This document shows positions 1 through 64,000 of a DNA stretch of 64,000 bases, one piece after another. The position numbers and the translations under genes were made by a program. The number at the start of each line of letters is the position of its first letter. The first letter of the stretch is position 1. The notes beneath the pieces were generated by a model. That model made no database searches. It saw only the letters and a list, made by a program, of their open reading frames with translations, and was not told the DNA's origin. Source of the DNA: a virus; the IMG/VR virus record IMGVR_UViG_3300038441_001119, positions 1 to 64,000 of that record; one strand, given 5' to 3'.

Positions 1-185
1 TACAGTTGCGTCACACCGGGAGTGCTGGCAGGAGGTTGCCATGCAGGAGTCCTAGGAAGTGGTGGCCTGCGCAGGACACCTGAGGGAGCCTTTGGAGGAC
101 GGACTCTTGAGAGCCACTTGCCGCGATTCACTTTACCAATGGTACCGAACACATTGGCTAGTTTAATGAAATCACTTTTTGTCAT
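1..185 (-). CDS. Partial gene, shared MTKSxFIK N-terminus
   Basis: The reading frame opens at ATG 183-185 and runs off the left edge, giving at least 61 residues. It begins MTKSDFIKLANVF and becomes Pro/Arg-rich (about residues 30-60), which suggests an extended segment. The start lies 3 bases after the stop of the upstream gene (189-623), whose product begins almost identically (MTKSAFIKRANRF); the two look like tandem relatives that share a leader and then diverge. No function recognised. Confidence 0.6.
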   Translation of the reverse strand, partial: MTKSDFIKLANVFGTIGKVNRGKWLSRVRPPKAPSGVLRRPPLPRTPAWQPPASTPGVTQL

Positions 186-188
186 AAA

Positions 189-623
189 TTATCTAACTCT
201 ATGCATGTAGTCTGCCACGTCTAGAGGCGACATATTAGAACCACGGGCGTTGTGACCTATAAGCGAGGTGATGGGGTCATTGAAATCTCCTCCGGGAACT
301 TTCAATGCATCTTGTCTTATAATGTCTCTGTCTTCCTTAAAATGACTTAAGACTCGTTTACGCTCTGCCTTGTAAAAGTCTTGCGACTGTGGGAAAAACT
401 TATTGCCTCTAGCATTGGCTCTTTGTTTCCATAACGATTCCAGTTGGGAATTTCGTATTTTACCCAAAACATCGGACGAGTCGTATGCTCCGGTGTTTAC
501 GTACGTAGGCATCGTGGGCTTTGCTCTTGCAAGAATGTCTCTTCCCTTGATTTTAGGATGTGTCAAAAATTCATGCAGAACCCTGAAACGGTTAGCACGT
601 TTAATGAAAGCACTCTTGGTCAT
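189..623 (-). CDS. Unknown basic 144-residue protein
   Basis: Complete frame from ATG 621-623 to TAA. The protein is highly charged (many Arg and Lys), with no membrane segment or catalytic motif I can identify. The first 13 residues match the start of the downstream neighbour. It is the first gene after the tRNA cluster and the hairpin at 675-712. It might be a nucleic-acid-binding or virion protein, but nothing in the sequence settles this. Confidence 0.6.
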   Translation of the reverse strand: MTKSAFIKRANRFRVLHEFLTHPKIKGRDILARAKPTMPTYVNTGAYDSSDVLGKIRNSQLESLWKQRANARGNKFFPQSQDFYKAERKRVLSHFKEDRDIIRQDALKVPGGDFNDPITSLIGHNARGSNMSPLDVADYMHRVR

Positions 624-661
624 AGGAATGAGCTATTGTACACAGAACGAGTCATTCTGTC

Positions 662-712
662 ACTAAACAAGAAGCCCCTAGGTGGTTCGCATCGTTGAGA
701 GGCGTCTAGGGG
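662..712 (-). terminator. Hairpin closing the tRNA cluster
   Basis: On the minus strand CCCCTAG and CTAGGGG (675-712) form a 7-bp stem around a long loop, followed by CTTCTTGTTT. It sits between tRNA-Gly and the next gene. The T-run is imperfect, so processing rather than termination is also possible. Confidence 0.45.
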
Positions 713-722
713 ACCTATTGAT

Positions 723-797
723 TGGAGTCGAATGTCAGGATTGAACTGACGACAGCTTGGTTGGAAGCCAAGTGCTCTACCTCTGAGCTAATTCGAC
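723..797 (-). tRNA. tRNA-Gly(TCC)
   Basis: The minus strand folds into a full cloverleaf: a perfect 7-bp acceptor stem GTCGAAT/ATTCGAC, D arm, anticodon arm CTTGG-CTTCCAA-CCAAG with anticodon TCC (reads GGA), and a T arm with canonical TTCAATC loop. The discriminator is T, usual for glycine tRNAs, and the CCA end is encoded. Only 2 bases separate its 5' end from the CCA of the neighbouring tRNA-Ile, so the two are probably cut from one precursor. Confidence 0.92.
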
Positions 798-799
798 AT

Positions 800-871
800 T
801 GGTCGTAGGAGTTGGACTCGAACCAACACGTTCCGCTGATCAGGCAGACGCTCTACTTAAGCAATCCTACA
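800..871 (-). tRNA. tRNA-Ile(GAT)
   Basis: Minus-strand cloverleaf with acceptor TGTAGGA/TCCTACG (one T-G pair at the end), a short D arm, anticodon arm TCTGC-CTGATCA-GCGGA with anticodon GAT (reads ATC), a 4-base variable loop, T arm GTTGG-TTCGAGT-CCAAC, discriminator A and encoded CCA. 72 bases including CCA. Confidence 0.9.
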
Positions 872-949
872 AATTGAAATTTCGCTTGTCTTTCCAAGCT
901 GTCAAATCTGTTCCAACCTAGGGAACCACTCTCCTCGGCTTACGCCTGT

Positions 950-1008
950 CATGGATTCGAACCATGTCCTTCGCCAGATCTCGATTAGCGAGCGGGAATC
1001 GAACCCGC
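950..1008 (-). other. Two T-arm-like hairpins without a cloverleaf
   Basis: The minus strand holds two perfect arms with canonical T loops: GCGGG-TTCGATT-CCCGC (992-1008) and CATGG-TTCGAAT-CCATG (950-966). They are only 25 bases apart, too close for two tRNAs, and I could not find a 5' acceptor strand for either. Further hairpins follow (GGC-GTAA-GCC and GTTCC/GGAAC, 910-945). The 872-1022 interval therefore looks like degenerate tRNA 3' halves or an unrecognised RNA. Reading the second hairpin as an anticodon arm (CGA, Ser) gives only a poor acceptor stem. Confidence 0.4.
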
Positions 1009-1022
1009 CTGAATTTATAAAT

Positions 1023-1111
1023 TGGCAGGACGTGCTGGATTTTTACCAACATCCCCCGGCTTTCAACCGGTAGCACTCGCACCCTCATGGGTCTTTTATG
1101 CCTAACGTCCT
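1023..1111 (-). tRNA. Aberrant tRNA-like RNA, possible anticodon GAA (Phe)
   Basis: A perfect 7-bp acceptor AGGACGT/ACGTCCT, discriminator G and encoded CCA enclose an 89-base RNA. The best anticodon arm is CCGG-TTGAAAG-CCGG (anticodon GAA). The D side is about 12 bases too long because it contains an extra hairpin, ACCC-ATGA-GGGT. The T loop would be TAAAAAT rather than TTCRANY. An alternative fold pairs GTGCT with AGCAC around two hairpins. It could be a decaying tRNA-Phe or a tRNA-like RNA. The spacing and encoded CCA match the other genes of the cluster. Confidence 0.45.
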
Positions 1112-1118
1112 ATTTGAT

Positions 1119-1192
1119 TGGTTGCGGAAATGGGATTCGAACCCATGTGCAAGGCTTATGAGACCCTTGAGTGACCACTACTCTATTCCGCG
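1119..1192 (-). tRNA. Initiator tRNA-fMet(CAT)
   Basis: Clear minus-strand cloverleaf: acceptor CGCGGAA/TTCCGCA, D arm GAGT-loop-ACTC, anticodon loop CTCATAA (CAT), T arm ATGGG-TTCGAAT-CCCAT, discriminator A and encoded CCA. The first position is C1 opposite A72. That mismatch is the hallmark of bacterial initiator tRNAs, and the purine11:pyrimidine24 pair (A-T) fits as well. The G-C run of the anticodon stem is weaker than in E. coli initiator tRNA. Confidence 0.85.
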
Positions 1193-1201
1193 TTTGAAAA
1201 T

Positions 1202-1272
1202 TGGCAAGGGAGGGTGGAGTCGAACCACCAACCGAAAGTTTCCCAACTGCTTTACTGTTAAGCTACTCCCCT
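1202..1272 (-). tRNA. tRNA-like gene with degenerate anticodon arm
   Basis: The minus strand has acceptor AGGGGAG/CTCCCTT, D arm GCTT-AACAGTA-AAGC, canonical T arm GGTGG-TTCGACT-CCACC, discriminator G and encoded CCA. The middle is 3-4 bases too short, and no 7-base anticodon loop with T33 can be drawn. The only good pairing there is AGTT-GGGA-AACT, a GNRA-type tetraloop. The gene is either a broken tRNA or a tRNA-shaped RNA that does not decode. Confidence 0.5.
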
Positions 1273-1320
1273 ATGTTTGATTGGCTTTTAAAGTCATCCA
1301 ATCTCAGGACTACTCTCTTC

Positions 1321-1370
1321 TGGTCCGCCCCAACTAGCCTCAGACCTATTCGGAATGCTTCAAGGGGCGG
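1321..1370 (-). ncRNA. 50-base minimal tRNA-like element
   Basis: A perfect 7-bp stem CCGCCCC/GGGGCGG is followed by A and CCA, exactly like the acceptor end of the neighbouring tRNAs, but only 32 bases lie inside, enough for one or two small arms. It is the most upstream member of the tRNA cluster. It may be a deletion relic, or a CCA-ended substrate for tRNA-processing enzymes. Confidence 0.4.
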
Positions 1371-1409
1371 TAAAAGAGAGTGAGGGGACCTTAATACAGA
1401 TCCCCTCAC
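1371..1409 (-). terminator. Intrinsic terminator after 1434-1967
   Basis: Stem GTGAGGGGA/TCCCCTCAC (9 bp) followed by TCTCTTTT on the minus strand, directly downstream of the gene that stops at 1434. Confidence 0.75.
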
Positions 1410-1433
1410 GTCGTCAACAGTTTATTTCAAGTT

Positions 1434-1967
1434 TTATACAGAAATCTTAAGGTACCCATTGGAGTCGATATAAACGACGCCGGGACTTGCGGGGTCACTC
1501 GTTGGCAAGTTAGTCAGAAACAAAGAGCCTGCCGTCAAATTAGATGGGCTATCGAGAGCATTCTGCACCCGCACGCCGCCGGATCCATCAGAAACAAGTC
1601 TCCCGTTAGGATTACCGGAATCGAGGAACAGGAATTGTCCATGAACGCTTGCGGTATTGTAGGTGCCTGTGCCATTCACGGTAAGATCCCCATTTATTTG
1701 TACGTCACCATACGAAACAACGGGCGGCTCAGTATCTCCACCAGAGCGATTATAAATGGAGAATACAGTACCTTCCGATTCTCCAATGGAAAATATCGCG
1801 TCATCGAAAGGAATATCACCTTGCAGCAACACAAGAGGAGCTGTCACCTCTCCTGCGCCTCCTTCGTCCAGCTCAGTGGCAACAGCTCCTAGCTTGGTAT
1901 AAAGATCATCAACCTGCCGTGTCGTAGTGCGCGGCTTCTTACCGTCTGTAATATCAGAAAAAGACAT
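1434..1967 (-). CDS. Virion or tail-associated protein, 177 residues
   Basis: Starts MSFSDITDGKKPRTT and has the low-complexity, Gly/Thr/Asn/Ser-rich beta-strand composition of phage fibre proteins. The end (PGVVYIDSNGYLKISV) resembles C-terminal segments of phage structural proteins. It follows two other probable virion genes in the same direction and is closed by a strong terminator. Exact role unknown. Confidence 0.55.
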   Translation of the reverse strand: MSFSDITDGKKPRTTTRQVDDLYTKLGAVATELDEGGAGEVTAPLVLLQGDIPFDDAIFSIGESEGTVFSIYNRSGGDTEPPVVSYGDVQINGDLTVNGTGTYNTASVHGQFLFLDSGNPNGRLVSDGSGGVRVQNALDSPSNLTAGSLFLTNLPTSDPASPGVVYIDSNGYLKISV

Positions 1968-2021
1968 GTGGAATATTTTATATTAGAGCAATCGAGTCTT
2001 CCATCTATTTTTTACCTAGCA

Positions 2022-2369
2022 TTAGGCTGGGAAAGGTGCTGGCGCTGGGGATAAAGCCTCATACTCCGCAAGGGTGTGCTCATTGATCATATTGCTAGCA
2101 ATAGCTGCAACCAGCATTTCTTCATCTGCAGGCAATATGCGCCATGTCTCAGACGAAATCAGGATGTCTCCAGTATCGGTCACAAGGCAGTTCTCAGGTA
2201 ACGGTAGTCCTCGCTCTGTAACTGCTGCTGTGCCTTCTCCAGCAGGGAATCCACGTCTCTCATCAATCTGCAGACACAATGCAGTGTAGATTGGTTCAGG
2301 AGCACTGAAGAATCGACGACCTGTGTCGCGTGCTGATTGCTGTAGAGGTGTGAGTGGTGTTTCGTCCAT
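2022..2369 (-). CDS. Unknown 115-residue protein
   Basis: Complete frame, mostly acidic, with no membrane segment. It starts 1-2 bases after the stop of the large LamG-like gene, so it is co-transcribed with it. It may be a small chaperone or accessory of the upstream virion protein; this is inference from position only. Confidence 0.5.
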   Translation of the reverse strand: MDETPLTPLQQSARDTGRRFFSAPEPIYTALCLQIDERRGFPAGEGTAAVTERGLPLPENCLVTDTGDILISSETWRILPADEEMLVAAIASNMINEHTLAEYEALSPAPAPFPA

Positions 2370-2370
2370 A

Positions 2371-4698
2371 TCAGAGTGTGTTCAGGTAATTGTTGATACG
2401 GTCAATGTGGTCCGTGAGGTCTTCAAGGCTAAGAAGCACAGCGGTCACATCGCCAGACATAGGGTTGAGGAATCCAGCAGTGTGAACATACAAAGCACCA
2501 AGACATCCGAATCCAGTAAAAGCATCGACTGTCATCTCTCCAAGAAGAGTTCCGTTTTGGTAGGCGTTTGTCACACCACCCGACCGAATGATGTAGATGT
2601 TACTGGCAGTACTCCGCGCCACAATTCCAGCATACGCGTCAAAGGCGCCACCAATACCACTCACAATCTCACCATTTCCAGTGTTCCAAATACGTAGAAT
2701 CTGTTCATTGGTGATGGTTGGAATGGAGTAATCACTTGCGATAACGGAATCACCTGATGAAGTAAGCCGCACAACAAGAGTGAAGTCTCCGGTAAGGGGG
2801 ATCCTCGTGCTTGTCAGGGCGTCATCAATACCATCAAACCTGACCACAGGCTTGCCGCTCACAAACTTCAGGGTAGAGCGTTTGGTTTCAGTAGTCTGAC
2901 CAAAGATACGCTCCGAATCAGTAAGTTCATCGCTCCATCCTCCAACAGGTGAACCATCAACTGCGGAAGGCACTGTGCATTCGTCATCTTGATATAGACC
3001 TAATGGAACATTGTCACCATTGTGGGTCTGCAGGCGGAGAGCGAGGGGCAGATCGACAAGAGGATCGATAACCGCAAGGATATTGCTCCGCTTTCCATTG
3101 GAATCCCATACGCGCACTTCGTCATCCTCAGTCACTGACAAAGGAATGGTTGTATTGGTAGTAGTGAATGTCGCACCAACGTTGACACCATTGACAGTGA
3201 GTTGATATGGAGGAATACCACCTTGCACCACCAAATCTCCACCTGCAAAGGCTCCTTCTGGTGCATAGATGTAGACATCGCCCAGATACTTGTTTAGGAC
3301 GTAGTTACGAATATCTTCTACAATGACGGGATCAGCGTCATGCGGAACAAGCCATGCTCCAAAGAATCGAATTGCAGCATGCGCCTGACCATCGCCGCCT
3401 AAGTAACGACCGCCTATAGCATAATGGGTCACATTCAGATTCTGGTCCGCAGCTACAGTTCCAATCTCAGTATTGTCTCTCCACAAAGTTATGTCACCGC
3501 CAGATGGCTCAAAGAGCGCCTCAAAGACATGCTTGCCTTGATAACTCGTCGAATCACTGATCCGGAAGTTCCCTCCTTGGTGTGCTGCAATATTGGTTCC
3601 CCCATTATTGCGAATGAGCATGAAATGTCCACCGCTGTAGTCCTCGTATTCACTGCCGCTACCAAAGACACGTGCGTACTGCTGACCTCCATTACCGAGA
3701 ACCTGATAGGCCACAAAAAGTCTGGCTCCAGTAAAGGACGTGTTGTATGTACCTCTGAGCCAGTCATCGAATCCCTCGAAGATGGAGGAAGGGCGACGGA
3801 TGACAAGGGCTGGATTGTTGCCGCTTTTGTTGGCAGTTACTACCTGACCTGTGGAACAAGCGAATGATGTGGCATTGTCGATAACTGCTGTGTCAGTGAA
3901 ATCAGCATCGAGGCGTTTATCTGTGCCATTGAGGGAAGCGAAGACCTGCACATGTTGAGCTGCATAGCGTATAGGGCTGCCGGTACCGCGATCATACGTT
4001 CCAATCTCGAAGTTTTCATCCGAATCAAACAAATTAACACCCGGTTGAACCGTTGCAGCGGAGCCTACCTGCGTCCATGTCGTCCCGTCGATACTTTCAT
4101 AGAATTTCAATTCACCATCGCTAACCTGTCTGGTAACTCTGACCCATCCCGGAACTCCGTCTACTAGAGTAATGTCCGCGTCTGATGCATTGGCAGTAAT
4201 TCCACCAGAACCATCCGGGGACATGTAGAAAACAAGTTTCCTATTGTTGACTGCAAACACAAAGCAGTAGTTAGCTACATACCATTTCGAGAACAGAGCC
4301 ATATTGGCGGACGAGGTGTGCCAAGATGCAGGACAAAGCTTAACCCTGATGTCGATATCTCCTGTAATGGAGTCTTCTGTAAGATTAGGTATACTGAAAT
4401 AGTTCCCAGCTACGCCGGGAAGGTAGCCATATCCTCTATTCTCTGTCAAAGGCAGATAGATAGGTTGGCTACCGCTTGTAGGCTGCGTTGCATTGGATGC
4501 TGTACCTCTGTTGATCGTAGTGTTAATCAAATCAAAGATACCAGCAGATGTACCGCCTGTCTTCAGTACGCCGTAGTCCATCTCCAGCCTTACAATGGGC
4601 TGTATATGATCCCACACAGGACCATCGGAGTACCATTCGAGATACTGAGTCAGGTCCACACTTACAATCGGACCATGTACGCTTCTAGACAGAGACAT
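2371..4698 (-). CDS. Large virion protein with LamG/concanavalin-like domains
   Basis: 775 residues. An N-terminal segment of about 70 residues is followed by a beta-rich region resembling a concanavalin/LamG sandwich (about residues 100-270), a second such region (about 310-470), a short Ig-like stretch, and a C-terminal LamG-like module opening LRLQTHNGDNVPLGLYQD. That opening recurs nearly unchanged in the tail protein at 48201-51455. Such modules bind glycans in phage adhesins. The gene lies just downstream of the RNAP gene and starts 22 bases after its stop. Probable tail-fibre or decoration protein. Confidence 0.7.
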   Translation of the reverse strand: MSLSRSVHGPIVSVDLTQYLEWYSDGPVWDHIQPIVRLEMDYGVLKTGGTSAGIFDLINTTINRGTASNATQPTSGSQPIYLPLTENRGYGYLPGVAGNYFSIPNLTEDSITGDIDIRVKLCPASWHTSSANMALFSKWYVANYCFVFAVNNRKLVFYMSPDGSGGITANASDADITLVDGVPGWVRVTRQVSDGELKFYESIDGTTWTQVGSAATVQPGVNLFDSDENFEIGTYDRGTGSPIRYAAQHVQVFASLNGTDKRLDADFTDTAVIDNATSFACSTGQVVTANKSGNNPALVIRRPSSIFEGFDDWLRGTYNTSFTGARLFVAYQVLGNGGQQYARVFGSGSEYEDYSGGHFMLIRNNGGTNIAAHQGGNFRISDSTSYQGKHVFEALFEPSGGDITLWRDNTEIGTVAADQNLNVTHYAIGGRYLGGDGQAHAAIRFFGAWLVPHDADPVIVEDIRNYVLNKYLGDVYIYAPEGAFAGGDLVVQGGIPPYQLTVNGVNVGATFTTTNTTIPLSVTEDDEVRVWDSNGKRSNILAVIDPLVDLPLALRLQTHNGDNVPLGLYQDDECTVPSAVDGSPVGGWSDELTDSERIFGQTTETKRSTLKFVSGKPVVRFDGIDDALTSTRIPLTGDFTLVVRLTSSGDSVIASDYSIPTITNEQILRIWNTGNGEIVSGIGGAFDAYAGIVARSTASNIYIIRSGGVTNAYQNGTLLGEMTVDAFTGFGCLGALYVHTAGFLNPMSGDVTAVLLSLEDLTDHIDRINNYLNTL

Positions 4699-4720
4699 TC
4701 CCTATATTCTACAACTAGAA

Positions 4721-7700
4721 TTAGAATTTACCAGTCTGATTGATCTTTTCACCAAATCCGACACCGTATCCAAGTCTCGGAGCAAAGTGCTGGTTCTCAG
4801 CGAAGTTGGTCTCAGCCCCACGAACAGCACTGTCTGCCAGCTGTTGCGACAGATACGATGTACTCATGCTTGCAAGCCAGTCCTCGTTGGCATGTGAAGC
4901 AGTACGAAGCCTGTCCATACGTGCAGTGAACGGTGGTTTCTCCTCAGTAGCCTTGAAGTTGGTCACACCATTGTTCTTCAGGTCCTTCAGCATACTCTTG
5001 GTGATCCTTGTACCACTGGTGTGATGCAACACATCGCCTGCAAGATACCCTGAAGGGATTGCGTTGTCCGTGCTGACATCAATGATGCTCTTGGGTTTCC
5101 AAGCTCTTGAAGCCTTGTTGTAACTGATGCTGTCATCAGGCAGGTTATCAAGATCTTCCATCTCTTCATCCAGATTGACAGTGCTCAACGCTCCCTTGGC
5201 AAAGATCTCCAGATTTTTTTTATCTGCTGATAGTCCTGAATCCGCATAGATCTCCTTCAAGCGGTCAACATAGTATCTGCGTGCTTCACCAAGGCCCTTG
5301 TAGTTGACCACATCACGCACATCAACGATACCTTCGCTCAGTGCATCGCCTGCTTCCACTTCATCGCCCTGTTTGACAAGCACTGGATAGCCCTGAGGCA
5401 CATACAGCTCCTTCTCATTGACTTTGACGAAGTGTCCACCTTGCGGGGCTTCACGAACCTCTGTAACAATGCCATCTTCCTCAGCGACAGTGCTCTTGTG
5501 CTGGTACTCACTCGGGGACTGCACAAACTGAGACAGGATCTCGAAGCCACCATAGGTACGCTTCGCCTTACCTTGACCTGCAGTATGCTTCGCACTGTTA
5601 CTGACTATCATTCCATTAGCCAGCACGAACAAGTGATCAGGATTAGCCACCTCGATGTCCCAGCATTGCTTGTACATTGGAATGGTTGCACGCACAGCCT
5701 GAGTAAGACCATACATAGTGACAATCTTACTTGGGAATCCCTGTCCATCATTTCTGAGAGTCCTTGTGATGCGCTCACCAAGCTCAACTTGTTTGCCATC
5801 ATTGTAGACAATCTTCTCATTGAGGAACTTGTGGTTCGCAGTGCACTCCACAGAGAAACTCTTTCCATTCACATTGGCAAAGTCCCATGTTTGTACAGGC
5901 TGTTCCCCCTGATTGAACTTATCGGTAACCTCAACAGGTCCCGTTCTGCCCAACTTGTCTGAACCAAGCACAATGTCACCAATACGGATCTTCTCAATGG
6001 CTTTCTCACTGCCATCCCACATACGCACCATGGTTCCCTCCGCCAAGCAAAGAGCACCTTGGGTCACAGGCTCACTGTTGTGTGTGATGAGCAGTCCCTC
6101 TGTAACAAACAGATGTGATTCGTTGTCCACAGTAATGTCCCATGTAGGAAGATTGCCAGCAGGATTAACTTGCTTCAGAAACGCAATGTCACGAAGACTA
6201 CGAATGGCCTTCAGCTTACGCAGCATCTCATCCAATGCGAACTTCTTCACTCCAAGCATGTATGGCAACAGATATGATCCCAGTCTGAAGATACCATTGG
6301 TATTGCGAGTGCGGATATCCCATTCCTTCACACCTTTCCTGTTGTACTCAGTTTTGAACACACCCGGAATAAGCAGTCGGTTCTTGATGAGCCTGAACAC
6401 GTCGTCTGCAAGCTGTTCGCTGCTGTTGGTGAATTTGATCACCTCTCCCTCTTTACCAATGTAGCCATCAGTTACAATCAAGCCTGCAAGGAATGCACAC
6501 ACAGAAGAATGGTCCCAACGAGAGAACACTTCATCAGGGATATGTTTGTCCTTGCATCTGCTTCCCCACAGACCAAGCTCCGTAGCACGTGTCTTGAGGA
6601 AGTTCTTGTACACTCGTGCATTGGCCCCATTGTTGAGTATGGTGAATGTGCCTTGCTGTGCTTCCAATGCCTTGGGACCGCTCAGTTGCATTCCTTTCTC
6701 TTGGAGATAGTCATTCAACTGGCGAACAAGAATGGGATCATAGCAGGAGAACGTCGCTGAACCACCTGCATCAAACGTACCATCGCCCAGCATTGCTCCA
6801 AGGATGAATGCAAGGTTCTCATGTATGCTGTCTTGTGGTTCCCAATGAGTGGAAGCAACGGTGAGGCCCTTACGGAAACGTGCTCCTTGTTTGTTGATAG
6901 GGACATCCTTCAGTGTGGACTCTTCACTTGTGACCAGCTTGTTGCGGCAGTCGTAAACACTTGCGTGCCACCTGTGATTCTCTGTCGCGACTACCGTCGT
7001 CTCTTTTTCCTGCGAATAAGTCGTAAACACATATTTGTTGCACGATTGGTTGCCTCTATCGTGCACAGCAGTCACCTTCGTCGGGGAGAACGTATTGTTA
7101 TGGTTATATCCCACCACAGTATCCCCAACCTTGATCTCCTCAATGTTCTTCCAAGTACTATCACCCATCAGCACCTTTGTACCCTCTGCAAGACACAAGG
7201 CGTTGGCAGCAGTAATACCCACATGCTCCCCTATCTTGGGAAACCTATGCTCGAACGTCATACCCACACACTTGCTGCACAGACCATCAGCCTTACAACT
7301 CAACGGTGATCTGGCTATGACCTTCTCCACTCCTTGTTTCTTGAGAGCTGCCAATGCCTGTCTGTCCAGCAGAGTACCAGCCTTCATACCACCAGTATCC
7401 CTAGCAAGCACTCTATTACGTACAGTACTGTCATCCACCTCATAGGAGATACCATTGTTTGTATGGCAGTCCTTGTCAGTGATCACAAGGTTGGCTGCAG
7501 TCTGTGAAGCAAGCTTACCGAAGTCACCACCTTTGGCAGTTGCAACCTTGGTGGAGATAACGGATGAACGTGCACCATATGTACCAGCCATGTACTCATA
7601 GGGTCTCAGTCCTTCTGCAAATGAGTTCCTGATGAATACTGGGATAGTCTTACCATTGGCATCCTGATACACACCGGGAGTGGATAGCATAGCCTGTACC

Positions 7701-8137
7701 TGTACTGGCTTACCCCGTGATCCCGATGATACTGCCATACCCAGATTGTTGAACTGGGCTTTGGCTGCACTCATGGTGTCTTTGATGAGAAGATCATTGT
7801 ACTTGTACCAGATGGCTTCCCGCTGTCTGTTGAACTCATCTGGATCATTACGGAAGGTTTTCTTTGCTTCCTTGATCTCAGCATCCATTGCCTTGAAGAT
7901 TACTCCCTTGTCTATGACTGGTACGAGATCCTTCAGTCCGATGGATTCACCTTGTTTGTATGATGCTTCCCTGCCCACTGTTGCGATCTTGTGGGAGATG
8001 TCCTTGTACTTGTCCGGATGTTTCTGGTACAGGGTGACAAGCATATTGTTGATGGACTTGTCATCAAACCCTGTGAGTGAGTCTTTCACATCATCAGGGA
8101 GGAGGGAGCGGATAAGTAATTCTACAGCCTTGGCCAT
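4721..8137 (-). CDS. RNA polymerase beta' subunit, C-terminal part, with two inteins
   Basis: 1138 residues from ATG 8135-8137; a longer frame from GTG 8197 would begin inside the terminator of the previous gene. The host part matches bacterial beta' downstream of the active-site barrel: zinc-finger-like CKADGLCSKC, then GITAANAL, SEPVTQGAL and SAKHTAG, equivalent to [24 protein letters not shown] at the trigger loop, with the key His kept. Two inteins (residues 315-687 and 697-847) interrupt this stretch, leaving about 614 residues after splicing. The barrel with the DxDGD motif is encoded separately at 60624-61844. No classic Shine-Dalgarno is visible. Presumably part of a phage polymerase transcribing phage genes. 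Confidence 0.88.
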   Translation of the reverse strand: MAKAVELLIRSLLPDDVKDSLTGFDDKSINNMLVTLYQKHPDKYKDISHKIATVGREASYKQGESIGLKDLVPVIDKGVIFKAMDAEIKEAKKTFRNDPDEFNRQREAIWYKYNDLLIKDTMSAAKAQFNNLGMAVSSGSRGKPVQVQAMLSTPGVYQDANGKTIPVFIRNSFAEGLRPYEYMAGTYGARSSVISTKVATAKGGDFGKLASQTAANLVITDKDCHTNNGISYEVDDSTVRNRVLARDTGGMKAGTLLDRQALAALKKQGVEKVIARSPLSCKADGLCSKCVGMTFEHRFPKIGEHVGITAANALCLAEGTKVLMGDSTWKNIEEIKVGDTVVGYNHNNTFSPTKVTAVHDRGNQSCNKYVFTTYSQEKETTVVATENHRWHASVYDCRNKLVTSEESTLKDVPINKQGARFRKGLTVASTHWEPQDSIHENLAFILGAMLGDGTFDAGGSATFSCYDPILVRQLNDYLQEKGMQLSGPKALEAQQGTFTILNNGANARVYKNFLKTRATELGLWGSRCKDKHIPDEVFSRWDHSSVCAFLAGLIVTDGYIGKEGEVIKFTNSSEQLADDVFRLIKNRLLIPGVFKTEYNRKGVKEWDIRTRNTNGIFRLGSYLLPYMLGVKKFALDEMLRKLKAIRSLRDIAFLKQVNPAGNLPTWDITVDNESHLFVTEGLLITHNSEPVTQGALCLAEGTMVRMWDGSEKAIEKIRIGDIVLGSDKLGRTGPVEVTDKFNQGEQPVQTWDFANVNGKSFSVECTANHKFLNEKIVYNDGKQVELGERITRTLRNDGQGFPSKIVTMYGLTQAVRATIPMYKQCWDIEVANPDHLFVLANGMIVSNSAKHTAGQGKAKRTYGGFEILSQFVQSPSEYQHKSTVAEEDGIVTEVREAPQGGHFVKVNEKELYVPQGYPVLVKQGDEVEAGDALSEGIVDVRDVVNYKGLGEARRYYVDRLKEIYADSGLSADKKNLEIFAKGALSTVNLDEEMEDLDNLPDDSISYNKASRAWKPKSIIDVSTDNAIPSGYLAGDVLHHTSGTRITKSMLKDLKNNGVTNFKATEEKPPFTARMDRLRTASHANEDWLASMSTSYLSQQLADSAVRGAETNFAENQHFAPRLGYGVGFGEKINQTGKF
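5597..6049 (-). other. Intein 2 (mini-intein, 151 residues)
   Basis: Begins with Cys (CLAEGTMVRMW, block A), contains a block-B-like TANHKF, and ends with IVSN before Ser. There is no homing-endonuclease domain. Its insertion point is only nine extein residues (SEPVTQGAL) from intein 1. Block A is very similar to that of intein 1 (both CLAEGT), suggesting common ancestry. Confidence 0.88.
6077..7195 (-). other. Intein 1 with LAGLIDADG endonuclease (373 residues)
   Basis: Starts with Cys after GITAANAL (CLAEGTKVLMG) and ends THN before Ser, as required for protein splicing. Block B-like TENHRW is present. The central part has two LAGLIDADG-type motifs, LGAMLGDGTF and LAGLIVTDGYI, so it probably encodes a homing nuclease that targets intein-free copies of this polymerase site. 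Confidence 0.9.
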
Positions 8138-8175
8138 AGAGGTAGGATAAGGGAAGAGAGGGGGATTTGATAGAT

Positions 8176-8216
8176 AAAAAAGAGGAATGCCCTCCACAGG
8201 GGTTAGCTGTGGAGGG
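8176..8216 (-). terminator. Intrinsic terminator upstream of RNAP gene
   Basis: Stem CCCTCCACAG/CTGTGGAGGG on the minus strand followed by a TCTTTTTT tract. It closes the 22-kb block of small genes and isolates the polymerase gene. Confidence 0.85.
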
Positions 8217-8221
8217 GTTGA

Positions 8222-8821
8222 TTATCTGATCGATTTGTACTCCACTACTTCCTTGCATCGGAACGACTGTCTCCATGACTCAATGAAGTCTTTCAGGCTA
8301 ATCTTCATCTTACCATCAGACAGTTCACTGAATGAGTCATCGCGTTTCCAGTACACCAATCGATCACCATCTTTCAGGAGCATCAGGATTACGGTATGCC
8401 CGTCTTCCTGCCCTCCGTAATCGATCATACCCTGCATCGGCGTTGTGATAGGCTCTCCTTCGTCATAGGGCGCAGGGTATTCCGTCATATTGACAAACAC
8501 CTTGTCCTTTGGGTACAGACCTTTGGATTGGCAGACTGCCGTAACATCCTCATCCTTTATCACGGTAATAACATCCACCGTCAGGATCGTAGGATCATGT
8601 ACAGGGGAATTGGGGAAGCCGAGGAAGTGAATGTGGTCGCATTTCGGGCAGGACATGTAATATTCCTTTCCGTCCTTTTCCACGGTTTGTTGGTGCGCGA
8701 CGTTGAAATTCGAAGACAACTGGAATTTCAGTTTCTCCATCATTTCAACATCGGTGAATGTATCCTTGCATTTGTTGCACTGGAGTATCTCGGGGCGTGT
8801 GTCGTTGGTTCTTTTGTACAT
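8222..8821 (-). CDS. Zinc-ribbon-like protein, about 199 residues
   Basis: The start is uncertain: ATG 8819-8821 lies 4 bases past the previous stop and is preferred; ATG 8884 would overlap the upstream gene. Two CxxC pairs (CNKC near residue 14 and CPKC near residue 60) can bind zinc. The rest is mixed alpha/beta with an acidic middle. No enzyme motif seen. It is the last gene before the terminator. Confidence 0.6.
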   Translation of the reverse strand: MYKRTNDTRPEILQCNKCKDTFTDVEMMEKLKFQLSSNFNVAHQQTVEKDGKEYYMSCPKCDHIHFLGFPNSPVHDPTILTVDVITVIKDEDVTAVCQSKGLYPKDKVFVNMTEYPAPYDEGEPITTPMQGMIDYGGQEDGHTVILMLLKDGDRLVYWKRDDSFSELSDGKMKISLKDFIESWRQSFRCKEVVEYKSIR

Positions 8822-8825
8822 CGGT

Positions 8826-9200
8826 TCAGACAGAGTACACGTACGCAGGCACCACTTGGGTATCCAGTACGAATGTTTCGCCATTGCACCATCCATCATT
8901 CTCGTCAATGTGGACTTTCACCTCGTCATCGAAAAGAATGTCCTTGGCTTCCAGTTTCAGATAGGACAGAGGGTCCCAGTCCGTACGGTACTCCAGCTTG
9001 TTCTGGTGCAGCCAGTAAAGACCAGCGCAGGATCTGTTCCAAAGTTCAGCGACCTTTTCCTTCGTCACTTCTCCATAGCGATCAATCCCTCCGTCAAGGA
9101 TAGCTCGCAGGAAGGCAGTGAAGGTTGTGGAGAAGTCATTGTCATGGAAATCAATCGCAATGATCTTTGGATTTACGTGTTTCTTGGTTGGTTCTGACAT
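8826..9200 (-). CDS. Unknown 124-residue protein
   Basis: Chosen start ATG 9198-9200 (MSEPTKKHVNPKIIAIDFHD), 10 bases after the upstream stop and preceded by GAAACCA, similar to the TAACCAA element of neighbouring genes. Soluble, Trp- and Asp-rich C-terminal half. No recognised domain. Confidence 0.6.
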   Translation of the reverse strand: MSEPTKKHVNPKIIAIDFHDNDFSTTFTAFLRAILDGGIDRYGEVTKEKVAELWNRSCAGLYWLHQNKLEYRTDWDPLSYLKLEAKDILFDDEVKVHIDENDGWCNGETFVLDTQVVPAYVYSV

Positions 9201-9210
9201 TGGTTTCAGG

Positions 9211-9549
9211 TTAATTTGCAGCCAGACCACGGTAGTAGCGGGACAGCTGTTTCAGGTGTTCGAACATCTGATACAACACTGCTGCTGTTTTCTGATCCTC
9301 GATTTCCGTTTCAATATCACCGCCACGGTTGCTACCATAGTCGGTGACAAGAACGTATTTATCCTTACGCAAGGCAATCCATGAATCCGCGTGTCCGGAG
9401 ACATCGCTTTTGACCCATATATTGGCTTTGCGGGCTGTTGTCACAATGTCTTCGTGAAGTGCTTCCAGCATTGCAATAGGAGTTACCTCCAGTTGCGACA
9501 CGGTGGTAACACTCCCCGTGACTTTGAGTGTGTCGGTTGGTTTTCCCAT
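9211..9549 (-). CDS. Unknown 112-residue protein
   Basis: The ATG at 9547-9549 (MGKPTDTLKVTG) is preferred over a GTG at 9573 because TTAACCGCA lies just upstream, as at many other starts here. Contains helical segments and acidic residues (YGSNRGGDIETEIEDQ). No domain recognised. Confidence 0.6.
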   Translation of the reverse strand: MGKPTDTLKVTGSVTTVSQLEVTPIAMLEALHEDIVTTARKANIWVKSDVSGHADSWIALRKDKYVLVTDYGSNRGGDIETEIEDQKTAAVLYQMFEHLKQLSRYYRGLAAN

Positions 9550-9569
9550 TGCGGTTAATTGTAAATGCT

Positions 9570-9932
9570 TCACCTTCTTTCCAGAACCTCGACTGCCTCG
9601 GCTCCGGCGCGCTCGGATGTAACGGTGTCCTTCACATGGAAGTTGCCGTTAGGGATAAGCTTCGCCTGAATACGGTAGATTTTGTGTTTGCTGAACTGGG
9701 CACTTGCGATCAATGCCGCACACTGGGCCTGCTTGAAGGCAGACATTGGAACGCCATTGATCTCCAAGTCCCTGTCATAGATGTTGGGACCATCAGCTCC
9801 TTCCTGACTGAGCCATGTACCGTCAGTGGTATCAAACAAGCCATATTTCAAGCCTGATGGTCCTTTGTCGATTATCACTGGAGGGATCGAGTCCTCCTCG
9901 GTTTCTTCTTCGTTGGTGGGTTGTTGGTTCAT
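9570..9932 (-). CDS. Unknown 120-residue protein
   Basis: Acidic N-terminus (MNQQPTNEEETEEDS), then a beta-rich domain. The start is preceded by TAACCAACA: the TAA is the stop of the upstream gene and CCAACA fills the whole intergenic space. No function visible. Confidence 0.6.
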   Translation of the reverse strand: MNQQPTNEEETEEDSIPPVIIDKGPSGLKYGLFDTTDGTWLSQEGADGPNIYDRDLEINGVPMSAFKQAQCAALIASAQFSKHKIYRIQAKLIPNGNFHVKDTVTSERAGAEAVEVLERR

Positions 9933-9938
9933 TGTTGG

Positions 9939-10217
9939 TTAACGTTTGAATAGTTGTCTTGCTCTTCCGTGTTTACGGTATGTTCCTCTGGTGTATGTAG
10001 GTAGACCTAGCCACCAGCATGCTTTACACCAGTCACACTTGTAGGCCCTGAAAGGTTTGCCCCGAAGGTGACGCAGTACTCTGTCATAGTAGTAGTCATT
10101 ACACCTCAACGGGTAATTCTCCTCAAAGTAACAGAACCTGCACATCGCCTCCAAGGGTAACTCAGGATTAGTGTACCCGAATGGACTCTTGCCTTTTACT
10201 GTCTTTGATGGTGGCAT
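9939..10217 (-). CDS. Small zinc-finger-like protein
   Basis: About 92 residues from ATG 10215-10217; ATG 10145, after GGAGGCG, is an alternative giving a 68-residue form. Cysteine pairs CRFC and CDWCKAC plus a further Cys, with many aromatic and basic residues, suggest a zinc-binding fold that contacts nucleic acid. Overlaps the end of the upstream membrane protein gene. Confidence 0.55.
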   Translation of the reverse strand: MPPSKTVKGKSPFGYTNPELPLEAMCRFCYFEENYPLRCNDYYYDRVLRHLRGKPFRAYKCDWCKACWWLGLPTYTRGTYRKHGRARQLFKR

Positions 10218-10389
10218 GGAGTCCGAGTGTGGTTGCAAGCATTACTGCCACAGCCTGAGCAATAGCAATGACGATGAGTAATGGGAATCCTTTATGCACG
10301 CCGCTAATCGCCGTACACACTGCTGAGGACATCATGGAGATAGTCAGCAGATACATAAGGATAGTGGCTATTATACGTTGGAGTTTCAT
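10168..10389 (-). CDS. Small two-helix membrane protein
   Basis: 73 residues with hydrophobic stretches at about 5-25 and 35-58 and a charged C-terminus. The start is preceded by AATAACCAA. One of many small membrane proteins in this region; function unknown. Confidence 0.6.
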   Translation of the reverse strand: MKLQRIIATILMYLLTISMMSSAVCTAISGVHKGFPLLIVIAIAQAVAVMLATTLGLHATIKDSKRQESIRVH

Positions 10390-10393
10390 TTGG

Positions 10394-10777
10394 TTATTCT
10401 GGTAGTTTGGATGTATGCACCCATGCGGCGTACTGCTCCCTCGTCATCCCAAGGTACTCGGGCAAGGTACAGTCGAAGCTTCCGGTATGCCATTCATCCA
10501 CAGCGTCATCGACATCAAGCGTAGGGTCCTTCCTATACTTCTCCATGAAAGGTGTGAACTTCATTGGTTTCAGTACACGCTTGGTACGGGGAACACGTTC
10601 TGGTTTGGACGAGAGGATCTTTGGTGGAGGAGATGATTCATACCGGGGATCTGCTGGGATCAGCTCGTCCTCGCCCATGACAAACAGCTTGTCCTCCATT
10701 GTCAGGTAGAATGTACGTCCGTTATAGTCTGTACGCGGATACGTATCCGTCTCCTTGTCGAATACTTCGAATCTCAT
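10394..10777 (-). CDS. Unknown 127-residue protein
   Basis: Starts MRFEVFDKETDTYPRT, with ATG overlapping the TGA of the upstream gene (TGATG). Pro- and charge-rich middle, and a C-terminal segment with Trp and Tyr (REQYAAWVHTSKLPE) that resembles small phage proteins of unknown function. Confidence 0.6.
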   Translation of the reverse strand: MRFEVFDKETDTYPRTDYNGRTFYLTMEDKLFVMGEDELIPADPRYESSPPPKILSSKPERVPRTKRVLKPMKFTPFMEKYRKDPTLDVDDAVDEWHTGSFDCTLPEYLGMTREQYAAWVHTSKLPE

Positions 10778-10977
10778 CAGTCTGTGTTGGGTTTTATTCG
10801 TGTTACTGGAAACATGAAGGTGAGCATCAAGGGACCGATGAACAGCTTGGCGGATAGTACGGTGCAGCGTCTTTTGAAATCATCAGACACGCAGCTACAA
10901 GTTTCCCCTGCTATTCCCAGTCCCCAGACAACACGCCAGTGTTTGTTGAATGCGTAAAACTCTTTGGTTTTCTTCAT
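10777..10977 (-). CDS. Unknown 66-residue protein
   Basis: Lys/Trp-rich N-terminus, two cysteines in CSCVSDDFKRRC, then a hydrophobic C-terminal stretch that may insert in the membrane. The start follows AATAACCA directly, one of the clearest cases of this leader motif. Confidence 0.55.
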   Translation of the reverse strand: MKKTKEFYAFNKHWRVVWGLGIAGETCSCVSDDFKRRCTVLSAKLFIGPLMLTFMFPVTRIKPNTD

Positions 10978-10980
10978 TGG

Positions 10981-11082
10981 TTATTTGGACAAATACCATG
11001 ACAGCCCCATTGCTATCCAGATAAGGATAAACAGGAATGCGGCCAGCAATAGTATTCGCTTATGGTTTAGGGGTTCTTCCAT
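10981..11082 (-). CDS. 33-residue single-span membrane peptide
   Basis: ATG 11080-11082 to TAA 10981-10983. A short basic head (MEEPLNHKR) precedes one hydrophobic helix of about 20 residues and the tail YLSK. It fits exactly between two neighbouring genes, and its stop forms part of the TAACCA leader of the next gene, which supports it being real. Confidence 0.6.
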   Translation of the reverse strand: MEEPLNHKRILLLAAFLFILIWIAMGLSWYLSK

Positions 11083-11086
11083 TGGA

Positions 11087-11626
11087 TCAGTAGCCTTCGG
11101 ACCAAAGGTCTTCGGCAAGTTGTTCGTATGGTTCCAGATCCTCAGGTTTGAAGGCGCTCGTAAGACGGAAGCAACGCGCTTCGTACCACGCCTTCAGCAC
11201 ATGGTGCTTTACTCCTTCATTGGAGGATAGTCCCAGATAATTCAACAGAGGACCTATACGCCCTGCGATCCTTCCTTGCCGCAGTCCGTTGATAGCCTCT
11301 TCAAATTCGAGCATATCTTCAAGTTGCGACCCGGTAATTTGGGGCGCAACACCTCCGGACGAGCTGACTTCCTGTGGTGTCAACGGACGCTGGAACGTAC
11401 TTTGTACTGCTGCGGTGGCGGCACAGCCGAAACACTTCACTTTACCAGTAAGGTGGTTGACAGTACTGCGACCATACGTGTCCATGGCTATCTCAAATCC
11501 ACGCTCCTCGTCTGTGCTGCGCAAACCCTTCAGCATCAGTGCGATAGCAACAGAAGTTCGTTGCGCACAGTAATCCCGGAATGTCTCTTCCGGATTCTTT
11601 GATCTTGTTGGTAACATTACTTTCAT
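11087..11626 (-). CDS. Unknown protein, family with 11979-12482
   Basis: 179 residues. It shares with the 167-residue product of 11979-12482 the order PxxTFxDY, EERGF, a Tyr-Gly pair and CxGCAATAA, followed by a helical C-terminal half with acidic and aromatic residues. The Cys motif may bind metal or stabilise the fold. The start is preceded by TTAGCCAACC. The two are clear paralogues, separated by two small membrane-protein genes. Confidence 0.65.
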   Translation of the reverse strand: MKVMLPTRSKNPEETFRDYCAQRTSVAIALMLKGLRSTDEERGFEIAMDTYGRSTVNHLTGKVKCFGCAATAAVQSTFQRPLTPQEVSSSGGVAPQITGSQLEDMLEFEEAINGLRQGRIAGRIGPLLNYLGLSSNEGVKHHVLKAWYEARCFRLTSAFKPEDLEPYEQLAEDLWSEGY

Positions 11627-11632
11627 GGTTGG

Positions 11633-11722
11633 CTAACGTGAAATAAGGTTGATGGTTAGAATTACTGCCAGCAGGATTGCAATGACAGTGAATACAAAGG
11701 CGGTTACGGATATTCCTCTCAT
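11633..11722 (-). CDS. 29-residue single-span membrane peptide
   Basis: ATG 11720-11722 to TAG 11633-11635. After MRG it is one hydrophobic helix ending NLISR. It fills the gap between two genes, 5 bases after the upstream stop. Confidence 0.55.
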   Translation of the reverse strand: MRGISVTAFVFTVIAILLAVILTINLISR

Positions 11723-11727
11723 AGTGT

Positions 11728-11973
11728 TTAATCACTCTTGGAAACGAAGGCAGAAACCAGTGACAGTAGAAACGCCACATAGCTGGCCATCATTGACATG
11801 GTTGTATAGAAGAGACCCTTTATACAAGCCTCCTCAAAGGATAGTCTTATACCGATGTCCGTGGAGAACCACATATATCCGGTACAGATCAACAGGATCA
11901 GTCCCATCAATCCACACAACAGAGAGGTGACCATACATCCCACCCATATTTTAAAACATATTCGTTCGGGCAT
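11728..11973 (-). CDS. Small membrane protein, two spans
   Basis: 81 residues from ATG 11971-11973 (MPERICFKIW), which follows the upstream TAA by 5 bases; a longer frame would overlap the upstream gene. Hydrophobic segments at about 8-33 and 55-77, with an amphipathic linker. Function unknown. Confidence 0.6.
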   Translation of the reverse strand: MPERICFKIWVGCMVTSLLCGLMGLILLICTGYMWFSTDIGIRLSFEEACIKGLFYTTMSMMASYVAFLLSLVSAFVSKSD

Positions 11974-11978
11974 GGATT

Positions 11979-12482
11979 TTAGAGTCCTTGAATGTACAAA
12001 GCTTCTGCGAAGCCTCTCCAAGCCGCGAGTTCCGATGGTGTATACTCGCTGCTTAATGGTGCCAATTCCGAATCATGCAATTTGAGGACTATGCTAAACG
12101 CCTCGCTATGTTGGACCCCCATATATCTCCGAAGGCAGCGGAAGAGTTTCAGACGTACGTTATCTATCGCATTTTCGAATTCGACTAGATCGTTTTCGCT
12201 GAATGTACGACTGAACATATTGCCGCGTGCAAGGCGACGAGAGTGGAACAGGTCTGGATTACCTCTTTCGTGGTCACATGCGTAGATGGCAGCTGTTGCG
12301 GCGCACCCCACGCATATACCGTCAACTGCACCCCCATACGAAAGCATAAGGATACGAAAGCCACGTTCTTCTTCGGACATAGACAGCCCTGTCACCATTG
12401 CAAGGATGGCAAGGGATGGTCTGTTCTGCAGGTAATCAGCAAATGTTTGGTCAGGTCGTTTTGGTTCAGATGGTAGTTCCAT
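11979..12482 (-). CDS. Unknown protein, paralogue of 11087-11626
   Basis: 167 residues with the shared signature (RPDQTFADY, EERGF, CVGCAATAA). The middle is more basic than in the sister gene, with the same helical C-terminal region ending in an EALY-type segment. The start is preceded by AATAACC. Confidence 0.65.
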   Translation of the reverse strand: MELPSEPKRPDQTFADYLQNRPSLAILAMVTGLSMSEEERGFRILMLSYGGAVDGICVGCAATAAIYACDHERGNPDLFHSRRLARGNMFSRTFSENDLVEFENAIDNVRLKLFRCLRRYMGVQHSEAFSIVLKLHDSELAPLSSEYTPSELAAWRGFAEALYIQGL

Positions 12483-12484
12483 GG

Positions 12485-12700
12485 TTATTTTCCTTTGGTT
12501 CTAAGTATGGTACTGATGATGAATAGGCCGAATGATAGGAACAAGCATGCAAGGAACAGCGTCCAGTACCACTCAGGTACCGGCGCTATTGGTGTTTGTT
12601 TGCTGGCACGAAGATAGGCCACAATCCACCCCACTGAAGGAACAATGACGAGGAGATCGGCTACCGCTCCAAGTGCTCTCGATGTTCGGATGGGTCTCAT
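12485..12700 (-). CDS. Small membrane protein, two spans
   Basis: 71 residues. Hydrophobic segments at about 10-30 and 44-64, basic ends (MRPIRTSR, LRTKGK). ATG overlaps the upstream TGA. Function unknown. Confidence 0.6.
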   Translation of the reverse strand: MRPIRTSRALGAVADLLVIVPSVGWIVAYLRASKQTPIAPVPEWYWTLFLACLFLSFGLFIISTILRTKGK

Positions 12701-13044
12701 TCGGCTTTTGGTCCGTTAAGGATTTGCTCATACAGTTCTGGATTTACTTTCAGCTTCTTATAGTGAGCGTTGATGGTTTCGATTGCAGGCATCGCATAAA
12801 TCGTGGAAGTACGGTAGAGTGCTTCAAGGAAAGCGAGGAAGGGATCCTCAGGCTTCTCGAACTCCGCTGCAAGTTCCTCAAAGGTGATAACCTTGCGATT
12901 GATACCAATACCGGAAAGAAGGACCTTACCATCGGCTACTTCTGTGATACGAACGATGCGCTGGTCGGTCTTGCGAATCCAGCAGGTATTGAAAAGGGGA
13001 TGTTCAACGATGGAATCATCGTCCTTGATAATGGAGGTGTTCAT
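12697..13044 (-). CDS. Unknown 115-residue protein, operon head
   Basis: Start ATG 13042-13044 (MNTSIIKDDDS) is preferred over one 24 bases upstream. This is the first gene behind the promoter at 13088, and TTAACCAAC is present in its leader although no upstream stop codon is involved, which shows the motif is not only a by-product of stop codons. Acidic; helical C-terminal half. Confidence 0.65.
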   Translation of the reverse strand: MNTSIIKDDDSIVEHPLFNTCWIRKTDQRIVRITEVADGKVLLSGIGINRKVITFEELAAEFEKPEDPFLAFLEALYRTSTIYAMPAIETINAHYKKLKVNPELYEQILNGPKAE

Positions 13045-13087
13045 GGTGGTGCGTGTGTTGGTTAACAATGAAGAGCGTTGTGCTCTC

Positions 13088-13103
13088 CAAGTCTATATAG
13101 CAC
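13088..13103 (-). promoter_or_regulatory. Phage promoter, GNGYTATATA-NN-CTTG family
   Basis: GTGCTATATAGACTTG on the minus strand, just past a terminator and 44 bases upstream of an ATG. The first transcribed bases GGAGAGC-ACAAC-GCTCTTC can form a 7-bp stem at the RNA 5' end. Confidence 0.75.
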
Positions 13104-13104
13104 G

Positions 13105-13152
13105 TAAAAGAAAGGAATTACCCTCGACAGATTCACATCTGTCGAGGGTAAT
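13105..13152 (-). terminator. Intrinsic terminator
   Basis: 16-bp minus-strand stem around ACCCTCGACAGAT, followed by TTCCTTTCTTTT. Separates two operons and lies directly upstream of the promoter at 13088. Confidence 0.85.
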
Positions 13153-13162
13153 CGAGATATGG

Positions 13163-13291
13163 TCAGAACCGGAATAGATCTCTATCTCGGAGCATTCGTT
13201 GGGTCCGCTCATAGCAATCCCTACATTGTCCCAGCATATAGATCTTCGTACGGTGACAGTGTATGCACTTGCGTTCAGGTTTCTTTGGCAT
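13163..13291 (-). CDS. 42-residue zinc-ribbon peptide
   Basis: Chosen start ATG 13289-13291 (MPKKPERKCIHCH). CxxC at residues 9-12 and GQCRDC near 24-29 form a likely zinc knuckle; basic otherwise. A longer frame would overlap the upstream gene heavily. Last gene before the terminator. Confidence 0.5.
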   Translation of the reverse strand: MPKKPERKCIHCHRTKIYMLGQCRDCYERTQRMLRDRDLFRF

Positions 13292-13580
13292 TTTTCTGTT
13301 CTTTTTGTCTGCCTCCCCAATAGAACTTGATCCCTCGGGGGTTGTATGGTTTCTGTCTGAAACGAGAAGCATCCGCTAGCTTGGATACCCAGCCTAGCTT
13401 ATCCATCATACGCAGCATTGCCCTGAACGCATCATTGATACGCCCCTTACTATCTACCTGCGCTTCAATAATAAGCTTCCCATTATAGAAGACTCTGCAG
13501 CCCCATAGTCCCGTTTTAATGAGCGTGACTTTGGTGGTGATAGGATCAACATACGTGCTCTTGGTTTTACGCTTAGGCAT
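13275..13580 (-). CDS. Unknown basic 101-residue protein
   Basis: ATG 13578-13580 (MPKRKTKSTYVDP) lies 4 bases after the upstream stop. A beta-rich first half (TTKVTLIKTGLWGCRVFYNG) and a basic tail suggest nucleic-acid binding; this is inferred from charge only. Confidence 0.6.
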   Translation of the reverse strand: MPKRKTKSTYVDPITTKVTLIKTGLWGCRVFYNGKLIIEAQVDSKGRINDAFRAMLRMMDKLGWVSKLADASRFRQKPYNPRGIKFYWGGRQKEQKNAKET

Positions 13581-13584
13581 CGTT

Positions 13585-13989
13585 TTACAGTAAGTCCTCC
13601 ACAGTATAATGATCCGTAGGAAATCCCCTATGGAATGCCATACCACGAATAGCGTCTGTTATTGGCGCCCACATATGCCCGTCACTAATCGCCTTTATTT
13701 CAGGATGGGTCCAGATGTAGGTGCATCCTCCGTGGGACAAGGCAATAGCAACAACCTTGTTATCCGCATTGGAGGCTCCGATAATGGATTTGACCCTGTC
13801 GACCACCTTGGTTTTTACAGGTGCCAAATGAGACCATTCGTATGCTTGTGCGATGACTTTGAATTTCTCGAAGACATCGGCTCTTTGCATGAATCCGCTA
13901 ATCATTTCGTCGGATAGAACGACGATAGCTCTGGCTCTCTCAAAGCCCTCAGGAGTCGCAGGATCACGGTGTAGGACTTGTACCTTCAT
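13585..13989 (-). CDS. Unknown 134-residue protein
   Basis: ATG 13987-13989 (MKVQVLHRDPATPEG) follows ACCCA, similar to the local leader motif. Mixed alpha/beta protein with a possible Rossmann-like first half. The sequence IALSHGGCTYIWTHPEI may form a core strand-loop. No known family recognised. Confidence 0.55.
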   Translation of the reverse strand: MKVQVLHRDPATPEGFERARAIVVLSDEMISGFMQRADVFEKFKVIAQAYEWSHLAPVKTKVVDRVKSIIGASNADNKVVAIALSHGGCTYIWTHPEIKAISDGHMWAPITDAIRGMAFHRGFPTDHYTVEDLL

Positions 13990-14434
13990 TGGGTGGGGTT
14001 GGTGGTTTCTGCAGGAGATGCAATGCCGTTGCTGCTGGACCTGGTACATCTGTAAGCAATGGGTCGATGTAGTGGATCTGCAGGAGATCTGCGATGTCAC
14101 TATGGCTCAACTGTAGCTTGTCATTGACTTGGATGAAATCGTAGGCTCCCTTGTTTCCCGGTGTACCGAAGTAAGGTTGATAATGCTTTCCTGAGGTAGC
14201 CCAACCAAAGTATGCCGATACGTGGGACACACGCCTCGTAGCATCTGGTTGCTCCTCTTTCATGACATCGAGCGCCACTTCCATACAGCAGCGGGTGAAG
14301 TAACCCGGTTTACCCGGGGATTCGTCGCAATGCTTTTTCCAAGCTCCACGACACTCCTTGCCATTGTTATCCTTGAGTGCTGTGTGGAGCTTTTGGTTGC
14401 GTTCCAGTTTCTGTTCCTTGGTGGGTTCTTCCAT
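13964..14434 (-). CDS. Unknown protein, family with 15862-16350
   Basis: 156 residues. Shares with the product of 15862-16350 the segments NNGKExRxAW, a Cys-containing helix, SAYFGW/SAWFGW, LQLSHSDIA/LELSHEDIA, and a Pro-rich tail. The common core spans most of both proteins, so they are paralogues. TAACCAACAG precedes the start. No enzymatic motif identified. Confidence 0.65.
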   Translation of the reverse strand: MEEPTKEQKLERNQKLHTALKDNNGKECRGAWKKHCDESPGKPGYFTRCCMEVALDVMKEEQPDATRRVSHVSAYFGWATSGKHYQPYFGTPGNKGAYDFIQVNDKLQLSHSDIADLLQIHYIDPLLTDVPGPAATALHLLQKPPTPPNEGTSPTP

Positions 14435-14442
14435 ACTGTTGG

Positions 14443-14700
14443 TTATTTGCGTGTGAATTTTCTGCGGTTCTTTTTGTATTTGTATCTCGGAGGACGGCGG
14501 AGCAGGTCCATGAGAATTTTAACCAGCACACCTGTTGCTTCAGCAAGCTGGTCTATGAATTCTTTGGCTGCCTTGTTCCCCTCCTGATACCCCATGTAAG
14601 GGAAGATCTCCACAGGTTCACCACATCGGGTAACCTCTGTGGTACCTTCCCATGAAGTGTAAGTAATCTCGTAACCTTTGTATTGTGATGTGGAAATCAT
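14443..14700 (-). CDS. Unknown 85-residue protein
   Basis: Beta-rich N-terminal half (YEITYTSWEGTTEV), then a helix and a strongly basic tail (RRPPRYKYKKNRRKFTRK) suited to nucleic-acid contact. First gene behind the promoter at 14723. Confidence 0.6.
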   Translation of the reverse strand: MISTSQYKGYEITYTSWEGTTEVTRCGEPVEIFPYMGYQEGNKAAKEFIDQLAEATGVLVKILMDLLRRPPRYKYKKNRRKFTRK

Positions 14701-14722
14701 TTGAGGAAGAGTTAGTGCTTCT

Positions 14723-14738
14723 CATTAATATATAGCAC
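14723..14738 (-). promoter_or_regulatory. Phage promoter, TATATA variant
   Basis: GTGCTATATATTAATG on the minus strand, 23 bases upstream of an ATG. The TATATA block and upstream GTGC match the other copies; the CTTG block is AATG here. The first transcribed bases can pair as TGAGAAG with CTTCCTCA (one bulge). Confidence 0.6.
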
Positions 14739-14761
14739 ACAGGTACAATGAGTTGCGGCAA

Positions 14762-15244
14762 TCAGAGGGCTGCAAACTCCAGTTTCTTTTTATCTATCTG
14801 TTCTTGTAACTGCGACTCCATCAAACTAAATAGCGCAGGGTTAGGAGCGATACAGGGATCAAATGACGATGGAGCCGCGCTATTGCAAACAAACACAAAC
14901 ACTTGCTTTCCAGAATTAACAGAGGACTGTAGTCGAGTTATGGACTTTTCCAGATTGGCAATATCTATCTCCAAACCTACTGCCTTCATGAAAGTTTCTT
15001 CAGATGCGTAAGAAGTAAACTCTTTCAGGAGTGTCGCCTTTCTATCCTCAAAGTAATTGCTCAGGCCCTCTACGTGGGTACGTGTGAACTTGACCTTTTT
15101 GAAAGAGTATGAATTTCTATGGAAGTCTACTCCCAATACCTCTGACGGTCTAAGAGTGACACCTGCGAGGTTGGTGACATTTGTTTCGACGATGTGAAGC
15201 TCGGATTTGATGTCCTTGAGCCTTTGAAGAGTTTCGTAGGTCAT
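14762..15244 (-). CDS. Coiled-coil protein, 160 residues
   Basis: Heptad-like helices at about 5-30 (LQRLKDIKSELHIVE) and in the C-terminal third (LMESQLQEQIDKKKLEFAAL), with an Arg/Lys/Phe-rich middle. No catalytic motif. Stands alone between a hairpin and the promoter at 14723. Confidence 0.6.
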   Translation of the reverse strand: MTYETLQRLKDIKSELHIVETNVTNLAGVTLRPSEVLGVDFHRNSYSFKKVKFTRTHVEGLSNYFEDRKATLLKEFTSYASEETFMKAVGLEIDIANLEKSITRLQSSVNSGKQVFVFVCNSAAPSSFDPCIAPNPALFSLMESQLQEQIDKKKLEFAAL

Positions 15245-15250
15245 GTGTGG

Positions 15251-15297
15251 TAAAAGTTAGTCATATGCCCTACTGGAGTGGGTAGTTCCAGTAGGGC
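15251..15297 (-). terminator. Hairpin, weak terminator
   Basis: Stem GCCCTACTGGA/TCCAGTAGGGC followed by ATATGACTAACTTTT. The stem is strong but the T-run is interrupted. Confidence 0.5.
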
Positions 15298-15350
15298 TAC
15301 TTGGTTAGTTGTTAATGTAGGGTGAAATAGTTGTTAATCCTGCGGCGTAC

Positions 15351-15644
15351 TCACCTTCCGGCAGTGGTTGGAGGTACTGGTAAAACATACATTGAACGCG
15401 GGGATGCCAGATAGGTCTGCCCTGTCTGCGTGTTCACTATTTCGAACACTGCCTCAGCATCTCCCTCAGTGGTGGTTGCCTTCTTGGGAGTGACCGTATA
15501 GCTGGCAAGTGGCAGGACTGAAAGACGTGCTTGCGCTTGAGTCTTCCTGTCTATCTCCATGGCGTATGGATATGCCGCTATGATGATGCCAATAATGCAT
15601 ATGATCCAAATGAGGGTGACGATTAACTTGGGGATTGCTCTCAT
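15351..15644 (-). CDS. Single-span membrane protein with exposed domain
   Basis: 97 residues from ATG 15642-15644. N-terminal span (about residues 5-25), then about 65 residues with beta-rich composition, probably outside the cytoplasm. Leader CTAACCAACAGACTC. A longer frame would overlap the upstream gene. Confidence 0.6.
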   Translation of the reverse strand: MRAIPKLIVTLIWIICIIGIIIAAYPYAMEIDRKTQAQARLSVLPLASYTVTPKKATTTEGDAEAVFEIVNTQTGQTYLASPRSMYVLPVPPTTAGR

Positions 15645-15655
15645 GAGTCTGTTGG

Positions 15656-15862
15656 TTAGTTGGTTTCGGTGTGTCCGCACTTGGGGCATCCTATCTTTGC
15701 ATTGAGAAGGAGAATCCCCCTGCACAGCAAAGATGTATGCCCACAGCGTTCACAAGGTATATGAAGTACAGTTGCTCCCTGCCATGCGTCCAAAGAAAAG
15801 GAATCAGAAATCAGTTCCAGATCTTTCAACTCATCAGCAATGGATTGTATAAGACGTGACAT
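15656..15862 (-). CDS. Zinc-ribbon protein, 68 residues
   Basis: Two CxxC pairs, CERC and CPKCGH, about 25 residues apart, form a classic zinc ribbon after a helical N-terminal half. ATG overlaps the upstream TGA. Possibly a small transcription-related factor; not assignable to a known one. Confidence 0.65.
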   Translation of the reverse strand: MSRLIQSIADELKDLELISDSFSLDAWQGATVLHIPCERCGHTSLLCRGILLLNAKIGCPKCGHTETN

Positions 15863-16350
15863 CAGGCTGCTTTCTGATCTGCGATGAATTGTCTCAACGC
15901 TTTGGTGGTCAGTGAGAACGCGCCGGGGGTGAAAATCGGGGCAGGTATGCCGTCTGTGAAAGGTTTAACAAAACAAGCTCTTACCATAATAGCGATGTCC
16001 TCATGGGACAGCTCCAGATTGTCATTGAGTTGAAGCGGTCCCATGATTGGACTACCAAAGTGAGGCCAAGAATCGACCGGGCGGTTACTTAACATACCCC
16101 AGCCGAACCACGCGGATGCGCGATATATGCATTGATCTGGAGCTGCTTGCACAAAGGCATGGTCTACCGTAGCACCTTTATCTTCCCTCGCCCATACGTC
16201 GACCACCACCGTAAGGAAGCACCGACACTCATTATCACCGCTCTTCTTGCGCCAAGCGCATCTGGCTTCTTTTCCGTTATTCTCTTCAAGTGCAACGGCG
16301 AGCAGCTCATTGCGACGGGCGTATTCAAGTATTTCTTCTTTGGGGTTCAT
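15862..16350 (-). CDS. Unknown protein, paralogue of 13964-14434
   Basis: 162 residues from ATG 16348-16350 (MNPKEEILEYARRNE), first gene behind the promoter at 16379. Core motifs NNGKEARCAW, SAWFGWG and LELSHEDIA align with the sister protein. Confidence 0.65.
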   Translation of the reverse strand: MNPKEEILEYARRNELLAVALEENNGKEARCAWRKKSGDNECRCFLTVVVDVWAREDKGATVDHAFVQAAPDQCIYRASAWFGWGMLSNRPVDSWPHFGSPIMGPLQLNDNLELSHEDIAIMVRACFVKPFTDGIPAPIFTPGAFSLTTKALRQFIADQKAA

Positions 16351-16378
16351 ACGTGTGTGGGAGGATTTGTTATCCTCA

Positions 16379-16392
16379 CAAGTATATAGCAC
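16379..16392 (-). promoter_or_regulatory. Phage promoter, short-spacer variant
   Basis: GTGCTATATACTTG: the two bases between TATATA and CTTG seen elsewhere are missing. Downstream GAGGAT-AACAA-ATCCTC can form a 5'-terminal hairpin. A terminator is immediately upstream. Confidence 0.7.
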
Positions 16393-16394
16393 AT

Positions 16395-16444
16395 AAAAAA
16401 GAAGAAGTGCCCGTCAGGGAGCACCTGACGGGGTTACTTCTTTT
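16395..16444 (-). terminator. Intrinsic terminator
   Basis: Long stem AAGAAGT...CCCGTCAGG / CCTGACGGG...ACTTCTT ending in TTCTTTTTT on the minus strand. Confidence 0.9.
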
Positions 16445-16449
16445 AAACC

Positions 16450-17235
16450 CTAAAACGCAACAACGCGGGCTTTGTCCAACTGCTTGATGAAATAGTGCAG
16501 GTAACAAGGCATGATATGCGCTACCAATTCAGTGATAGGCATGGACAGCGATTGCACGAACACTTTGTCAATGGCAGCTTGGTCACCTTTGAACATAACC
16601 TTACCCACCATTTGCCGAAATCCAAGCATCTGGAACGGTGGTATTGTTTTCATCTTTTCTTCAACCTCCTTACGCAGTGTGGCAAGCTCCGTCATATCCT
16701 TCACTTTGACCACAGGACCATACAGACCACGCTGATTGGTTGTGGGTTCTTGTGCTAGGATATCGACAGGAGGTGCTTTGGATACTGTGATCTGCGGCTT
16801 GGAGGGTGCTGAGTGTTTCCATGTGTACAGCTCCTTTTTCTCAAGTGGACGAGCATATGCGCACTCAGACTTGATGTTGCTGCAGTATGGGCGACTAACG
16901 ATGGTGATCTCGTCGCACTCAAGATTGCAGATCCATCGGCGCCGGTTGTATGTGAAGTGAATCCTGACCGTACCTTCATAGAAGAGAACGAACCCTCTCG
17001 ACGTTACGATCTTTCCGTTATGTTCGTGCCTTACAGACACGACATCGCCTTCATAGATCATGCGGTCATTTTGGTCAATGATTCCCGTGGAACGATACAC
17101 CCGGTAGTCTTTTCTGGAAATAGCCTGTAAGCCTAAGGCATCCGGGATGTAGAGAACACCGTTGGAAGAAGCAAGGACATTGGGTACAAACCGTCCTGTC
17201 TTCTTATTGATCACTCTGAATGGGTTGATGTTCAT
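16450..17235 (-). CDS. YopX-like domain protein
   Basis: 261 residues. The region around residues 47-95 (STGIIDQNDRMIYEGDVV... then a beta barrel) matches the YopX fold found in many phage proteins (usual form YTGLKDKNGKEIYEGDIV). A linker with Pro and Lys follows, then a helical C-terminal domain (about 180-261). YopX proteins have no settled function. Ends at the terminator at 16395. Confidence 0.7.
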   Translation of the reverse strand: MNINPFRVINKKTGRFVPNVLASSNGVLYIPDALGLQAISRKDYRVYRSTGIIDQNDRMIYEGDVVSVRHEHNGKIVTSRGFVLFYEGTVRIHFTYNRRRWICNLECDEITIVSRPYCSNIKSECAYARPLEKKELYTWKHSAPSKPQITVSKAPPVDILAQEPTTNQRGLYGPVVKVKDMTELATLRKEVEEKMKTIPPFQMLGFRQMVGKVMFKGDQAAIDKVFVQSLSMPITELVAHIMPCYLHYFIKQLDKARVVAF

Positions 17236-17238
17236 AGG

Positions 17239-17385
17239 TCAGATGACTAGGTTCAATGCTTTCATCAACCCTAGGAAAATAACCAGAGTTATGAAGAAAC
17301 CGACAAACCGGAAAATCATACCGAGGGGCAGCCAATCCGGGGCTGCTTCCTCCCACTCATTGAGTTTGTTAAAAAAGTTTTTCAT
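17239..17385 (-). CDS. 48-residue membrane peptide
   Basis: ATG 17383-17385 (MKNFFNKLNEWEEAAP), with an amphipathic N-terminal half and one hydrophobic helix (about 22-43). First gene behind the promoter at 17437. Confidence 0.6.
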   Translation of the reverse strand: MKNFFNKLNEWEEAAPDWLPLGMIFRFVGFFITLVIFLGLMKALNLVI

Positions 17386-17436
17386 GTTATGAGCTAGTTC
17401 GTGTGTGTTGATTTTGTGCGTAGGGGAGTAGTCTCC

Positions 17437-17452
17437 TCCAAGTTTATATAGC
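17437..17452 (-). promoter_or_regulatory. Phage promoter, GNGYTATATA-NN-CTTG family
   Basis: GTGCTATATAAACTTG on the minus strand, directly after a terminator; GGAG-ACTA-CTCC can form at the RNA 5' end (4 bp). Confidence 0.75.
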
Positions 17453-17454
17453 AC

Positions 17455-17500
17455 ATAAAAAAGAAATACTGCCCTCCACCAGTCAAGGCAGAGGGCAGTA
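17455..17500 (-). terminator. Intrinsic terminator
   Basis: Stem TACTGCCCTC/GAGGGCAGTA with inner pairs, followed by TTTCTTTTTT. Confidence 0.88.
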
Positions 17501-17503
17501 AGA

Positions 17504-17713
17504 TCACGTGAGCTGATTGGACCAGCGGGAGCGGAGTTGTCGTCTGATTTTGTTGCGAGTCGAGTGGATTCGACGTAACACTATGGGGTTATTGATGATG
17601 GGGCGAGGGCCTGTCGGCATCATTTCAACCTCAGCAAGCATGGCAGCCATGGATTCATAGCTGCGACCTACTTTGGTGAACCGACACTGTCTTGTAATGG
17701 AGAATCTTGCCAT
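17504..17713 (-). CDS. Arginine-rich 69-residue protein
   Basis: Very basic, with a C-terminal Arg cluster (LRRIHSTRNKIRRQLRSRW). Flanked by terminators on both sides. It may bind nucleic acid; no family recognised and no promoter motif seen. Confidence 0.55.
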   Translation of the reverse strand: MARFSITRQCRFTKVGRSYESMAAMLAEVEMMPTGPRPIINNPIVLRRIHSTRNKIRRQLRSRWSNQLT

Positions 17714-17721
17714 GTGTATGA

Positions 17722-17757
17722 TAAAAGAAAACCCACCCTGTTGCTAGCAGGGTGGGT
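17722..17757 (-). terminator. Intrinsic terminator
   Basis: Stem ACCCACCCTG/CAGGGTGGGT followed by TTTCTTTTAT. Confidence 0.88.
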
Positions 17758-17761
17758 AGGA

Positions 17762-17980
17762 TTATTCGAAATAGTCGTAGGGCGGATGACCAGTAAACTG
17801 CTCAGTCGCACACCACGTTATCTCGACCGCGTAGCCGATACCGAAATTATTTATATGTCCGTAAAACAATCCGGCAGGTGTTTCCGCCAGCCAGTTGTAT
17901 GCGTCTATACAAGCGAAATCAGTCATCTCGCTACCACCGGGTATGTATTCCTGTACTGCTTCGATATATGTTGTTGCCAT
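17762..17980 (-). CDS. Unknown acidic 72-residue protein
   Basis: Rich in aromatic residues and Asp/Glu. Contains a helix (FACIDAYNWLAETPAG) followed by a Gly-rich stretch. No motif recognised. Confidence 0.5.
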   Translation of the reverse strand: MATTYIEAVQEYIPGGSEMTDFACIDAYNWLAETPAGLFYGHINNFGIGYAVEITWCATEQFTGHPPYDYFE

Positions 17981-18021
17981 AGAGTAGGTTGATTTAGTTC
18001 TCTAGACACAACAACATGCTT

Positions 18022-18267
18022 TTACTCAGCAGACCAGCCGTACTGGATTTGTGTATTGGCGTATACGCCTCCGACGATGATCTCCTCGTACCACCACTCG
18101 GGGTAACCCCCGTTGGCACGCTTGACCATATCACAGTGCTCGTTCCACATGTCCGACGAATTGGATGAGGACATGAGGTGCTTCACATCTTTGACGGTCG
18201 TAAGGTCGAGGGACTCGACTGACTTGGCTTCGTTTTGTTCTTGGTTTTGTTCCGGTTTGTCTTGCAT
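18022..18267 (-). CDS. Unknown 81-residue protein
   Basis: Gln/Glu-rich head, then TTVKDVKHLMSSSNSSDMWN and the segment GGYPEWWYEEIIVGG, a pattern I associate with small conserved phage proteins of unknown role. It follows the hairpin at 18283. Confidence 0.6.
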   Translation of the reverse strand: MQDKPEQNQEQNEAKSVESLDLTTVKDVKHLMSSSNSSDMWNEHCDMVKRANGGYPEWWYEEIIVGGVYANTQIQYGWSAE

Positions 18268-18282
18268 GGTGAGAGAGGGGTG

Positions 18283-18308
18283 AGCGGGGTTACCTCGGTA
18301 ACCCCGCT
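18283..18308 (-). terminator. GC-rich hairpin, possible terminator
   Basis: Stem AGCGGGGTTACC/GGTAACCCCGCT between two genes. No T-run follows, so it may be a processing or stability element instead. Confidence 0.4.
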
Positions 18309-18313
18309 ATAGA

Positions 18314-19066
18314 CTACGATGGGAGGATCAGGTCGTCCTGATGTCCTCCGGGACCGTGGATCTTTCCACAACCCGGACATGGTTTTCCGGGAGCAAACAG
18401 ATCCGCCAGTTCTTCAATACTGTCAACCGAGATGACCTTCACATCCGCAATGACGGCACCTTTCGATTGTGACATGGTGCGGGTGATCTGGTCATGCATG
18501 ACGACCTTTGCCTGACGCAGACCGATCTCGACGATGTCATTCGAAATAGGTCTCGCCTTGGCCAAACGTTGGTGCAGCTCCAGCAAACGATGCATGGCGT
18601 TATCCATGACAACATCTTCCGGTGTACCCACTGACGCCTCGGCGGTTGCTGCGGCGGCGAGGGCTGGGAAGAGTTCCGCTGTTTCCGGGTACATTGCCGC
18701 CAGCATCTTGCGATACTTGGTGGACGTGTGGAGGATCTCCATGGAAGTGATTGCCTTGAAATCGTGCAGCCACTCTTCTGGAACCTCAAACTCCCAGTTC
18801 ACGACTTCAGGGATATTCTTGTCAGTGGTACCTGACACGAGACCCTTCATCGCTGCGATCTTACCGTTTTCCGCTGCGAACTGTTCGCTACCCATGGGAC
18901 CGGTAACGGTGGAGATCCAGATGCGGTCTTTCGGCTTCTCGTCGAAATACATCAGTGGGCCGTGACCGTTCAGGAAGTTCGGGATGTCCTCCGCTTTTAC
19001 TCCCAACATTGGGACAAGGAGGAAGGCCGCGGAACTGATTTTCTGAAGACTAGTGCTTGCGGACAT
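18314..19066 (-). CDS. Unknown 250-residue protein with C-terminal zinc site
   Basis: Helical protein with an Ala/Glu-rich centre and a tail holding CPGC plus several His (GKIHGPGGHQDD), a possible metal site. The N-terminal SAAFLLVPMLGVKAED is mildly hydrophobic but lacks a proper signal charge pattern. Overlaps the upstream gene by 17 bases. Confidence 0.6.
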   Translation of the reverse strand: MSASTSLQKISSAAFLLVPMLGVKAEDIPNFLNGHGPLMYFDEKPKDRIWISTVTGPMGSEQFAAENGKIAAMKGLVSGTTDKNIPEVVNWEFEVPEEWLHDFKAITSMEILHTSTKYRKMLAAMYPETAELFPALAAAATAEASVGTPEDVVMDNAMHRLLELHQRLAKARPISNDIVEIGLRQAKVVMHDQITRTMSQSKGAVIADVKVISVDSIEELADLFAPGKPCPGCGKIHGPGGHQDDLILPS

Positions 19067-19328
19067 GATTTGTGCGGGGTTCGAGTTTGCTCAAAACAAA
19101 GGCATCGTACATATACAGGGACGCAGCTATAGCAAGCAGTATCCCAGCATAGGCAATGCATTTCGCGGATGTCAGGTCGGGTGCTCTCCAGCTGGAATCC
19201 AGCATGGAATACACTGCATAAGACAGTCCGAGTAGTAGGATGAGGAAGGACGCGATCATTGTCGACATGCGTACGACATAGATGCGTTTGTCTCCCATGT
19301 TATCAGTCGTTCTTTTCCGATTTGCCAT
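19050..19328 (-). CDS. Membrane protein, two spans
   Basis: 92 residues. Hydrophobic segments at about 24-44 and 58-76, with a basic N-terminus (MANRKRTTDN), so N-in topology is likely. Function unknown. Confidence 0.6.
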   Translation of the reverse strand: MANRKRTTDNMGDKRIYVVRMSTMIASFLILLLGLSYAVYSMLDSSWRAPDLTSAKCIAYAGILLAIAASLYMYDAFVLSKLEPRTNHVRKH

Positions 19329-19351
19329 GGCGTGTGTGCTTTGTGTGTTAT

Positions 19352-20011
19352 TTAGAAACCGCGGTCATTGTCTTTCTTGATAATGCCGCTTTTTACCATG
19401 AGGTAGAACCTTTCGGTCATTACGCCCATGCATTTGTGGTTGGTGTCTGCCGTGTTTTCAAGGACGCCCTTTTTGCACCAAGTGACGATGGGCAGGTTTG
19501 TATTTCTCCTGATCCACATTGGGCCGTCACAATCAGGACACTCCACATCGCCATCCTTGACCTCTCCTTCCAGATCCGGTCGGCGTGACAGCGGTAGGTG
19601 CCATTTGCTGCATACAGGGCATTCCTTGTCTTTCCCCGAGCATGTCCCGCAGGTAGTCTTAGCCACCTCGTGGGACATACCAGTCAACTTAGCTAGGAAG
19701 AACAGAGAATCAGAGGTCAGCTTGGAATGCTTGAATCTCTCATTTTCATACTCTTCCTCCATTATCGCAAGCCTTGCCAGCCTCTCTTCCCTTATTCGTC
19801 TGGCTTGCGCCCGGATGGACGCCATCATCAGCACAGCGCCGAGGATAGTACCCACCATGTAGGAAGACGATAGGACCGTGTAGACATTAACTTTGTCCTT
19901 GGGGATCTTGTGATCATACGATGCCTTGTATCGAATGGCTCCAATACAGCACATGGTTCCAAGGATAACAGACAGTATACCGGAGAATAGGAGGCGTTGT
20001 TCTTTGCGCAT
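19352..20011 (-). CDS. Membrane protein with zinc-binding cytoplasmic domain
   Basis: 219 residues. Two N-terminal spans (about 8-28 and 46-66), an Arg/Glu-rich coiled coil (70-95), then a Cys-rich domain with CGTC, CPVC and CPDC pairs, resembling a DnaJ-type or rubredoxin-like knuckle. The layout suggests a membrane-tethered adaptor. ATG directly follows the TAA of the gene on its 3' side (TAAATG arrangement). Confidence 0.6.
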   Translation of the reverse strand: MRKEQRLLFSGILSVILGTMCCIGAIRYKASYDHKIPKDKVNVYTVLSSSYMVGTILGAVLMMASIRAQARRIREERLARLAIMEEEYENERFKHSKLTSDSLFFLAKLTGMSHEVAKTTCGTCSGKDKECPVCSKWHLPLSRRPDLEGEVKDGDVECPDCDGPMWIRRNTNLPIVTWCKKGVLENTADTNHKCMGVMTERFYLMVKSGIIKKDNDRGF

Positions 20012-20209
20012 TTAAGTTAATTGGATTTCAGGGGGTTCTTCTGGTGGAGGTGCGTGAGCCTCAAACCATGCGTCGAACTCGTTTCGCGTTGTCCACGAGA
20101 CGAGTTCGTTGTCTTTCAACATCTGAGCGTACCATTTTTCAAAGGACGCGCTGTTGACGACAGTAGCTGCGCCTCCAGCATTGAAGGCGGCGAGTAATAA
20201 TGCTTTCAC
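20012..20209 (-). CDS. Unknown 65-residue protein
   Basis: Short helical protein with an acidic, Pro-rich C-terminus (APPPEEPPEIQLT). Start overlaps the stop of the preceding gene by 4 bases. Confidence 0.5.
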   Translation of the reverse strand: MKALLLAAFNAGGAATVVNSASFEKWYAQMLKDNELVSWTTRNEFDAWFEAHAPPPEEPPEIQLT

Positions 20210-20736
20210 TTCTTGGGAGGTCCGAGAGTCTTGTCCACGTAAGCCTTGAAGTCATCCGGGATAGGGACCTCCATGATCTTCGCCTGCTTGAGCAGATGAG
20301 GATTGTAGTCACGAGTTGTCACCGTCGTGGTGGTGATAATAACTTTGCAATCCCCTAGCCACGAGAAGATGGCGCTTTTACCTGATTCGAAGATATCCAG
20401 TTCACCGAAGCCTCCACGACCTTTGGGGAGCTTCTTGAGGAAGTCCACAGCCTCTTGAGAGATCTGCAGCTTCTCCATCTCCGTCACGAAGCCGATGTTA
20501 CCTTTATTGGCAGGGCTGGCCAAAACTCCATCAGCTTTGTAATCCGAAATGATGCCTACATGTCCCCGATAGTAGAAACACTGAGTCACCTTTGGGGTAG
20601 CTTCAGCTGTGTCCTTCTTGTCTTCCTTCGGTGTGGTCGCCTTCATCTTTGCCCTCGGCTTGACTGGGGTTTCCTTCTTTTTCTGGCCGGTCTTCTGCGC
20701 CGCCTGCTTCGTTTGCTTTGGTTTCGTTTGAGACAT
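20206..20736 (-). CDS. Basic-tailed globular protein
   Basis: 176 residues. The first 45 are Lys/Pro/Thr-rich and disordered; the rest is a compact alpha/beta domain (CFYYRGHVGIISDYKADG...). The N-terminal 44 codons overlap the end of the upstream gene (20603-21088) in another frame. A start at ATG 20644-20646 would shorten the overlap to about 44 bases. Confidence 0.6.
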   Translation of the reverse strand: MSQTKPKQTKQAAQKTGQKKKETPVKPRAKMKATTPKEDKKDTAEATPKVTQCFYYRGHVGIISDYKADGVLASPANKGNIGFVTEMEKLQISQEAVDFLKKLPKGRGGFGELDIFESGKSAIFSWLGDCKVIITTTTVTTRDYNPHLLKQAKIMEVPIPDDFKAYVDKTLGPPKK

Positions 20737-21088
20737 GTACTGGTTTTCGTGCTGGAGGTGTGTACTCTGGTGTATGTCTTGCGAACGCGGCCTGCGCGTC
20801 TTGTTGCCATTCCGGCGAAAACAGCATGGCGCCTATAGCATCTCCGATGTGGTATGTGATCTGACGGTATTGCTCCCGGTCAACATAGAACGCAGGTCCT
20901 TTCTGCCCATTGGAGCGGCTTTTCTCCAAGGCGAACAGGAAGTCCGTGTAGCTCATGTTCCAATCATCATCAATGTCTGCCTGAGTCTTCATTATCAGAA
21001 GAGCAAGACTTTCCTTGGTCTCGTTCTTCAGTTTGCTGTTATGTGGGAACGACACAAAGTCGCTGGGTCGCAGTTCTTTTACGGGCAT
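20603..21088 (-). CDS. Unknown protein with acidic disordered tail
   Basis: 161 residues. A folded first part (to about 105) with several Trp and Tyr, and a tail dominated by Glu, Gly, Asp and Lys (EAGGAEDRPEKEGNPSQAEG). The tail is read from the same DNA that encodes the basic head of the next protein. Confidence 0.6.
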   Translation of the reverse strand: MPVKELRPSDFVSFPHNSKLKNETKESLALLIMKTQADIDDDWNMSYTDFLFALEKSRSNGQKGPAFYVDREQYRQITYHIGDAIGAMLFSPEWQQDAQAAFARHTPEYTPPARKPVHVSNETKANEAGGAEDRPEKEGNPSQAEGKDEGDHTEGRQEGHS

Positions 21089-21393
21089 GGTGGAACTTGT
21101 TCGGGTGGGATGTAGTAATAGTTATCCGTAACATGCCCCAGTTGGAGCCTGCTAGGAGTGGCGTACCTGTGGTACTTCTCAAAACGGAAGTCGTGGTTGT
21201 AATGAGCATCTTCAGGAGGAGTCTCCAGAAGCTTGATCATGTACTCGGGATTGAACTTGAAACGAAAGATGGCTCCTTCTTTCAGATGTTCAAACTGAAC
21301 CAGTATTCCTATCCCATCCGAAACTTTGCCGAAGTTCCTACGCCTTCGTGCCCGTTTCAGCTTTTCCGGTGTATCAACAGTATCGAGGGACAT
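21079..21393 (-). CDS. Unknown 104-residue protein, operon head
   Basis: Basic stretch KLKRARRRRNFGK near the N-terminus followed by a beta-rich part. First gene behind the promoter at 21426; its mRNA leader is only about 25 bases. Confidence 0.6.
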   Translation of the reverse strand: MSLDTVDTPEKLKRARRRRNFGKVSDGIGILVQFEHLKEGAIFRFKFNPEYMIKLLETPPEDAHYNHDFRFEKYHRYATPSRLQLGHVTDNYYYIPPEQVPPCP

Positions 21394-21425
21394 GGTGTGC
21401 GTATTTCATGAGGACGTAATACCCT

Positions 21426-21441
21426 CAAGATTATATAACAC
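21426..21441 (-). promoter_or_regulatory. Phage promoter, GNGYTATATA-NN-CTTG family
   Basis: GTGTTATATAATCTTG on the minus strand. The early transcript can pair TGAGG with CCTCA. No terminator lies between it and the upstream gene. Confidence 0.75.
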
Positions 21442-21444
21442 ATA

Positions 21445-21915
21445 TCAGCCTCTCTTATCATCAGGGAACATAGCATGAAGGATCACATCGAGGATCCTTA
21501 GCTTGTTGTCCAGCTGGTAGTAATAGTACTCGGAGAACCTTCGTTTGATGATCTGCGGCAGTGTCAGCTTGAGAGAGGGCCACCGCCACCACATAGGAAT
21601 CGCCGATACCTTAAATGGATCGTTGCATCCCTGCACATGGTAGGTGTCTTTCCCAAGAGCACAACAAATGGAAACCATCAGGCTGTGCGCACAGTCATAG
21701 TACTTCTGCTGAGTGAACGAAATGATCAGCAGATTATCATCCCGGTTGATGTTCAAGATGTCCTCAGGTAGCTCCCATTTGTTGGCACGCAAGCGCAGGC
21801 CAACAAATATGTGCCCGAAGAGTTCTTGGAAGTCCGGGGTAAACAGAGAGAACAGCTTGTTCTTCTGATCGAGTGTGACGTTAATTGCTAGGTGGTTGTA
21901 TTTCGCTTTGGCCAT
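21445..21915 (-). CDS. Unknown 156-residue protein
   Basis: Mixed alpha/beta, with Trp/Lys-rich segments (MWWRWPSLKLTLPQIIKRRF) and a C-terminal acidic end. No motif recognised. Behind the promoter at 21947. Confidence 0.6.
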   Translation of the reverse strand: MAKAKYNHLAINVTLDQKNKLFSLFTPDFQELFGHIFVGLRLRANKWELPEDILNINRDDNLLIISFTQQKYYDCAHSLMVSICCALGKDTYHVQGCNDPFKVSAIPMWWRWPSLKLTLPQIIKRRFSEYYYYQLDNKLRILDVILHAMFPDDKRG

Positions 21916-21946
21916 AAAGATAAATAGTTTTGTGAGTTAATACCCA

Positions 21947-21962
21947 CAAAACTATATAACTC
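21947..21962 (-). promoter_or_regulatory. Phage promoter with strong 5' hairpin
   Basis: GAGTTATATAGTTTTG. The transcript begins AGTTTTGTG and pairs with CACAAAACT (9 bp), followed by ATTTATCTTT, so it could also act as a weak terminator between promoter and gene. Confidence 0.7.
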
Positions 21963-21986
21963 CCACAGCTCGGCTATTGCTCGATT

Positions 21987-22253
21987 TTACTTCCTTGAGG
22001 CAGGAAGCTCCTGAGCCTTAAGCTCTTTCAAAACTCGCTTACTCTGTGCAACATTTAGGATCGCGCCCACCTTACGGTATTTACAGGCTAGTGCAGTGGC
22101 TTGCCGAACGCTAACAGAAACGTTCTCAGGGATCATCGCGAGGACGATCTCTTCTTGTCCATCATACACTACGACAGCACCATTGATCCCGTGTTCGAAG
22201 TTAACGCCGAGAGATGCCACCCGTTTGGCTTTGCGGTTCTTGGAGGTTGCCAT
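21987..22253 (-). CDS. Unknown basic 88-residue protein
   Basis: Basic ends around a beta-rich centre (NFEHGINGAVVVYDGQEEIV). Divergent from the plus-strand cassette that begins at 22355; the 100-base gap must hold promoters for both directions, but none is clear. Confidence 0.55.
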   Translation of the reverse strand: MATSKNRKAKRVASLGVNFEHGINGAVVVYDGQEEIVLAMIPENVSVSVRQATALACKYRKVGAILNVAQSKRVLKELKAQELPASRK

Positions 22254-22354
22254 TTCGGAGATAAGTGTAGCTGGTTCATTGCATAAAGGGAACTGGAATT
22301 AAATTGAAATTAGCACTTGCATACTGGTTGGTTAAAGGCCACCGTGAGCAGGTA

Positions 22355-22993
22355 ATGAATAACGAAGCACCTCGTCTGATCGCCGTTTCCGCTTTTGCGC
22401 AATCGGGTAAAGATACCTTCTATGAGTTCCTGAAACACCACGCACATGATGCTTGGGGTATGAAGGTTCACAAATGGAAATTCGCTGATGCACTCAGGCA
22501 ATCAGTCAGAGAGGAATGTCTGGAACTTGGTATTGATCCTTGGACCGAGCACCCTGATGAGAAGGAGATCATCCGCCCCATCCTTGTTCGTGTTGGTCAA
22601 GAAGCTCGTGCCAAGAACCCTGATCACTGGGTTGAGACCCTCCTTGCAAACAAGCTACCGTTGAATGGTATCGTCGTCATCACTGACATGCGTTACGTCA
22701 ATGAGCTACTCAAGGTGGAGGCTCAGAAAGATCCTGAGGACAAGTTCTATGTCTGGTTGGATCGCGAAGGGAAGGGTCCTGCCAACGATGAGGAGAAAGA
22801 GTATACTACTTTGCTGCGTGAAGAGCTGTTCAAATATGACAATGCTGTTCACTATGCATGGCTCAAGGACTTCGACAACCTCGCTTATGAGAACTGGGAT
22901 TCCGGTTCCAAGGCTGAGATCTACAAGGATCTGACTGAACAAGTCTTCAACCCTATTCAAGAATACTGGGGTCTTAAAATCGTTAAGCCATGA
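22355..22993 (+). CDS. Deoxynucleoside monophosphate kinase
   Basis: 212 residues from ATG 22355, which has AGCAGG upstream and fits better than the TTG at 22304. The P-loop SAFAQSGKDTFYEFL (GKDT form) matches phage T4 gp1-type dNMP kinases, which phosphorylate dNMPs for viral DNA synthesis. Downstream segments RPILVRVGQEARAKNPDHWV and VVITDMRYVNEL fit the substrate and lid regions of that family. Head of a rare plus-strand cassette with ATGA overlaps. Confidence 0.8.
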   Translation: MNNEAPRLIAVSAFAQSGKDTFYEFLKHHAHDAWGMKVHKWKFADALRQSVREECLELGIDPWTEHPDEKEIIRPILVRVGQEARAKNPDHWVETLLANKLPLNGIVVITDMRYVNELLKVEAQKDPEDKFYVWLDREGKGPANDEEKEYTTLLREELFKYDNAVHYAWLKDFDNLAYENWDSGSKAEIYKDLTEQVFNPIQEYWGLKIVKP

Positions 22994-23187
22994 AAAAGCG
23001 ACCCACTCGTATTATAGAACACACTCGTCCTAGTGGTACACAGTACTACACGGTTCAATTCAAACGATTTGGCATCTGGTTTACTTATGACGACGAGTGG
23101 ACTGGGTCGTACACAACATTGGAAGACGCTAGAAAAGCTATATGCTGGTGCGATGGAACTAAATTTACAAAGAGAATAATAGAATGA
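22990..23187 (+). CDS. Unknown 65-residue protein
   Basis: Beta-rich, with basic start MKKRPTRIIEHTRPSG and many aromatic residues. ATGA overlaps with both neighbours show tight translational coupling to the dNMP kinase and the Acb2/Tad1-like gene. Confidence 0.65.
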   Translation: MKKRPTRIIEHTRPSGTQYYTVQFKRFGIWFTYDDEWTGSYTTLEDARKAICWCDGTKFTKRIIE

Positions 23188-23432
23188 ACGACAACCCTGT
23201 CATACAGAACAAACAATGGCGCAAGCAACTCGACGACATCCTGCAGGAACTACAAACTCCTCTAGATGGACGTAAGAGTCGAAACCGTTCAATTGCTATC
23301 ACTCGCCTTGAGGACGTCATCATGCGACTTGGTCTTGATCTCAAGGAATTGAATGAAACCAATCCTTATCCCAATAGTAAGGATCCTACCAATGCTAAGA
23401 TCGAACCTACAGCAGATGGGCTAAAGTTTTAA
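23184..23432 (+). CDS. Acb2/Tad1-like helical-hairpin protein (candidate cyclic-nucleotide sponge)
   Basis: 82 residues: a helix (NKQWRKQLDDILQELQ), a turn with GRKSRNRSI, a second helix (AITRLEDVIMRLGLDLKEL), then NPYPNSKDP and IEPTADGLKF. The two-helix pattern with R-S-x-A-x-T-x-L-E resembles small phage proteins grouped with Acb2/Tad1, which sequester CBASS or Thoeris signal nucleotides. The resemblance is from memory of the pattern, so this is a candidate only. Last gene of the plus cassette, followed by a bidirectional terminator. Confidence 0.4.
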   Translation: MNDNPVIQNKQWRKQLDDILQELQTPLDGRKSRNRSIAITRLEDVIMRLGLDLKELNETNPYPNSKDPTNAKIEPTADGLKF

Positions 23433-23436
23433 CACA

Positions 23437-23482
23437 TAAAAGAATCAAAGAAGGGGACCCCGAAAGGTCCCCTTCTTCTTAT
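23437..23482. terminator. Bidirectional terminator
   Basis: Stem AAGAAGGGGACC-CCGAAA-GGTCCCCTTCTT with TTCTTCTT on the plus side and TCTTTTATG on the minus side. Placed between convergent transcription units (plus cassette and the minus gene ending at 23508 reads away from it), it mainly serves the plus cassette. Confidence 0.8.
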
Positions 23483-23507
23483 CTATGCCAATGGACTAAC
23501 CCGGAAA

Positions 23508-24131
23508 TCAGTGTAAGTAAACCATAGGATCCTTGTGCAGAACCGTTGTAGTACCACGGTGACCGAAGTCATAGGCATTGACATTCTGCGACTCAGGCAT
23601 TGGTGTGTGGGCTGACCACGAGGTGAAGTACCAGTCACAGATGCCATGATTCGGCTTGAGGAAAGAACTGATACGCATATCAACGCGCAGCTTATATCCC
23701 TCCTTCAAGTGAATGTCCTGCTGTACCATCTCTTTCCAAATACGAGTATCTTCGAGCCATTTTCTGCGAACAACAATCTGTTGCGAAAATGACATTACTT
23801 TCCTGTAATTGGAAATAGTCACGACTATGGCGTCCCTCCCGGGTACGTCGACCAGATCGAAGCGAACGGTGTCGATATGCTTCATCCATTCGACCTCAAT
23901 TTGCGTCTTGAGGATATTGGCGATGCCCGTGACTGACTCGTCCTTCGGGAGGTTGTCCTTGAAGCTGCTGAGGTATGCTCCAATGAATTCCCGCAAGTAC
24001 TCTTCCTTCATGTTTTCAGGAAGAGTCTTGAAGTTCATCACTTCTGGAGTAGCCAGAGCAGCCACCACAGGAGGAGCGCAGGTAACAGCTGCGAGACCGA
24101 TAATGCCTTTGAAGAAATGCCTGCGTTTCAT
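23508..24131 (-). CDS. Tat-exported protein 1
   Basis: 207 residues. Begins MKRRHFFKGIIGLAAVTCAP: twin arginines followed by x-F-F-K and a mildly hydrophobic core ending AALA, a textbook Tat signal peptide with cleavage expected near residue 26. The mature part is alpha/beta with no cofactor motif I recognise. ATGA overlap with the next Tat gene upstream. The mature sequences of the three Tat proteins differ, although all have a Cys/aromatic-rich second half. Confidence 0.7.
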   Translation of the reverse strand: MKRRHFFKGIIGLAAVTCAPPVVAALATPEVMNFKTLPENMKEEYLREFIGAYLSSFKDNLPKDESVTGIANILKTQIEVEWMKHIDTVRFDLVDVPGRDAIVVTISNYRKVMSFSQQIVVRRKWLEDTRIWKEMVQQDIHLKEGYKLRVDMRISSFLKPNHGICDWYFTSWSAHTPMPESQNVNAYDFGHRGTTTVLHKDPMVYLH

Positions 24132-24787
24132 GCCATGAGATGAGGCCAGAGTTTGTAACCGTAGAACTGCTGCGCAGCGTAATGGATTTTGTCTGGGTCA
24201 ATGCTACCCATACTGCTCACCAGACCGCAGTTGCTACCTGTGTAAGAATTCTTACCAAAGTAGTATGCAGGTCTGAATGAGTAGGCGAGCGGACGGGTGT
24301 TGGGATTCTTTTCAGATTCGTAAACAGCTTTGACCAAACTCTTGTACACAACCGTATCTTTCAGCGCTTCAATGTTCGCACCGAGGATGATTATGTTGAA
24401 TTCAGGAGCAGCCGCGTTCTTGTGGTGCTCCATGGGTCGTGCCTGAATCCGGATAGAACTGAGGAGATCCGAAGTGGCCTCTTCCAGAACTATCGTCAAC
24501 ATGACATCCGACTCACCGTCCCACCAGTCCTTGCGGTACATAGGTGGTGCGGATTGTGGGTTGTCCAGCAACGAGAAATGTCTGGAAACAGGACCAGACT
24601 TGATACCCAGGACAGCATGATCCAAAGCCTGCACAAAGGCACGTAAAGCCTCCGCAGATTCTTCTCTGGTCATGTCCTCGAATTCCAGTACCTTTGTTTC
24701 CTCAGGTACCGTGATTACGGCAGCCGAAGCTGCCGTACAGAGGGTAGCAAATGCCGCTACTCCTCTGATGAAATCACGTCTTTTCAT
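24128..24787 (-). CDS. Tat-exported protein 2
   Basis: 219 residues. Signal MKRRDFIRGVAAFATLCTAA (RR-x-F-I-R) with likely cleavage after ASAA. A helical part rich in Glu and Ala (about 40-65) precedes a beta-rich domain with several Tyr. GTAACC precedes the ATG. Function unknown. Confidence 0.7.
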   Translation of the reverse strand: MKRRDFIRGVAAFATLCTAASAAVITVPEETKVLEFEDMTREESAEALRAFVQALDHAVLGIKSGPVSRHFSLLDNPQSAPPMYRKDWWDGESDVMLTIVLEEATSDLLSSIRIQARPMEHHKNAAAPEFNIIILGANIEALKDTVVYKSLVKAVYESEKNPNTRPLAYSFRPAYYFGKNSYTGSNCGLVSSMGSIDPDKIHYAAQQFYGYKLWPHLMA

Positions 24788-24789
24788 GG

Positions 24790-25839
24790 TTACTCGGCGT
24801 TGAGGGGTACGAGGGCGGAGAAGATGATGACCTTGGTGAGGTTCATCGTCTGCTGCTTGTTGAGCTTGGTTCCCTTGAGGTCGATGGTGATCGAGGACTC
24901 GGTAACCGTCTCACCTTGGAACTTGTCAACGTAGTTCATCGTGCCGCCAAGAACCGAGATGTCAGGTGCCGTCGTAAAGAAAGCACTCTCGTCGTCGGCT
25001 TTGGCAAACGCATCGCTTTCAGTGGCAACAGGCTCATTGACCCGGATGTCAAAGTCGTAGTGACCTTTGCCGGTGACGTCCTTGTCCTCTGCGTCGATCC
25101 AACGGAGTGACCCGGAGATCTTGTCGGTGACATTCCTGTTATCCTTCTCCGTGTAGGTGATGGACAGGTTGTGGAAGTACCATGCCGAGCGGTCATAGTC
25201 GAACACCATCGCCCCGTTGACCGTGATCTCAGGGTAGATAGGCACAGGCCCCACAGGAATCACATGCTGGCGAAACTCCATCAGGTCGTAGTCCTTGACC
25301 GTGATCTTGGACTTGCCGCCCTTGAGGGTCAGTGCGTTCTTGGCTGTACGGACGAACCCCTTCGGTTTGTGCAGGGGCTTGCCCATCGTAATACCGTCGA
25401 ACTTCGCATCGATACCACGCGCATTACCCATCTGGTGGATGCCGATCTTCAGCTCGCCTGTGTTGTACCTGTAGGTACCATCCTGCTGAACGGGAACCTT
25501 GCCGAAGATCTTCCCGACGTTACGACGCTGGGTAGGATTGGCAGGGTTCATGACGTCGCACTCCATGTCGTAGCTGACAAACGCCGACTGCTTGACGGTG
25601 TTACCACCGATGCCTCCCATGATGAGAGGCATGAAGTAGACGTTGCCCTTGTAGCCGACGCTGTTGTTGACGTTCAGGTCCAGCATGTAGAAGTCACGGG
25701 TATTCTCCTTGTCCTTGTAGATGCGGCTGTTGTACTTGATGTCCAGCGTACCCTTGACGAATGTGGTTTCGACAGGGGTCTGAGAGTAGGCGGATGACGA
25801 GGCGAGCAGCATACAAGCTGCGAACAGTAGTTTCTTCAT
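24790..25839 (-). CDS. Secreted beta-rich protein (Sec signal)
   Basis: 349 residues from ATG 25837-25839. Signal peptide MKKLLFAACMLLASSSAYSQ with cleavage near residue 19; the early Cys is too close to the N-terminus for a lipobox. The mature part is almost all beta strands with Gly and Thr, contains NVYFMPLIMGG and an Asp-rich hinge. Codon choice looks more GC-rich than in its neighbours. It may be a periplasmic or surface protein; family unknown. Confidence 0.65.
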   Translation of the reverse strand: MKKLLFAACMLLASSSAYSQTPVETTFVKGTLDIKYNSRIYKDKENTRDFYMLDLNVNNSVGYKGNVYFMPLIMGGIGGNTVKQSAFVSYDMECDVMNPANPTQRRNVGKIFGKVPVQQDGTYRYNTGELKIGIHQMGNARGIDAKFDGITMGKPLHKPKGFVRTAKNALTLKGGKSKITVKDYDLMEFRQHVIPVGPVPIYPEITVNGAMVFDYDRSAWYFHNLSITYTEKDNRNVTDKISGSLRWIDAEDKDVTGKGHYDFDIRVNEPVATESDAFAKADDESAFFTTAPDISVLGGTMNYVDKFQGETVTESSITIDLKGTKLNKQQTMNLTKVIIFSALVPLNAE

Positions 25840-25864
25840 GGTGATGTGGTAGGTGGGGAATTGG

Positions 25865-25987
25865 TTATTGGTTGATGTAAGACGGCGTGTAGCTTTCTTC
25901 GACTTCTTCAGTAGGGGCACTGAACATGAGAAGATAGACAACAGCCAACAACAGGAGGATGATACCTCCAATAATGCGGAATTTCAT
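25865..25987 (-). CDS. 40-residue membrane peptide
   Basis: ATG 25985-25987 (overlapping the upstream TGA) to TAA 25865-25867. MKFRIIGG, one hydrophobic span (about 5-22), then an acidic tail (APTEEVEESYTPSYINQ) probably outside the cytoplasm. Confidence 0.6.
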   Translation of the reverse strand: MKFRIIGGIILLLLAVVYLLMFSAPTEEVEESYTPSYINQ

Positions 25988-26772
25988 CGTGGGAGGGTTA
26001 CTTTCTCTTTTTCAGTGTTGCGGACGTTCAGGGTGTCGATTTCGAAAGCCGGAGCTTCGATACCGAGGGGATCGGCTTTGTTTGATTTGGTGGACACCAC
26101 CTCAGCTTCGACCTCGATGGACTCGTTGAGGATGGAGGTTTCCAGATCAGCGAACGCAGAGTTCATACTCGACTGGATAGCCGTCACAGCTGTGTCGGTC
26201 ATCAGTTTGGTGATGAAGTCTTCTCCAGCGTTGGCTGCCGAACTCAGTTTGGCAGCAGCCTGAGCCACACGCCATTCAGCACGCTTGTGATCGATCATCT
26301 CGCCAAACTTGACAAGGTCGGACTGCGCCTTCTTGTATTTGGCTTTGCGAAGTTCGAACAGCTGTACCAGTTTTTTGTATGGTTCAGCGAACTTGTCCGG
26401 CTGATCGGGATACTTCTCTTTGAAGTCAGTATATTCCGATCTGAAGTTGAGCACTTCATTATGGAACGTTCTGATGGTCTCCAAGAAACGAGCCAGATCC
26501 TTTTCGCGTTGAACGAATTGGTTCTCCAAGGTTTCCACCGGATTGATGGTTGCCTCATACTTCATGGCCTTCAACCTCCAGTTGGCGAACTTCATGGAGA
26601 TCGCCGGAAGGAATGTCAGGGTGAGCGCCGCAATGACACCTGCGACAATCAGCGCAAGCAGTCCTTGGATGGCGAGGAAGACGAACGGATAGACGACAAA
26701 ACCAATGATCAGGAGACCGATGATTTTGGCGACTTGTTCGAGTTGTTTTCTTTTTCTTTCGAGTTGGTTCAT
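25984..26772 (-). CDS. Membrane-anchored coiled-coil protein
   Basis: 262 residues. A basic start (MNQLERKRKQLEQ), two hydrophobic spans (about 17-37 and 39-58), then a long helical region to about 210 with heptads and many Lys/Glu, and an acidic tail. The layout suits a scaffold or a septation/membrane-remodelling factor. No enzyme motif. Confidence 0.65.
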   Translation of the reverse strand: MNQLERKRKQLEQVAKIIGLLIIGFVVYPFVFLAIQGLLALIVAGVIAALTLTFLPAISMKFANWRLKAMKYEATINPVETLENQFVQREKDLARFLETIRTFHNEVLNFRSEYTDFKEKYPDQPDKFAEPYKKLVQLFELRKAKYKKAQSDLVKFGEMIDHKRAEWRVAQAAAKLSSAANAGEDFITKLMTDTAVTAIQSSMNSAFADLETSILNESIEVEAEVVSTKSNKADPLGIEAPAFEIDTLNVRNTEKEKVTLPR

Positions 26773-26785
26773 TGTGCTGTGTTTA

Positions 26786-26803
26786 CAAGTATAAAGAGAG
26801 CAC
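26786..26803 (-). promoter_or_regulatory. Weak match to the phage promoter
   Basis: GTGCTCTCTTTATACTTG keeps GTGCT and CTTG but has TTTATA instead of TATATA and altered spacing, and no 5' hairpin is evident. It is upstream of the gene starting at 26772. Confidence 0.3.
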
Positions 26804-26832
26804 CGAGTTGTCCCGATGCTATCTGGTGGATG

Positions 26833-27465
26833 TCAGACGATTGCGTCGTAGGGTAAGTTGTGGGACACTTTGTAGGAGCCTTCCACGCCCTTGACCTTCT
26901 TAAAATATGCCTCGCGTCTTGCGACAACGTCAGCAGAAGGCAGGTATATCATATGACCAACACAGTTTGCACTGACCAGCTTACCGCTAGGATCATTCTC
27001 CACATAACCATAAGCCACCGTGAAGTCTGATTCCGCACAGCAGCTAATGTAGAAACTCTCCTTGTCTCCCACATTGGAATAAAAGTCTTCCCACGCTACC
27101 GTACTTTTGAGATGAGGGATATCCTCGTAATCCTGTTGCCAAGAAAACTGACGACATGCGTAGGGGTCGTAGTAACGCATAGTGACAGTGTACCCGCAAG
27201 TCCGGCATCCGTCATGGCCCTGTCTCCACCGCTTGATGTACAGCAGAACATCCAGACCTTCGTTGATAGCATGCTTGAGTTGGTATTGAGCCTCACAGCT
27301 CTCACGATAGAAAGGTGCGTCCATACCTGCAGCAGCTGCAAGCAAGAACTCCTTGAACCCACGAATACATGTCGCAGGTGCTTCCGCTGTCGCCACTTGT
27401 GGTACAGCGAGCAGGGTCGCGATGGCAACGCCAAGGACCCCCGATAGGAATGATCTTCTTTTCAT
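26833..27465 (-). CDS. Tat-exported protein 3
   Basis: 210 residues. Signal MKRRSFLSGVLGVAIATLLA (RR-x-F-L-S) with cleavage expected after VATA. The mature region is Cys-rich (CIRGF, CEAQ, CRTCGY, CRQF, SCCAE) as expected for an exported, disulfide-bonded protein; CRTCG could also bind metal. It lies apart from the other two Tat genes, upstream of the coiled-coil membrane gene. Confidence 0.7.
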   Translation of the reverse strand: MKRRSFLSGVLGVAIATLLAVPQVATAEAPATCIRGFKEFLLAAAAGMDAPFYRESCEAQYQLKHAINEGLDVLLYIKRWRQGHDGCRTCGYTVTMRYYDPYACRQFSWQQDYEDIPHLKSTVAWEDFYSNVGDKESFYISCCAESDFTVAYGYVENDPSGKLVSANCVGHMIYLPSADVVARREAYFKKVKGVEGSYKVSHNLPYDAIV

Positions 27466-27474
27466 GGTGTGAAT

Positions 27475-27498
27475 GAGGGGCTGCCGAAACAGCCCCTC
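27475..27498 (-). terminator. GC-rich hairpin, possible terminator
   Basis: Stem GAGGGGCTG-TTTCGG-CAGCCCCTC after the Nudix gene. The T-run is poor. Confidence 0.5.
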
Positions 27499-27508
27499 TG
27501 TTGATACG

Positions 27509-28399
27509 TTACATATTGTCTGCGGTCAGCAGGTTGGTGAACTCATCCGAAAGGGCCAAGATGCTCGACCATTTCTCGAATTCATTACCGGCACCGGTTG
27601 CAAGTTCCTGCAGCTGTGACACTGGAATGAACTTGGGATCGTGCATGCTGTTTTCGAACTCAAGGTTGTCGATGTTCTTCAGATTGACCGTGAACACCAG
27701 TCCGAGATGGACTTTGGACACGGAGGACTCCGAATCGCACAACAACCCTTCGTACTCGATGAGATCGATGTCCTTGGGCAGGATACCAAGCTCTTCTTTC
27801 AGCTCACGCAGAAGCGCAATCATCTTCCAGTTGTCGGGCATGTTGTGTGCGCCGAACTGCTGAACACCGATACCGAAATCAGTGTCATTGATGTGCCCTC
27901 CGACGCCGACAGCATACTTTCCGACGAGCCTGCCTTCGCCGCTCTTCTTGGAACGCTGGTAAACGAGCACCCGATCTTGGAAGCGCACCACCGCGTAGTT
28001 GATGAGCTGCCTGTACATCGGGTCCAGTTCGGCTTGGAAACGCGGAATGAACGTCAGTTCGGACTCCGAGATGGAATCAGATCCAACAGACATAAATCCA
28101 TCTTGGCTAGGCTCCTGTTTGGTAACCAAGACCCGTTCACCGTTGTAGTGGTCATCCGGATCCGTTTTGACCTGTTCCACGATAATGATGGTTTCCTTCA
28201 GAACCGTGTGCGGGATATGGATGGTGGCACCAGACTGGCTTTCCACTTCCACCAAGATACGCTTTGAGCTTGCGGACAAAGCCTCTTCGATGGCTGACTG
28301 TACAATAGCGATGCCTGCCTTGGTAAGCGCAGGAGTCACTACGATAGGACCCAGTGGTCCGGGGCGCTTGATGATGAGAGTATACAATACTTCAGTCAT
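27509..28399 (-). CDS. Nudix hydrolase (COG4112-like)
   Basis: 296 residues from ATG 28397-28399, 17 bases past the upstream stop. The C-terminal half has the series YQRSKKSGEGRLVGKYAVG, VGGHIN and RELKEELGI, i.e. a Nudix box with an insertion between GGHIN and REL, like the predicted MutT-type phosphoesterases. The N-terminal 130 residues are an extra alpha/beta domain. Nudix enzymes cleave nucleoside diphosphate-X bonds, so an NDP-sugar, dinucleotide or ADP-ribose substrate is plausible next to the NAD-related operon, but the substrate is not predictable. Confidence 0.75.
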   Translation of the reverse strand: MTEVLYTLIIKRPGPLGPIVVTPALTKAGIAIVQSAIEEALSASSKRILVEVESQSGATIHIPHTVLKETIIIVEQVKTDPDDHYNGERVLVTKQEPSQDGFMSVGSDSISESELTFIPRFQAELDPMYRQLINYAVVRFQDRVLVYQRSKKSGEGRLVGKYAVGVGGHINDTDFGIGVQQFGAHNMPDNWKMIALLRELKEELGILPKDIDLIEYEGLLCDSESSVSKVHLGLVFTVNLKNIDNLEFENSMHDPKFIPVSQLQELATGAGNEFEKWSSILALSDEFTNLLTADNM

Positions 28400-28416
28400 A
28401 GATAAAGCGGCTGAGG

Positions 28417-28977
28417 TTAGTTGCGCTCGTGATAAGGAGTATTGAATCCTCCCGGAGACTTCTTCTTGATCTCCTCCACTAGTTCTGGATTCCACACAGG
28501 AATGCCGTCACCAGCGACTTGGAGGATGTTAATCTCCATGCGATCAGGCACCTGTCCTGTCTTCGGAATGCGTCCTTCGGGCTGGAAACAAACGTGCTGA
28601 CACCCCGACATCAAGAAGGCAGTGCGGATGGCAACGCCCTTGATACCGCTGTGAACATCGGTCACAACATTACCGAGGAAGTCACGTGGATCGACGCTAC
28701 CTTCCGGCAGGTCAACAAATTCAGCTCCGTCGAGACGCTCAGGAACCACCCAGAATCCTTTGACCGGATGAAGGGTTTCCTTGTCGATTTCGCGTGGTTG
28801 GAAGTGGTACTCCACGTTCCCGCCTAGTGCGAAGATCATGAAGTCCAAATGCCCGTGCTGTCCGGTAACTTTGTCAAACACTCTGGTGTTGAGTTTCAGC
28901 ATCTTCAGCAGAGTACGCTCCGCTTTGTCAGGTGTTCCGGGAGCTGGTGCCGGTGTTTTGGCTGCTTTGTCTTTCAT
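28417..28977 (-). CDS. Protein with two tandem copies of a phage beta domain
   Basis: 186 residues. Two halves have the same order: VFDKVTGQHGHLDFMIFALGG...FQPR and VTDVHSGIKGVAIRTAFLMSG...FQPEG. Single copies of this 'V-D-x-x-T-G-x-x-G-x-A' domain occur in many phages as proteins of unknown function. A Lys/Pro-rich head precedes them. Leader contains AATAACCAAC and AAACCAAACCACC. Confidence 0.65.
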   Translation of the reverse strand: MKDKAAKTPAPAPGTPDKAERTLLKMLKLNTRVFDKVTGQHGHLDFMIFALGGNVEYHFQPREIDKETLHPVKGFWVVPERLDGAEFVDLPEGSVDPRDFLGNVVTDVHSGIKGVAIRTAFLMSGCQHVCFQPEGRIPKTGQVPDRMEINILQVAGDGIPVWNPELVEEIKKKSPGGFNTPYHERN

Positions 28978-29003
28978 GGTGGTTTGGTTTCTGTACGTGT
29001 TGG

Positions 29004-29630
29004 TTATTGGTTTTGGGGAGATTCTTCTTGGCGGTATTCGTGGGCTTCAAGATAGTCTTTGTACTTCTCTTTCCATCCGTTTACCGCGTGACCGAGTTTG
29101 CCGACGTCAATGTGTACTTCCTTGCCGGTTTCATTGCCATAGGGTAACTCAAAGTTGGTGATGTACTGGTTGGGGTTATTGAACTCCCTGATCAGTGTCT
29201 TACCTTGCCCATCCTGCATAGTTGGATAGCCTGCCTTGGTAAACTCCTCCAAGAGCTTGGTGGCATGATGTCGGGAGATCTGCGCAACAGTCACGTAAGC
29301 CAGACGGGTTGCCATGATACGGAAGCACTGGAAAGCTTCGTCCCATGTAGCGAACCTGTACTCACGATTATGAGTAACGCCGAAATCATCCACATGGCGG
29401 ATGATCCAAGGAGAACCTCCGGGTTCTTCCAGACATCCTTCTACGAGCCATGGGCGAAACTCTACAAGCAGGTCGTAGGTCCTGAAATAAGCAGAACCTC
29501 CATAGACCGCGTGGGTATAGGTGCTGGATCCTCTGTCAGATTTGGTTCTGAAGAGTGCTTGGGCTTCTTGCGTTTGTTCACGAAAGACATCGAGCTGTTC
29601 TTTCGTCCAGATTACTTTGGGTTCAGGCAT
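29004..29630 (-). CDS. Unknown 208-residue protein, operon head
   Basis: ATG 29628-29630 (MPEPKVIWTKEQLDVF), with TTAACCAACATATCC in the leader and the promoter at 29666 in front. Globular, aromatic-rich, with GGSAYFRTYDLLVEFRPW and a Lys/Glu-rich tail. No domain recognised. Confidence 0.6.
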   Translation of the reverse strand: MPEPKVIWTKEQLDVFREQTQEAQALFRTKSDRGSSTYTHAVYGGSAYFRTYDLLVEFRPWLVEGCLEEPGGSPWIIRHVDDFGVTHNREYRFATWDEAFQCFRIMATRLAYVTVAQISRHHATKLLEEFTKAGYPTMQDGQGKTLIREFNNPNQYITNFELPYGNETGKEVHIDVGKLGHAVNGWKEKYKDYLEAHEYRQEESPQNQ

Positions 29631-29665
29631 GGATATGTTGGTTAATGAATAAGGATGTAACTCCT

Positions 29666-29681
29666 CAAGAATATATAACGC
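29666..29681 (-). promoter_or_regulatory. Phage promoter, GNGYTATATA-NN-CTTG family
   Basis: GCGTTATATATTCTTG, directly downstream of a terminator. The 5' hairpin is weak here (AGGA/TCCT). Confidence 0.7.
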
Positions 29682-29706
29682 AGGGTGGGGGTTATTTACC
29701 TGCAGG

Positions 29707-29752
29707 TAAAAAAGAGACTGCATACCCGGTGCCTGTCTAACACCGGGTATGC
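29707..29752 (-). terminator. Intrinsic terminator
   Basis: Stem GCATACCCGGTG/CACCGGGTATGC followed by CTCTTTTTTACC. Confidence 0.88.
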
Positions 29753-29867
29753 TCACAAATCATGAATAAAATACAAAAAGAAAAATCAGTGTGCGTTGGT
29801 TAAGTTACTTCATTGTTAGATGAGTTTTATCCCTTCTATTATATCCGGAGTTGGCTACAAATATTAT

Positions 29868-30059
29868 CTATGGACGCCGGGGCGCCTCACGGAGTTTCAC
29901 CGTCCGTTTAGTTGTCTTGGTTTTACATAGGCGTATTCTACAGGCTCTTTTGTGTGCGTTCCTTGTCTCCCTTACGGGATTACGGAGAGGGGTCTCCCAG
30001 TTGCTGGCATGTTTCATCACGTAGTTCCCCCATTCTTCACGACCCCACTCAGGGTACAC
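29868..30059 (-). CDS. Doubtful 63-residue basic peptide
   Basis: Open frame from GTG 30057-30059; an internal ATG (MKHASNWETPLRNPV) is possible. Strongly basic tail. It lies between the structured RNA at 30093 and an AT-rich gap (29757-29867) where I see no gene. Could be real or a chance frame. Confidence 0.25.
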   Translation of the reverse strand: MYPEWGREEWGNYVMKHASNWETPLRNPVRETRNAHKRACRIRLCKTKTTKRTVKLREAPRRP

Positions 30060-30092
30060 GAAGTCAGCAACCGGGAGCTTGGAAAAGGAATC

Positions 30093-30171
30093 CTCAACTG
30101 CAGCTATTAACCATCCAGACTATGTCAGCGCCAACCGAACATGCTAGAAACCAAATGGCGCTGCAGTTGAG
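30093..30171 (-). ncRNA. Structured RNA next to tRNA-Met
   Basis: 12-bp inverted repeat CTCAACTGCAGC/GCTGCAGTTGAG encloses about 55 bases, with an inner GCGCCA/TGGCGC pairing that competes with the base of the outer stem. On the minus strand it starts 5 bases beyond the CCA end of tRNA-Met and is followed by GATTCCTTTTCC. It may be a processed small RNA, a tRNA 3' trailer structure, or a recombination site. Confidence 0.45.
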
Positions 30172-30176
30172 AAAAG

Positions 30177-30251
30177 TGGTAGGCCCGGCTGGATTCGAAC
30201 CAGCGACTCAAGGATTATGAGTCCTTTACTCTACCGCTGAGTTACAAGCCC
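30177..30251 (-). tRNA. tRNA-Met(CAT)
   Basis: Minus-strand cloverleaf with acceptor GGGCTTG/CGGGCCT (G-T wobbles), anticodon arm AAGGA-CTCATAA-TCCTT, T arm GCTGG-TTCGAAT-CCAGC, discriminator A and encoded CCA. G1 makes it elongator-type; a tRNA-Ile read after lysidine modification of CAT cannot be excluded. Confidence 0.88.
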
Positions 30252-30293
30252 ATTTTTCTAGCTATGAACAACTTCATAACGTAGAATGTTTAC

Positions 30294-30659
30294 ATGAAGA
30301 AATGCTTAGTATGTGGTACTTACGTACCTGAAACTTACAAAAAGTTCTGCTCTAAAAAATGCAAGGTACGTCATAACAGTTCTTATCCTGCGCAGCAGGC
30401 TAGAGGACTGGAACGAAAAACCACTTTAGTAAAACAGAAAGGTGGATGTTGCGAGCACTGCGGTTACCGTAAGAATTTATCTGCGCTACAGTTCCATCAC
30501 ATAGATCCAACCGCTAAGCTAGGACAAGTCGACATGCGCAGCCTTAGCAACCATTCTTGGGAATGGTGTGTTAGGGAAGTTGCGAAATGCCAGCTACTAT
30601 GCGCAAACTGCCATTCGGAACTGCATAATCCTCATCTAGACATCACATCTCTTAGTTGA
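30294..30659 (+). CDS. HNH endonuclease, probable homing type
   Basis: 121 residues. N-terminal zinc finger (CLVCGTYV...CSKKC) followed by an HNH core: CEHCGYRKNLSALQFHHIDP, then CQLLCANCHSELHN. Both Cys pairs and the HH...N...H residues are present. One of few plus-strand genes, it runs divergently from tRNA-Met and its end overlaps the convergent gene at 30652 by 8 bases, as expected of an inserted mobile gene. Confidence 0.88.
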   Translation: MKKCLVCGTYVPETYKKFCSKKCKVRHNSSYPAQQARGLERKTTLVKQKGGCCEHCGYRKNLSALQFHHIDPTAKLGQVDMRSLSNHSWEWCVREVAKCQLLCANCHSELHNPHLDITSLS

Positions 30660-31404
30660 ACCTGTTTGCAAAAAGGTTCACACGTTTCAGACTATCTTTG
30701 GGGATACTGTCCTTGTGTTCAGAGATTTCCTTCTTGCTTGCAGAGCGAATGTGCCTCGTGTCGATGTGGCAAATCACCGCCTTCGTACCAGACGGACTAG
30801 GGAGCGTGCGATACAGGAAAACAGCACCTGCAGTCCTGACGGCTGTGTAGCGCCCGACATTATGAGGAGTGAAGCCAAGCGATACGTTGACTTCGTCAAG
30901 TGGCGCCTTGAAGACGTGCCCCTTCTCGCGGAACCAAATGTGACCGTCCTTCTCATAATAGTTGGCCTTGAAACTATAAGGCGCGTGATGCCGTTTGTAG
31001 CATCGGAGGATACCTTCTGGATCGACGTACAAGGCTCCGTCGTAAAGACTTTCGACAGTGCGGGGTTGTCCTCCTCCGTCGATTACCAATACGCTCTTAT
31101 GAGTGTCGTCTGCGTAGGCAGATGTTGTGTATACATGCCGAAAGAGCTGCTCCACCTCTTTCTTGCTGCAATGACTGTGAATCCATGAACTGACTGTTGT
31201 CCATGATTTGCCGACCATCGAATTGAGCATACGATGCCCGGCACTGTTCAGATATTGCCGTGGTGTGAAATCACGGTTCCGAGGCTTGGTGGGAAGTCTG
31301 CTCGGTGTTTCGTCGTCTTCGGGATCAGAACCGGGACGAGCTTTAGGTGCCTTGAGTGGGGCGCCGTCGAACTCTTTCTCGGCTGTAAGGATGTTGCTTT
31401 TCAT
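30652..31404 (-). CDS. Unknown 250-residue protein
   Basis: Start ATG 31402-31404 (MKSNILTAEKEFDG). The first 50 residues are Pro/Arg/Asp-rich and disordered; the rest is alpha/beta, with VLVIDGGGQPRTVESL and a beta-rich C-terminal half (GRYTAVRTAGAVFLYRTL). Its 3' end overlaps the HNH gene. Separated from its promoter at 31510 by a terminator hairpin. Confidence 0.6.
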   Translation of the reverse strand: MKSNILTAEKEFDGAPLKAPKARPGSDPEDDETPSRLPTKPRNRDFTPRQYLNSAGHRMLNSMVGKSWTTVSSWIHSHCSKKEVEQLFRHVYTTSAYADDTHKSVLVIDGGGQPRTVESLYDGALYVDPEGILRCYKRHHAPYSFKANYYEKDGHIWFREKGHVFKAPLDEVNVSLGFTPHNVGRYTAVRTAGAVFLYRTLPSPSGTKAVICHIDTRHIRSASKKEISEHKDSIPKDSLKRVNLFANRFN

Positions 31405-31420
31405 GATGAATGTGTAGGGG

Positions 31421-31469
31421 TTAAAAAGAATGAGTGCAGGGAGGACATGTCCCAAAAGCCTCCCTGCAC
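31421..31469 (-). terminator. Terminator or attenuator
   Basis: Stem GTGCAGGGAGG/CCTCCCTGCAC followed by TCATTCTTTTT. Located between the promoter at 31510 and the gene starting at 31404, so it must either end the upstream operon or attenuate this promoter. Confidence 0.75.
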
Positions 31470-31504
31470 CGGTTGTTGTCTTCCGTTATGGAAGCACAGA
31501 TGTG

Positions 31505-31822
31505 CTACCCAAGAATATATAGCACGATGTTCTTGATTGTTGCGAGGTGTCGCAGAGCAAGCTGGATCAGTATAAACAGAAGTGCTGCTATCCAGATGGA
31601 CTGTCTCATCCAAAAGAATCTACCAGCATTACCGAATGTGCGGTCCGGACAACGGGCGCAGCCTACTGCTGTAATCGCAATAGCGTTAATAGCCAGCAAG
31701 AGCCAGTTGGTTTCGGGTTTACCGTTGATGGCAGCAACACTGGATATAGAGAAGCTGATCATGCATAGTACGTAGCAGAACCTGCCTATGAAAACCCTCG
31801 TAGGTTTATTGTAGTCGCTCAC
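31505..31822 (-). CDS. Membrane protein, three spans
   Basis: 105 residues from GTG 31820-31822, 2 bases after the upstream stop. Hydrophobic segments at about 10-28, 37-55 and 72-100. The 3' end overlaps the promoter at 31510. Function unknown; small enough to be a holin-like or superinfection factor. Confidence 0.55.
   Translation of the reverse strand: MSDYNKPTRVFIGRFCYVLCMISFSISSVAAINGKPETNWLLLAINAIAITAVGCARCPDRTFGNAGRFFWMRQSIWIAALLFILIQLALRHLATIKNIVLYILG
31510..31525 (-). promoter_or_regulatory. Phage promoter inside a gene end
   Basis: GTGCTATATATTCTTG lies within the last codons of 31505-31822. The early transcript pairs AGCAC-ATCT-GTGCT, followed by a second hairpin CTTCC-ATAA-CGGAAG. 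Confidence 0.7.
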
Positions 31823-31824
31823 TG

Positions 31825-32355
31825 TTAGTTGCGTCTTGGTAGTGGAGGAAGCTTGATCATATTGTCGAGTTCCTTTGAAACCTTTGCCCACACATCACCG
31901 CGCAGAGCTTCCTTGAACCCACTAACTACCTCGACCATGCTGTCCTTCATGGCTTGCGTGAAGACTTCCAGCATGACGCTTCGCATGAGGTACTGTGCGC
32001 GGGTCTGGTTACCGTATGTGGTGGGTTTGCCGCCGCTGTCCACTTTTGCGTCCCAGTATTCTTTGGACTGTGCGTAAAGCATATCCCGAATGGTGGTCTT
32101 CTTGCCTGTGGCTTGACCCCATTGATCGACTGGAGTGAACTCCATGAGGGCGGTTTGCTCGATATTCTCTCGTAGATAGTCCCCAACGAGAGTCTGAGCC
32201 TGCTGTTGCATTTCAGGCTTGATGACGTTTTTGACATGGTTCTCCAGCCCAGTCATTACTCCGTCTTTATTGAATGACTCGATCAACTGGTCGATGGCTC
32301 GTTGAGTGAGTTCCTCTTGAGTGAGGCCAAGTATGTTTAACAGATCTAGTCCCAT
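31825..32355 (-). CDS. Unknown 176-residue helical protein
   Basis: Almost fully helical, with Gln/Glu-rich segments and the stretch YAQSKEYWDAKVDSGGKPTT followed by a Met-rich C-terminal helix. The pattern resembles small virion or scaffold-like proteins of phages, which is a weak guess. Preceded by a terminator. Confidence 0.55.
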   Translation of the reverse strand: MGLDLLNILGLTQEELTQRAIDQLIESFNKDGVMTGLENHVKNVIKPEMQQQAQTLVGDYLRENIEQTALMEFTPVDQWGQATGKKTTIRDMLYAQSKEYWDAKVDSGGKPTTYGNQTRAQYLMRSVMLEVFTQAMKDSMVEVVSGFKEALRGDVWAKVSKELDNMIKLPPLPRRN

Positions 32356-32359
32356 ATTG

Positions 32360-32395
32360 TAAAAGAATGAGGGTACCCCCTTTCGAGGGTACCCT
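32360..32395 (-). terminator. Intrinsic terminator after the NAD operon
   Basis: Stem AGGGTACCC/GGGTACCCT followed by TCATTCTTTT. Confidence 0.85.
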
Positions 32396-32430
32396 GTTTA
32401 TTTCCCGGTGGCGTGTGTGTAGGTGGGAAG

Positions 32431-34311
32431 TTAGTTGGCGTTGTACTGTCCGTCGACAGGTTCCAGCGGCCAGAGACCCTGCAGGGTAGGATGCTGGTTC
32501 CGAGCGTCGAGCGATGCCTTGACATAGTCAGTGTACGGTTGACCACGACGGGCAACGCGTTGTTCTTCGAGCCGCTTGCGGACATCGTCGAGCGTACACG
32601 TATTGTATTGCTTGCTGTCCTTGAAGATGAGCTGGTAAGCGCAGTTCTCCAATTCTTGCATCGTGGCCTTGTCCTTGAGGTAGGGGACGCCGTCCTTCGA
32701 GAAGAACACAGCGGGGATACCTTCAGCCGACTTCTTGGTACCGTCATCGGTAGCAGGGTTCTTCGACAGAGCGATGGGCTTGTCACCAAAGATACCGAAC
32801 GTCGCTTTGACAGCCATGGCGTGTGTGTCACGGGTGACGAACTGATAGCTGTAGCTTCCGATACCGAAGACGATATTCGTCGAGCAGAAGCCGAGAGCCT
32901 TCATCTGCTCAAGGATCGACTGGCAACGCTGAAGCGTGATCGAGTCACCGTAGATCAGACCAACGAATGGATTGATCTCCCGGTAGCCCTTCGCATTGAC
33001 CTTTCCGCCGAACTCATCCCAGAGACACTCCAGCGATCCGCGAAGGACCGGGGTGTCGACGACAGGAACCAGCTCGTAGTAGTCGTGCTGCGAGTTGGCC
33101 TTGATCTCGTAAGGCTGCCCCTTGTGCCGGACATGGAAGTAGCCGAGAACACGGATCTTCTCCAGAGCGAGTTTGAGGATTTCGTCTTCGATGCGAGTAC
33201 CGACGGCGATTTCCTCAACGTCATAGATCGCCTTGAGAGGATAGGCTTCGCCGCAGACGATCTTGATTGGATCTCCACTGTCAGGGCGGAACACCACCTT
33301 GGCAGGCTGTCCGTTTTGATTGGGCTTCCGGTCGAGGATGATGGGCTTGAGACGCTTGAGACCTTCCGTCATCACCTTCCAGTAGTTGTTGGTGTCCGAG
33401 ACAGCCGACACGATACCGGTAGGGTACTTCTTCGAGAAGAGGTTCTCCATGAAGCGCATCTCACCTTCCCACTTGTCAGTACCGCCGCCGTAGACAGCGA
33501 TACCAGCTTGGGTAACCGAGTGTTCCGTGGCCCGCACCGAGGTACCAATAAGGCTTTCAGTCGGGTAGTAGTTCCGAGTGAATGGGACCGCAGGCATGGT
33601 GTCCGTACCGCAGAAGCTGGTAAGGTGCGACATGCCGGTAAGACACGAGGCTTCCAGACCCTGCATACCTCGCATCGAGAAGTCGTGACCTTGGAATGGA
33701 ACAAAACCCATGTCGCCGCCGGTGTCCTCGCAGAAGCGATCCATCAGTGTACGATACAGATGCGCCGTGGTTGCAGCCGTGACACAGGGCCACATGTTCT
33801 GCGACAACGAGGTCTCCTGATGGTTGACAAGCCAGAAGAAGCGGCTGTCGGTGTTGTAGATCACCATCATCGGAACACGAAGCGGAGTGAGTGTACCTTC
33901 GGGAAGCGCCCAGATAGCCAGAGGCAGATAGCCGAGATCGTGCAGTTCACGTACGTGGTTGTCTCCGACAACACCGGGACCATAGAAGGCGTCGATGTTC
34001 TTGCGGTACAACAGTACGGCGATCTCCTTGTCGCACGAGAAGAAGGCTTCATCCCAGACACCGAGTAGCTGGTACTGGACCCAATACTGGCTACCGAAAG
34101 CAACCACCTCGGTAAGACCGGGATGGCGGGTTGCGCGAGCAGTCAGGTTGGCCATGATCAACTGCGTGTTGTCAGGGTGCTGTGGAAGGTGGTCACCTTT
34201 GTAGGCATCACATCCGGTCATGGGGTCTTGCCACGGGCGGTAGACCTTGTTGTTTGGAGTACGGCGAGCCTTCGGTTTGTCGGCTGCGATCTCTTTGGCG
34301 ATGTTTGTCAT
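32431..34311 (-). CDS. Nicotinamide phosphoribosyltransferase family (NadV/Nampt or Namat)
   Basis: 626 residues, longer than the roughly 490 of human Nampt. Conserved landmarks are HDFSMRGMQGLEA, FCGTDT (Asp237), ATEHS (His264, the phosphorylated His in Nampt), VSAVSDT, FRPDSGDP and IYGDSI. About 70 extra residues lie between RPDSG and the YGDSI loop. Nampt joins nicotinamide to PRPP, giving NMN; the related phage enzyme Namat uses ADP-ribose pyrophosphate and gives NAD+ directly. The PRPP-synthetase homologue upstream in the same operon makes either reading possible. Leader GTAACCAACAT. Confidence 0.88.
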   Translation of the reverse strand: MTNIAKEIAADKPKARRTPNNKVYRPWQDPMTGCDAYKGDHLPQHPDNTQLIMANLTARATRHPGLTEVVAFGSQYWVQYQLLGVWDEAFFSCDKEIAVLLYRKNIDAFYGPGVVGDNHVRELHDLGYLPLAIWALPEGTLTPLRVPMMVIYNTDSRFFWLVNHQETSLSQNMWPCVTAATTAHLYRTLMDRFCEDTGGDMGFVPFQGHDFSMRGMQGLEASCLTGMSHLTSFCGTDTMPAVPFTRNYYPTESLIGTSVRATEHSVTQAGIAVYGGGTDKWEGEMRFMENLFSKKYPTGIVSAVSDTNNYWKVMTEGLKRLKPIILDRKPNQNGQPAKVVFRPDSGDPIKIVCGEAYPLKAIYDVEEIAVGTRIEDEILKLALEKIRVLGYFHVRHKGQPYEIKANSQHDYYELVPVVDTPVLRGSLECLWDEFGGKVNAKGYREINPFVGLIYGDSITLQRCQSILEQMKALGFCSTNIVFGIGSYSYQFVTRDTHAMAVKATFGIFGDKPIALSKNPATDDGTKKSAEGIPAVFFSKDGVPYLKDKATMQELENCAYQLIFKDSKQYNTCTLDDVRKRLEEQRVARRGQPYTDYVKASLDARNQHPTLQGLWPLEPVDGQYNAN

Positions 34312-34368
34312 ATGTTGGTTACGATGGGAATGGAGCAGGTTCTCAGCCTGCCATATTTGCTGTAAAAA

Positions 34369-35298
34369 TTATACCGGTGCAGGTGCTTCAATAGCCACTG
34401 TAGATGGTGTCGAGAACATGGCTGCGGTTGCCTTTTCGACGGCCTCCAGTACGTCAATCGCACCATTGGTCTGAAGCTGACTGCTGAGGATACCAATCTC
34501 CAGAGAGCGGGTATTCTTATGGACGTTCTTCTGCATATTGCGAAGCTCACGTTGTTCCATTGCAACCTTTTCCAGCTCGATGGACAGTTCCAGAACGCGA
34601 AGGACGGTTTCACCTAAGGCACCATCCAGAGAGAACTCCAGATCAACCGAGGTATAGTTGTATTCATCGTCGCGATAAAATCCTGGAGAATCCCTATACT
34701 CTTTGCTGACACGGTGTGCCAGTGCGATATTTGTACCGATGGTTACCTTCAACACTCCCTCTTTGAGGATCTGTTCCCACACGGATGGTCGGGCAACGTA
34801 AGTGTTACCCGAAAGGTAATTGTGTGTCAGATTGGACACACCGCCACTGGTGCGTCCTGTTATCAGATCATCCAGAGGATGTGAGGTCTCGGTGACCTTC
34901 GGAAAACGGAAAGACAGGTTCATACTGTCGATGAACTTGTCAGCTTCAGCTTTCTTCTGCTCAGGTGTGACTTTGTCGTCAGATTTGAAGACCAGAACCT
35001 GCATTGCCCAGAACACGAGGTTCTTCAGTCCGTCGTGACTTGCCACGATATGTTTCGGGTCCAACAATGGATGCTTGAGGAAGCCGTCGGTGTAAGCGAT
35101 CTTGAGTGCTTCGGCAATCTCGTCATAACGCTTGAGCAAAGCGTTATTTCTATTATCTATTTCTTCTTCAGATTTCAGTTTGACGAGCTGAAGGGCAGCT
35201 TCAACGCGTGCTTGGTCGACTGCTACCGAGTCGCGGGTCTGGGTTGGCACTCCAACAACTTCTACTGTGGTTTCTGCTCGGTCGATATTATCGGACAT
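34369..35298 (-). CDS. Unknown 309-residue protein in NAD operon
   Basis: Helical, acidic protein with LVKLKSEEEIDNRNNALLKR and a C-terminal coiled coil (about 235-285). No enzyme motif. The start (GAAACCAA leader) overlaps the end of the metallophosphoesterase gene by 37 bases, so it is translated from the same transcript. Confidence 0.6.
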   Translation of the reverse strand: MSDNIDRAETTVEVVGVPTQTRDSVAVDQARVEAALQLVKLKSEEEIDNRNNALLKRYDEIAEALKIAYTDGFLKHPLLDPKHIVASHDGLKNLVFWAMQVLVFKSDDKVTPEQKKAEADKFIDSMNLSFRFPKVTETSHPLDDLITGRTSGGVSNLTHNYLSGNTYVARPSVWEQILKEGVLKVTIGTNIALAHRVSKEYRDSPGFYRDDEYNYTSVDLEFSLDGALGETVLRVLELSIELEKVAMEQRELRNMQKNVHKNTRSLEIGILSSQLQTNGAIDVLEAVEKATAAMFSTPSTVAIEAPAPV

Positions 35299-36089
35299 TT
35301 GGTTTCTTCTTTGGGGATGTATTGGGTCAGGTCAACCAGAAGTTCACGATTGAACTCTGGGTTGAGATGGTCAGGAACATAACCGTGTGGGTTTGAGATC
35401 ACACGGGTATTGTTTATTTTGTAATCATTGCTTGCATGAATATGCCCATGTATCCACAAGGGGATAGCATATTTTGCAGTAATAGCTGATAGGTCGGAGG
35501 CATACGCCGCACGAAGGGGGTCTTCCATTTCCGCAGGAGGTACTGAGAAAATGGATGGAGCATGATGCGTAACGACGATGGTTCTCTTTGGGTCGTGCTC
35601 TTCCAAGAACTGCTCCAGCAAGAACCGACTCCTTATGTGGGTGGAGCGCGTATCAGCAGCTGAAAGCTTACGGTATTTATCTCCTCTGTTATAAGTGATC
35701 TTTACGTAGTCATTCATCTGATATGCTGCGATACCCATGTCCGCCCACCAGTCATTGTGGAGATTGAAGTCAGCCCACAGCGTGCAGCCGTAGAAATACC
35801 AACCGTCAATCTCCACAAAACTGTCTTCCAAGAAGTGTATGTTACTCTTGGGATTCTGATTCTTAAGCTCTGCAACGAGATTAGGGAACTTCTCTCCATA
35901 GTACTCGTGGTTACCGCAGACATATATAACAGGGATACCTTCCGCAAACTCCCGCAGCCATTTGAAGCCAAGGGTGCCTTTGTCGATATCACCTGCTGCA
36001 ATGAACACATCTGCGTATTCCGAATGTATGGGAGTAGTAGGTCCTTCACCGAATTCACGGTGCAGGTCGCTGAAGATCTGAAGTTTCAT
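35262..36089 (-). CDS. Calcineurin-type metallophosphoesterase
   Basis: 275 residues from ATG 36087-36089 (MKLQIFSDLHREFG). All metal-binding motifs are present: SDLH, AAGDID, CGNHEYY, VVTHHAPS and HGHIHAS. It hydrolyses phosphoester bonds; the substrate could be a cyclic nucleotide, a nucleotide, or a 1''/2' phosphate. Inside an operon with NAD-salvage homologues it might process ADP-ribose derivatives, which is speculation. Confidence 0.85.
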   Translation of the reverse strand: MKLQIFSDLHREFGEGPTTPIHSEYADVFIAAGDIDKGTLGFKWLREFAEGIPVIYVCGNHEYYGEKFPNLVAELKNQNPKSNIHFLEDSFVEIDGWYFYGCTLWADFNLHNDWWADMGIAAYQMNDYVKITYNRGDKYRKLSAADTRSTHIRSRFLLEQFLEEHDPKRTIVVTHHAPSIFSVPPAEMEDPLRAAYASDLSAITAKYAIPLWIHGHIHASNDYKINNTRVISNPHGYVPDHLNPEFNRELLVDLTQYIPKEETKCPIISTEQKPQ

Positions 36090-36103
36090 AAGGGGTGCTG
36101 TTT

Positions 36104-37075
36104 TCACTTATAGTACCCGTACACTGGTATACGAGTAAGATAGGGGTATGACAGGTTTCCTTCTTGCAGGAAGTAAGGAGCTGCCATGCTATCAGTGGAA
36201 ATACACCTGTCAATACCAGCTGCCAACATTTCAGCCTGATTCATCGTTCCTTCGTTGTGGGAAGTGACGAGGACGATCTCCCGAGCGCCGATGACTTTCA
36301 GGGCAGCTGCGATACCTTTGAAGGTTCCTCCCTTAGAGCAGATGTCGTCGATGATAAGGAACTTACCATCACTCAGCACCGAAGACACGGAAGCTTGCAG
36401 GGATGCCGTGTCGAGCTTGGTCTTGCTGTGGTCGATCACACCAGTAGACGGGTCGCGATCCTTGTACGCCGTAACAATAGGACCTTTGAATTCCAGATTT
36501 CTGGCCAGCGTGAAGATCTTCTTGGCAGCTCCTGCATCAGGCGCAACCCAGACATACTTGTGATATGCCAGCCCTCCATAGGGAGGAAGCGAAGCCATGG
36601 ACAGTACGTTCTCCTGTGTGTATTCCTGCACTCCATTGATGAGGAGTTTCGACACATTGCTGTGCAGATCAAGAACCTCCACTCTATCGAAATTGAGGGA
36701 GTTCAGTATTTTGGAATATGTCAGAATGCCGCAACCTTCTCCCGGCGTCATCTGTCTGTCCGAGCGGGTGCAGGGCACGTACGGCAGACGCAGTGTGAGG
36801 TATTGTTCCGGTTCGCAGGTCCAGCGGATGGCATCTCTGAGAAGGGCCAGCTCGTACAACCGCGAGGCCGCATTGTCTTGGAAAAGAACAATGAGGTTCT
36901 TTACGATGGCACCGTTTGGCTTCAAGATACGGAGACCTGCTTCTCCTGTAGGATAGGTGATGAATTCCAAACCAAGCTTGTGTTGCAGCTCGTTCGGTTG
37001 ACTGTCGATCCTCGTGCGTGCATCGAGGTACCATGTGTATGGATCGTTTTCTCTGAAATCAAACTGTTGAAACAT
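36104..37075 (-). CDS. PRPP-synthetase family protein (Prs or Adps type)
   Basis: 323 residues. Family signatures: PYVPCTRSDRQMTPGE (catalytic loop), LDLHSNVSKLL (metal/PPi region), WVAPDAGAAKK and IIDDICSKGGTF (sugar-phosphate loop, usually DDxxDTGGT). The loop has S-K in place of D-T, which may alter the sugar substrate. Prs pyrophosphorylates ribose-5-phosphate using ATP; the phage homologue Adps instead acts on ADP-ribose. Overlaps the upstream gene by 17 bases and heads towards the Nampt-like gene. Confidence 0.85.
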   Translation of the reverse strand: MFQQFDFRENDPYTWYLDARTRIDSQPNELQHKLGLEFITYPTGEAGLRILKPNGAIVKNLIVLFQDNAASRLYELALLRDAIRWTCEPEQYLTLRLPYVPCTRSDRQMTPGEGCGILTYSKILNSLNFDRVEVLDLHSNVSKLLINGVQEYTQENVLSMASLPPYGGLAYHKYVWVAPDAGAAKKIFTLARNLEFKGPIVTAYKDRDPSTGVIDHSKTKLDTASLQASVSSVLSDGKFLIIDDICSKGGTFKGIAAALKVIGAREIVLVTSHNEGTMNQAEMLAAGIDRCISTDSMAAPYFLQEGNLSYPYLTRIPVYGYYK

Positions 37076-37364
37076 TTCGTGTAGGTCTGGGTGGGAGTGT
37101 GTTGATGAGTTCGTTGAAGGCAGCTTCTTGATCCGGGGTGCCTGCGCATTTACCCAGAGTGAATTCCTTGCCTGTCAAAGTGGTGACGATATTACCGTCT
37201 TTGAAAGCAATGCGAGCTGTCATGATAGCCTGCCCATCTTTGGACTGAGCAGAGCCGAAGATGCTGCCTCTAAGGGAAGCATGATTGTTGCCATCTTTGC
37301 GGTACGCTGTGAACACAACGAGGGTCCAATCTTCCAGTGTAGGTATATTGACCTTTATTTCCAT
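37059..37364 (-). CDS. Unknown 101-residue protein
   Basis: ATG 37362-37364 (MEIKVNIPTLEDWTLVVF), overlapping the upstream stop by 10 bases. Beta-rich, with FTAYRKDGNNHASLRGSIFG. No family recognised; co-transcribed with the Prs-like gene. Confidence 0.6.
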   Translation of the reverse strand: MEIKVNIPTLEDWTLVVFTAYRKDGNNHASLRGSIFGSAQSKDGQAIMTARIAFKDGNIVTTLTGKEFTLGKCAGTPDQEAAFNELINTLPPRPTRNVSTV

Positions 37365-38206
37365 AAGACACCAAATACTACACCGATGATACCGATAGCT
37401 GTTCCGATGGCGGCACAGATCCATGCTTTCTTGGAAGAAGGCGGCTGGTTCCATGTTACGGTGGTTGTATGCCTGACTCCCAAATGCGGAGCGCCATAGA
37501 TCTTCTCCAGAAGCTCAGGGCGATCATCTTTGATTGTTCTTCTGACCTGAGAAGGGATGTTGTACCAATAGGCGGCCTTATCCGTGGGTCCAGTTGGAAC
37601 GTAGCTCTCGATGGTTTCGATCAGCAACTGAGCTGGGACGGCGTAAGATATCCAGTCATTGCGCAGCAGGTCGGGAGTGATCTCCAGAGCCTTTCTGTAC
37701 ATGGACTCCGTAACCCTGTCTTTACCTGCATGCGTGAAGACAGCCTTGAAGTCACTACCATTACCATTGGTAATAATCTCCATCAGTTGCTCCTCAGTAA
37801 GAAGTTCGTGGTTGGCCAGCAGCGCATCCGATGGGTGCAATTTGATAAGCCTTTTGAGTTTGTCTGCATCTACCTTGTTGGTGAGGTATTCGAAGAAAGT
37901 ACGTGGGTCATTGGCGACAACGAACTCCACCATCTCTTCGTCCAACTGGGCGTCCAAGTGCCCGATACCCTCTTCACCTACACCGCCTGCGATGAAGTCT
38001 TGCAGGTATTTCCAGATGTGCTTCTTCTCGCCTGCGATGAACTTCCAAGGTTCCCCATCAGAGGCTTCCTTGATTTGTTCGTACGTCATATACCGTACAC
38101 AGGCCATGAGGGTGTCCTCGCTCATAGCCCCGGCATCGACGACGTCTTTGATCAAGGCATGGAACAAGTCTTTCGAAACTAGAACAGTCTTGTTATTTTC
38201 AGACAT
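37355..38206 (-). CDS. Tail-anchored helical protein
   Basis: 283 residues, nearly all helical, built of short repeated helical units around 'LLT-EQLMEII' and 'LIKLHPSDALL' that resemble solenoid repeats. A single span lies at the very C-terminus (about 262-281), so the body faces the cytoplasm. First gene after the terminator at 38222. Confidence 0.6.
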   Translation of the reverse strand: MSENNKTVLVSKDLFHALIKDVVDAGAMSEDTLMACVRYMTYEQIKEASDGEPWKFIAGEKKHIWKYLQDFIAGGVGEEGIGHLDAQLDEEMVEFVVANDPRTFFEYLTNKVDADKLKRLIKLHPSDALLANHELLTEEQLMEIITNGNGSDFKAVFTHAGKDRVTESMYRKALEITPDLLRNDWISYAVPAQLLIETIESYVPTGPTDKAAYWYNIPSQVRRTIKDDRPELLEKIYGAPHLGVRHTTTVTWNQPPSSKKAWICAAIGTAIGIIGVVFGVLWK

Positions 38207-38221
38207 GAGGGTTGTTGTATG

Positions 38222-38269
38222 TAAAAGTAAGGAGAAAGCCCCGACAGGGTACGTGACCTTGTCGGGGCT
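38222..38269 (-). terminator. Intrinsic terminator
   Basis: Stem AGCCCCGACA(A)GGT/ACC(C)TGTCGGGGCT followed by TTCTCCTTACTTTT. Confidence 0.75.
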
Positions 38270-38289
38270 GGGGCCTCTAGGAGGTGGCG

Positions 38290-39780
38290 TTACTTTCTCT
38301 TACTAGGAGAAGTGAACGTAGATGCCGATTTGACGATATGGTCAGCGAAATAGCGGGCAGAGGCTTTCTTAGTATTCTCTCTAAGATCGTCGAGTGCTTG
38401 CTTCAGTTTTTCACTGCCGGTTTTGGGTTCAAAATTGATCACTGCAAATCCCAAGCCAAGAGGATCTTCTTTCTTTTCTTTGACTGGAGTGGCAATAGGC
38501 GCTTCCATGACCACGCGACCAAAGATGGTCTCCTGTGCAAGGGCTTGGATGTGTGACTGGTTGCAGAGCTTGTTCTTGTCAGGGAATCTCGCTTCGTACA
38601 GACCAGAACGGTCATCTGTCCACTCAGCGGAATCGAGGAAGTTGTTGAACACCTGCTTTCCTTGCTCCCATGGTACGCCCGTCAGGGTAACCCTGTGATC
38701 AACACGACCCGGTCTAAGCAGGGCCTTATCGAACTTCTCGGGATGGTTGCTAGTTAAAATGAAGACACACTTTTCTGGAGTTGTCGCTCCATCGAAAAAG
38801 TTCAGTAGCTGTGACAACTGGATGGCGTCATTATTGGGATTGCCGCTGCGATCAGTAGAAGCACCTTGGACGTCGAAATCCTCGATCAGTACAACGGACC
38901 CACCACGAGTTGGGATCAGCGACAGATAGTCTCCGAAATCGGTTGCCTTGGCACCAGACAGGTCCAGCTGAACCAGACGTTTGCGGAACTCGGTGGCGAT
39001 CGCCTTTGCAAGAGAGGTCTTGCCTGTGCCGGGTTCGCCGTCAAGAAGCAGGACGTACTTGAATGGTACGCCCAGCTTCTTGTAGGCATCTTCAGACTGT
39101 GAGAACTTACGGAGCGACTCCATGATCTCCTCAAGCTGTCCGCCCATGAGGACAATCGACGACAGAGGACGACCCGGTTTGAACTCGTAAGAAGAGGTAA
39201 CGCCTTTGCTGCTATTGAAGATGCGGCGAATCTCAATATCCGGTACCGTCTGCGTTTTGCTGATTTCGTGTTTCTTTGGTTCCGCCAAGGTAACAGTGCG
39301 GTGGATCTCCGCCATCTGTTTTCTGGTTTTGAAGGGGAACCATATTTGCAGCTCTCTGTGAGGTAGACCAATCATACCCGGTACGATCCTGTAGCGAACC
39401 ACGACACGGTGATTGCCTTTCAGCTTGCACAAATGGAAATGGTCCGTGGCAAGATCGTACACATGGTGTCCGGTGTGCTTGATTCCTTCGAACATCTCAC
39501 TTCTGTCCTGACGAACGAGGAACCCTTTATTGTCTTTGTTGACTTCCTCCTTCCATGCTTTGAACGCCTCGGTATCGAGTCGGTTGTGTGAAAAGATATG
39601 CGTACGCAGGTGGGGCTTGGTGACACTGATGAGATCACGGAAGTAGTAGTCAGCTGGCGTCTTATCCGCCTCGTCGGTCGGATAAGAATCGTACATAATC
39701 ATCGATGGTACGAACCAACGGACATACATAGCGGACAGGACGAGTAGACCTAACAGAGATAGCAGAATAGTGGAAATCAT
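38290..39780 (-). CDS. BCS1-like AAA+ ATPase, membrane-anchored
   Basis: 496 residues from ATG 39778-39780, chosen because it directly follows the upstream stop and opens with a membrane span (MISTILLSLLGLLVLSAMYV). Then a BCS1-specific-like domain (about 60-200) and an AAA domain: Walker A GEPGTGKTS (about 248-256), Walker B VVLIEDFD (about 296-303), LSQLLNFFDG, and TSNHPEKFDKALLRPGRVD with the arginine finger. BCS1 proteins move folded substrates across membranes in mitochondria; bacterial and viral relatives have unknown clients. Confidence 0.8.
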   Translation of the reverse strand: MISTILLSLLGLLVLSAMYVRWFVPSMIMYDSYPTDEADKTPADYYFRDLISVTKPHLRTHIFSHNRLDTEAFKAWKEEVNKDNKGFLVRQDRSEMFEGIKHTGHHVYDLATDHFHLCKLKGNHRVVVRYRIVPGMIGLPHRELQIWFPFKTRKQMAEIHRTVTLAEPKKHEISKTQTVPDIEIRRIFNSSKGVTSSYEFKPGRPLSSIVLMGGQLEEIMESLRKFSQSEDAYKKLGVPFKYVLLLDGEPGTGKTSLAKAIATEFRKRLVQLDLSGAKATDFGDYLSLIPTRGGSVVLIEDFDVQGASTDRSGNPNNDAIQLSQLLNFFDGATTPEKCVFILTSNHPEKFDKALLRPGRVDHRVTLTGVPWEQGKQVFNNFLDSAEWTDDRSGLYEARFPDKNKLCNQSHIQALAQETIFGRVVMEAPIATPVKEKKEDPLGLGFAVINFEPKTGSEKLKQALDDLRENTKKASARYFADHIVKSASTFTSPSKRK

Positions 39781-39784
39781 GTAA

Positions 39785-40333
39785 TTAACGGGAGTAGATG
39801 CACTGGATGATGGACTTGTCTTGGGAGACAGTACGAATGTTTCTGAACCTGTGTTCGAAGTTAGGGAAACGTTCGTCGTAGAAAGATGGATTGGAACCAA
39901 CAGGTTCGCTGTCCAACAGGAAGGTAACATGCAGTTCGTCAATCTTGCGCTCCGTGATGAACGAAGCCCAATGTTTGGGACCCACATGTAGATAGACATC
40001 CGTTTCCGTCGCGAAGCATTCCTCTACGGAGGACACCACGTGAGCGAAGGACATCGGACTTTCAGGAGGGAAGGACTCCTTAACATGCCGGGAGAGTACC
40101 CTGACGTTCCAACTTCCACTCTTGGCTGCCATTTCCTCAGCCGAGGTGAAGTTGAAACGTTTGACGATCTCCTCAAAAGTAAGGCGCCCCAGCAGGAGTG
40201 TTGATCCCTTTGGGGCGCCTTCTGGTAAGAAGAAGTGGTATTTCCCTGCAACGTCACGAGGTACCCTTTGTTGTCCGAGTGTCATACGGACACCCATGAT
40301 AACTTTCGGTTTAGTCGGGGCTTTGGGAGGCAT
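39785..40333 (-). CDS. DHFR/RibD-C-like fold protein
   Basis: 182 residues. KYHFFLPEGAPKGSTLLLGRLTFEEI mirrors the 'PWxLPxDxxxF...VMGRxTxExI' part of dihydrofolate reductases, and VYLHVGPKHWASFITERKID followed by ELHVTFL mirrors their C-terminal half. The usual GG pair of the NADPH site is VG-P here, so activity is uncertain. ATP-binding motifs are absent. Four bases separate it from the AAA ATPase gene. Confidence 0.5.
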   Translation of the reverse strand: MPPKAPTKPKVIMGVRMTLGQQRVPRDVAGKYHFFLPEGAPKGSTLLLGRLTFEEIVKRFNFTSAEEMAAKSGSWNVRVLSRHVKESFPPESPMSFAHVVSSVEECFATETDVYLHVGPKHWASFITERKIDELHVTFLLDSEPVGSNPSFYDERFPNFEHRFRNIRTVSQDKSIIQCIYSR

Positions 40334-41015
40334 ACGCTTTGATGATTTGCGAAGACAGTAGTTGTTTGTTGAACTTTTGTTTCGATGTCGGATGGACTGT
40401 CTGTGCCCACGACACCATGTCGTTATTCATCCTGATTACCGTATCCATCGATGCACTGTTGTTACACAGGGCTTCAATGGTTTTCAGTTCATCCAGATCG
40501 AAGAGTACCTCATGGTTGAACTCGACTTTACCTGTTGTCAGCAGGCGCCCCAGCATACGAGTGTACGTATACCTGAACGCAAGTCGCAGTCCGTCGTACT
40601 GTTTGTTGGTACGTCCTTCGCCTACACAAATCTTGAAAGCTTCCGCTAAGTAACGTTCCATGGACAGCTTCAACTTGTCAGCTGCCAGAAACTCACCAGC
40701 GTTTGCTCTAAGGTTCTTGGCGATTTCCGTCATCTTCACAAACGTCCAAGAGGGGGCCAACAGGAAATTAATGGCGTACGGTGTGACGTACGCACAATCC
40801 TTGAACAGAGTAAACAGATCCATTGACTCCAGCACCTCTCCTTCGATCTGTGACTTCACAAGCGTCAGAGGAGTGCCAAGTTCATTACTGGCCTGTAACA
40901 TCTCGAAACCATTGGGCGAGAGATGGAAACCTGAGTACCCTACCGGAACACCGACTGGGAACGAAGATTTCAATCCAAACGAGCTAGGTTCAACTTTGAA
41001 TGCGGCAACGATCAT
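40311..41015 (-). CDS. Unknown 234-residue protein
   Basis: Mostly helical after a beta-rich start (MIVAAFKVEPSSFGLKSSFP). Central CxG...RTNKQYDGLRLAFRYTYTRM is basic. It overlaps the DHFR-like gene by 23 bases. No family recognised. Confidence 0.6.
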   Translation of the reverse strand: MIVAAFKVEPSSFGLKSSFPVGVPVGYSGFHLSPNGFEMLQASNELGTPLTLVKSQIEGEVLESMDLFTLFKDCAYVTPYAINFLLAPSWTFVKMTEIAKNLRANAGEFLAADKLKLSMERYLAEAFKICVGEGRTNKQYDGLRLAFRYTYTRMLGRLLTTGKVEFNHEVLFDLDELKTIEALCNNSASMDTVIRMNNDMVSWAQTVHPTSKQKFNKQLLSSQIIKAYASQSPD

Positions 41016-41356
41016 GCTACTTTGGACACTTTGGCTATGAGGGTAACATTATCACGGACATCTGCAGGAAGATCCGGATGATGTACGAATAGAAACAGAC
41101 CAAAGGGTTGTTCGAAATTCGTCACTTTCTCTCCTTCTGCAAAATACTCAATTGGGCCGCGCTCGGGGTTATTCGCTGGAGGGCGACTGACTCCCATAGG
41201 TACCAGAGTCCGTAGCTTGTAAGCACCGTTGAATTCTGGGGCAGGAACCAGCTGGTTGGGGTGCAGCAACAAAGACTTGATGATCTCTGAAGATGCCTCC
41301 TTGCTGAGATGCCCCATGGGTTCCGTTACCAGAACGTTGGCGTCAGATATTTTCAT
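41012..41356 (-). CDS. Unknown 114-residue protein
   Basis: ATGA-type overlap with the next gene. Short alpha/beta protein with a Pro/Arg-rich loop (GVSRPPANNPERGPI). No motif recognised. Confidence 0.55.
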   Translation of the reverse strand: MKISDANVLVTEPMGHLSKEASSEIIKSLLLHPNQLVPAPEFNGAYKLRTLVPMGVSRPPANNPERGPIEYFAEGEKVTNFEQPFGLFLFVHHPDLPADVRDNVTLIAKVSKVA

Positions 41357-41365
41357 GTGATGAGG

Positions 41366-41746
41366 TCAATAGGTGGGGTCGAGGGATAGGCTGGTTCTGG
41401 ACGGGGTTCTCTTTTCGAGGAACGTGTCGAGCTGCTGGCTTTCAAGAAACAAACCGTGCAGCTCAAACAACATCGAATCGAGAGTCGTCCTGATAGGCTT
41501 GTACATCACACGGGGAGGCTTGGGTTTGCTGTTGGTTCTCTCCGTGAACATGCTCTTTGGAAGTGAATCAGGATGCGGTCTGCCGAATTGGAGTCTGAAG
41601 ATAGCACGTCGTGCCAATGCCAGTTCTTCCGGGGTCATGGGAAGAGGTTTGGTGTATCCCGGTCCCAGAGCGTGACAAGCCAGCTCGGCTACTTTTCTCA
41701 GGGTACGGGATTGTGTGTGACCAAGTGGAGACAGTTTTTTATGCAT
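41366..41746 (-). CDS. Unknown basic 126-residue protein
   Basis: Lys/Arg-rich, Leu-rich helices with a Pro-rich middle (TNSKPKPPRVMYKP). First gene after the terminator at 41753; no promoter motif visible. Confidence 0.55.
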   Translation of the reverse strand: MHKKLSPLGHTQSRTLRKVAELACHALGPGYTKPLPMTPEELALARRAIFRLQFGRPHPDSLPKSMFTERTNSKPKPPRVMYKPIRTTLDSMLFELHGLFLESQQLDTFLEKRTPSRTSLSLDPTY

Positions 41747-41752
41747 GGGGTA

Positions 41753-41790
41753 TAAAAAGAAAAACCCCGACTCTTTGCAGAGACGGGGTT
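41753..41790 (-). terminator. Intrinsic terminator
   Basis: Stem AACCCCGTCTCT/AGAGTCGGGGTT followed by TTTCTTTTTAT. Confidence 0.9.
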
Positions 41791-41811
41791 GGGTTGTTTA
41801 TAACTTTGCTA

Positions 41812-42240
41812 TTACTTGACGTCGAAGCCAAGTACCTTTGGGGGTTCCGTAACAGGGGAGGTTGGAACTTCGCCTAGGAACTGCAGTTCAGCAAACAGAG
41901 GGGCTACTTGCGTATCCACCTCGATATCACCAAAGTGCTCTTCCTTGACCTCTCTGATTCGTCGCACCACAGCGGATGCAAGACGCTCCAGCGCAAGGCC
42001 AATACTGTCGTCATAGATTGCAATCAGCGGACGAAGGATCTCGGTTTCACCAAGGTTCTCTTCGATATTGGTTGCAGGAAATGCCTGTTCTACCTTTGAT
42101 TCCTGTAGATCGTTAAGTGCGGTTTCCACTGCTTCCTGATACTCCTGAAGGAAGGAGAAGTCAGTGTCAGCTGCAATGGACGCGGTTGGTTCACAATTAC
42201 AGTTACCGCAGCAGGTGTTGGTGGTGTTGTCGGTGCTCAT
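41812..42240 (-). CDS. Acidic protein with N-terminal Cys cluster
   Basis: 142 residues. CCGNCNC near the N-terminus could bind metal; the rest is helical and very acidic. Single-gene unit between the promoter at 42299 and the terminator at 41753. Function unknown. Confidence 0.6.
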   Translation of the reverse strand: MSTDNTTNTCCGNCNCEPTASIAADTDFSFLQEYQEAVETALNDLQESKVEQAFPATNIEENLGETEILRPLIAIYDDSIGLALERLASAVVRRIREVKEEHFGDIEVDTQVAPLFAELQFLGEVPTSPVTEPPKVLGFDVK

Positions 42241-42298
42241 GAGGACCGAAACATAAACAAAACAAAGGAGAGGTCAACCATAAAAATGCTGTCCTCTC

Positions 42299-42314
42299 CA
42301 AGTTTATATAGCGC
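42299..42314 (-). promoter_or_regulatory. Phage promoter, GNGYTATATA-NN-CTTG family
   Basis: GCGCTATATAAACTTG, 26 bases past the end of the endolysin gene. GGAGAGG pairs with CCTCTCC (7 bp, 19-base loop) in the leader. Confidence 0.75.
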
Positions 42315-42339
42315 AAAAGCGCACTCTGTTGCAACTACC

Positions 42340-43026
42340 TTACAGAGAGATCCTTCGATCTTTGGTAATCTTGACGTGACCTTTGTTCTCCAGAACTTTC
42401 ATGATAGCAACCGTTCCCAGCTGCTTATCCATGACATTCCGATCAAACTTACCGTCTGCGACGTACTTGCCCTTTTGTTGCTCCGTAGTAGCGCCGAACA
42501 GGTAAGGACTTGCCAGACCCTTGTTACGATAACCAAGACCATTGTAACGTTCGTTTTTCTCCAGCAACACTCCCAGTGTCCAAGGGTTAACGCCAATGAA
42601 CTTGTCGTAGGCCATAGCATCTACAGCAGACTCATACCAAGTGAAAGGAGGATTACCTTTCAATGGGCGTCCTTTGGGGATCCACTTGGTTCTACCTGTA
42701 AGGGGTGAGCCTTCATGGAGATGCTTGGAGAAAGACAGAGAAGCTTCCCGGTAATGTAGTACGCCTACAAGGAACCACGGTACGCCTGTAGACTCCTGCA
42801 CCTGCTCATAGCGAGACTTATGCTTAAGGATGCTGTTAGCCGCATTGGTAGCCTCATTGACGCGCTCAGGACGAACCTTGGCTCGATACCAGCGTTGTTC
42901 ATTGGCAGAGGTAGTCTGAACCGCAGCAGTGATACGCTTTGGCTCTGTCTTACCTTCTTCCTTCAGAGGGATGGTCGAAGCTGCTACAGCTCCGACACCC
43001 AGCCATGTAAGTAGCTTAGTTACCAT
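42340..43026 (-). CDS. Endolysin (lysozyme-like peptidoglycan hydrolase)
   Basis: 228 residues. N-terminal hydrophobic segment (MVTKLLTWLGVGAVAASTIP), then the catalytic domain: STGVPWFLVGVLHYREASLS, HLHEGSPLTGRTKWIPKGRP, PPFTWYESAVDAM and NERYNGLGYR. This matches a phage lysozyme-type family where the Glu of REAS is the likely catalytic acid. The N-terminal segment may act as a signal-anchor. Last gene of the lysis cassette, overlapping the holin gene by 11 bases. Confidence 0.85.
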   Translation of the reverse strand: MVTKLLTWLGVGAVAASTIPLKEEGKTEPKRITAAVQTTSANEQRWYRAKVRPERVNEATNAANSILKHKSRYEQVQESTGVPWFLVGVLHYREASLSFSKHLHEGSPLTGRTKWIPKGRPLKGNPPFTWYESAVDAMAYDKFIGVNPWTLGVLLEKNERYNGLGYRNKGLASPYLFGATTEQQKGKYVADGKFDRNVMDKQLGTVAIMKVLENKGHVKITKDRRISL

Positions 43027-43390
43027 TGATGACGAACAGGATGGGTTTGAATGCTATCACAGCGGTGACCAGCAAGACCCACACAGTTGCAAACAGAAGC
43101 TTGAACTTCAGTTCGTCAGGCAGAGCCTTGAACCTTTCAGCAAAATCCTCCTGATCCGTCAGAGCATCCAGTGTACGGCGGAAGGTGATCTGAATGAACA
43201 GCCAGACAGTCAGAGCTGCAAGGGTGAGGATAACCGTACCAGTAGAGATGACACTCAGCACCGACAGGTCGAGGATAGCCGACGAGGGGTCAATCAGCTT
43301 GAACAGCTTAGGTAGACCAAGGAACACGACAGTACCCGCAGTTACAGCTGCGAGCGCGTGTTTGACATTAGATGACAGATTCTTAAACAT
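43016..43390 (-). CDS. Holin-like membrane protein
   Basis: 124 residues with three predicted spans (about 10-30, 45-67 and 98-120), a charged loop (ALTDQEDFAERFKALPDELK), and a polar C-terminus. Size, topology and position between spanin and endolysin genes suggest the holin. ATG overlaps the upstream stop. Confidence 0.65.
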   Translation of the reverse strand: MFKNLSSNVKHALAAVTAGTVVFLGLPKLFKLIDPSSAILDLSVLSVISTGTVILTLAALTVWLFIQITFRRTLDALTDQEDFAERFKALPDELKFKLLFATVWVLLVTAVIAFKPILFVINGN

Positions 43391-43944
43391 TACTTAATTA
43401 GTCCGAGGGTTTGTACACTTCTGACCTTTTTGTAGATCCTAAAGATACAGTAGAGAACGATAACGAGAATAATGGAGAAGTAAATCCAATTCCATTTGCG
43501 GGAGTTGGCTAACTTGGTTTCTCCTTTGGCGTTCTTCTCTTTCTCCTTTAGCTTGGCGTCATGTTCTCGCTGCCAAGCATCCAGCGTTGCTTTGATTTCT
43601 TTGACAACTCCTTCTGCCAGAACTTCTGATTTGATGGTGGCTCCTTTGCCAGCATCAAGTTCTACAGCGGCATTGTCAATATGCTCGTTTAGTTCTTTGG
43701 TGTCTTTGGAGTTGGCCTCCAGACCTTGCTTGTCTGCTTTAACTGCGATGACTTTAGCTTTACCAATAGAACCTTGGGCATTGACTATGTGTTTCCTCGT
43801 CTCCTTGATAGCAGGGACGGGTGACTCCACTACAGGTGCATTCCTAGGTGGAGGGGTATTACTGGTACAGCCTGTGAGTGCAATCAAACAGGCTGCCGCA
43901 ATGTGTAGATATTTAGACAAGTGAGATGTTTCCACTCCAGACAT
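43390..43944 (-). CDS. Unimolecular spanin
   Basis: 184 residues from ATG 43942-43944 (MSGVETSHLSKYLHI). It has a lipoprotein signal with lipobox LTGC (Cys near residue 25), a Pro-rich linker, a long Lys/Glu/Asp coiled region, and a C-terminal span (about 155-172) with a basic tail. This outer-membrane lipid plus inner-membrane helix design is that of u-spanins, which fuse the two membranes at lysis. It implies a Gram-negative host. Confidence 0.8.
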   Translation of the reverse strand: MSGVETSHLSKYLHIAAACLIALTGCTSNTPPPRNAPVVESPVPAIKETRKHIVNAQGSIGKAKVIAVKADKQGLEANSKDTKELNEHIDNAAVELDAGKGATIKSEVLAEGVVKEIKATLDAWQREHDAKLKEKEKNAKGETKLANSRKWNWIYFSIILVIVLYCIFRIYKKVRSVQTLGLIK

Positions 43945-44230
43945 TGGGTTGTACCGCCAGTCTGACACTGTAGAACGCATCACCGCCCGTAGCAGTGATT
44001 CTAAGCGTTTTGCTGGGCGCCCAGACTAGCTTACCGCCCGCAGCCGTGAAAGGATCATCAGTCACCGGAATGACGTAATCGTTACCTTCAAAGTTGATGA
44101 CAGCTTCAACAGTCGCAGAAGTGAAGCCCTCGTCTCCAATGGATACGATGTAAGGGAACCCGGCAGTGACGGGGATGTCAACGGAGTCACCTCCCGTAAC
44201 GATACCAGCAGCGGCTGTATAAGCTTTCAT
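43913..44230 (-). CDS. Small virion or fibre-associated protein
   Basis: 105 residues, beta-rich, Gly/Thr/Val composition (GIVTGGDSVDIPVTAGFPYI). It lies just after the tail-fibre gene and may be a fibre-tip or chaperone-like partner; this is inferred from position. Confidence 0.5.
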   Translation of the reverse strand: MKAYTAAAGIVTGGDSVDIPVTAGFPYIVSIGDEGFTSATVEAVINFEGNDYVIPVTDDPFTAAGGKLVWAPSKTLRITATGGDAFYSVRLAVQPNVWSGNISLV

Positions 44231-44263
44231 TAGTAGGAATGATAAATCAAAAGAAACCCGAAA

Positions 44264-46408
44264 TCAAGAGACGAATTGGTCGAAGCCGCCTGAGAACCCG
44301 ATGTAGATCAGACGTGCCGAAGTCAGCGTAGAGATACTGACATTACTTCCATTGTTAACTCTGCAGGTGCCACTGCCTGTAACAGTCATCGTCTGAGTCG
44401 AGCTATTACGTACGATGAAATGTTGACCTACTTGCATGGTACCAAGGCTGTCTATAGTCAGAGTATGTCCGCCAGAGTTGTAGATACCGATGTATACCTT
44501 GCCTGCCGGATTGCCACCAGAGTAAGTGGAGATGTCGAGAGAAGCAGAGGAGGCCAGACCAACAATATCGTAAGGAAGAGTCTCCAAGTCCGTAATGTCA
44601 GCCATTACGTGAGTGTGCGTTCTGTCCGCTGCATCAAGGAAGATCCGAGCATCGTTGTCGTTCAACGCCACAAGGAAGTCCTCCATGAACGGCTCCACGT
44701 CGACAATATCCTCTACAGTAATAGTGTGGGTGTGCGATGTAGAGGGTACATCCAGAGCAGTACGCCATGCTGCTGCATTCGCCAACGAGGCAAGGGTACC
44801 AGAGAAATAGATGTCAACGCCAGTGATGGACGCTATAGCGTGAGTATGAGAAGTGGAAGCCGCGTCTAGGTAACTGCGTGCACTTGTTGCCGTAGTTGCA
44901 GTTGCCAAGTTAAGACCAAGAGTGGAGAAACCACTAGTGATATCACTGAGGCTATGCGTATGCGATGCTGCTGCAGCAGAGATCGTGGCGCGAGCTGAGG
45001 CTGCATCGACAGTTGCGAGTAGGGACGCACCAGTGACACCGGCATTGGAGATTTGACTGATCGTATGGGTGTGTACTGTAGAGGGTACACCAAGCGTGGT
45101 CCTGATTGCAGTAGCGTCTGCACCAGTGAGCACTGCTCTGCCAGTTGAACTGGAGTCACTGATATCAACAGCGGTAATGCCGAGAGCAGACTTGGCAGCA
45201 GACGCTGAAGTCGTGGCTAGCAGGGTACTACCAAAGGAGCCTTTATAGCTGGAGACGACCCATGTGGTGTCATACTGATCAATGTCATAAGTACCAGCAG
45301 GAAGGATCACCGATGCGCCCAGCGAGTTACCCGAGTCAGAGACTAGGGTCGCAGGCGATGTGACATTGACTGTGAAGGTGTAGCCAGTACCAACGAACAC
45401 GCTGATCTTACTATGCGTGTTCGTATAATTGGCGGGGTTGATGTTAACCGCACTCGAAACAGAATTGACGATATACTTCTTAGTACCAGAGCTGTTGATC
45501 AGGTTGAAGGAACCGGTATTAACAACCACCAGATCCATGGACCCCTGACTGGAGAGCGCATCAATGGCTGTGCGAGCATCGGCTGCGGAAGCTACGGCCA
45601 TCAGTGTTTTACCCAGCGCGGAAGTGTCGGTGATGTCGTTGATGACGTGCGTGTGGACTTCGTTGGCAGCATCAATCAGATCCCGAACCACCGAAGCAGA
45701 AGCAGCCCCAGCAATGCTGCGACCAAGAGAAGTCGTATCAGTGATGTCTGTGAGAACATGGACATGAGAGGCTGCCGCCGCAGCGATTGCTGCACGTGCG
45801 TTAAGTTGCGAAGAAGCACCCAACACGGCTCTGCCAATCGCAGTGGAGTCACTGATCTCAGAAGCGGTGTGCGTATGCGAAGAAGGCGCTCCGCCGATGA
45901 TGGTGAGCACTGAGCCTCCGGATGCTGCGGTCATGATCAGGCGACCAGTGGCGGTGGCATCGGACAGCTGGCTTACAGTATGGTTATGGGCATTACCCAT
46001 CAGGGACTGCAGCTTGTCCCAGCGAACCGTAAAGGTGCTCTCCCTAGCAGAAGGAATGACAATGGGAAGGCGAGAGTTAGCAGGGAGGCTATTACCCTTG
46101 AAAGGAGGAAGCGAGGAGAAGGGTATACCCCTGTCCGGACCTTCCGTTACGATCTCGGCGTCTTCACTACCAGCCAACCACGACAACACGTAGTCATCGG
46201 TATCAGGAGGGGTAATCAGATCCACAGTGAAACCTGTTTCTGATCTAGAGGTAACAACAGCTTCAAGCCAAAGCTGCGATTCAGCCTCCGCAGCATTGTA
46301 AACATCCGTATGGATCAGCTGTGGAGGAGCCGTGAATGCAGAAGGATAGGAGACCTCATAAGAGACCTCACCAGTTACCAAAGAAAGTAGACCTTGTTGA
46401 AGCGCCAT
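44264..46408 (-). CDS. Tail fibre with repeated HxH motifs
   Basis: 714 residues. The N-terminus resembles an H-type-lectin-like fold (EVSYEVSYPSAFTAPPQLIH... ending SWLAG). From about residue 140 a repeat of roughly 45-60 residues recurs (H-x-H, then I-x-D-x-x-x-x-G-x-x-L, then A-x-A-x-x-x-R-x-x-I/L). Nine His-x-His motifs are present. Such motifs bind iron in the T4 long-tail-fibre tip. The C-terminus is beta-rich. Probable receptor-binding fibre. Confidence 0.78.
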   Translation of the reverse strand: MALQQGLLSLVTGEVSYEVSYPSAFTAPPQLIHTDVYNAAEAESQLWLEAVVTSRSETGFTVDLITPPDTDDYVLSWLAGSEDAEIVTEGPDRGIPFSSLPPFKGNSLPANSRLPIVIPSARESTFTVRWDKLQSLMGNAHNHTVSQLSDATATGRLIMTAASGGSVLTIIGGAPSSHTHTASEISDSTAIGRAVLGASSQLNARAAIAAAAASHVHVLTDITDTTSLGRSIAGAASASVVRDLIDAANEVHTHVINDITDTSALGKTLMAVASAADARTAIDALSSQGSMDLVVVNTGSFNLINSSGTKKYIVNSVSSAVNINPANYTNTHSKISVFVGTGYTFTVNVTSPATLVSDSGNSLGASVILPAGTYDIDQYDTTWVVSSYKGSFGSTLLATTSASAAKSALGITAVDISDSSSTGRAVLTGADATAIRTTLGVPSTVHTHTISQISNAGVTGASLLATVDAASARATISAAAASHTHSLSDITSGFSTLGLNLATATTATSARSYLDAASTSHTHAIASITGVDIYFSGTLASLANAAAWRTALDVPSTSHTHTITVEDIVDVEPFMEDFLVALNDNDARIFLDAADRTHTHVMADITDLETLPYDIVGLASSASLDISTYSGGNPAGKVYIGIYNSGGHTLTIDSLGTMQVGQHFIVRNSSTQTMTVTGSGTCRVNNGSNVSISTLTSARLIYIGFSGGFDQFVS

Positions 46409-46422
46409 AACTACACCCTGTA

Positions 46423-46767
46423 TTATAGATCCTTAGGCTTGTCTTGTCGCTTCTTTTTATTGTATCTCTGACAAGCTCTCTTGGCTACAGGTACAGCATT
46501 CCATAGTAATGCATCAGACATCCTGATGATGGCCTCGATCTGATCCTCTGTAAACAGGTAAGCCAAACCAGAGTAAGCGAATAAGGCATGATGCAACTCA
46601 TGCCTTACAGTCCCTTCAAACAGGGCGGTATCTTTGACTGTATTGGGATGCAGTATGATTGCGTCCCTTTCATAGTCGTAGTTACCGTGGTCCTCTAATG
46701 AAGGGTCTTCGATTACGGGGATCTTGCGACCTGCTATCTTCAAATTAAATAGCAACGTCTCTGCCAT
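46423..46767 (-). CDS. Small zinc-peptidase-like protein
   Basis: 114 residues. TVRHELHHALFAYSGL has the HExxH zinc motif (HELHH), and a Glu downstream (EDQIEAI) could complete the site, as in small ImmA- or SprT-like proteins. A basic tail (KRACQRYNKKKRQDKPKDL) follows. It may process a virion protein or a host target; no substrate can be inferred. Confidence 0.65.
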   Translation of the reverse strand: MAETLLFNLKIAGRKIPVIEDPSLEDHGNYDYERDAIILHPNTVKDTALFEGTVRHELHHALFAYSGLAYLFTEDQIEAIIRMSDALLWNAVPVAKRACQRYNKKKRQDKPKDL

Positions 46768-46777
46768 ACAATCAGGA

Positions 46778-48148
46778 TTATACCTGACCGGGTTCGGATC
46801 TCCAGCTCAAATTAGGAAGCAGGTGTTTCCACGTTTCGTAAATGGATTTATTCTTGTGGTAGGAGTTAGGAAGCAATATCGCCTTACGTCCTGCTACGAG
46901 GGCGGAGATAGCGAAGTGCAGACAGTCTGTTTCCACCTCCCTATACCTAGCTGCACTCCTGACGTAATCCATAGCAGTCTTCATTCCGAGCCGGGGATCA
47001 TTCTTAGGGTGCGACGGAAAGAAGGATTCTATATCGTCACGTAAGAAGACGCCCTTTTCATTAGGAGGGTCAGGGAACTTCAGAAGTGGGATGGAGAACG
47101 CGAAGTCCGGGACAATACGTGTGTCTTTGTGTTTGGACATATCAAACGAGGTCTGCTCCCGTACAAACAGAATGTCCGCCAGATCCAGATGCGGGCGGTA
47201 CTCTTCGATAGTCTGCGGAAACACGATCACCTTCTTGCCTAGCGGTTTGACAGCCTTAGCCAGTCCAACAAGGATATGATCATGGTTCCAACTTCCTGAG
47301 ACACCTCCACCTCCCCCGTATGCATAAATGTCAGCTTGAGGGAGGTTCGTAGATGTCTTGGAATCATAGATACCGTGTTCAATCCCATTACGTTTGAACA
47401 GGGAAACCATACCTTCAACTATAAGGTCATCCCCTACATTACCGGGAGGTTTGATTACTACGACCGACTTACCTCTGAGTTCTTTCAGTAGAGGTTCGAA
47501 GTTACTATCTGGGACCAGTACATCGTCAGCGTTCAAGGAACGGGGCGGCATGTACTCGCCGGTTCGGTCGGAGAAGCCCTCCACCGTTGAGAAGTACATC
47601 TTGGGTAGGCGCAGGATTCTTGTACCTACATCTTTGCACGCGAGAGCAATAAGCTGCTCGTAGCATACTGCTTTAGCTTTGAGGGGTTTGGTGGCTGCGT
47701 TCTCGTAGGCAGCTAACAGCCATCCATTACTCTTAAGTAGGGGAGCATCATACAACACCGCTTGAGTTCCATGATATGGAAGAAAGACTTCATAGAACCC
47801 GGTACCCGTGGAAACCGAGTACAGCACTTCAGCACCCAGCAAGAAGATACCTTCGCCTTCAGGAGCTTCAAAAGTCAGTGTCTTAAGTTCCTCCACGTTC
47901 TGCGGTAGAGCATCATCCTCCAAAACAAGGACCATTCCTTTGGCTTCTTTAACTGCCTTGAGGTGGCTTAGCGAACACCCACGAATAGCACGAGCTGTCC
48001 TGTCCATTTCCCAGTCTGGGGTAATGGCATTCATAATCCGTGATTTGGGAAAGATCTTTCGAACCTCTGCAATAGCTGGCTCGCGGTCTACTCGTGTAGG
48101 AGAGTGGATGATTACGACTTCGCACTCCTGTAAAGAAATAAGGCTCAT
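46778..48148 (-). CDS. Fusion of GT25 glycosyltransferase and polysaccharide pyruvyltransferase
   Basis: 456 residues. The N-terminal half (to about 205) has GCSLSHLKAVKEAKG followed by MVLVLEDDALP, the signature of family-25 glycosyltransferases that extend lipooligosaccharides. The C-terminal half (about 215-456) has GNVGDDLIVEGMVSLFKRNG, ADIYAYGGGGGVSG, VFPQTIEEY and IVPDFAFSIP, typical of polysaccharide pyruvyltransferases (PssM/CsaB type). The start codon is inside the hairpin at 48140-48181. It lies between tail genes, so it may modify virion proteins or host glycans. Confidence 0.78.
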   Translation of the reverse strand: MSLISLQECEVVIIHSPTRVDREPAIAEVRKIFPKSRIMNAITPDWEMDRTARAIRGCSLSHLKAVKEAKGMVLVLEDDALPQNVEELKTLTFEAPEGEGIFLLGAEVLYSVSTGTGFYEVFLPYHGTQAVLYDAPLLKSNGWLLAAYENAATKPLKAKAVCYEQLIALACKDVGTRILRLPKMYFSTVEGFSDRTGEYMPPRSLNADDVLVPDSNFEPLLKELRGKSVVVIKPPGNVGDDLIVEGMVSLFKRNGIEHGIYDSKTSTNLPQADIYAYGGGGGVSGSWNHDHILVGLAKAVKPLGKKVIVFPQTIEEYRPHLDLADILFVREQTSFDMSKHKDTRIVPDFAFSIPLLKFPDPPNEKGVFLRDDIESFFPSHPKNDPRLGMKTAMDYVRSAARYREVETDCLHFAISALVAGRKAILLPNSYHKNKSIYETWKHLLPNLSWRSEPGQV

Positions 48149-48181
48149 TGCTGGAGCAACTAAACCCCAGCAATGAGCCTT
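48140..48181 (-). terminator. Hairpin spanning the next start codon
   Basis: 15-bp stem AAGGCTCATTGCTGG/CCAGCAATGAGCCTT after the tail protein gene; the second arm contains the ATG of 46778-48148. The following bases (ATTTCTTTA) are a weak T-tract. It could be a terminator, a translational gate, or both. Confidence 0.6.
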
Positions 48182-48200
48182 GTGTCAACTTTATTTATGA

Positions 48201-51200
48201 TTAACCCCTCAGGTCATTCAAGTAGTCCATCAGATGTGCGTCAATGGTATCAAGAGATGCCGCTACTGCGTAAACATCTCCTTTGAAGAACCTGCTGGAG
48301 GTACCATCTATGTAACCGCCCACAGAGCTACCCATAGTCGGAGTGTTGAATGTACCGGCTCTGGAGTAGCGGGGAACCAGGTCGTTAACGTATACATAGG
48401 CTTGGCTACTACCATTCTTCATAGCAATAACCCCTCCGTCCTCTAGATTCACCGTAGTGGACATCCACTCCAGTGCATCATGTATACAGACACCGTAGGA
48501 GCCGGGAACATCAAACGAACTTCCTGCAGCACCGGAGCCAATAGACCAGCCAGTACCCAGCCCTCCATTACTGAAGGCAGAGCCTCCGGAATCGCTGTCA
48601 GGTCTGCAGACCACATAGGTCGTCAAATCTGTAGAGTTATCAGCGAGCGTAGTATTGGAGATAAGGATCTTTCTGGTACCTCCGGGGAAATTAACCACAG
48701 GAACACCGTAACGGAACCTAAGTGTTGGGCGCTGAGATGAATCCGGAGCTGTATACACTAGGCCAGATGAGGTCAATACGTCTTTCCACACGTAGATAGG
48801 ATCTCCATCTTCCATTGCTGGAATGGTCATAGCAGCGTCTTGATAGAGACCTAATGGGACATTGTCGCCATTGTGAGTCTGCAGACGAAGCTGATACGAT
48901 GGAGGCGGTCTAAGGGAGTGGGAGTGCTGCGCTACTTTCTGCAGATCTGCGAATGATAGGTATGCAGTACCTGCGAAGTACCCCGTTCCTTTATGCGTAG
49001 AAATGGAATATCCCGCTCCTCCGCTAATATCCGTACCATGCACAGCAAGTTCCAGATTACCAAGTGAAGCAGAGAAGGGAGAACTTAGTGTACCTGTGGT
49101 TTCGATATTGGACGTGGGGGTAATGGTGACCTGCCTAACGCTAGTTCCATTCCACGTCACGGCTACCGTATTCCATTTATTAGCAGTTACAGCTTGCGCG
49201 TTAACCGGACCGGTCACACCGATGTGCCCAAGGCCATAGATATTAGTAGTATTATCGCGACATAGGGCGGCTCCCCCGCTGCTGACTCCAAGCAATGTAC
49301 CATAGGGCGCGGTTTCTTCGGCAAGGAATGTGGCCACCAAGAAACCTGATGAGTTGATGCTGGTGGCTGGGAGGTCTGTAACCATACGAACTGTACCCCC
49401 GGTCATTGCTAGCACCGGAGTACCGTTGATGTAGTCAACTGATGGGCGTTTACCTGCGTCGGTCTGCGTTCCAACACCATCAATACCGCTCCAAGTATGT
49501 ACAAGATCCCCATCAGCAACTGCAGGAGTCTCACCTGAGTCTTTCCTCATTTTATACGGGAAAGGCGTTCTATCTCCCAAATGCGATTGAAGTCTGAGAC
49601 TAAAATCAATATCTACGATAGGGTCCACCGGAATCTGCGATCCAAGGTAATTACGAATGACTGTACGGTCGCCGTCCAGAGTATCCGATGCGCGGCTGAC
49701 GAAGATTACTTCTCGCACAGTACCGGACCATGTGGAGGGGCGGGAGTCTCCTATAACAGGATCCTCTCCTAAGGCAAACGTATTGTCACCAGTGGCGTGA
49801 AGTAACGTACTGTTCAACCAAGCTTTCCAATAACCATTCTTACTGGAGACTTCATATATGTACCAGTCCGACAGGACGGTGGAGGGGTTGCCAACAACCT
49901 TCCTTACATTACTGGCAAAATCATCATAGATTATCCCGTCCAGATATGGCATATGGCCACCATATTCCGCACCATTTCCTACATCACCAATTAGACCTCC
50001 ATCGCCGGTTCCGATCACTGGTGGATCAAGGTTGTTCTTTGCCAAGACAAATACGGACAGCTCTGAATATCCTTCTCCTTCAAAGGTTGGTAAATGGAGG
50101 CGGTCGCCAACTCCATCAAATCTTACACCAGTTTCATACAACGTCGGTGCAGAACCTACAGTATCAGATGTACCGGCACCGGCAAGTGTTCCACGGTTAG
50201 GCCACGACATGACAGACGCTCCGATACCGTCAAGGTCAGTATAGCGATATCGTGCGACAACGTCTGGCACGTTGACAATAGGATCCGTGTAGTTGTGGAA
50301 CGATCTGAGGTCCACAACTTCAGGAAGATAGTACGTAGCAATACCTGCGGCTGCGTCTACAGCTGAGATGATAGCTTCCCAGTCACGATTGTAGTAGTAG
50401 GGACCTCTGTGAGGGTAGTACCAATGACTCAGCAATACCAGCTCTCCATTTACAGGGATTACAGAGGGACCTCCAGAATCTCCCGCAACAGGATAGCGGA
50501 AGAAGGGGGACAGATTGTCTCCGGACAAGGTTCCATATGTAGCACTGGTAATGGAATCATCTAGATACTCCAGAGTATAAACAGCTGCCTCTCCAAATTG
50601 ATTCCTACCAAACGTATGAACGCCCCACTCGGTCTTCCTGAGGTAGTCACCAAGGTTGTCAGGCGGAATCAGTAGAGGCTTGATGACAGATGGTAAATCC
50701 TCGTTGAGTGCGGCTATGGCAATGTCAGTTCCCGGAACGAAGTAGGTTGCCAAGACTGTTCTATCGTAGACATCATCATCAGCACTTACAAACCTTACAG
50801 TGCTGCCTGTAGGGAATGGATTGCCGTAGTGGACTGCTCCGACAATATGCCGAGGGGTAATGAGATTGGCAGCCGATGTTTGACCCCACACGGAGTTCCA
50901 CACTGCCATACCTGACATACCGGCTGCAAAATCAGCACACCACACATCAGTATTACGGACATAGGACGCCTCCGTATGGGCAGCGGAAGAAAATATCTTC
51001 CACGTAGTCGGACTGACTGTTAGCCCTTCGGTTCTACCATCGATTTCGTCAAAGATATGCTTTGCGAGGGATCCGTCAGCCCACCTCGAAAAGGTATATG
51101 TTTCCGCAGGATCCAGTAGCTCTACATTGACCGTGAACTTCTGGGTCCTTGGTCCTGTGTAAGCCATAATCTCCGCTGCACCATCAGATACATACGTGAT

Positions 51201-51455
51201 ATTTCCTTCCGCGTCCACTGTGGCAATGGAAGGATCCAGACTGGCGAAGGTACCGTTGTTACCGAACCCCCTAGGTACGAGAACGCCTTCCTTATAGTAG
51301 GAAGCACCTTCATGCGCCCAGAGAACAGCGTCCTCTTGTACCTCTTCAGTAGTACTACCGGGGTCTGCAATGCGTTGGGTGTACTGCAAAGCGTACCCAT
51401 CATTGGGCAGCTTGCCTACAAGATAATGCGAACTAGAGCTGTCACCGACAATCAT
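48201..51455 (-). CDS. Tail protein with trypsin-like protease and LamG modules
   Basis: 1084 residues. After a short N-terminal part, a Big2-like Ig domain (about 60-115, ATVDAEGNITYVSDG), then a chymotrypsin-fold region (about 150-370) with LITPRHIVGAVHYG (His209), GTDIAIAAL (Asp244) and VAGDSGGPS (Ser327), i.e. a complete H-D-S triad in the right order and spacing. Three LamG-like modules follow, two of them opening with LRLQ(S/T)H(L/N)GD. The last is almost identical to the one in 2371-4698. Probable tail spike or fibre that might cut host surface or its own protein. Confidence 0.8.
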   Translation of the reverse strand: MIVGDSSSSHYLVGKLPNDGYALQYTQRIADPGSTTEEVQEDAVLWAHEGASYYKEGVLVPRGFGNNGTFASLDPSIATVDAEGNITYVSDGAAEIMAYTGPRTQKFTVNVELLDPAETYTFSRWADGSLAKHIFDEIDGRTEGLTVSPTTWKIFSSAAHTEASYVRNTDVWCADFAAGMSGMAVWNSVWGQTSAANLITPRHIVGAVHYGNPFPTGSTVRFVSADDDVYDRTVLATYFVPGTDIAIAALNEDLPSVIKPLLIPPDNLGDYLRKTEWGVHTFGRNQFGEAAVYTLEYLDDSITSATYGTLSGDNLSPFFRYPVAGDSGGPSVIPVNGELVLLSHWYYPHRGPYYYNRDWEAIISAVDAAAGIATYYLPEVVDLRSFHNYTDPIVNVPDVVARYRYTDLDGIGASVMSWPNRGTLAGAGTSDTVGSAPTLYETGVRFDGVGDRLHLPTFEGEGYSELSVFVLAKNNLDPPVIGTGDGGLIGDVGNGAEYGGHMPYLDGIIYDDFASNVRKVVGNPSTVLSDWYIYEVSSKNGYWKAWLNSTLLHATGDNTFALGEDPVIGDSRPSTWSGTVREVIFVSRASDTLDGDRTVIRNYLGSQIPVDPIVDIDFSLRLQSHLGDRTPFPYKMRKDSGETPAVADGDLVHTWSGIDGVGTQTDAGKRPSVDYINGTPVLAMTGGTVRMVTDLPATSINSSGFLVATFLAEETAPYGTLLGVSSGGAALCRDNTTNIYGLGHIGVTGPVNAQAVTANKWNTVAVTWNGTSVRQVTITPTSNIETTGTLSSPFSASLGNLELAVHGTDISGGAGYSISTHKGTGYFAGTAYLSFADLQKVAQHSHSLRPPPSYQLRLQTHNGDNVPLGLYQDAAMTIPAMEDGDPIYVWKDVLTSSGLVYTAPDSSQRPTLRFRYGVPVVNFPGGTRKILISNTTLADNSTDLTTYVVCRPDSDSGGSAFSNGGLGTGWSIGSGAAGSSFDVPGSYGVCIHDALEWMSTTVNLEDGGVIAMKNGSSQAYVYVNDLVPRYSRAGTFNTPTMGSSVGGYIDGTSSRFFKGDVYAVAASLDTIDAHLMDYLNDLRG

Positions 51456-53263
51456 TACGAAGAAGCATACATTAGGGTAGCACCGTTACAAGCAAGAAGC
51501 AGAGCCGAGGCGGACCCCAGAGCAACGGAATCATTTATTTTGAAAACAACAGAACGGGGATCGTTCACTGTAGATTCGGTGTAGAATCCGGTGTATACCA
51601 CATTGTGAGGAAATATCTCCCGCATATAATGGTTTACCTGCCCATAGTAACCCGGACCGGACGCATTGAATACAACCTCCGTGTTGTAATTGTATGTATC
51701 GAATTCTATAACACCGGTTCCACCTGCCGATACCGGCGAGTACGATTGGTTGATCGTAACTTTATCTGCATTCAGCGGCAGCGTAACTATCCCGTCGATG
51801 AGGTTCAGGTAATCTACGTAGTCAGGGTGACTTGAAAGCGTATAGATCTGATGACCGCGCCAAGGAAGCTCACCAGCCACCGTGACCCCATCTCCCATAC
51901 CAGTACAGTAGTTGAAATAAGGCACAGTGAACAGCTCACCTGCAGCAGGTACGTCCGTGCTAAGATCACCGTACGGGATCTCGCGGGGCTTCAGCCCAGC
52001 AACAGGCCACTCCCCATCAAAGTTAAGACGGGGAACTTTGGCAATGGAAGCAACATCCTTGATACCGATAACGTCAGGCTGATCAACCAAGAACAACACT
52101 TGTCCATTGTTGAGCTTGTTGAAGTATAGGCGAGGATTAGTGAAATTAGCGGGGGCGGGAGCCGTACCCCCCGAAATCCACGTCCAGTTGCCTCCGGGGC
52201 TGTCCACGTTAGGACCTCCACCGACACGTCTCCACAAACGGTGATCAGGGAACCCGAGGGTTCCCAATGGGTTTTCATATAGAAGTTCCCATGCACTATT
52301 GACGCTGGACCAAGTCATACTGACGCCGCCGAAAAATTCGTGAACAGGGGTGCCGTTTTTATAATAGGCCAGCTTGCCGTTAACGATGTCACCGTTAGTG
52401 TACCACTCTCCCCAGAAGTAATAATCTTCCGGCAACATGTTACGAGAAGGGTACACCCAAAACGAGTCCCAGTAAGCTGTGGGATCTTCAGGCTCTTCCT
52501 CTAATTGAATAGCCGTTCTGGAACGTGTTTCGACCATCCTGAGTACAGTAGTCGAAGTTGTAGCAGTGCTGTTTTCTGCAAAGGGCTGTGGTTGATAACC
52601 GGAGAACCACCCGATGTCGCCTTCCATGATCATGGCGGCGGAACCTCCGTGAAGAGTGTTACTGATCTTCACCACAGGATATGTGTTGTTAGCAGTAGAG
52701 CCGGTGAAGGTCGTAACCTGTCCAGTCGTAGTGGTATGCTGCGCGTTAGCCAGTGGTGCCTTCAGAGCAAGGTCCGAGACAAGGTTAACTACGGTCGACT
52801 GATCTTGAGTACCGGTGTGATTGGAACGGGCAAGCAGGGAAGCGTTGTCAAGGTTAGCGGTAGCACCCGGAGAAATGTTGGAAAGCTTGATATGCTCCGC
52901 GGAAGTCATGAAGCCCGATTGAAGACTGTCCACGTAAGCATGGGCAGATCCTCCAGCTCCTATATGACTGCTCAATGAAGACGACACGAAAGACAGTTCG
53001 TCTGTAAGAACGGACACATCAGTAGAAAGATCTGAGACTTCTGTCGTAAGATCATCCACGGCATCTTCAAACCCGACTATGTCTGATGATTTGGCAAGTT
53101 CAGCCCATCCACCATCCGTCGGAAACTTATAGTAAATACGATTACCGTCCGATGCAGTCTGTCCAAAGTCTCCCGGAGTTTCAGGATCAACATTAGACGG
53201 AATACCAAAGTAAGGGTCTGGAATACCATTCCCGAAAGGGTTAGTTACAACGAAATCCGACAT
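51455..53263 (-). CDS. Tail fibre/baseplate adaptor protein
   Basis: 602 residues. The N-terminal GDFGQTASDGNRIYYKFPTD and the repeat-like SGFMTSAEHIKLSNISPGAT (typical 'FMTAADKTKLDGIAAGATAN' of phage fibres) precede a large beta-rich body with aromatic patches. The stop overlaps the start of the protease tail gene. First gene of the tail-fibre block; the 613-base non-coding interval lies upstream. Confidence 0.75.
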   Translation of the reverse strand: MSDFVVTNPFGNGIPDPYFGIPSNVDPETPGDFGQTASDGNRIYYKFPTDGGWAELAKSSDIVGFEDAVDDLTTEVSDLSTDVSVLTDELSFVSSSLSSHIGAGGSAHAYVDSLQSGFMTSAEHIKLSNISPGATANLDNASLLARSNHTGTQDQSTVVNLVSDLALKAPLANAQHTTTTGQVTTFTGSTANNTYPVVKISNTLHGGSAAMIMEGDIGWFSGYQPQPFAENSTATTSTTVLRMVETRSRTAIQLEEEPEDPTAYWDSFWVYPSRNMLPEDYYFWGEWYTNGDIVNGKLAYYKNGTPVHEFFGGVSMTWSSVNSAWELLYENPLGTLGFPDHRLWRRVGGGPNVDSPGGNWTWISGGTAPAPANFTNPRLYFNKLNNGQVLFLVDQPDVIGIKDVASIAKVPRLNFDGEWPVAGLKPREIPYGDLSTDVPAAGELFTVPYFNYCTGMGDGVTVAGELPWRGHQIYTLSSHPDYVDYLNLIDGIVTLPLNADKVTINQSYSPVSAGGTGVIEFDTYNYNTEVVFNASGPGYYGQVNHYMREIFPHNVVYTGFYTESTVNDPRSVVFKINDSVALGSASALLLACNGATLMYASS

Positions 53264-53303
53264 ATCAGTACGGTAATTATAGTCTATGTAACTACTTACG
53301 GAA

Positions 53304-53332
53304 AGTAGAAATCTACCACGTAGATTTCTACT
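53304..53332. repeat. 13-bp inverted repeat
   Basis: AGTAGAAATCTAC-CAC-GTAGATTTCTACT, a perfect 13-bp dyad with a 3-base spacer, about 40 bases upstream of the fibre gene. TATAAT 30 bases further towards the gene (ATAGACTATAATTACC, 53272-53287) could be the -10 of a promoter overlapping it. A candidate operator or RNA hairpin. Confidence 0.55.
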
Positions 53333-53462
53333 AGCAAATTATTTTTAGGCAGACCTGTCCTTAAACCCTTTGGCTATTTTTGTTTTAGCAGTCGCTTTGT
53401 CCTTGGTCTTCGTTTCGCCATCCTCTGTCCTGTTACTTTATCACCTTCACTTTCATCTAGCC

Positions 53463-53610
53463 TCTGCGCGAGTAGCGAGCGAGAGAGAGCGGAAGCGGCG
53501 TTAGGCCGCGATGCGCAGGGCGTTATCCGTCGCAGACTTCGTCTGGCGACACGTTGTCGACTCTAAATCGACTTTTGGGGGCCCCGAGGCGATGCCTCAC
53601 CCCTCAAAAG
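53463..53610 (-). ncRNA. GC-rich multi-hairpin element
   Basis: At least four hairpins in series: CTGCGC/GCGCAG with an inner GCGGC-GTTAG-GCCGC (53463-53518), GTCGC...GCGAC with inner AGAC/GTCT (53529-53550), GTCGA-CTCTAAA-TCGAC (53556-53572), and CTTTTGGGG...CCCCTCAAAAG with inner GAGGC-GAT-GCCTC (53572-53610). It is sharply more GC-rich than its AT-rich flanks. It lies downstream of the consensus promoter at 53758, so a structured RNA is likely; an origin or packaging site is possible. Confidence 0.5.
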
Positions 53611-53757
53611 CTCGATTTTTAAAAGGGTTATTTTTAATTGTGTCCCCTTTGTAGACAGTATAGAGAACACTTACATTGTTTGAACTTAATTACATTTTGT
53701 TTGTAACCTCTTTACTGGAGCAGAAACATTGTAAGCATTTTCTCTTGGAATACAGAT

Positions 53758-53785
53758 ATTATACCATAACTTATTTCCATGTCAA
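53758..53785 (-). promoter_or_regulatory. Consensus sigma70 promoter
   Basis: TTGACA-16 bases-TATAAT, with TG one base before the -10 box, all exact matches. It reads leftward into the GC-rich element and the fibre operon and lacks the phage TATATA motif. It is the only full host-type promoter I found in the window. Confidence 0.8.
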
Positions 53786-53807
53786 GGAAAAAAGTGAGTA
53801 CAAGGAG

Positions 53808-53861
53808 ATAAAAAAAAGATGTATCTCTGTAAGATACTCTGGGTGAATATCTTACAGAGAT
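53808..53861 (-). terminator. Intrinsic terminator
   Basis: Stem ATCTCTGTAAGATA/TATCTTACAGAGAT followed by ACATCTTTTTTTTATC. Closes the gene ending at 53877. Confidence 0.92.
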
Positions 53862-53876
53862 GAAAAAAGTATGAAA

Positions 53877-54860
53877 TTAGATCAGAAGATTCTCCTGAGT
53901 GATAGCTTTGATCAGTTTTTCAACTGTAGGATTATCCTCCTTATATTTCTGAATGATCTGTTCATCCATGTAGTCAGGATTTTTTCTTCCTGTATAACAG
54001 TGGAATTTGTTATGTAGAAATGCTTTGTTATCCTTATACCTTCCATGGTCTGGTAAACATGAAGCCAAGGAAATAGCCACGTGTGGATGCTTCTTAATCA
54101 GCTTCAAACTGGCAGCCATATACTTTGCGTATCTCTTGCTCATGTATACTGGTCTGTCCTTGTTCTCCATGTATACCAGAGCCAAAGCATGTCTGTTCTC
54201 CAGATTCAGGAAACCAATGGAGAAAGTCTTCCACCATTGTTTAAGGTAAACATAAGTAGAGAGACCAAGAGCCATTCCCATAATGCTGCCCACATCCTTT
54301 GGAGAAGTGTGCGCTAGAGCGCCGGTTTGATTCGCAAGTGCCGCGACCCCCAGTACGAATACAGGATATGGGATGGCGATATTGGTGAGATTTTTCTTAA
54401 CCCATTTCTCCAGTATCGTCAGAGGTTGAAGGACATGCTTATCTAAGTAGGTTGTAATATATTTAGCGGTAAGATCGTTCATCCGCTCTTCGTCAATAGC
54501 TTGTCCGGGTGCCTCTTCCTTGCATTCTTCTTCCGCTTGTTTCAATGCTGATCTAACACAGAACCAGATCCTATCCTTCCCCGCTCTCGCACCGTGATTA
54601 GCTATACCTGTGCGAAGCAACCAGCCGGGAGGTCTTACAGTAAGTATACGTCCCAGTACGTTGAGGCTGATCACCGACAGGATCGGGATAGCCATCAGTT
54701 TCGGGTTAGCCATCTTGTCCTCCTGTCCAAACCACAGAACAAGCATCAGGATCAACCCAAGCATACTGCCTAGCATGATCGTAAGGCGTGAAACGTATTC
54801 TGGTGGAGCGCAGACCGAGTCTTTCAGGTCTGCTTGGTAGACTTTTGTATGTGGTTGCAT
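53877..54860 (-). CDS. Multi-span membrane protein
   Basis: 327 residues. Spans at about 24-44, 53-72, 160-180 and 187-207 with a soluble loop (about 90-150) containing Glu/Cys and a basic C-terminal domain rich in His, Tyr and Lys. Start overlaps the upstream stop by one base. No family recognised. Confidence 0.6.
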   Translation of the reverse strand: MQPHTKVYQADLKDSVCAPPEYVSRLTIMLGSMLGLILMLVLWFGQEDKMANPKLMAIPILSVISLNVLGRILTVRPPGWLLRTGIANHGARAGKDRIWFCVRSALKQAEEECKEEAPGQAIDEERMNDLTAKYITTYLDKHVLQPLTILEKWVKKNLTNIAIPYPVFVLGVAALANQTGALAHTSPKDVGSIMGMALGLSTYVYLKQWWKTFSIGFLNLENRHALALVYMENKDRPVYMSKRYAKYMAASLKLIKKHPHVAISLASCLPDHGRYKDNKAFLHNKFHCYTGRKNPDYMDEQIIQKYKEDNPTVEKLIKAITQENLLI

Positions 54861-55396
54861 TACTGTATGAATGTGTAGGTGGCTTTTGTGTAGTCCCCGT
54901 GCAGGGCTGCCAGTGGGGGTTCTGTTGGGATCTTGGGTTCTTCGAGGCGTTGCGTGGAAAGAAGGATACCCGTGTGAGGGCAGACATCTTCCAGACGGAT
55001 GGACAGGGCTGTAAGGAGGTGCTCTGTAGTCCGGTGTATTGTTGTTTCCACTGCGGTGGGTTCAAATGTGTTATCCAGCTGGAAATCCAGAATACCATGC
55101 TCGGTAACCCACATCCTCATAATGTGCAGAACCATAGGTTCTCGGTACTCTTCGTACTCGCCGGTTATAACCTTCAGCAGTTTGCGGAACGGGTGCAGCT
55201 TCCTCCAATCATTCAGATTTCCAACGTGCAGGTTGGTGGCCAGCTCATTGAGAGTGATCAGAGTCTCGGATATTGTACGAACCCATCCGATAGGTATGAA
55301 GTCCGGAGTAGTCAGCAACGATATCCGGTGGTTGTGTTCCAATTGATTGTTGAATAGAACGACAGCGCCGTTCTCAGGAGGGGTTGGTTTAGACAT
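54860..55396 (-). CDS. Unknown 178-residue protein
   Basis: Alpha/beta protein with Trp, His and Leu-rich helices (LITLNELATNLHVGNLNDW). No motif recognised. Heads a two-gene unit after the terminator at 55404. Confidence 0.55.
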   Translation of the reverse strand: MSKPTPPENGAVVLFNNQLEHNHRISLLTTPDFIPIGWVRTISETLITLNELATNLHVGNLNDWRKLHPFRKLLKVITGEYEEYREPMVLHIMRMWVTEHGILDFQLDNTFEPTAVETTIHRTTEHLLTALSIRLEDVCPHTGILLSTQRLEEPKIPTEPPLAALHGDYTKATYTFIQ

Positions 55397-55403
55397 GTGT
55401 GAA

Positions 55404-55441
55404 ATAAAAGGAAAAAGCCCGGAGGGTTCCCTCCGGGCTTT
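55404..55441 (-). terminator. Intrinsic terminator
   Basis: Stem AAAGCCCGGAGGG-AAC-CCTCCGGGCTTT followed by TTCCTTTTATTTC. Confidence 0.9.
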
Positions 55442-55443
55442 GG

Positions 55444-55710
55444 TCAGGGTGGTGTGGGTGGTCCAAAGTGACGCGAGAACAGATCCCTATTCTCAGGCCA
55501 CCTTGTTATCGCATGCATGCAGTCCTCGCAGTAGTACTTGTGTGTACCCCTGTTGTACCAGAAGATACCTTCCGTCGCTTGGCATGCCTTGCGGTAGCAT
55601 CTCTTACCAAGTTCTCCAGCATCAGGCATCCGCCCGTACTTGTCCAAGAGCTTGGGGTCGATGTCACCTTTCGGGATTTCATAATAAAGTGCGAGTGGAT
55701 GTTTGAACAT
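55444..55710 (-). CDS. Small Cys-rich protein
   Basis: 88 residues from ATG 55708-55710 (MFKHPLALYYEIPKGD). Cys pairs CYRKAC and CEDC with neighbouring His suggest a zinc site (treble-clef or HNH-like, although the HNH residues are not obvious). Overlaps the upstream stop by 2 bases. Confidence 0.55.
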   Translation of the reverse strand: MFKHPLALYYEIPKGDIDPKLLDKYGRMPDAGELGKRCYRKACQATEGIFWYNRGTHKYYCEDCMHAITRWPENRDLFSRHFGPPTPP

Positions 55711-55712
55711 GG

Positions 55713-56648
55713 TCATAGTCCTACGTCTTTGCATGCTGCCTCCAACTCCTTGTCGAAGTCGTAGGCTTTTTCAGTTTCAAGAAGGTCCGCGATGTTGTCC
55801 ACACGTGCCCCGGCATTCTTATAAGGAGGAAGTCCCTGCAGAATGTTGAGAGCAATGTGTGCGAAGATCTGAACGGAGTCCGTGTTGCGGTGACCCTTCA
55901 GTTTCGGTTCAGCGAACAATGCCTCCCAGAGAGTCTGTGTACTGGTGACATGCAGTCCCAGTCCCACTTTCTCAGCGGCATACAGACGAGTGATACCAAA
56001 GTCACGCAGACAGAGCAAATCCCAGAACGACGAGGACAGGGAGGTGCTCGCTACCTTGGGTTGAGGGAACACTGTCTTCTGTGTCAGCGCCCAGTAACCC
56101 AGCGGATCGCAGGTACCGATGTTCTTGATGTCATTGAGCTTGTCCACCGACCAGATGTGCTTGCCTGTAGCGTCACCAAGGTAAGGACCAAAGTTCAGCT
56201 TGAATTTGTGCTCATCCAGATGTAGGTAGATTTCGTTGTCCTCCACTTTGTGATTGAGGAGCATCAACTGTGCAAGTGTGGCAAGATTCTGGCGTTGTTT
56301 TTGAGTCATTGGGAAATACTGTAGTAAGTTTCGGGGTTCTTCTATCAGAGTCCAGTCCTTCCAGTCCTGCCAAGGGGTTGCAGGGTTGAATGTTCCTACT
56401 CCATCTTTTCGGTGGTACACCAGTCGACCTGAAGACAAGTCTTCACTGATGATGGGATACCTGTCATGCGGGCTAGCCTTGGTGACTACTCTGCATGCCC
56501 TTCCGTTGTGGTAGCGTGTACTTCCATTTTCGGAGGGGTGGTGGTTTGTTGAGTCTTCCGGCGGTTCAATTCTTTTTCGAAATAGACGGCTTTTTGACAG
56601 CTGCGTACTGCGAAAAAGCCTAATACGATTAAAGCTATCAATAGACAT
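55713..56648 (-). CDS. Unknown protein related to 57339-57821
   Basis: 311 residues from ATG 56646-56648. The first 50 codons overlap the upstream gene by 163 bases, and no ATG or GTG exists after the overlap until residue 114, so the overlap may be real or the start may be non-standard. The segment MTQKQRQNLATLAQL, CDPLGYWALT and WDLLCLRDFG parallels LDQKLNLLELADL, CDALGFWVYA and WAEILQREFG in 57339-57821, showing a shared domain. Confidence 0.6.
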   Translation of the reverse strand: MSIDSFNRIRLFRSTQLSKSRLFRKRIEPPEDSTNHHPSENGSTRYHNGRACRVVTKASPHDRYPIISEDLSSGRLVYHRKDGVGTFNPATPWQDWKDWTLIEEPRNLLQYFPMTQKQRQNLATLAQLMLLNHKVEDNEIYLHLDEHKFKLNFGPYLGDATGKHIWSVDKLNDIKNIGTCDPLGYWALTQKTVFPQPKVASTSLSSSFWDLLCLRDFGITRLYAAEKVGLGLHVTSTQTLWEALFAEPKLKGHRNTDSVQIFAHIALNILQGLPPYKNAGARVDNIADLLETEKAYDFDKELEAACKDVGL

Positions 56649-56722
56649 ATGATAAAGGATACGATGCGTGCTGCGACGTCGAACATGTCGTCGAGAAGTT
56701 TTCGAATGATGTCAGCGTCCAT
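56486..56722 (-). CDS. Single-span membrane protein
   Basis: 78 residues from ATG 56720-56722 (MDADIIRKLLDDMFD). One hydrophobic span (about 20-40), then a basic/Thr-rich tail in the cytoplasm or periplasm. The tail codons are overprinted by the next gene's start. Confidence 0.6.
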   Translation of the reverse strand: MDADIIRKLLDDMFDVAARIVSFIICLLIALIVLGFFAVRSCQKAVYFEKELNRRKTQQTTTPPKMEVHATTTEGHAE

Positions 56723-56858
56723 TGTACTTTTCGTAGGCTTTGCGTTCCAGTTTTCTGCCTGTATGCATACCAATACCGCAACCAAGAATGAACGAGGATA
56801 CAGCAATGAACAGCACAAGCAGGACAGCCTCTCGGGTGGATAGGATGTTGAGTTTCAT
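56712..56858 (-). CDS. 48-residue membrane peptide
   Basis: ATG 56856-56858 to TGA 56712-56714. One span (about 12-32) with Gly/Cys, then basic KLERKAYEKYNGR. ATGA overlaps on both sides support it. Confidence 0.6.
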   Translation of the reverse strand: MKLNILSTREAVLLVLFIAVSSFILGCGIGMHTGRKLERKAYEKYNGR

Positions 56859-57088
56859 TTATTCTTGTATTTCATGTCCGCGTACAAGCAGAGCAGAATG
56901 AAAAAGGGACCGAACAGGTAGAGCAGGATGTATAGCGTAAGCTTCAACCTCCTTACCGACCATTTGGATTTCATGGACATTGCGTCCAACCTGTGCGGCA
57001 TTCCGTTAACTGCTGCCATCACATGCGATCCACAGTATATGTTGAACAGCAGGTACAGGAGCAGTATTAGCGTTATGGTGTGGGACAT
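56855..57088 (-). CDS. Membrane protein, two spans
   Basis: 77 residues from ATG 57086-57088 (MSHTITLILLLYLLF). Hydrophobic segments at about 4-22 and 48-70, connected by a basic loop. Function unknown. Confidence 0.6.
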   Translation of the reverse strand: MSHTITLILLLYLLFNIYCGSHVMAAVNGMPHRLDAMSMKSKWSVRRLKLTLYILLYLFGPFFILLCLYADMKYKNK

Positions 57089-57342
57089 GGTTCGTTTTTC
57101 TTCAGGTGTTTGCGTGCCAATTGTTTCCAACCTTCTCCCCAAGTGCGCATACTTTTGAACGCTTCCCTGATGTTCTCCATTTCATCAGGGAGGTTCACCA
57201 GACTTGCATAGATGTCGCTGGTGCGTTCGTCCTCGATCTCCATGTTGTCGAGAGCAAACTCCAGCTTGTCTATAATGGCATCAATAGTAGGGCACTGGGG
57301 CGGAGGCTGTGCTTCGATATTATACTGATCTTCCGATGTCAT
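57073..57342 (-). CDS. Unknown acidic 89-residue protein
   Basis: ATG 57340-57342 (MTSEDQYNIEAQPPPQC). Acidic helices (IIDKLEFALDNMEIED) then a basic end (WKQLARKHLKKNEPCP). ATGA overlap with the upstream gene. Confidence 0.6.
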   Translation of the reverse strand: MTSEDQYNIEAQPPPQCPTIDAIIDKLEFALDNMEIEDERTSDIYASLVNLPDEMENIREAFKSMRTWGEGWKQLARKHLKKNEPCPTP

Positions 57343-57821
57343 TTCGGCTTGGCTTCCGAGGTTAACCTTGCTTGCAGACAATCCAACATGTCGTTGAGAT
57401 CCTCCACGTCGTAGGTCAGCTCACTATAGCACCCGTGCCTGAGCAACCAGTCGTCATACCATACGAAGGCGATCACTCTTCTAGTGAACTCACGGACTCC
57501 GTATTTGGGGTCATGAGCGAACATGTAGTAGTACGGTGTGTTCTTCTTAATGGATAACTGCACACCGAATTCACGCTGGAGGATCTCAGCCCAGTTGTCT
57601 TTTTCATGTTCCACACATTCAGGATGTGCATAAACCCAGAAGCCTAGGGCATCGCACTTGTCCGCGTTGGTCACATGAAACGGATAACTGATAGGCACAC
57701 CATTCTCGGAAGCAAACTCGGCAGGGCTGTATCCGAGGTCCCACCCTTCATGCATACAGTCAGTATGGTTCAGTACGAGATCCGCAAGTTCCAGTAGGTT
57801 AAGTTTTTGGTCGAGGGTCAT
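57339..57821 (-). CDS. Unknown protein, relative of 55713-56648
   Basis: 160 residues. The shared motifs CDALGFWVYAHPE and WAEILQREFGV are followed by a DPKYGVREFTRR segment resembling a small enzyme-like core, but no catalytic set is clear. Chosen start MTLDQKLNLLE. Confidence 0.6.
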   Translation of the reverse strand: MTLDQKLNLLELADLVLNHTDCMHEGWDLGYSPAEFASENGVPISYPFHVTNADKCDALGFWVYAHPECVEHEKDNWAEILQREFGVQLSIKKNTPYYYMFAHDPKYGVREFTRRVIAFVWYDDWLLRHGCYSELTYDVEDLNDMLDCLQARLTSEAKPK

Positions 57822-57840
57822 AGGGAGGTGCTGTAAATGG

Positions 57841-58215
57841 TTAATCGGATAACAGTTCGTCCCAGCCTTTGGGGCGGGATTTTTCTACCATCTTCAAACA
57901 AGGGGTACAGTGATTGAACCAAAAGATGCTAACCTGCTCGTTGACTCTTTTGAATTCGTTCGGATTATCCTTATCCTTTTCGATAGCAGCGGCTTCACCG
58001 GTGATTTCCTCTATGAAAGTCCAGAGCAGAAGCCTGTTCTCGTAGTTACCATTCTCCCGTGCCAGATCGTACAGCTTTGCGAATTTCTCGCGATGCTCCT
58101 TGGGGATGATGTACGTGTGAAGCTTTGGTGACGCAGGCTTCGGTTTCCTGAAGAAAAGCTTGGCCCAAAAGCCTTGCTTAATTACCGGGGGTGTTGTCGG
58201 GAGGGTGGTGTCCAT
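57841..58215 (-). CDS. Unknown protein, family with 58744-59139
   Basis: 124 residues. A Lys/Pro head, then LHTYIIPKEHREKFAKLYDL, a helical middle, NPNEFKRVNEQVSIFWFNH, and a C-terminal GWDELLSD. The same order of elements occurs in 58744-59139. Confidence 0.6.
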   Translation of the reverse strand: MDTTLPTTPPVIKQGFWAKLFFRKPKPASPKLHTYIIPKEHREKFAKLYDLARENGNYENRLLLWTFIEEITGEAAAIEKDKDNPNEFKRVNEQVSIFWFNHCTPCLKMVEKSRPKGWDELLSD

Positions 58216-58726
58216 CTGTTTCTGGGAGAGTAGGGACTTCAGGTACGTCTGGTCCTTTGAGATCCTGCAGTTCAGCTTTCAGTTTGTCCAAGGCGTCAGC
58301 CTGTTGCTTGTTAAGCTCAGCGGCCTTGTCGAGTTTTGCCTGCAGCTTCCTTTCGGATTCTGTCAGAGCTACGATTTTGTAATACCGCTGCGAGGATTCG
58401 TCTCTTGCAGCATCTCGCTCGCGTTCGATGGTGGCTATCTGCACTGCATTCCGAATCATCCTGTTGACCTCGCCCTGTGAAACACTAGTGCCTGCCTGAT
58501 CTGGAATCATTGCATCGCGAATCTTGACAATGTCACACGAGGCGTGGATAGCCTGAATGACTTGTTTGATCAGTTTGCACACGCAGAGGATGGCTACAAT
58601 ACCTACGCTATAAGGTACGATGATCTTCAGGAATTCCAGAACGATCCAGACGATTGCGAAGTCTTTGACTCCTTCGGCGGTACCTTGAACTACTTCAAGG
58701 ATCGTTTTCATTTTTGCGAAGTCCAT
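58178..58726 (-). CDS. Membrane-anchored coiled-coil protein
   Basis: 182 residues. Two spans near the N-terminus (about 24-42 and 44-62), then a long coiled coil (about 90-155, ESERKLQAKLDKAAELNKQQ) and a Pro/Asp tail. Layout suggests a membrane tether. Function unknown. Confidence 0.6.
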   Translation of the reverse strand: MDFAKMKTILEVVQGTAEGVKDFAIVWIVLEFLKIIVPYSVGIVAILCVCKLIKQVIQAIHASCDIVKIRDAMIPDQAGTSVSQGEVNRMIRNAVQIATIERERDAARDESSQRYYKIVALTESERKLQAKLDKAAELNKQQADALDKLKAELQDLKGPDVPEVPTLPETDGHHPPDNTPGN

Positions 58727-58743
58727 ATTGGGTAACGGTGAGA

Positions 58744-59139
58744 TTAGTCGATAAGTTCAACCCAGCCGGTTGGTGCGTCCACGACGCGCATAAAGATAGC
58801 CAGAGGTGCATTACATCCTTTGTAGTTTCTCTCACGCAAATAGAAGATACCGATAGGATCCGCAGGGTTCTTGCGATCCGCATTGATGATCTTCAGCAGG
58901 TAGGAGTTGAGGTTGATTACCGCCCTTTCGAAGTTGTGTGGAGTAATGTGCGAATGGTTCAGGTTACGTTCCATCGCATTCTTCTTATGTTCCTCCTGCG
59001 CCTTTCTTTCGATAAGCGAGGTTACTTCAGGGATGTGTTTCTCAGGGATGAGGTATGTCGCATGAGTTTTTGGTTTCACCTTGTCCTCCTCTTTCGGCGG
59101 AGTAGATGGGGGTCTACCGAACGCTAGTATGTTTATCAT
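58744..59139 (-). CDS. Unknown protein, paralogue of 57841-58215
   Basis: 131 residues. ATYLIPEKHIPEVTSLIERK, NPADPIGIFYLRE and the ending PTGWVELID correspond to elements of its neighbour. It begins after the hairpin at 59157, leader CCCCCAACAACATACAC. Confidence 0.6.
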   Translation of the reverse strand: MINILAFGRPPSTPPKEEDKVKPKTHATYLIPEKHIPEVTSLIERKAQEEHKKNAMERNLNHSHITPHNFERAVINLNSYLLKIINADRKNPADPIGIFYLRERNYKGCNAPLAIFMRVVDAPTGWVELID

Positions 59140-59156
59140 GTGTATGTTGTTGGGGG

Positions 59157-59205
59157 TAAAAACAATTCAGGGGAACCGGCATGCATTGCAGTACCGGTTC
59201 CCCTT
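59157..59205 (-). terminator. Terminator between promoter and gene
   Basis: Stem AGGGGAACCGG...CCGGTTCCCCT followed by GAATTGTTTTT. It lies downstream of the promoter at 59248, so transcripts from that promoter meet it before the gene. Confidence 0.8.
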
Positions 59206-59247
59206 AGGAATTAATCACCAATTTCTTGTAGACAACTGTGTTACCTA

Positions 59248-59263
59248 CAAGATTATATAACTC
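59248..59263 (-). promoter_or_regulatory. Phage promoter, GNGYTATATA-NN-CTTG family
   Basis: GAGTTATATAATCTTG; the transcript 5' end pairs TCTTGTAG with CTACAAGA (8 bp). Confidence 0.72.
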
Positions 59264-59283
59264 AAACCACCCTCTGGTTGCTA

Positions 59284-59535
59284 TTACTTCTTAACCACCT
59301 TGGAGAGAGTCCCTTCGCCATCATCTTTATATTCTTGTAGAGGGACGAACTCGACCTTGGGAAAAAGCTTCTTGTAATTCTTAGCTTCAGGAGTCTTATC
59401 CGTGAAGGTGCAGGTCTGTTGACCATCTTGGAAAAAGACAATACCGACCTTACCATCCATATCCACCAGTTCAATGAAACGAAACTCGGGAGGCAGTTGG
59501 ATGTAATCGCCGTTTGTCTTTCTTAGTCTGATCAA
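59284..59535 (-). CDS. Unknown 83-residue protein
   Basis: Beta-rich small protein: LPPEFRFIELVDMDGKVGIV and FFQDGQQTCTFTDKT, then a basic end. ATGA overlap with the upstream gene (59532). May accompany the Gln/Pro-rich gene before it. Confidence 0.6.
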   Translation of the reverse strand: MIRLRKTNGDYIQLPPEFRFIELVDMDGKVGIVFFQDGQQTCTFTDKTPEAKNYKKLFPKVEFVPLQEYKDDGEGTLSKVVKK

Positions 59536-60071
59536 AATGCCTGCATTTGTTGATTCATCTCCTGATCCTTAAGGAAGGACTGAACCACACGGGTTACTTG
59601 TTCGAAGTCCTGCTCAAGAGCTTCAATGCGAGCTTGCAACTCTTGGTTGCCCTCTTCCTTCTCTTGCTGCAGTTGATCGAATCCTGCCTTAAGCTCTTCT
59701 ATATGTCCAGAGATTTCCTCAACTGCTTGTGCCACTTCTTGAATCACCTGTACGAGCTGTGCGAGATCTTCTTCGCTGACCCCTGAGACCATAGGATCGC
59801 CACCGCCCTGTGGGGGAGGCCCTGCAGGAGCGCCCTGAGGAGGAGCACCTCCCATCATAGCAGGGTCCATGGGTTGTCCAGTGGCTGGATCAATTGGCAT
59901 GCCTGTAGCAGGATCCACTGGAGGACCACCAGCAGGAGCACCCTGAGGAGGAGCGCCTCCCGGGGGCATGCCGCCACCCGGAGGAACCATGGGCTGGAAT
60001 GCCTTCTTGACAATCAATTCCTTCAGTTCCTTCATGGCGCTGATGCTATCTTCAATTTGTTTCCTATCCAT
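59532..60071 (-). CDS. Pro/Gly-rich coiled-coil protein
   Basis: 179 residues. Residues about 28-90 are repeats of Pro/Gly/Ala/Met (PPGGAPPQGAP, DPATGMPIDPATG), then an acidic helical coil (about 98-165). Such proteins often sit next to portal or scaffold genes. The C-terminus of the RNAP beta' protein just upstream is also Pro/Met/Gly-rich, so the two may be related by virion packaging. Confidence 0.6.
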   Translation of the reverse strand: MDRKQIEDSISAMKELKELIVKKAFQPMVPPGGGMPPGGAPPQGAPAGGPPVDPATGMPIDPATGQPMDPAMMGGAPPQGAPAGPPPQGGGDPMVSGVSEEDLAQLVQVIQEVAQAVEEISGHIEELKAGFDQLQQEKEEGNQELQARIEALEQDFEQVTRVVQSFLKDQEMNQQMQAF

Positions 60072-60130
60072 AGGGCGACTTCTAAGTAGTTTACATTTTT
60101 TTAACTACTGTGTCACGGGTTTATGATAGG

Positions 60131-60160
60131 TAAAGAAAAGGGACCCAGTAGGTCCCTTTT
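60131..60160 (-). terminator. Intrinsic terminator
   Basis: Stem AAAAGGGACC-TACTG-GGTCCCTTTT followed by CTTTACC. Confidence 0.85.
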
Positions 60161-60164
60161 CGTT

Positions 60165-60581
60165 TCAATTGGCTACAGCCGCTACCTGAGGTTTATGTTC
60201 CTTCAGATATCCCTCGATGTAGCTCGGGTAATGTATTGGGTTCGCGATAGGCTGAACTTCTGCGTTCAAATATGACACGAAGAAGCGTTGCCCGTTGCGA
60301 GGATCGTCAGCAGTGAGTAGCAGAAATCCAGTTCTCTTTTCGTACTGGACGTAGTGCTTATTTCCGATCTCATCGACCGTTGTGGAATACAATGTATCCA
60401 AGGTCTCACACTTATTTGGAATAAATGTACTGGGACCGACCGGATGTTTGATAGTGTACGTGAAGTACTCGTTCTTGGCTTTCTCTTCGGCGTTCGATAC
60501 GTGAAGGATCAGCTTGACGGTTCCGAAGACCGTAGCAAGTCCTAGAAAAATCAAAAAGGCGAATGATTTATTTGAGTTCAT
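60165..60581 (-). CDS. Membrane-anchored protein with outer domain
   Basis: 138 residues. One N-terminal span (about 8-26), then a soluble domain with beta strands and Tyr/Pro-rich C-terminal part. Probably exposed to the periplasm. Transcribed from the promoter at 60607. Confidence 0.6.
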   Translation of the reverse strand: MNSNKSFAFLIFLGLATVFGTVKLILHVSNAEEKAKNEYFTYTIKHPVGPSTFIPNKCETLDTLYSTTVDEIGNKHYVQYEKRTGFLLLTADDPRNGQRFFVSYLNAEVQPIANPIHYPSYIEGYLKEHKPQVAAVAN

Positions 60582-60606
60582 AGCTTTGTGTTGAATAGGG
60601 GTTACT

Positions 60607-60621
60607 CAAAGCTATATACCC
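60607..60621 (-). promoter_or_regulatory. Phage promoter, variant
   Basis: GGGTATATAGCTTTG on the minus strand. The 5' end of the RNA can pair AGCTTTG with CAAAGCT (7 bp), with the gene's ATG two bases after the stem. Confidence 0.62.
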
Positions 60622-60623
60622 TG

Positions 60624-61844
60624 TTATACCGGATTATTGCCTATTTGAGGACCTTGTACTGGAGCAGGGACTGGCATACCTCCCATAGGAGCAGGAGGCA
60701 TCATAGGAGGAGGTCCGATCTCAACGTTATCCGACAGTCTTACCTTCTTGTCTCTGATGGCTTGCATAGCTGTAGCCTCGTCAGGGAAGTAGTGGGTCTC
60801 CTTGGCAGGACGTTGGTGCGCGGAGTACAGCCCAAGGATCTGCTCGTGCTTCAGTGCGGGAACAATCTTGTCAGCTTCCTTGATGGAGTAAACCATCTTG
60901 GAAGGCATAAGGATGTCCTTGGCCTCATCCACAGACTCCTTCATGGAAGGAACGTGGATGTTCAGAGTATCACCGTCGTGGTCAAGGTTAAGGCCAGTGG
61001 ACACATATGGATTGGTAGCAACGTTGTCTCCGTCGATTAGTTTTGGCCATCCTGCAAGGACGTTGTACTTGTGCCACGCTGGAGCGCGAGAGTAGATAAC
61101 AGGACGCTCAGTTACTTCCCGGTCCAGTGCTTTCTTGGCGAAGTCCGTACGCTTGGAAACGTGCTCAAGGGCAGACAGGGAACTCATACCTGACTGCACA
61201 AGGCGGCGTTGGATATATGGGCCGTACACCTTCCATGCCATGTCAATAGGGATACCGATCTGATCCATGTCGAGATCTGGATTAGCGGTAGCAACGCCAC
61301 GTCCGACAGAGTCCATTGTCTTGGAGAATAGACGGCGATGAAATATAGAGTGCTTGGGACCAGCTCCTTTTCCAATGAGATGGTCCAGGAAGCCGCTGAC
61401 ACCGCGTTGTTTTGTCTTAGGGTTGACGGCCTCGCCATACCCATAAACAGCTTTAGCAGCGTTGTAGAGTTGGTATGCAGCATCTTTGGAGCCTTCTTCT
61501 CCAACCTCACCCTTGAGATCATTGTAGACTCCCTTGTAGTTGATCAGGTCCTTGTACAGCTCGTTTGCGTCACCGGGCATGAAGGTGTCGCCTGTGATGG
61601 AGAACGGTCTGAAGACAGGGGGAATGACTGGTACCTTGGAGATGGTCAGGTCAGCAGGCGCAATCTCATTCTTGCGCAAACCCGCAATGACGTTGAGGAT
61701 CTTGACGGCAGGTCCGCGCTTGGTCTTCTTGCCTGTAGCCAGATCATCCCTAGCTTGTTTCTCCAGAGCGTCAATGTCGACTTCCTGCAATGCCTTGTAG
61801 ATGGCCATTGGTCCGGTTCCATAACGTCTTTCTTCCTGCTGCAT
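60624..61844 (-). CDS. RNA polymerase beta' subunit, active-site part
   Basis: 406 residues. VPVIPPVFRPF (cf. VLPPDLRPM), RPVIYSRAPAWHKYNVLAGW (cf. RPPVLLNRAPTLHRLGIQAF) and LNLDHDGDTLNIHVP (cf. FNADFDGDQMAVHVP) match the double-psi barrel of bacterial beta'. Asp288, Asp290 and Asp292 are the Mg-binding residues. The protein ends soon after, with a Pro/Met-rich tail, so the rest of beta' is encoded elsewhere (4721-8137). The clamp and zinc domain normally before this part are absent. Confidence 0.9.
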   Translation of the reverse strand: MQQEERRYGTGPMAIYKALQEVDIDALEKQARDDLATGKKTKRGPAVKILNVIAGLRKNEIAPADLTISKVPVIPPVFRPFSITGDTFMPGDANELYKDLINYKGVYNDLKGEVGEEGSKDAAYQLYNAAKAVYGYGEAVNPKTKQRGVSGFLDHLIGKGAGPKHSIFHRRLFSKTMDSVGRGVATANPDLDMDQIGIPIDMAWKVYGPYIQRRLVQSGMSSLSALEHVSKRTDFAKKALDREVTERPVIYSRAPAWHKYNVLAGWPKLIDGDNVATNPYVSTGLNLDHDGDTLNIHVPSMKESVDEAKDILMPSKMVYSIKEADKIVPALKHEQILGLYSAHQRPAKETHYFPDEATAMQAIRDKKVRLSDNVEIGPPPMMPPAPMGGMPVPAPVQGPQIGNNPV

Positions 61845-61879
61845 TCCTTGTATTGTAATGCATACAGGGTTCTATTACA

Positions 61880-61915
61880 TAAAAAAATAGCGCCCCTTTT
61901 GAGGGCGCTATTTTT
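61880..61915 (-). terminator. Intrinsic terminator
   Basis: Stem AAAAATAGCGCCC-TCAAAAG-GGGCGCTATTTTT. A strong intrinsic terminator that isolates the RNAP gene from the upstream operon. Confidence 0.92.
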
Positions 61916-62157
61916 CAAACCTTACCTAGTTCTTCGTCTAGTAGTTTCTGGTAATGGGCTATTTGTTTCTCGATACCGGGATACGGACAGTGCTGGAAAT
62001 GACCGTCGTAACTAAGGGCTGGGGCGGATTTACCACACCCTGCACACATATAGTAAGGGTTACCTCCTCCTATAGGTACATCCTCCCTTATCTTTCCTCG
62101 GAGAGTATTTATCCTGTTCTGTAAACGTACAGCCCGGGGAATGTGGTTATCCTTCAT
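61915..62157 (-). CDS. Zinc-finger-like protein
   Basis: 80 residues from ATG 62155-62157 (MKDNHIPRAV). CAGC, then HFQHC forms a likely C2H2/C3H zinc site between two helices. Last gene of an operon, ending at the terminator. Confidence 0.6.
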   Translation of the reverse strand: MKDNHIPRAVRLQNRINTLRGKIREDVPIGGGNPYYMCAGCGKSAPALSYDGHFQHCPYPGIEKQIAHYQKLLDEELGKV

Positions 62158-62342
62158 TGTAACCATAATTTGATTAGCCGTACGGAAGCCGCCACCACCA
62201 CAAGCAATCCTATATGAAACATGAATGCGGCAAAGAAATCCACCACTGCTGTAAGCCTGTCAGTATGCGGTCGTCCTTTGTATCCTTTGAAAACCAGAGC
62301 AGGCAGTATCAGGCGTCGGTAAATATTTGGAAAGTCTTTCAT
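62154..62342 (-). CDS. Small membrane protein
   Basis: 62 residues with a basic N-terminal half (MKDFPNIYRRLILPALVFKG) and a span (about 35-57). ATGA overlaps with both neighbours. Confidence 0.55.
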   Translation of the reverse strand: MKDFPNIYRRLILPALVFKGYKGRPHTDRLTAVVDFFAAFMFHIGLLVVVAASVRLIKLWLQ

Positions 62343-62635
62343 GCGGCGTAAGTGGGTACGAGTCTGGATATCAGTATCAAGCCTTTGGGTCCTCTGATAA
62401 TAAGTTCATCAGGCAGGGACAGCTCAAACAGTTGCCTCATATGCAGATACCATTTGGTGGTCTCTTCGTTGCTCTTGTTACTGAAGGGTGTTATCCCTAC
62501 CATCACCATCTGAGCTGCGTTCATTTCGCTCCACTGCTCTTTGGCCTTCTGCTGTACATGCTGACGTAGGGCAGTCAAGTCGTACACAGGGATTGACGAA
62601 TCAGGGCCTATGGGGATAGGTTTTTCAGTGGGCAC
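62339..62635 (-). CDS. Unknown 98-residue protein
   Basis: Short alpha/beta protein with PIPIGPDSSIPVYDLTALRQ and a conserved-looking core MNAAQMVMVGITPFSNKSN. Overlaps its neighbours at both ends, so it belongs to this operon. Confidence 0.55.
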   Translation of the reverse strand: MPTEKPIPIGPDSSIPVYDLTALRQHVQQKAKEQWSEMNAAQMVMVGITPFSNKSNEETTKWYLHMRQLFELSLPDELIIRGPKGLILISRLVPTYAA

Positions 62636-62891
62636 AGCGTTTGGATGAGGGTTGAGGTAAATTTCTCCATTCTTTGTAGGAAAGGTTACCGGGGTTACCT
62701 GTGTGCTTTGTCCAAGCCTCGTATCGTTCCACGTCCCACTTGGTTACCTTCAGGTAATAGGCGTACGGGACAACAGTAATGAGGATGAAGACTTCAATAG
62801 CCAATATGATCTTCAGCTTGGTCAGAGGATCCATTGATTTCTTGTTTTTACCTGCAGCCAATTTCTGACAGTGTACGCAGTTGTCTTTCAT
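62625..62891 (-). CDS. Single-span membrane protein
   Basis: 88 residues from ATG 62889-62891 (MKDNCVHCQKLAAGK). A CxxC pair, then a span (about 28-50) and a basic/aromatic tail. ATGA overlap with the upstream gene. Confidence 0.6.
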   Translation of the reverse strand: MKDNCVHCQKLAAGKNKKSMDPLTKLKIILAIEVFILITVVPYAYYLKVTKWDVERYEAWTKHTGNPGNLSYKEWRNLPQPSSKRCAH

Positions 62892-63145
62892 TTCTGTGGT
62901 CTCTTTGTGACTTTGACGTGGTGATTGCAGGTGTGCCTGACGAGGGCGAATGCTTTGCGGAGCGAGTCTGCAAATCCATCTGCGGCTTCCCTTGTCGTAA
63001 AGGCTTCCACTTCTGGTTGTATGTCGAACGACATCTCTCCATGACGGGAGGTCCACTCGACATAGAATAGATCGATAGCATCGACTTCCTTGGTGTTATT
63101 GGTTTCAGGGACGGTTAGTTTTTTGAATCTGAAGAATCGGAACAT
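62888..63145 (-). CDS. Unknown 85-residue protein
   Basis: Basic start (MFRFFRFKKLTVPETNN), then beta-rich acidic part (VDAIDLFYVEWTSRHGEMSF) and a helix. Heads an operon just after the terminator at 63162. No TATATA promoter nearby. Confidence 0.55.
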   Translation of the reverse strand: MFRFFRFKKLTVPETNNTKEVDAIDLFYVEWTSRHGEMSFDIQPEVEAFTTREAADGFADSLRKAFALVRHTCNHHVKVTKRPQK

Positions 63146-63161
63146 GGTGTGAATTGAGAGT

Positions 63162-63200
63162 TAAAAGAAAAAGGGAAGGGACCCTCACGAGTCCCTTCCC
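63162..63200 (-). terminator. Intrinsic terminator
   Basis: Stem GGGAAGGGAC/GTCCCTTCCC (with the bulge GGACTCGTGAGGGT between) followed by TTTTTCTTTTAAC. Confidence 0.88.
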
Positions 63201-63209
63201 ACAAAAACG

Positions 63210-63617
63210 TTAAGCAGCTTTGGTCAAGACCTCCTTTCCAGCTACCAGCCATGCACGGACGTCGTCGCCAGTGTAGGTAGGTTTGCAACCATACGTACGC
63301 ACCATTTGAGCGATGCGTTGGATCTGTTTGGTCTCCAGTGTGGTAGCTTTCTGCTCGACAGTTTCGTAAGTCTTACCGCGAACAATAGCCAGAGCCAGCA
63401 ATGCTTCCCGTGCTGCAGTTCGAACCTCATTGACTCGATGCATACGCAGGTAGTTGTACTGATTCCAGCTGCTTGTTCGTTGTTCTTCCTTGCGGATTAC
63501 CATAGCTTCCAGCGCCAGCGATTTGATCTTGACCCGCAAGGCACACCTCCGATCCAATGGTTGGATAGTTGATGTCTTCTTACGGGCCTTTCTCTTATCG
63601 CGTGTCGCTGCTTTCAT
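63210..63617 (-). CDS. Basic DNA/RNA-binding-like protein
   Basis: 135 residues with an Arg/Lys-rich N-terminus (MKAATRDKRKARKKTST) and helices with many Arg. Likely binds nucleic acid. A 230-base stretch upstream (63618-63847) holds no convincing gene; I found only a 28-codon minus frame (63736-63822) and an 80-codon plus frame (63616-63858) with a weak hydrophobic start. Confidence 0.55.
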   Translation of the reverse strand: MKAATRDKRKARKKTSTIQPLDRRCALRVKIKSLALEAMVIRKEEQRTSSWNQYNYLRMHRVNEVRTAAREALLALAIVRGKTYETVEQKATTLETKQIQRIAQMVRTYGCKPTYTGDDVRAWLVAGKEVLTKAA

Positions 63618-63847
63618 GTTTTTGTTTTGGTCAATCTACGTTTTCATTGTGCGTAGTTCTCCTTTGTTCGTGGGAGAGTGGTGGAGTATTGCGGAGTTTA
63701 ACCGCCCTAGGGGTATTAAGAGGGGCTTCCCTCACCTAGTCGTACGAACTTATACCCCAGAAAAAGTAGCCTCGAATTCCCGACATTATTGGGGCATACG
63801 GATAGGTCCCGAAGTCAAGCATCCTCGCATTCGACGACCTTTGGAAA

Positions 63848-63991
63848 TTATTTCTTGATAGTCTTGTTGGAGGTAACGGCCTTGGTGACGAGCTTGGCCA
63901 ACGCAAGAATCGAGGCAGGGGCAAGGGTCTGGCATTCCACCTTGACGGTACCGTCCGAGGCGACGACAGCCACGTAATCGCCAAGCTTCAT
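63848..63991 (-). CDS. Short protein, possibly partial
   Basis: 47 residues from ATG 63989-63991 (MKLGDYVAVVASDGTVKV) to TAA. GC-rich codons. It starts only 9 bases from the right edge, so a longer upstream start cannot be ruled out. SILALAKLVTKAVTSNKTIK is a helix. Function unknown. Confidence 0.5.
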   Translation of the reverse strand: MKLGDYVAVVASDGTVKVECQTLAPASILALAKLVTKAVTSNKTIKK

Positions 63992-64000
63992 GGTTGCCGC

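Follow-up and report, generated by a model that had tools for sequence, protein, structure and literature searches.

Gene content and organization of the locus

The window analysed here, a stretch of 64,000 nucleotides, corresponds to bases 1–64000 of a 212,352-base (212 kb) jumbo phage record for which megablast against the phage collection recovered no close phage relatives. Four co-directional genes occupy positions 37075–32431 on the minus strand and follow one another in the order Adps-like, metallophosphoesterase, orphan ORF and Namat-like:

36104–37075, minus strand: predicted Adps-like ADP-ribose pyrophosphokinase of the Prs family, 323 aa, with sugar loop DDICSKGGTF, HS of VLDLHS, APDAGAAKK and K205/R207
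35262–36107, minus strand: calcineurin-like metallophosphoesterase (phrog_1649; GTG start)
34369–35298, minus strand: orphan ORF of 309 aa, with no relatives in homology searches
32431–34311, minus strand: predicted Namat-like nicotinamide ADP-ribose transferase, 626 aa, with the clamp, catalytic H264 and the NAM pocket F211/R214/D237/R342/D35/Y37

Family profiles confirm the Nampt-family and Prs-family genes that an earlier note on this DNA had recognized, and both ORFs are intact. The Prs-family ORF matches PF00156 (E 1.1e-7) and phrog_619 (E 9e-55), while the Nampt-family ORF matches PF04095 (E 7.6e-29), phrog_448 (E 1.6e-155) and NF006629 (425.8 bits, cut-off 405). The Adps-like stop and the metallophosphoesterase start overlap by 4 nt, the orphan ORF overlaps the metallophosphoesterase by 37 nt, and a 57-nt gap separates the orphan ORF from the Namat-like gene. 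This tight co-directional spacing is the sole basis for describing the genes as one operon; the flanking genes are co-directional too, and a promoter scan of the locus returned no excess of promoter-like matches over chance and fewer than in shuffles. The same note placed a metallophosphoesterase between the pair, which is correct, but two genes intervene, the orphan ORF having gone unmentioned.

A place for the metallophosphoesterase in the system is not borne out by the comparison of related loci. Among 160 loci fetched with the Namat profile (80 bacterial and 80 viral), a phmmer search detected no metallophosphoesterase-like ORF beyond one weak match (E 4e-4), and an ORF with the metallophosphoesterase motif set occurs in only 2. 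Homologues are present in 180 phage records (phrog_1649) and, in four other phages, lie beside tRNA clusters, a DNA ligase or a PII gene. Across these loci it is not a recurrent NARP1 component. Against the PDB, the metallophosphoesterase profile gives weak metallophosphoesterase matches only, and homology searches with the orphan ORF found no family and no relatives. Both genes are probably passengers. Inserted genes can nevertheless be functional, as illustrated by mycobacteriophage DyoEdafos, whose NARP1 locus contains RyDEP, a RyR-domain cADPR glycosidase (PMC13232231), and a functional role for the phosphoesterase is conceivable by this analogy. A search of the 212-kb record for a RyR domain gave no match, and its control likewise gave none. 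That the phosphoesterase and the orphan ORF act as RyDEP-like accessories in a four-gene NAD+ rescue module would appear quite improbable; if true, the phosphoesterase might open cyclic ADP-ribose or another nucleotide immune signal, with the resulting ADPR feeding Adps.

Several further features of the window deserve mention in their own right. An AAA ATPase (38290–39999, minus strand) has weak matches to IetA of PADLOC, and a NUDIX-domain protein (27509–28495, minus strand; phrog_8902) is the sole PF00293 match in the 212-kb record. An HNH-like ORF (30294–30659, plus strand) sits beside tRNA-Met (30177–30251) in an otherwise minus-strand neighbourhood, and a fifth tRNA (1205–1272, minus strand) was found by Rfam and missed by ARAGORN. 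A polysaccharide pyruvyl transferase domain (46778–48148, minus strand; PF04230, E 9.4e-18) adjoins large ORFs with weak tail/head-fibre matches. The C-terminal part of the phage RNA polymerase β′ (4721–8197, minus strand) apparently carries two inteins, with just the nine residues SEPVTQGAL of extein between them. The first (intein 1; aa 335–707, nt 7195–6077) has LAGLIDADG_3, and the second would be a mini-intein (aa 717–867, nt 6049–5597). Both lie within the conserved GEHVGITAA...SEPVTQ segment, which resembles the bacterial β′ VGVIAAQSIGEPGTQ region. The N-terminal part of β′ is encoded by a separate gene far away (60624–61844, minus strand), with 35–39% identical relatives in IMG/VR phages.

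The Namat-like protein and its adenine clamp

The solved sequences closest to the window Namat are SPbetaL1 Namat (9W5W/9W5X, 372 bits) and HdNadV (9KE8, 359 bits), with human Nampt reaching only about 147 bits. An AF2 model of the protein, built with nine window/IMG-VR sequences, has a mean pLDDT of 75.7 and finds Namat as its best structural match (TM 0.93 by target). When its residues are mapped onto the SPbetaL1 Namat–NAD+ structure, both the NAM/NMN contacts and the adenine-clamp positions are kept. Specifically, the NAM/NMN contacts correspond to identical or equivalent residues in a core comprising D35, Y37, F211, S212, R214, D237, A261, R342, D344, G455, D456, G485, S486 and R494, together with the catalytic H264.

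Namats are defined by a selectivity clamp that combines a loop residue (R40 in SPbetaL1) with the helix motif GSX-phi-X-phi-X-phi-TRD, and in SPbetaL1 Namat the aromatics F392 and Y396 engage the adenine (PMC12774641). The stacking residue of the clamp loop was taken as Arg, Lys or Tyr, and the helix aromatics as those at motif positions 3 and 7. Mapped from the SPbetaL1 structure, the adenine clamp of the window Namat is complete, consisting of R62, Y487, F491, T493 and D495; its helix reads GSYSYQFVTRD, with aromatics Y487 and F491, and fits the published signature, while R62 aligns with SPbetaL1 R40 in a loop whose alignment is less certain than that of the helix. The five canonical NadV control sequences instead carry a GGxLLQxxxRD-type motif and a short ESRGG loop and lack the clamp aromatics, and this active-site entrance is not present in the window Namat. 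HdNadV, the NMN-complexed NadV of Haemophilus ducreyi, falls in the Namat-type clade, yet it has GAQTYQRNTRD and no clamp residues, so a position in this clade would not be enough to decide which substrate is used. At the level of sequence, it is the clamp residues that discriminate Namat from HdNadV within the clade, and the window Namat has them.

The window protein is also unusually long, and the earlier figures of about 130 additional residues overall and about 70 extra ones between RPDSG and YGDSI are about right relative to phage NadV and SPbetaL1 Namat. Total lengths are 626 aa in the window, 473–477 aa in phage NadV and 491 aa in SPbetaL1 Namat; the RPDSG–YGDSI stretch measures 112, 41 (canonical phage NadV) and 53 residues, respectively. 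Elsewhere, the RPDSG–YGD stretch spans 130 residues in wV8, 150 in LP-125 and 54 in the sister protein from Chitinibacter, with a median of 62 and a range of 52–134 across 155 loci. The Felix-O1-type Namats carry an even longer insert than the window Namat; wV8 and mistaenkt (Ounavirinae) are presumed here to stand in for the group of Bas63. The suggestion that the insert accommodates a larger substrate does not hold: the insert varies across Namats and is absent from both the Chitinibacter protein and the verified SPbetaL1 Namat, so it does not track ADPR-PP use and is ruled out as a specificity device.

The Adps-like protein, phylogeny and gene linkage

The AF2 model of the Adps-like protein has PRPP synthetases as its best PDB matches. 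Its sugar loop, DDICSKGGTF, lies at aa 243–252. A loop altered from the R5P type had been proposed, and the difference from DTGGT stands; within Adps, however, the loop is not odd, since TF ends it in 141 of 142 Adps neighbours. The commonest forms there are DDICDGGRTF and DDICDGGGTF, one neighbour has DDLCSKGGTF, and the verified SPbetaL1 Adps has DDLSSFGGTF, whereas 15 of 16 canonical Prs loops read DT-x-x-T-L/I. The signature DD[IL]xxxxxTF, derived in this analysis and not published, describes the window Adps.

Phylogenetic analysis places the Namat-like protein, and less firmly the Adps-like protein, with the NARP1-type families. In trees of 31 and 40 sequences, the split between the Namat-type and canonical NadV clades receives 100/100 support, with the window protein on the Namat side, and when bacterial sequences are included, its sister group consists of proteins from Shewanella xiamenensis and Chitinibacter (100/99). 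The Adps side is likewise separated from 16 canonical Prs at 100/100 in both trees, with the window protein on the Adps side and, in the second tree, sister to the Shewanella/Chitinibacter lineages plus Undibacterium (82/93). AU tests that moved the window Adps to the base of canonical Prs gave p values of 0.41 and 0.125; this placement is not formally rejected because the branch is long. The trees against known Adps/Namat and Prs/NadV that the earlier note had called for are therefore firm for Namat and statistically looser for Adps. Grouping with chromosomal NARP1-type pairs is well supported in these sequence trees for Namat and less firmly so for Adps, and the shared nearest relatives suggest that the two window genes travelled together. 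The Shewanella pair lies downstream of an NrtR-type regulator (PF21906, E 1.3e-20), whose best NCBIfam name is "ADPR responsive transcriptional repressor", with a score below the cut-off.

The window Adps has diverged strongly, with identities no higher than 31% and an end branch of 2–3, and has SHNEG where THGIFSKG is common. This substitution and the long branches of both proteins could indicate a pair with a shifted donor, such as another sugar pyrophosphate, or with decaying or lost activity. Such a change seems highly improbable, given that the ORFs are intact, that every catalytic and clamp position is kept, and that the Shewanella sister Adps has a similar SHYED within an ordinary Adps–Namat arrangement.

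An Adps gene is present within the fetched flank in 142 of the 160 related loci, several of the remainder being contig ends, and in the phage collection 1,375 records match the window Prs/Adps and 1,913 match the window Namat/Nampt; NARP1-like pairs are therefore common. A search of distant RNAP-related phages, run without a positive control, did not find the pair.

Probable NAD+ reconstitution and comparison with known systems

In other phages, Adps and Namat rebuild NAD+ that the bacterium destroys in self-defence. Within this family, Adps converts ADPR and ATP to ADPR-PP, and Namat joins ADPR-PP with NAM to give NAD+ (PMC12774641). Because of the clamp and catalytic residues, the trees and the gene linkage, the NARP1-type reading offered earlier is supported, and in this jumbo phage the pair very probably forms a NARP1 system for NAD+ reconstitution. 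In the first step, the Adps-like enzyme would pyrophosphorylate ADP-ribose to ADPR-PP at the expense of ATP, and the Namat-like enzyme would then combine nicotinamide with ADPR-PP to form NAD+ directly. The pair would in this way reverse the cleavage of NAD+ by host effectors of the TIR/SIR2/SEFIR type. We infer the ADPR-PP substrate, the pathway flux and the anti-defence role of the window pair from residues, trees and linkage.

Ordinary nicotinamide salvage, in which the Prs-family enzyme would supply PRPP, the Nampt-family enzyme would form NMN and host Nmnat would finish NAD+, is the principal alternative. In vitro, SPbetaL1 Namat can still form NMN when given PRPP (PMC12774641), which makes a similar side activity likely in the window Namat, and the crystal structure of HdNadV, a member of the same clade, contains NMN; the AU results, in addition, leave the Adps placement statistically unlocked. 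Against this, the window Namat has the full adenine clamp that HdNadV and canonical NadV lack, and an Adps-type loop replaces the R5P loop. Moreover, no Nmnat-fold gene (PF01467) was found in the 212-kb record, which is possibly a fragment, and the control was found in 14 of 14 genomes; this result fits the two-step route. The PRPP plus NMN route that the earlier note had kept in reserve is thus weakened by clamp and loop, and salvage as the main function appears unlikely. For the preferred NARP1 reading, a practical annotation rule follows: although databases name such proteins nicotinate phosphoribosyltransferase and PRPP synthetase, NARP1 can be told apart from ordinary salvage, and even from its clade member HdNadV, by the clamp residues together with the TF sugar loop.

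Compared with NARP1 of Bacillus phage SPbetaL1 (9W5W/9W5X), the window locus has both families, the Adps-then-Namat order, the clamp signature, the catalytic residues and an SxGGTF-type Adps loop. It differs in two genes inserted between the pair and in a Namat of 37% identity that is longer by about 59 residues in the RPDSG–YGDSI stretch and has N- and C-terminal extensions. DyoEdafos NARP1 (PMC13232231) likewise has an extra gene within the locus, RyDEP there as opposed to a calcineurin-like phosphoesterase and an orphan in the window. Canonical phage NadV (+NatV), for example that of Vibrio phage VCPH (NARP2-type), shares the superfamily and the catalytic core but has no adenine clamp, a short loop, no Adps neighbour and an NMN adenylyltransferase partner. 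The chromosomal pairs of Shewanella xiamenensis and Chitinibacter, the nearest tree relatives of both window proteins, have adjacent Adps and Namat genes, a Namat without the insert and no phosphoesterase in between, with the NrtR-type regulator upstream in Shewanella. The grouping of this jumbo-phage pair with NARP1-type pairs on bacterial chromosomes fits capture from bacteria. The window pair is best read as a strongly diverged example of the already described NARP1 rather than a new kind of system.
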